Source: Parvularia atlantis (lineage: Eukaryota; Opisthokonta; Rotosphaerida). Taken from it: a DNA stretch of 25,258 nt. A program made the position numbers and the translations under genes. Under the pieces are notes generated by a model. It did not search any database. It saw only the letters and a list, made by a program, of their open reading frames with translations, and was not told the DNA's origin. Positions 1-25,258 of this stretch are shown one piece after another (positions within the stretch are counted from its first letter, which is position 1; every line of letters begins with the position of its first letter). The DNA lies in the NCBI GenBank assembly GCA_943704415.1, contig CALSCO010000304.1:1-25258 (forward strand), given 5' to 3'.

Positions 1-173
1 CGAAGCGGGCAGTGCGCGCCGCGCACCACTGCATCGTGCCCGCCTCGTCGCAGCGCACCGACGCGTTGCAGCGCGGCTTCGTCGGCGCGATCATCCCGTC
101 TCGCACCACGGCAATGTCAGCATGGCGTGGTGTCACACTGTCGACGCTCGAATGCGCCGATCGGCGTGGGTAG
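1..173 (+). other. Possible coding fragment at window edge
   Basis: From base 3 to a TAG at 171-173 the plus strand is open, with G or C at nearly every third codon position over the first 110 bases, which is typical of exons here. A GTGCGC donor-like site at 12 and a TCGCAG acceptor-like end at 53 would fit a short intron. The minus strand is equally open from an ATG at 94 to the edge, and its third positions fall on the same bases, so base composition cannot choose the strand. It could be the last exon of an upstream plus-strand gene or the first exon of a divergent one. I recognise no family. Confidence 0.22.
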
Positions 174-207
174 ATCCGCGCGCTTGTCATGGCCGCGGAT
201 CGTTGCG

Positions 208-210
<3 letters not shown>

Positions 211-249
<39 letters not shown>
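211..249. repeat. (CT)n dinucleotide microsatellite
   Basis: About 19 uninterrupted CT units lie 57 bp upstream of the HSF start codon. The tract is followed by GCTCAC (a branch-site-like motif) and a GCCGCAG acceptor ending at 293, so it may be the polypyrimidine tract of an intron in the 5' leader. It may equally be a simple promoter-proximal repeat. Confidence 0.9.
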
Positions 250-251
<2 letters not shown>

Positions 252-305
252 GGCGCGTCTCGCTTGGTGTCGCTCACGCACGCGCCGCCGCAGGTGCCCG
301 CCGCG

Positions 306-1933
306 ATGGACCACCACCAGCAGCAGCTCCATCCGCAGCAGCACCATCCGCAGCAGCAGCAACAGCAGCAGCAGCCGGTGGACGAGAAGAGCGAGACGTT
401 CGTGTTTAAGCTGTACCGGTGCGCAGGCTCCCTGTGCGCGTGCGGGCCGCTGACGGGGCGGCGGCGGCAGGATGCTCGAGGACGTGAGCGTGCAGCAGCT
501 GATCGCGTGGACGCCCGCCGGCACGTCGTTCGTCGTCGGCAGCGCGATGGACTTTTCGCGCGACGTGCTGCCAAAGTACTTCAAGCACAATAACTTCTCG
601 AGCTACGTGCGCCAGCTCAACATGTGCGTCGGCCGTGGTGCACCGGCGTGCGTTGGCGGGTGGGCGGGCGGGCTGCTTGCTTCTCATCGGGCATCTGCAT
701 TCTCATTGCCTGTTTGTTTGCTACTCGTTACCTGCATCTACTCGCTTCTCATCTTGCATCTGCCCGCTTCTCGTCTCGCCCATGTATCGCTCACAACAAT
801 CACCGCGCGCAGGTACGGCTTTCACAAGGTCAACGAGGCCAATCCGCGCAGCAGTCCCAAGGCCAACACCGACCAGGTCTGGGAGTTTGCCCACCCGCGT
901 TTCATCCGCGGTCACCCGGAGCTGCTCGGCGACATCAAGCGCAAGGTCGCCGCGCGTACTTGTGCTCGCTGTGGTGACCGCTCAACATGCACGCACGCAC
1001 CTAGGTCATCCTTAGCAACAGCAGCGGCTCGTCCAGCCCCCGCGCCGTCTCGCCCAACGGCTTCCTAGACGTGCCGGACGCGTCTGAGGCGTACAAGATC
1101 CACCAGGTGCGCCTCGCATGCGTGCGCGCGTACCGTTCCGGCTGAGCACATGCGAGCACACAGATGAACCTGATCCACTCGGTGCAGAACGAGGTCGTGC
1201 ACAGCATCCGCGACCTGCAGTACCGCTTTGACGTGCGTGCGGCGCGGGCGCGCGGGCGAGCGAGCGGTGCTCACGCGGTGCCGGCGCGCCCAGATCGTCG
1301 TCAAGGACCTGTACGACACGAAGCGGCGGCTCGCGCAGCAGCAGGAGGCGATGCGGCGCATGCTCGAGATCTTCGCGCGGCAGCAGGGTGCGCCGCCGCC
1401 GCCTCTCGCCCCGCCTGCCCGTGCGCTCAGCCGCCGCCGCGCAGACATGCTCGGCTTTGCGACGCCGGTGTTCAACCCGGCCGAGTTTGCGTTCCTGTTT
1501 GAGACCGACATGTCGCCGCCTATCATTGTCTCGGTCGCGGGCGAGGCGCAGCAGCCGATGACGATGCCCGCCGCGCCCATGTACGTCCCGGCCGAGATGG
1601 GCGAGGCGGCGCACACCGCCAAGTTCTCCATGCTCGCCCCGGGCTTCCAGTTTGCGGTGTGCCCGTCGGCGCTGTCCCGCTCGCAGGCTGCTGACGCACA
1701 GACACGCAACGCAGAACCGCGCGCCGTCGCCCCAGAACCTGCTGCACCCGCCCGCCACGGCCGAGACGCGCGTCAAGCGGTCCAGCTCGTACAGCCAGCC
1801 GTCATCGTCCTTGATGCACGCGCCGCACTCGCCAGTGGGCTCGCCCCTGTCGGACGCAGGCTCGGCCGGCAGCGACCTGATGGACGAGCCCGGCGCGGGC
1901 GGCGACGCATGGTCAGCCAGCTACCAGCCCTGA
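306..1933 (+). CDS. HSF: Heat shock factor (HSF) transcription factor
   Basis: Predicted trimeric activator that binds heat shock elements in the nucleus. Exons: 306-418, 471-623, 813-945, 1005-1106, 1164-1232, 1294-1387, 1445-1656, 1715-1933, giving 364 residues. Residues 4-23 are His/Gln-rich. The winged-helix DNA-binding domain (about 31-135) is canonical, with FVFKLYRMLED, VLPKYFKHNNFSSYVRQLN, YGFHKV and VWEFAHPRFIRG; two introns fall inside it. Residues about 168-222 form a heptad hydrophobic region (IHSVQNEVVHSIRDLQYRF, then a second helix ending RRMLEIFARQQ), matching the HR-A/B oligomerisation coil. The C-terminal third is Ser/Pro-rich, with VKRSSSYSQPSSS and an acidic end, as in HSF activation/regulatory regions. 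I chose the ATG at 306 because upstream in-frame sequence only translates the CT repeat. The third intron has an unusual GTCGCC donor, supported by phase. No clear C-terminal HR-C repeat was seen. It runs convergently into the next gene, with 91 bp between stops. Confidence 0.93.
624..812 (+). other. Long, pyrimidine-rich intron of HSF
   Basis: This 189-nt intron is about three times the usual size here and much less GC-rich. It splits the DNA-binding domain between QLNM and YGFHKV. It contains an imperfect internal duplication: CTTCTCATCGGGCATCTGC at about 680-698 and CTTCTCATCTTGCATCTGC at about 745-763. The branch-like GCTCAC lies near 789-794 and the acceptor is GCGCAG. Confidence 0.85.
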
Positions 1934-2024
1934 GCCCCGCGACGATCTATACTGCCGCTTTTCCAGATCTTTTCTGCCGCCGCCCTCCCACTTGTCTCAG
2001 CTGTACATCCCCTCGCACGCCCTG

Positions 2025-5000
2025 TCACTCGTCTTCGATGATGCCCGAGTCTGGGTCGGGCTCGCCGTCGCGCGCGGCGTCCTCTGCGGCCGTGACGTGT
2101 GCGGCATCGGCCTCGACCGACGTCGTGTGCGGCAGCACGGACTGCGACCGCGCCACGTATCAGCCGGTGCGCGCACACGACGCACGTCACGCACCGTGGG
2201 CGTGCCCGAGGGCGAGTCGTCCGAGTGCGCGCCGGTCGCAAAGTGCGACGCGAGCTTCTCGCGCTGCTGCTTCCAGCTGTGCGGCGCGTGCGTGCGCGTC
2301 TGTCACGGCCGAGCACAGAGCAGAAACTCGCGCGACAAGCCCGCACCGATGCGCGTTGGCCAGCAGCTTGAGGTGCGGCAGGTCGGCCGGCTCGTCCGAC
2401 GGGAAGACAAAGTCAAAGTACTCCTCCCAGCCGCCCTGGAACTGCAGCGCGTCGTGTGAGCGTGTTTCTGTGCCCGGCCTGGCACGCGGCACGTACGCCG
2501 TCATCTGTCACGATCTTGCGGCGCTTCTTGATCTTGCGCGGCATCTTGCGGCGCAGCTGCTCGCGCGACTCGTCATCGCCGTGTGCCAGCTCAAAGTCGC
2601 GCCACGACTCGAGCACCAGCACGCGCTGCGCACACGCGTGAGCCATACTTGCCGCGCGTGCAGCGCATGACAAACCTCCTCGTTCAGGTTGCTCTCCTTG
2701 AGCGACTGCTCGGCGCGCTTGTAGACGCCGCGCGTGCGCTCGCGGAAGCCGTCCTCCTCGATCGACGCCTCCATCTCAGCGTAGCTGATCCAGACCTGCG
2801 GGCGCCGCAAGCTCAGCGGCCGCGCGTCTTGCGCTGTCGCGCACACGCACCTTGACGTGCTTCGTGCGCTGCAGCAGGCGCTCGTACAGCTCGCGCACGT
2901 TCTCGTAGTGGCCCTCGCCGTACTCGAAGTCTGCGCACGTCGCGCGTGAGCCGCAGCGACCGCAACAGAGGGGCGCACGCACCGATGTACGCCTTCCAGA
3001 GCAGCTCGGGCATGTCGAGGAACGGCTGGGCGACGCCGAGCTCAAACACCGCGCGGCACCGCTCCTCCTGCGCACACACGCGCGCACACGCATGCCGTCA
3101 GCGTTCCACAGCACAGCAAACGAGCGCGCACCTCCTCCAGCAGCTTCTCGAGCTCGGCGTACTTGATCCACGCATACACGTTGCCCGGCTTGAACTCGAG
3201 GAACTTCTCGTACAGCGTGCGGCATCGGTCAAACTCACGCAGCTGCAGCTCGAGCTCGATGTAGCCCTTGAACAGCTTGTCCTTGGGGCACATGCCTGGC
3301 GCGGTGTCAGTAGACGGCCAAGTCACAAAGCCCAGGGGCGCGCGCGCACCGATCGCCCGCCCGAGCGTCTGGCGCGCCACGGCCAGGTTCTTCTGCCGGA
3401 TCTCAAACTGCGCAAAGAGCAACCAGATCTTGGCGAAGGTGAACTTCTTGTGGGGGATCACGTTCAAGCACGCCTGGTAGACCTGGCGCGCCTTGGACAC
3501 GTCCTGCGCGGCGCAGCGCGTGAGCACCTGGCAGAAGCGTGCGCGACGGTGCGCGAGTGCCTCGGTCACGAGCTCCTCAAACAGCGCGTAGTTGATCCAC
3601 AGGTAGATGTACCGCCGCCACAGCCGTTTCTCCTGCGCCACGCACGCCACGCCAAGCACGTCAGCGTCACGCCAGGCGAGCCGCTGCGGCCGCACGGGCG
3701 CACCATCGCCGGCGGGATCTGCGCAATCGCGCGCTCGTAGACTTCGCGCACGGCGGCGATGTCGCCGTGGTTCTCCTCGAGCCGCACGTAGTCGAACCAG
3801 ATGTCGTAGTTGGTCGGGCTGACCTTGAGCGCCTGCCGCCGTGCGTGCGCTCAGGCTGTGTGCATGATGGCCCCGCAAGCGCGTGCACCTCCTCGTACTG
3901 GTACCGCCGCTTGGTAACGATCGCGTCCTCAATGCCCTCGCGCTGGCCGTACTGCTTCTCAAACTGGCTGTAGATCTGCGCGAGCGCCGTCAGCTCTGCG
4001 TCGACACGCGGGCGAGCACGCACCTGCTGCAGCTCGACGGCCTTAGTCTTGGGCAGGCGCTCGATCGCAAACTTGTAGATGGCTCTTGCGCGCTCAAACT
4101 CGCGGCAGCGGGTCTCGAAGCGCGCTGCGCCGCGAGGGCTCAGTCGCGTACGTGGGGCGGCAGGGTCGCGCACCAAACGCGATGTACAGCTTCTCGTCCG
4201 AGTACTCGTCCCCGAGAAACTCGAGCGCCTGCTCGTACACGGCGCGGGCGCGCGCTGCCACGGGCAATCAGGAACGCGCACTCAAGAGTGCACGGCGCGC
4301 ACCGATGTCGCCGAACTCTTCCTCGAACTTGGCCCACTTGAGCCACGACTTGACGGTTGGGTGGACCTGGACGACTGCGAGAGCGCACGGTGAGCGCACG
4401 CCACAAGCCGCGCACACATGCGGTTGGACGCACAGCGCACGAAGATGTTGCGCACGCGGTCGAGCTCGCCGTAGCGCTTCTCGAGCTTGATGAACATGGC
4501 CCAGCCGGCCTCGTCCGGCTGCCACTCCATCCAGCGCTCGTACACCTGGCGCGCGCCGGCGACGTTGCCGAGCATCTCCTCCATGTAGGCGTAGCGCAGC
4601 CTTCGCGCCCGAACCGGCATCAGCAGCGCGCCGCAACACGCAAGACGCACGAGCGCGCGCACCAGAACTGGTCCACACGCGGCAGCCGCGTCACGGCGCG
4701 GTCCCAGATGTTGCGCGCGTGGTTGATGTTCTTGAGCTTCATCTCCATCTCGGCGTACTTGATGTACACGGTCGGGTTGCGCGGCAGCTCGTCCAGGGCG
4801 CGCTCGAAGACCGAGCGGGCGCTGCGATGCGTGCGTGCATGAGCGACGTGCGCGCGCGCGTGTGTGGGCGAAGCACGCAAAGAAGGCGCACCGGGCAAGG
4901 TCCTTCTGGCCCTCCTCGAAGTACGCGTAGCGCAGCCACGTGCCCACGTTCTGCCGGTTCTTGCGGATCTGGTCCTCAAACTGCTTGCGCTTGGTGCGGC

Positions 5001-5317
5001 TGCACGCAGCGTGAGGTCCGTCGATGCAGGAGGATGAACAAAAGCAAGGGGAAGGACGCACCGGAACTCGGCCATCTCCTGCGGGTCCGAGATGCGCGAG
5101 CGCGGCGGCTTGTACTCGGCCTCCTGGCGCTCCTTGGCCTCGCGCAGCAGCTGCTCGGCCGTGATCTGCACCGCCGCCGGCTGCTTGTTCTTGACCTGCG
5201 CGCGCGCGCCGCATTGGCGCCACATCGGGCACATCGGGGCCACGCACCCGCGTCGTGCGCGAGTTGCCGCGCTGCACCGGCAGACGCGGATCGCCTCGTG
5301 GCAGCCGGCCCGACGAC

Positions 5318-5353
<36 letters not shown>

Positions 5354-5400
5354 AACGAGCCGAGGCCGCCGCGGGGCGTCGCATCGCCGTCCACGTCCAT
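2025..5400 (-). CDS. CRNKL1: Crooked neck / Clf1 pre-mRNA splicing factor (HAT repeats)
   Basis: Scaffold of the Prp19-associated (NTC) spliceosome complex, nuclear. Exons in transcription order: 5400-5248, 5195-5062, 4999-4892, 4821-4663, 4600-4434, 4374-4303, 4254-4174, 4124-4024, 3975-3889, 3832-3704, 3632-3570, 3503-3350, 3295-3132, 3067-2983, 2930-2851, 2795-2676, 2625-2497, 2441-2347, 2276-2195, 2141-2025. This gives 759 residues, between fly Crn and human CRNKL1 in length. Family blocks include [92 protein letters not shown] and [12 protein letters not shown]. Tandem HAT repeats fill most of the chain; the N terminus has a poly-Gly run from a GCC repeat. The acidic tail ends IIEDE. All 19 introns are GT-AG, 48-71 nt. 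The intron at 3504-3569 is 66 nt without a stop, so retention would insert 22 residues. Confidence 0.96.
5325..5353. repeat. (GCC)n trinucleotide repeat coding poly-Gly
   Basis: About nine to ten GCC units in the first exon of the Crooked neck gene encode its N-terminal glycine run on the minus strand. The run lies outside the HAT repeats and is probably length-variable. Confidence 0.85.
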
Positions 5401-5835
5401 GCTGCCTCCGCGCCCACTGTGCCTTCCGCGAAACTTTCCCTCTCACCGCTCGTTGCGCATGTTTCGAACTTTTTTCTGTCAGCAGGCTATTTCGGGAACG
5501 ACAACGCCTCCGTGCGGCAGTGCCGCCGCCTCCCTGCCGCCCGCTGCGTCCACGGCCAACGTTCCGTGCTACCACGAGCCGTCCGCAAGATTCCGCTCGA
5601 CTAAGCCTGCGTCGGACGTGAACGCCGCGCGCGCGTCGTGGACTTCTTCTGTTGAGCGCGCGCGTGTCGAGTGCGGGAGCGGACGGACATTGGACGTTCT
5701 TGTGCGTGGCGCGCGCGCATCGCCCCTCAGGCCTGACGTACGACATGCCCCGTCGTGTGGCGCACCGCGCTGGCCCTCGAAGTCGCTGTCGGTTCGCGTC
5801 CGGTCGGTCGTGCCCGCGCGCCGCGCGCCTGCAAA
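5401..5835. promoter_or_regulatory. Upstream region of the Crooked neck gene
   Basis: These 435 bp begin at the Crooked neck start codon. The stretch 5430-5505 is markedly less GC-rich than its surroundings, with GAAACTTTCCC and TTCGAACTTTTTTCTG, and is the best candidate for that gene's promoter. I see no convincing TATA box. A plus-strand frame from the ATG at 5459 runs to 5863, but its composition and sequence match no family. Confidence 0.35.
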
Positions 5836-6153
5836 ATGCAGCAGGTCCGAGTCGCGCCGTTGACGCGTGCGAGACGCGGAGGCGCAGGGCGTACTTGAGG
5901 CGTACCGCCCGCGCGCCGATGCAGTGGGCCGACTCAGACGTGCCGTCCGCGCGCTGGCCGGGACGACGGACGCTGTTGCTCTCTGGACCTTTTTTAAAGG
6001 ACTGCGGAGCATGTGCAGGAGGTCGGCGGCGCAGGCTCGGCCGCCAGCAACATCGCCATCGGCCTCGTGCTCGGGTGTGCCGACTGGGCGCTCAAACGTG
6101 CGCCAGTCTCGCTGCTTTGGACTTTGTGTTCTGCAGACCTCAAGACACACTGA
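5836..6153 (+). CDS. Possible small membrane-protein gene, unrecognised
   Basis: A tentative model. An ATG at 5836 is followed by a GT donor and a 43-nt possible intron with TTGAC plus a GCGCAG acceptor. Next comes a coding-like stretch reading GVLEAYRPRADAVGRLRRAV and DAVALWTFFKGLRS to about 6010. A 35-nt candidate intron (6013-6047) would join this in phase to NIAIGLVLGCADWALK, a hydrophobic Gly/Ala-rich helix, ending at TGA 6151-6153. A 39-nt GTGCGC...CTGCAG segment (6098-6136) could also be an intron. The end overlaps the stop of the opposite-strand STELLO-like gene by 14 bp. The two short introns lack a clear branch site. Alternatively this is untranslated or intergenic sequence. I recognise no family. 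Confidence 0.25.
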
Positions 6154-8518
6154 CGGGCGCAGGCACGACGCGCGGCGCGTAGTACCACGCGTACGCGCGC
6201 TCGAGCTCCTCGATCGTGCGCACGTGGTGGAAGTAGCTGCCGCCCGCGACGCGCCAGTGCTTGTGCGACGACGTCGCGCTCAGATCGACGCGGTCGGGCG
6301 GGTTGTATGAGCCCGTGATGAAGTGCACGCCGTCGTGCAGCCGCTTGTCGCTGTACACGGCCCCGCCCGTGGCGCAATGCAGGTAGCCGGCGAGGGTGAC
6401 GTCGTACAGCGCGAGCGTCGGGCAGGTGTCGCTCGCCGCGCCCTCGAGCATGAGGTCGAGCGCGACGCGGTCAAAGCCGTAGAGGTTGCCCTTGAAGAAT
6501 CTGAACACGCGCGAGGGCGAGGCCTTGGGACCGTAGTGCTGCTCGTACAGCGCCTGCTCCGTCGTCTGGTTGGGCCACGCCAGGTACACGCGGCCGATGT
6601 CAAGCGAGACCTCGGCCGGGCTGATAAACAGGTGCGGGCGCGGGCGACCGTGCGTGCGCTTGAACATGCTGAGCTGCTCCGCGACGACGTCGAGCAGCGG
6701 GAACGTGTCGTCGTCGATGCCGATAAAGAGCGCGCGGTCGCCGAAATAGTCGCGCAGGTGCCGCAGCGCATCGTGCACGACGTGCGCCTGGCGGGCCTGG
6801 CGGTGCGGCGCGCCGTACTGCGGGTAGCGCGAGGTCACGGGCACGGTCGGCACGCTCGCGTCGGCCGTCTCGCTGAAGATCACAAAGTCTGCCACGAACG
6901 GCCCCAGCAGCTGGCGCATGCGCCGTGCGATATCGTGCCGCTTGCTGAACGTCATGGTGAACAGCACCACGTCGGCCTCCAGCAACAGGCGCGTGCCCGT
7001 CTCGTGCAGCGTCACGGGCCGGTCGAAGCGCAGCATCGCCGTCGGCTGCTCCAGCGGCACGTGCCCGCATGCGGTGCAGTTTGGGTAGCCCACGAGCACG
7101 TCGGGTGAGGCGGACGCGACGGTCGAGCGCACGGGCGCCTTGTACTCTGCGCGCACGAGGTCGCGCAGCCACGCGCGCAAGATGTCCACGTCGAGCCACG
7201 TCCACAGCCCCGCACGCGCCAGTTGCACGGCGAGCTCGAGGGCGCGCTCGAGCGTGCTGGCGTCGCGCGAGAGCTCCGCCGTCGCGACCGCGTCCAGCAC
7301 GGCCGCGGCATGCTCGCGCAGCGGCGCCTCCTCTGCGAAGCGGCGCGCACGCTCGGCGCTGCGGTCGGCTGTCGACCCGTCCGACGGCTTGCTCGCCGCG
7401 GTCGTGCCGGCGTCGTACACGACGAGCGCACCCAGGTCGCCTAGCAGCCGCTGCGCCCAGTAGCCGCGCCACACGTCCGCGACGCGCGCCGCCTGCGTCG
7501 CCGGGAGGCCAAGTGCCCACAGCGCGTGCTCGCGGAAGACGGCGCCGCGGCCGGGCATCGGCGCGAAGCGGCCCGGGGCAATTGCGAGGGCGGGCGCGCT
7601 GGGCATGAGCGGCAGGTCGCACGGCGCGGCCGCGTGCAGGCGCGTAAGCAGGAAGACGGCGTCGACGTCGACGTGCCCACGCGCGACGTGGTAGTCGATG
7701 CCCACGCGCCGCCACGCCGCGGCGATGTCGGCTGGTGCCTCGTACGCGGGCACGCCGGGTGCGGCCGAGTCCGCCCCGAGCGCCTCCAGCGGGTGCCCGC
7801 GCAGCCACGCCGTCGCCTGGCCGAGGTGCGCGAGCGGGTTGTCGAGGCGCGGGGCGCGCGGCCGGGCGACGACGAGCGCGCGGCCGGGCTGCTCGTCCGG
7901 CAGCAGCGGCAGATGGAGCCGGCGCGCGCCGTCCACGTCGCCGTCTTCGTCGTCGCCAAACACGGCATCATCGAGCGCGACCTCGAAGATGGTGCGCGCG
8001 CCGTGCGCGATCGCGTGAAGGCAGCCGAGCATGTGCCGCAGGTGCTCGTCCGTGCTGTTGCGCGCGCGCGGCGCCGTGGCGGGCGCAAGGAACGCCGCCG
8101 TCTCGTACGCGCCCACGTGCGCATCGCCCGCGTCCAGGCCCAGCTGCACCACGTCGCCGCCCAGCGCCGTCCACGCGCGCGCATCGACCGCGTCCGGCCC
8201 CGGCACGTGCACGATGAGCAGCGTCCAGCGCGGCGCGAGGCGGGCGAGCGCGCGGGCGGCCGGCCCCGGCGAGCGCACCGCCGTCGTCGCGACGATCCAC
8301 GCCGATGCGCCGGCTCTCAAACGCGGCGTTTCGGGCTGCGGCAGCGGGCCCAGCGTGTCGTGCCGCCGCACCGCCCCGTGACCGTCGACGCCCGTGAGCA
8401 GGCCGGTCATGAGCGTGCGCCCGTGCAGCAGCACGACGGCCGCCGCGACCAGCGCAATCGCAACGACAGCTGTCAGCGCGAGCTGCAGCAGGCGCCGCAT
8501 CTGATGCAATCTGTTCAT
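6140..8518 (-). CDS. STELLO-type (DUF288) glycosyltransferase-like Golgi membrane protein
   Basis: Predicted type II membrane protein of 792 residues in one exon. Residues 10-32 form a single membrane anchor (LLQLALTAVVAIALVAAAVV) after a short basic N terminus, as in Golgi-resident proteins. Family resemblance to plant STELLO1/2 and other DUF288 proteins is clear in several blocks: HAIAHGARTIFEVALDD (plant AIQHGAKKIFDADD), NPLAHLGQATAWLRGHPLE, FREHALWALGLP and VWRGYWAQRLLGDLG. The C-terminal half resembles a nucleotide-sugar transferase fold, with LFIGIDDDTFPLLDVV near residue 600 carrying a DDD metal-binding-like motif, then GNLYGFDRVALDLMLEG. In plants STELLO proteins act in Golgi assembly of cellulose synthase; that role cannot be assumed here. 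The ATG at 8518 was preferred over an in-frame upstream ATG at 8599, which would lie in the neighbouring gene's stop. The lack of introns contrasts with flanking genes. Confidence 0.85.
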   Translation of the reverse strand: MNRLHQMRRLLQLALTAVVAIALVAAAVVLLHGRTLMTGLLTGVDGHGAVRRHDTLGPLPQPETPRLRAGASAWIVATTAVRSPGPAARALARLAPRWTLLIVHVPGPDAVDARAWTALGGDVVQLGLDAGDAHVGAYETAAFLAPATAPRARNSTDEHLRHMLGCLHAIAHGARTIFEVALDDAVFGDDEDGDVDGARRLHLPLLPDEQPGRALVVARPRAPRLDNPLAHLGQATAWLRGHPLEALGADSAAPGVPAYEAPADIAAAWRRVGIDYHVARGHVDVDAVFLLTRLHAAAPCDLPLMPSAPALAIAPGRFAPMPGRGAVFREHALWALGLPATQAARVADVWRGYWAQRLLGDLGALVVYDAGTTAASKPSDGSTADRSAERARRFAEEAPLREHAAAVLDAVATAELSRDASTLERALELAVQLARAGLWTWLDVDILRAWLRDLVRAEYKAPVRSTVASASPDVLVGYPNCTACGHVPLEQPTAMLRFDRPVTLHETGTRLLLEADVVLFTMTFSKRHDIARRMRQLLGPFVADFVIFSETADASVPTVPVTSRYPQYGAPHRQARQAHVVHDALRHLRDYFGDRALFIGIDDDTFPLLDVVAEQLSMFKRTHGRPRPHLFISPAEVSLDIGRVYLAWPNQTTEQALYEQHYGPKASPSRVFRFFKGNLYGFDRVALDLMLEGAASDTCPTLALYDVTLAGYLHCATGGAVYSDKRLHDGVHFITGSYNPPDRVDLSATSSHKHWRVAGGSYFHHVRTIEELERAYAWYYAPRVVPAPVSVS

Positions 8519-8595
8519 GTCACGCGCACACGACACAGGCTCCTCACTTGGGGCCGCCAGCTCGAGGCAGAAGATTGTCGTGAACCAGCGAATGC

Positions 8596-10706
8596 TCACT
8601 TGGAATGCGCCAGCATGCGCTCTGGGTGCTCGACGTAGCTCTTCCAGAGCATGTGGAACCGCGCCATCGTTGCACCGTCAATGATGCGGTGGTCGGCCGA
8701 CCACGACACGGGCTGCGGGCGGGGTCGGGTGTCAGTGCAACCGCGCTCAGCACGGCCACGCACCATCGTGAGCAGCTTGTCCCACTTGTCCTCCTCGTTG
8801 AGGATCACCTGCCGGCGGATGGCGCCGACGGCGCCGATGCACACCTCGGGCGAGACGATGACCGGGTTCATGTACGTGCCGCCAATGGTCCCTGTGGCGC
8901 GGATGAGCGCACGACTCGAGCGCGGGCCGGGCCAGGGCGGCGCACCGATGTTGGACAGCGTGAACGTGCCGCCAGAGAGGTCGGCGGGGCTGAACTGGCT
9001 CTTGCTGCCGAGCTGCTGCAGCCGGTTGAGCTCGGACGCGATTTCAAACATGGACCTGGTGGGCGCGTGAGCGACGCCGAGCTGTGCACGTGCGGCGCAC
9101 TTGTGCTGCACATCCTTGATGTTGGGCACGACCAGGCCCTGCGGCGTGTCCATCGCCACGCCGATGTTGTGGGACGCTGGCGGCGCGCTCTGCACGTGAG
9201 CCGACGCGGGCGTGCACGGCAATACCACACGTGCCCTTGTAGATCATCTCGGACTCGTCGTCGGTGAGCGAGCTGTTGAGGATCGGGAACTCGAGCAGCG
9301 CCATCGACGCGGCTTTGATGAGGATGGGCATGTACGAGAACTGGGCGCGGCGTGTGAGCGCGCGCCGGTCGCCCGCACCCGCGCGTACGGCGCACCTTGA
9401 CGCCTTGCTTCGCAGCAACCTCCTTGAGCTGCTCGCGCGCTTTGCTAGCGTTCTCCATCGTGACCTGCCGTGCGTGCGCTCAGCCACTGCACCCACGCGG
9501 CGCACGCGCATCGCGCCGCACCTCGTCCTTGAAGCCAAAGTGTGGGATGCGCCGCCACGACTCGTTCATGGTCTTGATCATCACCTTCTTGAAGCCGCGC
9601 ACGGGCTCGCGCCGGTCGCCGCGCGCCGCTGTCGGGGTGCTAAGCGTCGCGGGCGGCACGATCGCGGGTGCAGGTGCGTGGAGCGGAGCGGGCGCCGGAG
9701 CGGTGGCGGCGGCGGGCTCTGCGGGATGCGCGGCTGATCAGACGGCAGCAAAGCACGCGCAGGGGCGCTGCGCACGCGACGGATGCGCCGGCAGCTGGCC
9801 GATGTGCCGCAACACGTCCTCCTTCATCACGCGGCCGCTCTTGCCGGTGCCTGCGTCGCGCGCTCAGCCGTCAACGCCCCCCCCCCGGCGCTCGCACAGT
9901 GGCGCCGCACACCCTGCACGTGGCGCAGGTCCACGTTGTGCTGCTTCGCGATGGACCGCACGGCCGGCGTCGCAAACGTCGCGCCATTGGCGTCGAGGTG
10001 GTTGATCGGCGCGGCGTGTGCCGCAGCGGCCGCGGGTGCCGCAGCGGGAGCAGCAGCAGCAGGCGATGCGGCATCCGCGGCCGTGTCGTTGTCGAGGTCG
10101 ATGTCGATCAGGGGCTGACCGACCTTGGCGACCTGGCCGTTCTGTCGTCGCCGCGCGTCAGCCGACGCGGGATCGCGCGACGGCGGCGTGCGCCTTGTAG
10201 TGCAGCTTCGTGACGCGGCCCGTGAACCGCGACGAGATCTCGACCGAGGCCTTGTCGCTCTGGACCTCGCAGATCTTGTCGAACTCGGCGATCTTGTCGC
10301 CCTCCTTGATGAACCTGGCGCGCGCGCGGACGTGGTCGGCATCCCGCCCGCGCACACACGGCGCAACGCAGGCGCGCGCGCACCACTGCAGCACCTCGAC
10401 CTCGACGATGCCCTCGCCAATGTCGGCCAGGTTGAACGGGCGCACGGCCCAGGCCGTCGCGGCGGCTGCGCTCGCGCGGTCAAAACGTCGCTTCCCACGG
10501 CTGAGCAGGCGGCGGCGGCGCACCGTGGAACATGCGCGAGCGCGCCGGCACGGCACGCGCCGCACTTGAGACACGCAGCAGCCCCAGCCCGTGACGCACC
10601 TGGCGACGGCGACGCGGACGGCGGGCGACGCAGCGGGCGGCGCGGCGGCGAGCGAGAGGTGAGCGGCACGTGACGGCGACGTCCGGCGCACGTGACGCAC
10701 CGCCAT
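8596..10706 (-). CDS. DBT: Branched-chain 2-oxoacid dehydrogenase E2 (dihydrolipoyl transacylase)
   Basis: Mitochondrial E2 core of the BCKDH complex; transfers branched acyl groups from lipoate to CoA in Val/Leu/Ile breakdown. Exons in transcription order: 10706-10600, 10564-10524, 10465-10384, 10314-10194, 10141-9913, 9850-9776, 9718-9522, 9464-9396, 9340-9235, 9176-9101, 9055-8946, 8891-8764, 8712-8596. This gives 485 residues (human 482). An Arg/Ala-rich presequence fills about 50 residues. The lipoyl domain has NLADIGEG and EVQSDKAS (lipoyl Lys98); the E1/E3-binding domain has [15 protein letters not shown] and [14 protein letters not shown]; an Ala/Pro linker follows. The catalytic domain has [20 protein letters not shown] and [11 protein letters not shown] (His455, Asp459). 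YKASHNIG and the linker-free [12 protein letters not shown] favour the BCKDH type over pyruvate or oxoglutarate E2. Two introns (10193-10142, 9234-9177) appear to be GC-AG. The presequence could also be read without its first two introns (33 more residues). Confidence 0.95.
9177..9234 (-). other. Probable GC-AG intron in DBT
   Basis: On the minus strand the exon ends TACAAGG and the intron begins GCACGT, ending GCCGCCAG (58 nt). This splice gives YKASHNIG, a highly conserved block. The only phase-compatible GT donor (GTATTG, nine bases downstream) would insert Gly-Thr-Cys into that block. Confidence 0.65.
9851..9912 (-). other. DBT intron carrying a 10-base C/G homopolymer
   Basis: A normal-sized intron (62 nt, GTGTGC donor, GACGCAG acceptor) containing a run of ten C on the plus strand at about 9877-9886 next to TTGACGGCTGAG, a double branch-site-like motif. 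The run is prone to slippage but does not affect coding. Confidence 0.8.
10142..10193 (-). other. Probable GC-AG intron in DBT lipoyl domain
   Basis: The exon ends CTACAAG and the intron begins GCGCAC, running 52 nt through GGCTGACG to GACGACAG. This gives [19 protein letters not shown], which matches the family spacing (human KLYYNLDDIAYVGKPLVDI). The GT alternative (GTCGCG, 40 nt) keeps phase but adds four residues in the turn. Confidence 0.6.
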
Positions 10707-10741
10707 ATCTTAAGTGCCGCACTCGCGCCTTGGCGGAACCA
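10707..10741. promoter_or_regulatory. 35-bp divergent start-codon gap (putative bidirectional promoter)
   Basis: Only 35 bp separate the DBT start codon (minus strand) from the start codon of the small membrane-protein gene (plus strand). It contains TATCTTAAG next to the DBT start. Leaders must be extremely short or transcripts must overlap in opposite directions. Confidence 0.5.
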
Positions 10742-11090
10742 ATGCTGGCGGACAGCGCGCGGCTCGAGGCGCTCGAGGCGCGGCTCGCAAGGGTTGAGCG
10801 CGCGCTGGCCGGCGAGAAGGAGGCGGGTGACGGGGACGGTGCGCTGCAGCTGCTGCCGTGCGTCTGGGTTGCGACTGAGGTGCGCATCGGCGGCAGACGT
10901 CGTGCGCAGGACGCTCAGGCGCATCACGCCCGCGCGCGTCGCGTGGATCGGGCTCGGCGCGGCGGCGCGGCTCGCGCTGCGGCTCGCGCTGCAGTTTGCC
11001 GTCTTCGTCTACTTTACCAAGGTGCACCGGTGGCTCGTCTTGCTCTCGTACCGCTACTACGTCCTTCTGCTGCTGCGCTACCTCGAGTGA
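10742..11090 (+). CDS. Small coiled-coil/membrane protein, family not recognised
   Basis: Two exons, 10742-10826 and 10897-11090, give 92 residues. The N-terminal exon encodes a heptad-like amphipathic helix (SARLEALEARLARVERALAG). The second exon encodes a basic segment (DVVRRTLRRITPARVAW), then hydrophobic stretches IGLGAAARLALRLALQFAVF and WLVLLSYRYYVLLLL, ending RYLE. The 70-nt intron has a GTGACG donor, a CGACTGAG branch-like motif and a GGCGGCAG acceptor; only this acceptor brings the two coding-like frames into phase. It is probably a one- or two-span organelle or ER membrane protein with a coiled-coil head. It is divergent from DBT and ends 77 bp before the CCDC137-like gene, tail to tail. 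No function is proposed. Confidence 0.65.
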
Positions 11091-11167
11091 TCCCTGTGCC
11101 GCTTGCGACATGTACACAGCGCCTCACACAAAAAAACTCAGCTGCGCTCGAGGCCCTCTTGCGGAGC

Positions 11168-11381
11168 TCACCCGGGCCCGGCCAGCCGCCGCGCGAGCTT
11201 GAGCTGCCGGTAGTGCGCCACCACGCGCTCGCGCTCGTCCGCGAGGATGCGCTCGTCCGCCGCGCTGCGCCCGCTCGCCGCCGCCGCGGCCTTGGCCTTG
11301 GCCTTGGCGGCGCCGCGCGGCACCTGCGCAAAGTGCGGGATGTCCTGCGCGACCTCGCCGAAGCGCACGCGGTCGACGGGC

Positions 11382-11426
<45 letters not shown>

Positions 11427-11881
11427 GTGTCGGGCGTCTCGGTCGCGGCCGCGCCGCCCTTGCGCCTGCGCGCGCGTTCGGCGAGCTTGGCGCGGCGCGC
11501 GCGCAGATGCGCCTTGCGCCCGGCGCGCGTCTCGTGCCCGGCCTCGACGCGCTCCTGCAGCAGGCGCGCCGCGGCCTCGTCCACGCGCCGATGGAACTGG
11601 CGCACGCTCTCGTGTGGGCGCAGCGCGGTCGGCAGGGCCGATGCCGATGCCGGCGCTGTCGATGACTGCTGCTGCTGCTTCTGCTTCTTGCCGGCGATGC
11701 TCCGCGCGACCGCATCGGCGCGGCGCAGCAGCCGCTGCAGCGCGCGCGGCACGCGCTCGGCCTCCGGATCGGGCGCGTCGGGGTCCGCGAGCACGTCCGG
11801 CACAAGGCTGCTCGCGTCGAGGGGCGCGTCGTCCTCGTCCTGCACAGCGCGCGGCAGCAACTTTACGCGACGCCTGCCCAT
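11168..11881 (-). CDS. CCDC137-like nuclear/nucleolar coiled-coil protein
   Basis: One exon, 237 residues. The start is the ATG at 11881 (MGRRRVKLLPR); an in-frame GTG further upstream is not a plausible start. The C-terminal pattern fits animal CCDC137: VDRVRFGEV followed after a gap by ADERERVVAHYRQLK, close to the human VKFGEVVLQPP and EEERERAVQAYRALK. The middle is very basic and Arg/Ala/Glu-rich (HLRARRAKLAERARRRKGG), as in nucleolar proteins. Human CCDC137 is a nucleolar protein reported to bind and sequester the retinoic acid receptor; that role is unlikely in a protist, where only the conserved core is informative. A poly-Ala run (GCG/GCC repeat) sits just before the conserved motif, and a short poly-Gln run (KQKQQQQSS) lies near residue 75. 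No introns. Confidence 0.72.
11383..11423. repeat. (GCG)n repeat coding poly-Ala
   Basis: About thirteen to fourteen GCG units encode the alanine run of the CCDC137-like protein on the opposite strand. It is absent from animal relatives and is likely a recent, unstable expansion. Confidence 0.85.
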
Positions 11882-12009
11882 GCTGTCATCAAGTGACGTC
11901 ACGGCTCGTGGCCGCCTTCCTTTTTGGGCCTCGTCGCGCCCTGTTCTCGTTCTCTTGTCGCGCGCGCGCCGTAGATCTCACGCGCGCCCCTCGCCACGCC
12001 GCAGATCTT
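11882..12009. promoter_or_regulatory. Divergent intergenic region, CCDC137-like / giant receptor
   Basis: 128 bp separate the two start codons. It holds GTGACGTCAC, a perfect palindrome matching the CRE/ATF consensus TGACGTCA (about 11894-11903), and CTTTTTGGG. It must contain both promoters. Confidence 0.5.
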
Positions 12010-15000
12010 ATGCGCGTCGCCCTCGCCGTGGTCGCCGTGGTCGTCGTGGCCGCGGCGGCGGCCGTGGCGCAGCCGCCGCAGTGGACGTTCGCGGGCTACC
12101 TGCGCCAGGGCCGCGCGCAGCACACGGCGACGGCGCTGCTCGACGGCAACGTGCTCGTGGTGGGCGGGGCGTTGCAGAGCACCGCCGAGCTGTACTCCCC
12201 GGCCACGCAGACGTCGATCGCGGTCAGCGGCGAGCTGCCGTCAGAGCTGTACGGGCACGCGGCCGTGCTGCTGCTCAGTGGCAACGTCCTGCTTATCGGC
12301 GGCCAGACGTCGGCCTTCGTCGTGTACAACACGGTCTACGTCTACATCGTCTCGATCAACACGCTCGCGCTCTTCATTAACATGGCAACGGCCCGCACCG
12401 ACGTGCGCGCCGTCGTCCTCCCCTCGGGCGACGTCGTCATCGCCGGCGGCTCAACCGGCCCGAGCGCGTACACCGCCGCCGTCGACCGCTACAAGGACGG
12501 CCAGTGGGTCACGGGGCCCGACATGTCGATCGCACGCACGCTGCACACGATGACCGTGCTCCAGGACGGCAACGTGCTCGTCGTCGGCGGCCAGCCCGAG
12601 GCGGCGCTCTTCTCGGTGCTCATCTACATCCCCTCGTTCGGTGTCAGCGGCCTGTGGACCACGACCGCGTCGCTCAACGTGCCACGCTACAACCACGACG
12701 CGCAGCTGCTGCCGGACGGGCGCGTGCTCGTCGTCGGCGGCGGCAGCGAGCCCTTGTGCGAGCTCTTCAACCCCCTGCTCAGCAGCTGGAACATCACCGG
12801 CTCGCTACTCACCCCGCGCACCCGCGTCTACAGCGCCACGGCGCTCCTCCCCGACGGCACGGCCTTGCTCCTCGTCGGCGGCTCGTTCGACTCGCGCAGC
12901 GTCGAGATCTACGACATCACGGCGGGCAAGTGGGCCAACACGACCAGCACAATCGACGCGCGCTTCTACCACGTCACCGTCAGGCTCGCAAGCTCGATCC
13001 TCGCCGTCGGCGGCATTGTCTCGTCCTCCTCACCCAATGCCGACAACTCGACCGAGATCTTCACCTCGACCACCAACACTACCGGCACGCCCACCCCGAC
13101 CATTCCGGACCCCACCAACACACCGACGAACTTCCCGAGCGGCAGCCCCACTGTGCAGCCGGATTCCGCGTACAAGTGGCAGAACGACGTCTCGCTCAAC
13201 GCGCCGCGCCAGCTGCACACGGCGACGCTGCTCCCGTCCGGCCTCCTGCTGGTCACCGGCGGCGTGAGCGTCTCGATCGGCGAGCTCTACAACTCGACGA
13301 CGGCGAGTTGGACGTACGCGGGCGGGCAGATGCAGAGCGTGCGGTATAAGCACACGGCGACGCTGCTCGGCGACGGCCGCGTGCTCGTCATCGGCGGCTA
13401 CGACGAGTCCTCGGCCCTCAACTCGACCGATTTTTACGACCCAGAGCTTGACCTGTTCTACCCGGGCGACAACCTCCTCTACAAGCGCGCCATGCACCGC
13501 TCTGTGCTCCTCAACGACGGCCGCGTGTTTGTCACGGGCGGCAGCGACAACGGCGAGGGCGCCTCACCGTACACGACAGAGCTGTGGAGCCCCGGCGAGG
13601 GCTGGATCGCGGGCCCGGTCTTCAACGAGCCGCGCAGCGCCCACACGGCCACGCTTCTGCTCGACGGCCGCGTGCTCGTCGTCGGCGGCTTAAACTCGGC
13701 CGTGTCCTACACGAGCGTCATCGTCGACCTCGCGCTGCGCACGCCCGCATGGTCCCCGGCCGCGTCACTCTACTACGGGCGCTACTTTCACGACGCACAG
13801 CTCCTGCCCAACGGGCGCGTGCTCGTCGTCGGCGGCACGCAGTACGGCGGCAGCGGGCTCGCAGCCTGCGAGATCTACGACCCGGACTACAACCAGTGGT
13901 ACATCACCGGCTCGCTCATCGCCCCGAGCGACGTCGCCTACCAGTCGACAGCATTCTTCTTGGGCGATGTCATCTCCGTCGGCGGCTCGCCCGACTCGGC
14001 CCGGACGCAGCTCTACAACGTCGCGAACGAGACGTGGTCCGACCTGCCCGAGACGATCGGCATGCGCTACTTTCACACGGTCACGCAGACGCTCACGGGC
14101 GCGATCCTCGCCGTCGGCGGCAGCACCAACCCGTACTCCTCGGTCATCTACGACGTCGACGTCCCGCCCGCCTCGCCCAACAAGTGGGTCCTCACCGGCT
14201 CGATGGACACCGGCCACTTCCAGGCCACGCTCACCGCGCTCGACGACGGCGGCGCGGTCATCGCCGGCGGCGTCGACGTCAACACGGTCGAGCGCTACAA
14301 CGCGGCCGAGGGCAGGTGGATCAAGCTCGAGATGACGATGCAGTCGCCGCGCTACCAGCACACGGCCACGGACGTGGGCGAGCGTCGCATCCTGTTTGTC
14401 GGCGGCCAGACCTCGGCAGGCCCCGTGAACACGGCCGACGTCCTCGACACCGGCTACAACTTTGTCTATCCCGCCGCGTCCATGAGCGTCGGGCGCTTCC
14501 TGCACGCGGCCGTGCTGACGAGCTCCGGGCGCCTGCTCGTCACGGGCGGCTTCACGTACAACGGCACCACTGACCTTGCCGAGTTCTACGACCCCATCAA
14601 GGACACCTGGTCACCCGGCCCGACCCTGCCGACCACGCTCGCGTACCACACCATGACGGCGCTCAACGCGGGCTCCACCATCCTCCTCGTCGGCGGCATC
14701 CTGGACTACGTCGACTCGTCCCAGACTTCTGCGGCGTACATCCTCACGCGCAGCTCGTGGATTGCCGTCGGCTCGCTCAACATCCCGCGCTTCGGACACA
14801 GCGCTGTCGTGCTCGACGACGGCAGCGTGCTCGTCGCCGGCGGCGACTCGGCCGCGGCAGCCATCACGGCCGACCGCTACTACCCGGACGGCGGCTACTG
14901 GGAGCTCACCGGCACGCTCTCGCAGGAGCGCTTCGCGGCGGCGAGCATCGCGGCCGTGCTCGTCAACGGCAAGGTCCTCATCGTCGGTGGCACCACCAAC

Positions 15001-18000
15001 GACGACGACAAGAGCGTGGAGGTGTACGACCCGGTCGAGAACTTGTGGACCCTGGCCGAGCCCACCAACGTCCGCCGCTACGGCCACGGCGTCGTGCGCC
15101 TCAGCGGCGGCTATATCCTCGCGGCCGGTGGCAGCGTCGGCGAGGGCTACACGGCATCGAGCGAGCTCTACGTCTACGACGTCAGCGTGCCCACGCAGCC
15201 GCCCCCACCCAGCTCGGGATGGGCCGCGGTCGGCCAGATGGTCGACGCGCGCAACTTGCACACGCTCACGACGCTGCTCACGGGTGAGGTGCTCGCTGCA
15301 GGCGGCTTCGACCGCGACTCGGTCGAGCTGTTTAACCCGTTCCAGCTATCGTGGCGGTTCGTCGAGCAACCCATGCAGAGCGTGCGTTGGCAGCACACGG
15401 CGACGCGGCTCCAGGACGGGCGCGTGCTCCTCGCCGGCGGCTACACCTACGACGGCCCGATCAACTCGACCGATATCTTTTCGCAGACCGAGAGCCCGAT
15501 CAGCCGCGGGATCAACACCCTCACGCCCGGCGCCGACATGATCAGGGAGCGCGCCGCGCACACCGCGACGCTGCTGCTCGATGGACGCGTGCTCGTCGCG
15601 GGCGGCGCGGACCGGTACGACGTCACCAACGAGTGCGAGATCTACGACGGCGGCTTCGACACGTGGTCCCCGGGCCCTACGCTGCCGACGCCGATGAAGG
15701 ATCACGCCGCCGCGCTGCTCCCTAGCGGCACCGTGCTCGTCGCCGGCGGCGTGCCCAGCGCCGAAAGCGAGCCGCTCTCGGTGGCGTACGTCTGGGCGCC
15801 GCCGCCCATAAGCCAAGGCTGGATGGACGCCGGGCCCATGAACGTCGCCCGGTACCAGCACGAGGCCGTCGTGCTTAACAGCGGCGCCGTGCTCGTCGTG
15901 GGCGGCTACACCGAAGACGCCTTCTCGAGCGCCGAGGTCTACGACCCCGAGCTGCGGACATGGACCCTCACCGCGCCGCTGCCCTCGCCCCACGCCCGCA
16001 CGCGCCTGGCCGTCGTCGTGCTCGTGACGGGGCGGGCGCTTGTCGTGGGCGGCTACTCCAGCAGCAACGCCGTGGACGAGTACGACGAGGCATGCAGCGT
16101 GTGGACGTCAGCACCGTCGACCGTCTACTCGCGCTTTTTGCACGCCGTCGTGCTGCTCAACAACGGTTACGTGCTCGCGGCGGGCGGCTTAAACGATGGC
16201 CTCATCGACACCAGCGAGGTTTACTACTACGACCAGTTTGTGCCGACGCAGCCGCCGACGCAGTCACCAACCGAGGCGCCCGTGCCGCGCTGGGAGCAGA
16301 CCGGCTCGCTACAGGGCGCGCGCTACTACCACACGTCGACGCTGCTCGACAACGGCAACGTGCTCGTCACGGGCGGCCTGCAGCGCACGGACGCCGAGGT
16401 GTACTACGCGAACGAGGGCGTGTTTGTGACCGTCCCGAGCCAGATGCAGACCAGCCGCGCCCAGCACACGGCTACACGCCTCTTCAATGGCCGCGTGGTG
16501 CTCGCCGGCGGCACGACGGGCAAGGGCGAGTACCTGTCGTCGGTCGACGTGTACGGGCCCAACGAAAACGCGTTTAGCCCGACGGCCTCGCTCAGCACGG
16601 GACGCCAGCGGCATCGCGCGGTGCTCATGAACGACGGCCGCGTCTTTGTCTCCGGTGGCTTCTCCACGGCTGTGTACACCGTGGCCGAGACCGAGTTCTA
16701 CGACAGCGAGACGCAAGAGTGGAGCCCAGGACCGCTACTGCCCAACGGGGGCGTGGGCGCGCACAGCATGACGCTGCTGCAGGACGGCACGGTGCTCGTC
16801 GCGGGTGGTGCCGCTTCGTCCGTCATTCCCGTGCCCAACGCGTACCTCTTTGACCCGAACAATGCGCAACTCGGCTGGGTCGCCGTCGGCAGTCTCACCT
16901 TCACGCACTACGATCACGATGCGCAGCTGCTGGACAACGGCAAAGTGCTGGCCGTCGGCGGCGTGGGCAACCCGAGCGCCTGCGAGCTCTACGACCCGAT
17001 CGAGCGCATCTGGATCACGACGGGCTCGCTAATCCTCGCACGCACGTACACGTTCCAGGCGACAGCGCTTCTGGCCGACGGCACCGTGCTGGTCGCCGGC
17101 GGCGACTTGGGCGTGCCCTCTGCCGAAATCTACTATCCCGGAGAAGGCTTCTGGAGCGGGACGGTGCCGATGAGCTACCCGCGCCAGTACCACGCCCTGA
17201 CCGTCCTCGCTAACGGCTACGCACTCGCGATGGGCGGCTTCAACGACGGCGCGACATCGTCGGCTGAGTACTACCTGTACCCGATCAGCGAGGCACCGGT
17301 CGAGACCGCCACGGCCAGCTTTACCGAGAGCGCCACTGCTAGCTTCACCCAGAGCGCCACGGCCAGCTTTACCGAGAGCGCCACTGCTAGCTTCACCCAG
17401 AGCGCCACGGCCAGCTTTACCGAGACCGCCACGGCCAGCTTTACCGAGACCGCCACTGCTAGCTTCACCCAGAGCGCCACGGCCAGCTTTACCGAGACCG
17501 CCACGGCCAGCTTTACCGAGAGCGCCACTGCTAGCTTCACCCAGAGCGCCACGGCCAGCTTTACCAAGAGCGCCACGGCCAGCTTTACCGAGAGCGCGAC
17601 CGGGACGTCGACCCAGACTGCGACGCAGTCAGCAACGCAGTCGGCAACGCAGAGCGCGACGGCCACGTCGACGCAGACGGCAACGCAGAGCTACACGCGG
17701 TCAGGCACAGCGACGTCGACGCAAACCGCAACGCAGAGCTACACGCAGACGGCCACCCAGACGGCCACCGCCTCCGCTACTGCCAGCTTTACTCAGTCCG
17801 ACACTGCTACCTCAACACAGACCGCTACCCAGAGCTTCACGCAGTCGGCAACTCAGACAGCGACGGCGTCAGCTACGGCTAGTTTCACGCAGTCGGACAC
17901 TGCAACGGCGACCCAGTCGGCGACCCAGTCGGCGACCCAGACCGCGACCCAATCGGCGACCCAATCGGCAACGCAGACCGCGACCCAATCGGCAACGCAG

Positions 18001-21000
18001 ACCGCGACCCAGACCGCGACCCAGACCGCGACCCAATCGGCGACCCAGTCGGCAACGCAGACCGCGACCCAGAGCGCGACCCAGTCGGCGACCCAGACCG
18101 CGACCCAGAGCTTCACAAAAAGCGCGACCCAGAGCTTCACGAAGAGCGCGACCCAGACTGCTACGGCCTCAGTGACGGCCAGCTTTTCGCAGTCGGCGAC
18201 ACAGTCGGCAACGCAGAGCTTCACTCAGACAGCGACGCAGACAGCGACGCAGAGTGCAACGCAGACAGCAACGGCCTCAGCGACGGCGAGCTTCACACAG
18301 TCGGACACGGCCACCGCGACGCAGAGCGCAACGCAGACCGACACAGCTTCGTTCACGCAGACCGACACGGCTTCGTTCACGCAGACCGACACGGCTTCGT
18401 TCACGCAGACCGACACATCTACCGCGACCCAGTCGGACACGGCCACCGCGACCCGGTCGGACACGGCCACCGCGACCCAGTCGGACACGGCCACCGCGAC
18501 CCAGTCGGCCACGGCGAGCGCCACGGCATCGGCGACCGCAACTGCCAGTGCCAGCGCAACGGCATCGTACACGCACAGCGACACCGCGACCTACACGCAG
18601 AGCGACACCGCCAGCTTCACGCAGAGCGACACGGCCAGCTTTACGTACACCGTCACGTCCACGTCGGCGTCGCCCGCGGCGTCGTACACGGCCACGGCCA
18701 CACCGACGCCGATCTACTACACCGCGTCGATCCGCCGCACAAGCTCGGGCGCTCCGACGTCCTACCTGGACCCGCAGGCGGGCTCGGCCGGTCTCGACGC
18801 GCCGTTGGTGCTGCAAGCACTCGTGACGCCGTCGCCGCTGCCGTCGGCGGGCCTGCTGTACGCGTGGCGCTGCGTCTCGCCCTCGTTCGCATGTCCCGTT
18901 CTTGTGCAGCAAGACCAGGTACGCGTCTGCGCGCGCGCAAGACGCCGGTGTTGCTCACCCTTGCATGTCGCAGCGCACGTTGTCGATGCCCGGCTCGTCG
19001 CTGCTCGGCGCGCGCGTCTACACCTTCTCACTCAACGTGACCAACCCCGCCACGGGCAACTGGACCATGACGACCACGCGCTTTGCGACCGTGCCCGCGC
19101 CCGTCGGAGGCGCCTTTGCCTTTGCGCCGCTCAGGGTGCGTGGCTGCTGCGCCTATCCGGCTGCGGAGCTGACGGGCGCCGCGCTGACCAGGTCGCGCCG
19201 CTCGACACCATCAACCCGGTCAACATCACCGCGATCAGCTGGTCGGCCCCGACTAACGACCTCCAGTTCCGCTTCGCGTACGCGCCGGGCATCGGCGCCA
19301 CGCTCGACTCGAGTGGCGTGCTGTACCTGGGCTCGCTGTCGAGCACGATGACCGCGTCGATCCCGTTCCTCAACGTCGGCAACTACACGCTCTTTGGCAT
19401 CGCCGTCGCCGGCTCGTGCGTTCGCACGGCGCTCTGTGAACGACCGCTGCAGGCTGACGCGTACGCAGGTCCTACGACGCGCCCTCAAGCGTGGTGCGCA
19501 CGGCCACGGTCGAGGCATCGGGCAGCGTGACGCTGGCGCAAGTTCAGCAGATCGCGGCGCAGCAGCTGGCTGACGCCCTGGGCGGCTCGGACCCGAACGC
19601 TGTGTCGTTGACGGCTGCAGCCCTGCTGGACGCGCTCAACAGCATTGTGCCGTCCAACGACACTGCCGGCGACCTCGCGGCTCTGCGCGGGCAGATTGTG
19701 CAGGACGTGCTGGGCTACGCGCGTGATACGGCCGAGAACTCCGACTTGAGCCAGGACATGCTCTCTGGCGCCCTGAGCGTGCTGCAGCGCGCCACGAGCG
19801 CCCCGAGCCAGACCGGCAATGCGTCCTTCGACGACATCACGAGCTTCCTGGACGACTTTGCGGACCAGATCGAGACCGCCAACGATGCACAGAATCTGCT
19901 GCGTACGCTCGACGGTCTGCTCCTGTCCAAGCTGCCCAACCCGCCCGGCAGCGTCGCCGACTTTTCTCTCGCCTCGGTGAACGCGTCGGACGTGCAGCTC
20001 ACGGCCGAGGAGGCCGAGCGGCTGCGCAGCGTCGCCCGAGCAGGTCTCAGCGCGTTTGCCTCGACGCTCGCGTGCGGCGCGGACGCCGAAGGCATCGACA
20101 GCGCCACGTTCTCAGCGCAGGTGCAGACGGTGGCCGGTGGCGGCGGCCTCGACCTGTCGGTGGACCCGTCGCAGGGCAGCTTCTCGACGGGCGCGGGCTT
20201 CTCGCCGACGGGGGGCAGCGAGGACGGCTGCGCGACGTACCAGTTTGTGCAGAGCGCGCTCAACCCGTACAGCTACGCCGACTCCAACTACACGGTGGGC
20301 TCGCCCGTGTTCACGATCGAGTTCTTCGACCCGAGCAACCCGGACCGGCCGCTCAACATCAGCGGGCTCACGGCGGACGAGGCGCTGACGATCCGCCTGC
20401 CGTTCGACTCGGTCGCGGCGGGCACGGGCGCGGACAACGAGACCGTGACGTGCATCTACTGGAGCGTGACGGAGGGCGACTGGCGCACGGACGGCTGCAC
20501 CAAGTCGGATGAGACGACGGTCAACGAGGTGCGCCGCGCCGAGCTGCGTGGCTGAGCGGGGGGGTGGTGGACTGACGCGCGCGCGCGTGTGCAGCTCGTG
20601 TGCGTGTGCACGCACTTTACCGAGTTTGCGCTCGGCTCGATCACCATCCGCGTCAACCCAATCATCATCCCGCCAACCATCAACCTGCAGTCGCGCGGCC
20701 TGATCGCGGCGTGCGTGCGCCCGTTGCACGCGCGCTGTTGCTCACCTAGCGGGGCAGCTGGGTCACGATCGCAGGCCTGCTGTTCATCTTCATCATCCTG
20801 TCGATCTACGCCGCGTGGATGGACTCGCGCTACCGGGCGTCTGCGCGGCAGCCGGAAGTGGAGGAGGTGGCCGACTTTGTCCAGCGCGTCTACACCCTGT
20901 ACCAGCAACCGGTCACGTCGCGCGTGCTGCAGACGGTGCGCACTGCGCAGTGGGCGGCCGACGTTTGCTCACGCGCGCGCCCAGCTGCACCTCGAGACGT

Positions 21001-22158
21001 GGAAGGAGGCGTATGGCTCGTACTGGTGGCCCACCGGCACCAAGCTGACGATGTGGCAGCGCATGTACATGTCGGCGCGCTTCGGCTTCCGCTACAACCA
21101 CAGCTACGTCTCGATCTTCTTTGACCCGATCTCGATGGTGCGCGCGCGCCTGTGTGGACTTGCACCGTCGTTGACCAGTGAGTGCGGCGGCAGGGCACGC
21201 GGTTCGCGCGCGTGTGCGCCACGATCAGCTCCTTGTTTGTCAACCTCGCCATGTCGGCCGTGTTCTTCCAGTACTCGTCGAGCAGCAACGACTTCTTCGA
21301 CCCGAACAGCATCGCGCTCAAGCTTACCGTCGGTTTCCTCACGTCGGCGATCACCTTCGTGCCGTTCACGCTCATCCAGTTCCTGATGAAGCACGTGCGC
21401 CGCCCGGGCCTCACGTCCGACATCGACCCGGCCGCGTTCGACATCGAGCTGTACGTCATGCGCAACGCGACCATGCTCTTCACGCCGGGCGAAGTCGCCG
21501 CGGTGGCCGCCGCCAAGGACCCTGCCGCGGCCTCGTCGGCGGCCGGGGCGGACGGTGACCTGACCGTTGGCTCGTTCTACGCCGCCGAGGTGACCGACGC
21601 GGCGGCCGCCCCGGGCGCCAAGGGCACCACGACGACAAACGCCAAGCCGACCAAGGACATGATCGCCTACAACTCGTTCACGGACTTTTTGCTGCCGCAC
21701 TGGTGCGCTGTCACGACGTGCGCGTGCGTGTGCGTGTGGGCTGACGCGGCGGGCAGGGTCGACTACGTGCTCTACGCCGTGTGCGGCCTGCTGTCGGCCG
21801 GCAGCATCATTGTTACGGCGCTCTACGGCGCCAACGCGGACGTCATCGACCCGACCAACGACCTGGTGCGCGCCGTGCGCCGTGTGCGGCCGGCGCCCTG
21901 ACCTGCCCCGCTCGGCGACGCAGACGATCGCATGGATCCAGTCGTTCGCCGTCTCGGTCGCGGTCAACATCGTCGTGCTGCAGTCGCTCCAGGCGATCAT
22001 CGGCTCGATCGCGACGGGTGCGCGCGCACGCACGCTGTGTGGGCCCCAACACGGTGCCGCTCACGCTCACGCCGCGCGCAGCCATCGTCGGCTCGCTCAC
22101 GACCATCGGCGCGGCGGTGGCGCTCGTCGTCGGCAGCACGCTGCTCAACGCCAACTAG
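12010..22158 (+). CDS. Giant five-propeller kelch / stalk / REJ-GPS / multi-span surface receptor (polycystin-1-like membrane part)
   Basis: Exons: 12010-18918, 18974-19135, 19192-19415, 19469-20528, 20595-20710, 20758-20935, 20985-21137, 21194-21702, 21757-21865, 21924-22017, 22082-22158; 3196 residues. The start gives a signal peptide (MRVALAVVAVVVVAAAAAVA). Order: five kelch propellers (about 25-1759), Thr/Ser/Ala stalk (about 1766-2236), REJ-like segment (YAWRCVSPSFACP, LSMPGSSLLGARVYTFSLNV), a helical GAIN-like region (about 2435-2755), GPS motif with CIYWS, DWRTDGC and CVCTHFTEFA, then about six membrane helices: WVTIAGLLFIFIILSIYAAW, ATISSLFVNLAMSAVFF, TVGFLTSAITFVPFTLIQFL, YAVCGLLSAGSIIVTALYG, WIQSFAVSVAVNIVVLQSL, IVGSLTTIGAAVALVVGS. 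HSYVSIFFDP before helix 2 and WIQSF resemble polycystin-1-like proteins. I see no PLAT or channel domain. The protein is likely a self-cleaved adhesion or environmental sensor; ligand unknown. The upstream in-frame extension is rejected because the signal peptide marks this start. Confidence 0.88.
12082..13066 (+). repeat. Kelch propeller 1 (7 motifs)
   Basis: The seven motifs are HTATALLDGNVLVVGG, HAAVLLLSGNVLLIGG, RAVVLPSGDVVIAGG, HTMTVLQDGNVLVVGG, HDAQLLPDGRVLVVGG, YSATALLPDGTALLLVGG and HVTVRLASSILAVGG. It begins right after the signal peptide and is followed by a Thr/Pro linker (TPTPTIPDPTNTPTNFPSG). Confidence 0.85.
13177..14160 (+). repeat. Kelch propeller 2 (7 motifs)
   Basis: The seven motifs include HTATLLPSGLLLVTGG, HTATLLGDGRVLVIGG, HRSVLLNDGRVFVTGG, HTATLLLDGRVLVVGG, HDAQLLPNGRVLVVGG and HTVTQTLTGAILAVGG; the sixth is degenerate (YQSTAFFLGDVISVGG). 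A short Pro linker (VDVPPASPNK) follows. Confidence 0.85.
14185..15180 (+). repeat. Kelch propeller 3 (7 motifs)
   Basis: The motifs include HTATDVGERRILFVGG, HAAVLTSSGRLLVTGG, HTMTALNAGSTILLVGG, HSAVVLDDGSVLVAGG, ASIAAVLVNGKVLIVGG and HGVVRLSGGYILAAGG, after a first blade with FQATLTALDDGGAVIAGG. It is the most diverged copy. A poly-Pro linker (VPTQPPPPSSG) follows. Confidence 0.83.
15220..16239 (+). repeat. Kelch propeller 4 (7 motifs)
   Basis: The motifs are HTLTTLLTGEVLAAGG, HTATRLQDGRVLLAGG, HTATLLLDGRVLVAGG, HAAALLPSGTVLVAGG, HEAVVLNSGAVLVVGG, RLAVVVLVTGRALVVGG and HAVVLLNNGYVLAAGG. The linker VPTQPPTQSPTEAPVPR follows. Confidence 0.84.
16291..17286 (+). repeat. Kelch propeller 5 (7 motifs)
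   Basis: The motifs are HTSTLLDNGNVLVTGG, HTATRLFNGRVVLAGG, HRAVLMNDGRVFVSGG, HSMTLLQDGTVLVAGG, HDAQLLDNGKVLAVGG, FQATALLADGTVLVAGG and HALTVLANGYALAMGG. It lies directly before the stalk. Blade by blade it is closest to propellers 1 and 2. Confidence 0.85.
17305..18717 (+). repeat. Coding minisatellite: Thr/Ser/Ala-rich stalk
   Basis: About 470 residues built from short units such as ATASFTES/ATASFTQS, ATQSATQT and TDTASFTQ. The units are homogenised in blocks. 17305-17595 alternates two 24-nt forms (GCCAGCTTTACCGAG and GCTAGCTTCACCCAG). About 17610-17900 repeats a longer STQTATQS...TASATASFTQSD unit. About 17910-18110 is a 12-nt-based ATQ(S/T) array. About 18340-18420 has four TDTASFTQ units, and about 18420-18510 has (T/S)ATQSD/TATRSD units. 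The composition fits an O-glycosylated, extended mucin-like stalk holding the propellers away from the membrane. Frame is kept throughout because units are multiples of three. Confidence 0.92.
20451..20636 (+). other. GPS autoproteolysis motif (split by one intron)
   Basis: Two Cys-Trp halves, CIYWSVTEGDWRTDGC and CVCTHFTEFA, match the GPS consensus of adhesion GPCRs and polycystin-1. The intron 20529-20594 lies between them. Cleavage is expected between Phe and Thr of His-Phe-Thr (20613-20621). All four Cys and both Trp are present, so the site looks functional. Confidence 0.85.
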
Positions 22159-22356
22159 CCGAGTCGGTCGTACGCTGCCGTCAGTTCCCGTCAGTTCCCT
22201 ACCGCTGTGCCCTGCACCCATTCCCCGCACTCGCCCCTGCCTGTTGGTCCGCAGCCTCAATGATCGCTCAATAACTTGACGGAGGCTGTTGACGGAGGCA
22301 CTACCGCCGCTTCCGATCAGGGGGGGGGGCGTGCGTCAACGTCGACAACGACGACG
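22159..22356. other. Intergenic region between giant receptor and HSL-like gene
   Basis: 198 bp with two short direct repeats: CGTCAGTTCCC twice in tandem near 22179-22200, and TGACGGAGGC twice, 14 bp apart, near 22277-22301. A run of ten G ends at 22329, just upstream of the next start codon. No TATA box is evident; it should hold the 3' end of one gene and the promoter of the next. Confidence 0.6.
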
Positions 22357-25189
22357 ATGCGGACTGTCGGCGCGACCACCCCGCGACTCTTTGCGCGACT
22401 GTTGAGCCGCCCGGCCGCGCCCACCGGTGGCAGCAGCGGCAGCAGCAGCAGCCAGAAGGCCGTCGGGAGCAGCACCGAGACGATGCCGCTGCTGCACGGC
22501 GCGCGCGTCGCGCCGACAACGACGCCGTCGTCGGTCGTGATCGCGGTCGAGAACGAGGCGCCGCGCGGGCGCGACGAGGCGCTCGGGATGCTGCACGCGC
22601 CGGAGCAGCCGCTGGCGCGCGAGGTGACGCTGCCGGCCGAGACGACGCTGCGGCGCGGCGCGCGCACGATCGCGGTGCGGCGGCTGTACGGCCTGCCGGA
22701 CGAGACCGTGGCGCGCGCGCGGCTCGTCGAGGGCCGGCAGCTCGTGCTGCGCGTGCGCGATCGCGCCGAGGCGCTCGTCAGCTCGGCGTCGTCGGCGCGG
22801 CGCGCGGCCGTGCTGCGCGACGTCGCGAGCCACGCCGCGGAGATCGCCGTGCTGATCGACGGCGTCGTGCGCGAGGACGCCGACGCGTGGGACCTCGGGC
22901 CGGGCTTCCAGGGCGTGCTGCAGGAGGTGCTTGCGCACGTGCGGCTCGTGGACGACACGATGGACCGCGTCGGCGCGTGGTGCGTCGTCTGCCGTCTGCT
23001 GCTGTCGTTATCGAAGGACGCTGACGGCGGACGGCAGGGGCGCCGCCAAGACCATCCGCCGCGTGCGCGACAAGCTGCCCGGCCTGCTGCAGCACCTGCG
23101 CACGGCCGTGACGATCCACGGGCTCGTGGACGGCCGCGGGCGGCTCGAGTGCGCGCCGCGTGCTCATCGCGGACGGCAACGCGCGCTGATCAGCGACCAC
23201 GCCCGCAGCCCCTTCGTCGACCCGGGCGACGTCGAGGCCAACCGCCCGCTGCTCGATGTGCTGCGCGACTTCCACGCCGAGCCGTTCTTCGCGGCCGACG
23301 CGCCGCAGCTGGTGCCGCGGCTGTCGCAGTTCTACCGCGTGCTCGTCAAGGCCACGGCCGCGGCCAGCCGCTCGTTCCGCGCGCGCTACGCCTGGTCGCG
23401 CGCCGCACGCTTCTTCTTCTTCAACGCCGTCTACACCTTCTCGCTCCGCCTCGCCGCGAAGGAGGCCGCGTTCATCTTCAAGGAGGCCAACTTTGACATG
23501 CGCATGTGCAAGTTCCTCTGGAACCTGCCCGACTCGAGCAGTGCGTCTTTGCGCTGCATGTCGTGCGTGCGCCTCGTGCTGATCGCCGTGCGCGCGACAC
23601 AGCGTTCCGCCCCATGTTCCGGCTGCTGTACGACCCGGTCGACGTCGACGTGCCCTTCTCGATCCCGAACGCGGCCGACGCGCCCAACAGCGCGTTCTGG
23701 CCGGTCGAGGTGCGCGCGGTCGCCCCCTTTTGGCCTCGTGGTGCTCACGTAGACGTGTGCGGCCAGGTCGGCGACACGGGCCCGCCATGGGCACGCGACG
23801 CGCTCGTCCCGCCGCGCCTCCCGGCCGAGTCCGAGTTCCGGCACTCGCTCATCCGCGTGCGCCTCACGGTGGCGCGGCAAGACCAGCTGCTCGTGGGTGA
23901 CCTCACAAAGGACACGGCGAAGCACCAGCGCGCGTTTGCGGTGCGTGTGCCGTGCCGTGCCGCGCGTGTCGTTGTCGCTGCGCGCCTGATCGTCAGCGTG
24001 CAGACGGACGAGGAGGTGCAGCGCGGGTTCAAGGTCAAGCGCAAGGGCGTCAACACGATGACGCGGCGCGAGCTCGCGTCCGAGCGCATCCTCGGCGGCT
24101 TCAGTGCGTGCCGACTGCGTGCCTGAGCGAGAGCGCCTACTCAAGGGGCGCTAGACGAGTACTTCTCGCTGACGTATCCGATCCTGAGCGAGCCCTCGCC
24201 CGCGCTGATCTTCCACGTGCACGGCGGCGGCTTCGTGGCCATGACGTCGTTCTCGCACCTGCCGTACGTGCGCAAGTGGGCCGTCGACACGGGTGCGCCG
24301 CCCTCACGGCGTGCCCGAAGCGGCGGCTGAGCTTGCCGCAGACGTGCCGATCCTCAGCGTCGACTATCGCCTCGCGCCCGAGTACCCCTTCCCGACGCAG
24401 CTGGAGGAGTGCTACCAGGCGTACCGCTGGGCCGTGGCGAACGCGCTGCGCATGGGCACGTCGTGCCTGAGCGTGCGCGCCGCGTCTGATCGCAGCGACG
24501 TGGCGCAGGCTCAACCGGCCAGCGGATCGTGCTCACGGGCGACAGCGCCGGCGGCAACCTCGTGGCGGCCATCACGCTACGGGTGCGCGCCGTGCTCAGG
24601 CGCCGACGGTGCTGTTGTTGACGCCGCGCGCCGGCCAGGCCATCGTCGAAGGCTTCCGCCGGCCCGACGGGCTCATGCTCAACTACCCGTCGCTCAACCT
24701 GCGCGACGCGTCGTCGTGCTCGCGCATCCTATCGACGACCGACCCCATGCTCAACGCGGGCCTGCTGCTGCACCTGCAGGAGCTGCTGCGGCCGTCGGCG
24801 TCGGTGCCGCCCGAGAGCGAGGCGTTCATCTCGCCCGCGTACGCGCCCGCCGACGCCCTCGTGCGCTTTCCGCCCACGCGCATCATCGTGGGCGAGTTTG
24901 ACCCGCTCCTGGACGACTCGGTCTTCTTCTACAAGGTCTGTGTGCGTCTGTGCACAAGGCAGTCTGCTGACGTACGTGCGTGCCGGTGCATGCGCAGCGA
25001 CTCAAGGCGCTCGATCATGACGTCGCGATCAGCATACGGCCGGGCCTCGGCCACGGTTTCTTCCAGCTGGTCGACGTCGCGCCCGAGGCGCAGGAGGCCG
25101 TGGCGCTGTCGTCGCTGTGGCTGCGCGAGCTCGGCGGGCTAGACGCGGAGCCGCCGACCAATGTGAGCGGGCAGGAGGGCGCGGTGTGA
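22357..25189 (+). CDS. LIPE: Hormone-sensitive-lipase-like carboxylester/acylglycerol hydrolase
   Basis: Predicted cytosolic or lipid-droplet lipase of 758 residues. Exons: 22357-22979, 23038-23148, 23194-23540, 23603-23709, 23767-23940, 24004-24103, 24155-24292, 24342-24455, 24509-24582, 24639-24935, 24998-25189. The catalytic half matches HSL/LIPE: oxyanion motif [13 protein letters not shown] (about 507), [26 protein letters not shown], nucleophile GDSAGGN (Ser584), [11 protein letters not shown] (Asp684) and GLGHGFF (His714). The N-terminal half is diverged but includes an HSL_N-like helical region ([28 protein letters not shown]). The long phosphorylated regulatory insert of mammalian LIPE, between the Ser and Asp, is missing: only about 100 residues separate them. 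The first 90 residues are low complexity. Intron 24456-24508 begins with GC, and 23149-23193 and 23710-23766 are stop-free and of length 3n. The symbol denotes the family, not proven orthology. Confidence 0.9.
24456..24508 (+). other. GC-AG intron in the HSL-like gene
   Basis: The exon ends CGCATGG and the intron begins GCACGT, ending GTGGCGCAG (53 nt). This gives [19 protein letters not shown], matching human LLGSTGERICLAGDSAGG exactly in spacing. None of the GT dinucleotides nearby gives the required phase. Confidence 0.75.
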
Positions 25190-25258
25190 GATTGGGCTGG
25201 ACGTGCACAAACAGACGGCAACAACACAAGGCCAGGAACAGCCGGGGTGGGGTGGGAG
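25190..25258. other. 3' flank of HSL-like gene
   Basis: 69 bp after the stop to the window edge, including AACAACACAAGG and a G-rich end. I see no canonical AATAAA signal and no coding sequence. Confidence 0.5.

Follow-up and report, generated by a model that had tools for sequence, protein, structure and literature searches.

The window analysed here, a stretch of 25,258 nucleotides from the single-celled opisthokont Parvularia atlantis, raises the question of whether kelch propellers, a long Thr/Ser/Ala stalk and a membrane module of the REJ-GPS kind really belong to one receptor, as a first-pass annotation had proposed, and how such a receptor might work. The best explanation is that positions 12010-22158 of the forward strand are, with good probability, one gene encoding a very large surface receptor of the polycystin-1-like REJ/GPS type, predicted to cleave itself and built on a six-helix base (Table 1).

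The gene at 12010-22158 (+) comprises 11 exons, and its spliced product of 3196 amino acids is the single frame that had been claimed for it. The ten introns, of 47-66 bases each, all run from GT to AG, with GTGCG at the 5' start of nine and GTACG at that of the other, and every one carries CTGAC, CTCAC or (intron 7) TTGAC near its 3' end. Splice-aware alignment of the translated tail with the window returned the identical ten introns; since the query was the gene model itself, the real test of the model lies in the introns of its paralogues. Position and phase match in 35 of the 45 introns that can be compared between the kelch-receptor gene and seven paralogues, in agreement with the spliced frame first proposed. 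In the paralogue C253, the sites of introns 4, 5 and 6 form one open exon that is read through.

Table 1. Features of the kelch-receptor gene, in window coordinates
Feature	Position	Strand	Remarks
ATG and signal peptide-like hydrophobic start	12010..12072	+	Residues 1-21, MRVALAVVAVVVVAAAAAVAQ; hydropathy peak 2.64 at residues 3-21
Kelch propeller unit 1	12082..13059	+	Residues 25-350, 7 motifs
Pro/Thr linker before unit 2	13060-13179	+	
Kelch propeller unit 2	13180..14193	+	Residues 391-728, 7 motifs
Kelch propeller unit 3	14194..15225	+	Residues 729-1072, 7 motifs
Kelch propeller unit 4	15232..16248	+	Residues 1075-1413 including linker, 7 motifs
Kelch propeller unit 5	16249..17295	+	Residues 1414-1762, 7 motifs
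Thr/Ser/Ala/Gln stalk	17296..18702	+	469 residues
REJ-related block	18703..19415	+	End of exon 1 with exons 2 and 3; introns 18919-18973 and 19136-19191 inside, both common to C276 and C563
Intron 3, phase 2	19416..19468	+	Common to 4/4 paralogues covering the site: C276, C563, C253, C132
Exon 4	19469..20528	+	End of REJ-like block, GAIN-type region (assigned by position), first part of GPS
GPS motif	20448..20633	+	Residues 2759-2798; split by intron 4 (20529-20594)
Predicted self-cleavage site	20616..20621	+	Phe2793 / Thr2794, CTHF|TEF; C-terminal fragment would begin TEFALGSITIRV
Helix TM1	20703..20806	+	Residues 2822-2840; intron 5 (20711-20757) within
Exon 7	20985..21137	+	Part of TM1-TM2 loop, highly conserved (RFGFRYNHSYVSIFF); without PLAT
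Exon 8	21194..21702	+	TM2, TM3 and variable TM3-TM4 loop; TM2-TM3 part aligns with polycystin-1
TM4, TM5, TM6 and C-terminus	21757..22155	+	Introns 21866-21923 and 22018-22081 inside
Stop codon TAG	22156..22158	+	Paralogue stops 1-6 residues past matched end, 6/6 examined

Judged by its sequence motifs, the outer part of the protein is a row of five seven-motif kelch propellers. Pfam Kelch_4 matches it in 15 stretches (E 4.2e-89), and the 35 double-glycine motifs counted in the first-pass annotation do fall into five units of seven, the units being 33-40% identical in pairwise comparison; 31 of the motifs were caught by pattern, and those at 97, 462, 798 and 1742 were picked by hand among 42 GG doublets. 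The tandem double-glycine motifs that define the kelch family, at six or seven per propeller, are present throughout.

The block that follows the stalk is best called REJ-like, its identity resting on the paralogues C276 and C132. The window protein itself reaches 11.6 bits (E 0.1) against a Pfam cut-off of 25, with its best stretch at positions 120-186 of the model, and the paralogues align to a later part; the aligned block passes the cut-off in C276 (42.6 bits) and C132 (38.3 bits) and falls under it in C563 (22.4 bits) and C253 (18.1 bits). For the REJ-like block first reported, two paralogues thus score above the cut-off and the window protein scores below it. No Pfam model for GAIN matched in the tail. 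The GPS, on the other hand, is found directly: PF01825 scores 38.6 bits (E 1.6e-9) against a cut-off of 22.5, directly before the first helix, which begins at residue 2822, so that the profile search named beforehand did recover the full GPS that had been described. Its pattern, C..W..W..GC..C.C.HFT, is intact in the window protein and in the full-tail paralogues C276, C253 and C132, and in profile comparison the adhesion GPCR chains F1 and G3 align with it through their own GPS regions (E 5.7e-7 to 5.5e-6). Likewise, CTH(L/F)T(E/Q)F recurs at the matching place in C276, C253, C132 and C69. With an intact GPS kept in three paralogues, the prediction that this is a self-cleaving receptor, also made at the outset, is well supported.

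Six hydropathy peaks, the last two of them overlapping, lie between residues 2822 and 3187, where about six hydrophobic helices had been expected. The stop follows some 30 residues past TM5, and this C-terminal end is common to the family, all six paralogues examined stopping at the matching point. The affinity of the helices is less clear. When the TM2-TM3 fragment, picked as a prior match, was aligned with polycystin-1 by hhalign, the score was 32.3 (P 2.1e-4), the best of 400 shuffles giving 23.1; TM4-TM5 gave 18.7 (P 0.031), which is within shuffle noise, higher scores arising in 1 of 200 full shuffles and 4 of 200 that kept hydropathy. In a search with the tail profile, polycystin-1 ranked third of 12 matches (E 0.28), below a receptor fusion (E 0.16) and an aquaporin (E 0.24). 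PLAT, for which a search had been suggested, did not match the tail at E <= 1 and does not figure among the families listed for the window protein and five paralogues, the six rows of the alignment. PKD_channel, which represents the last six helices of the 11-helix members, is likewise without a match in the tail, as is 7tm_2 (PF00002) at E <= 1. Searches of the genome's exons with PLAT and PKD_channel also returned nothing, but their controls were equally silent, and genome-wide absence does not follow. The likeness to polycystin-1 helices 2 and 3 is thus suggestive only, and the earlier term polycystin-type has weak similarity behind it; the E-value of 0.28 is not significant alone, and PLAT and the channel half are absent from the tail.

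Two other accounts of the outer part need to be weighed. There is very little likelihood that the propellers are galactose/glyoxal oxidase-like enzymes on a membrane anchor. Glyoxal_oxid_N does match at E 2.2e-36 (125.8 bits against a Pfam cut-off of 37.5), and so does the radical copper oxidase GlxA at E 3.7e-41; such matches can, however, arise from kelch repeats alone, and the GlxA score is 141 bits where the curated cut-off is 800. The Cys-Tyr cofactor is the mark of galactose and glyoxal oxidases, and because the five units hold only five Cys in all, with none in unit 3, they cannot all house it. The oxidase reading was set aside on the GlxA score and the Cys count, though single units might still be active. 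It is also improbable that two adjacent genes, one for a kelch-stalk protein, whether secreted or anchored, the other for a REJ-GPS receptor, have been merged, whether in reading the sequence or in assembly through the repetitive stalk. Tail-less kelch proteins do occur: one on C563 has a 486-codon frame with one seven-motif propeller, a Pro-Thr stalk and a hydrophobic C-terminus, and one on C282 has a frame of 1463 codons that holds a Pro-Thr stalk as well as several propeller stretches. The stalk of the window receptor, for which 469 residues were counted (the first estimate was 470), consists largely of 154 T, 85 S, 108 A and 57 Q, and its DNA is repetitive, with periods of 24, 12 and 72 bases. 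Its exact repeats are nevertheless short, the longest being 73 bp within the stalk and 19 bp against the seven other loci compared. Moreover, one frame of 2775 codons crosses the kelch units, the stalk and the start of the REJ block (no other open frame of the window exceeds 845 codons), Met is absent from residue 1742 to 2307, no strongly hydrophobic start is seen in the hydropathy from the kelch part to TM1, and on both C563 and C5 a similar stalk continues in frame into the REJ block. Because of this frame, the Met-free span, the short stalk repeats and the C563 and C5 stalks, the two-gene reading was set aside; and given these together with the paralogue introns, the kelch-stalk-REJ-GPS fusion, known from assembled genomic sequence, looks like a genuine single gene.

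In the single-gene receptor, the five propellers would be held off the membrane by the stalk, which is probably O-glycosylated. As its conserved motif suggests, autocleavage of the GPS most likely takes place between Phe2793 and Thr2794 as the protein matures, and the membrane fragment would keep hold of the cut kelch-stalk part by non-covalent contacts. Should a ligand bind to the propellers or a force pull on them, the outer fragment could shift or detach and so free the peptide TEFALGSITIRV to act as a tethered agonist on the six-helix base. Since the base lacks a pore half of its own, it may hand the signal to G proteins (G-alpha matches lie on C144 and C201 of the genome) or to a partner channel. 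Such a receptor may serve in adhesion or in recognising prey or mates, as the first-pass annotation proposed. A purely structural adhesin, in which GPS cleavage and the helices just anchor and shed the ectodomain as a releasable glue or surface coat without signalling, would suit bulk binding by a long stalk with repeated propellers, and the tail scan gave no channel half, PLAT or recognised cytosolic signalling domain. Such a role is unlikely, however, as conservation is higher downstream of the GPS, over helices and loops (65, 56 and 54% identity in the three full-tail paralogues), than upstream of it (48, 30 and 38%), beyond the need of a mere anchor.

Attractin/LZTR1 and the galactose/glyoxal oxidase kelch proteins, to which the window protein is linked by Pfam matches, share its kelch propellers, and several of them are extracellular or secreted; none of them is known to have a GPS or REJ, and from the oxidases the window protein differs in a GlxA score far under the cut-off. 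Adhesion GPCRs resemble it in having a GPS with the HxT cleavage consensus, a hydrophobic peptide after it, and modular ectodomains; they differ in that the window tail has no 7tm_2 match and its helices are of another type. In polycystin-1 (PDB 6a70_B, 8z6f_A) too the GPS precedes TM1, TM2-TM3 align (RFGFRYNHSYVSIFF in the window receptor with QRGFFDKHIWLSIWD), and after a gap of about 200 residues there is an LPxW stretch; sequence similarity is weak, however, and the window receptor has no PLAT at TM1-TM2 and ends after about TM6, whereas polycystin-1 has 11 helices. In the sea urchin SpREJ and human PKD1 family the order of REJ, GPS and helices is the same, and for the SpREJ ectodomains C-type lectin, PKD, WSC, SUEL or EGF modules are described, without the word kelch in the text; SpREJ7 is described with six helices and with its N- and C-termini on one side, the channel helices being ascribed to SpREJ3-6 and not to SpREJ7 (PMC1934368). 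By comparison, the window receptor has kelch propellers and a long stalk, lacks PLAT, and has REJ only via its paralogues. Outside the animals, Ectocarpus Esi0130_0068 also combines REJ, GPS and six or seven predicted helices, but it is a protein of 1427 amino acids with a 976-residue extracellular part, for which a polycystin channel match is reported, and the word kelch is absent from the text (PMC4700764).

Receptors of the REJ/GPS, polycystin-1-like kind are known, but we found no other record of one with kelch propellers and a stalk on such a base. Among some 5.8 billion proteins, no relative of the tail appeared at E <= 0.001 (917-aa query) or at 0.01 (six-row alignment and 3196-aa query). 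This is weak evidence of absence: the search scores about 8000 candidates sharing most words, alanine-rich queries may displace true relatives, and the collections are protist-poor. The same poverty in protists applies to the viral contigs and the GTDB species contigs, where none of 17 and none of 38 pattern matches to the tail, respectively, was confirmed. 'REJ domain' and 'kelch' were not found together in the literature library searched; one paper has both kelch and adhesion GPCR, but as separate genes (PMC6208332), and in another the word kelch occurs in the legend to a figure about Eph-like proteins (PMC6993872). The first-pass remark that no described receptor joins kelch to REJ, GPS and helices accordingly agrees with the literature and the protist-poor sequence collections searched.

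Adhesion GPCRs and polycystin-1 are the main receptors known to cleave themselves at a GPS. Here the tail is common to at least seven genes of the genome (the window gene and at least six more), and the upstream part differs from that of the window gene in all four loci showing one, the comparison covering C276, C253, C563 and C5 and leaving out C132, C69, C484 and C472. Because the same base recurs in at least six further genes, with differing upstream parts in four loci, the genome appears to encode a series of receptors whose ectodomains can be exchanged. It is tempting to go further, though the chances are somewhat below even, and to suggest that seven or more autoproteolytic receptors of this organism share one six-helix core, polycystin-1-like and without a pore, on which the outer part can be exchanged (kelch propellers, FG-GAP-like repeats, modules rich in Cys or in Gly, and possibly HRM), with the modular logic of the animal adhesion GPCRs on a different membrane core. 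If so, a constant GPS-plus-six-helix base with a gene-specific outer part would extend the modularity of self-cleaving receptors beyond the seven-helix GPCRs, and would provide a test bed for the abilities of a front half of polycystin-1 that has no pore and works in the absence of a channel. The window gene itself yields testable predictions, namely that its product is cut at F2793|T2794 and that the kelch units form a ligand platform borne by the stalk. Elsewhere in the genome, EF-1alpha has an insertion, a signature that would point to an opisthokont, and there is one 7tm_2 match over its cut-off (C117, 25.4 against 20.6 bits).

The window gene reads as a single spliced frame: from its ATG, removal of ten introns gives 3196 residues, the length that the first-pass annotation had reported, and 2775 codons are open in frame 1. 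The introns are 47–66 bases long, begin with GTGCG in nine cases and GTACG in one, and carry CTGAC, CTCAC or TTGAC (intron 7) close to every 3' end. Splice-aware alignment to the window returned the same ten introns, which, with the model itself as query, is a consistency check only. Judged by their sequences, paralogues in the same genome (16.25 Mb in 616 contigs, relatives of this assembly being absent from the collection) provide independent support. The tail (REJ-like block, GPS and hydrophobic helices) gave 44 exon matches, on the window's contig C74 and on C276, C253, C132, C563, C69, C484, C472, C99, C5 and, weakly, C449; splice-aware alignment placed tails on seven of the matched contigs. 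Within the ranges compared in the seven paralogues, 35 of 45 window introns agree in position and phase: 10/10 in C276, 8/10 in C132, 6/6 in C69, 3/3 each in C563, C484 and C472, and only 2/10 in C253. C253 lacks introns at the positions of window introns 4, 5 and 6, so that its GPS and TM1 lie within a single open exon, and this is direct evidence that the window exons are parts of one gene.

Coordinates of features in the window (C74) and on other contigs of the assembly
Feature	Contig	Position	Strand
Open stretch, frame 1	C74	11203-19530	+
Start codon (ATG)	C74	12010	+
Intron 1	C74	18919-18973	+
Intron 2	C74	19136-19191	+
Intron 3	C74	19416-19468	+
Intron 4	C74	20529-20594	+
Intron 5	C74	20711-20757	+
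Intron 6	C74	20936-20984	+
Intron 7	C74	21138-21193	+
Intron 8	C74	21703-21756	+
Intron 9	C74	21866-21923	+
Intron 10	C74	22018-22081	+
Stop codon (TAG)	C74	22156-22158	+
Heat shock factor DNA-binding domain (domain match)	C74	457-633	+
Syf1/CRNKL1-type HAT repeats (domain match)	C74	3129-3611	-
2-oxoacid dehydrogenase acyltransferase (domain match)	C74	8761-9168	-
Alpha/beta hydrolase (domain match)	C74	24606-24938	+
Stand-alone kelch protein	C563	9682-11076	-
Kelch-stalk frame	C282	~15883-19263	-
Further kelch match	C282	6481-7512	+
Putative HRM-REJ-GPS gene	C449	~12007 down to 7858	-
REJ-containing open frame	C166	2241-8120	-
7tm_2 match	C117	20211-20498	

Complete tails are found on C276, C253 and C132, and three distinct C-terminal halves lie at the ends of C69, C484 and C472; in all six tails that reach the C-terminus a stop follows 1 to 6 residues past the matched part. 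Together with the window gene we therefore count at least seven putative copies, among which some may be alleles. C563 and C5 hold N-terminal parts at contig ends, which could belong to the same genes as some of these halves, while C99, where tail-like exons with in-frame stops are separated by odd sequence, looks like a decayed copy.

The kelch part matches Kelch_4 (Pfam, E 4.2e-89) and further kelch models, and its top PDB sequence matches are natural kelch proteins and SAKe proteins, which are designed propellers. The 35 motifs, 31 found by pattern and four picked by hand (97, 462, 798, 1742), fall seven to each of five units with 33–40% pairwise identity, in agreement with the five propellers originally predicted. 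The adjoining stalk had been described as mucin-like, of 470 residues; the Thr/Ser/Ala composition holds (469 residues, with 154 Thr, 85 Ser, 108 Ala and 57 Gln), but with only 2 Pro it is Thr/Ser-rich and not a Pro-rich mucin repeat. A misjoin of kelch part and tail through common repeat sequence would be unlikely, given ordinary reads, because exact repeats within the stalk reach 73 bp at most and exact matches between it and seven other loci 19 bp; the number of stalk repeats (DNA periods include 24, 12 and 72 bases) could be wrong. Between residues 1741 and 2308 there is no Met, and hydropathy reveals no strongly hydrophobic segment from the kelch part to TM1. On C563 and C5, Thr/Ser stalks like that of the window continue in frame into the REJ block.

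Beyond the stalk, the full GPS noted at first pass is borne out (Pfam E 1.6e-9), and a six-row profile matches the GPS regions of adhesion GPCRs F1 and G3 in the PDB. The REJ-like block exceeds the cut-off of 25 bits in C276 (42.6) and C132 (38.3) but not in the window protein (11.6, best over model positions 120-186), C563 (22.4) or C253 (18.1), the four paralogue matches covering all or part of model positions 224-449, and REJ reaches E <= 1 in 4/6 alignment members. For the window protein the proposed HMM check returned Kelch_4 and GPS, with REJ below cut-off; of PLAT, 7tm_2, GAIN and PKD_channel, none matched the tail in the Pfam domain scan. Elsewhere in the genome, C117 carries one 7tm_2 (secretin/adhesion-type seven-helix) match above cut-off (E 4.8e-5). 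The roughly six helices reappear as six hydropathy peaks after the GPS, the last two overlapping. Identity to the window is 65% (C276), 56% (C253) and 54% (C132) after the GPS and 48%, 30% and 38%, respectively, before it, a long loop of C253 having been removed.

The polycystin type first proposed for these helices is tentative. A profile built from seven TM parts placed polycystin-1 third of 12 (E 0.28), with a receptor fusion and an aquaporin ranked ahead. In hhalign the TM2-TM3 fragment, chosen for having matched, scored 32.3, and 400 shuffles reached 23.1 at most; the TM4-TM5 fragment, picked on the basis of a motif, scored 18.7, exceeded in 1/200 and 4/200 shuffles. Together these scores are suggestive of a correspondence with the front half of polycystin-1 but fall short of proof. 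By the PLAT criterion the predicted protein is outside the standard PKD1 family, and it would work in the mode of a PKD1-family member. The nearest described proteins found are sea urchin SpREJ7, with six helices, and Ectocarpus Esi0130_0068, with REJ, GPS and 6-7 helices (PMC1934368, PMC4700764); kelch, present in the window protein, has 0 occurrences in the text of either paper. The literature searched, open-licence with few subscription journals, gave no relevant report of kelch combined with REJ or GPS.

The window gene has these domains in this order, its GPS is conserved, and the base (GPS plus six helices) is common to the paralogues. In PMC9672506 and PMC1934368, GPS receptors are described as cut at the GPS with the halves remaining associated, and the peptide freed there can be a tethered agonist, in polycystin-1 as well. 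In the window protein the propellers would bind ligand, the stalk would be glycosylated, force or ligand would expose the putative agonist TEFALGSITIRV, and the base would signal to G proteins. G-alpha genes lie on C144 and C201; the genome search found no PKD2-type channel, its control being equally silent.

The outer parts of the sister genes are putative, joined by eye from coding-like segments upstream of the tail; for C132, C69, C484 and C472 the sequence in hand covers the tail part. On C563 an FG-GAP-like region (PF14312, E 7.3e-5, 23.3 against 23 bits) is followed by a stalk, and on C5 a stalk comes after DUF4215-like Cys-rich repeats (E 0.013 and 0.019, under cut-off), a third upstream piece there having no domain match. 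Gly-rich stretches with CDG...CGVCGG repeats precede the tails of C276, with ADAMTS_CR_3 under cut-off (E 0.026), and of C253, where this part has no domain match.

C563 also encodes a stand-alone kelch protein of surface type (486 codons), with a signal peptide-like start, one seven-motif propeller 33–38% identical to the window units, Pro-Thr (PTDAPT) repeats and a hydrophobic C-terminus; the stalk-REJ gene of the same strand follows about 6 kb downstream, and other coding-like segments separate the two. On C282, a 1463-codon frame includes several kelch stretches, judged by eye to form three propellers, and a long Pro-Thr stalk; the tail exon search found no window-type tail on that contig. 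From these two frames, predicted kelch-on-stalk surface proteins lacking the GPS base therefore also exist in this genome. Another kelch match lies on the opposite strand of C282.

The more distant relative on C449 has a Thr/Ser stalk, Pro-Thr repeats and HRM-like, REJ and GPS matches in a single orientation; its HRM scores 27 against 26.2 bits in the domain scan and 25.6, below cut-off, in the genome search. C411 has two HRM matches above cut-off and one under. On C166 a 1960-codon open frame combines a REJ match (E 6.7e-14) with NTATELGPV repeats and a Cys-rich part. EF-1alpha on C464 carries FKGWKKLDKKGAEVKG, at what we take to be the site of the opisthokont insertion. According to PMC12716839, HRM outside Holozoa is known from Fonticula alba alone and the joining of HRM to GAIN is placed in Holozoa, a placement that would need revision if the organism bearing C449 is non-holozoan.
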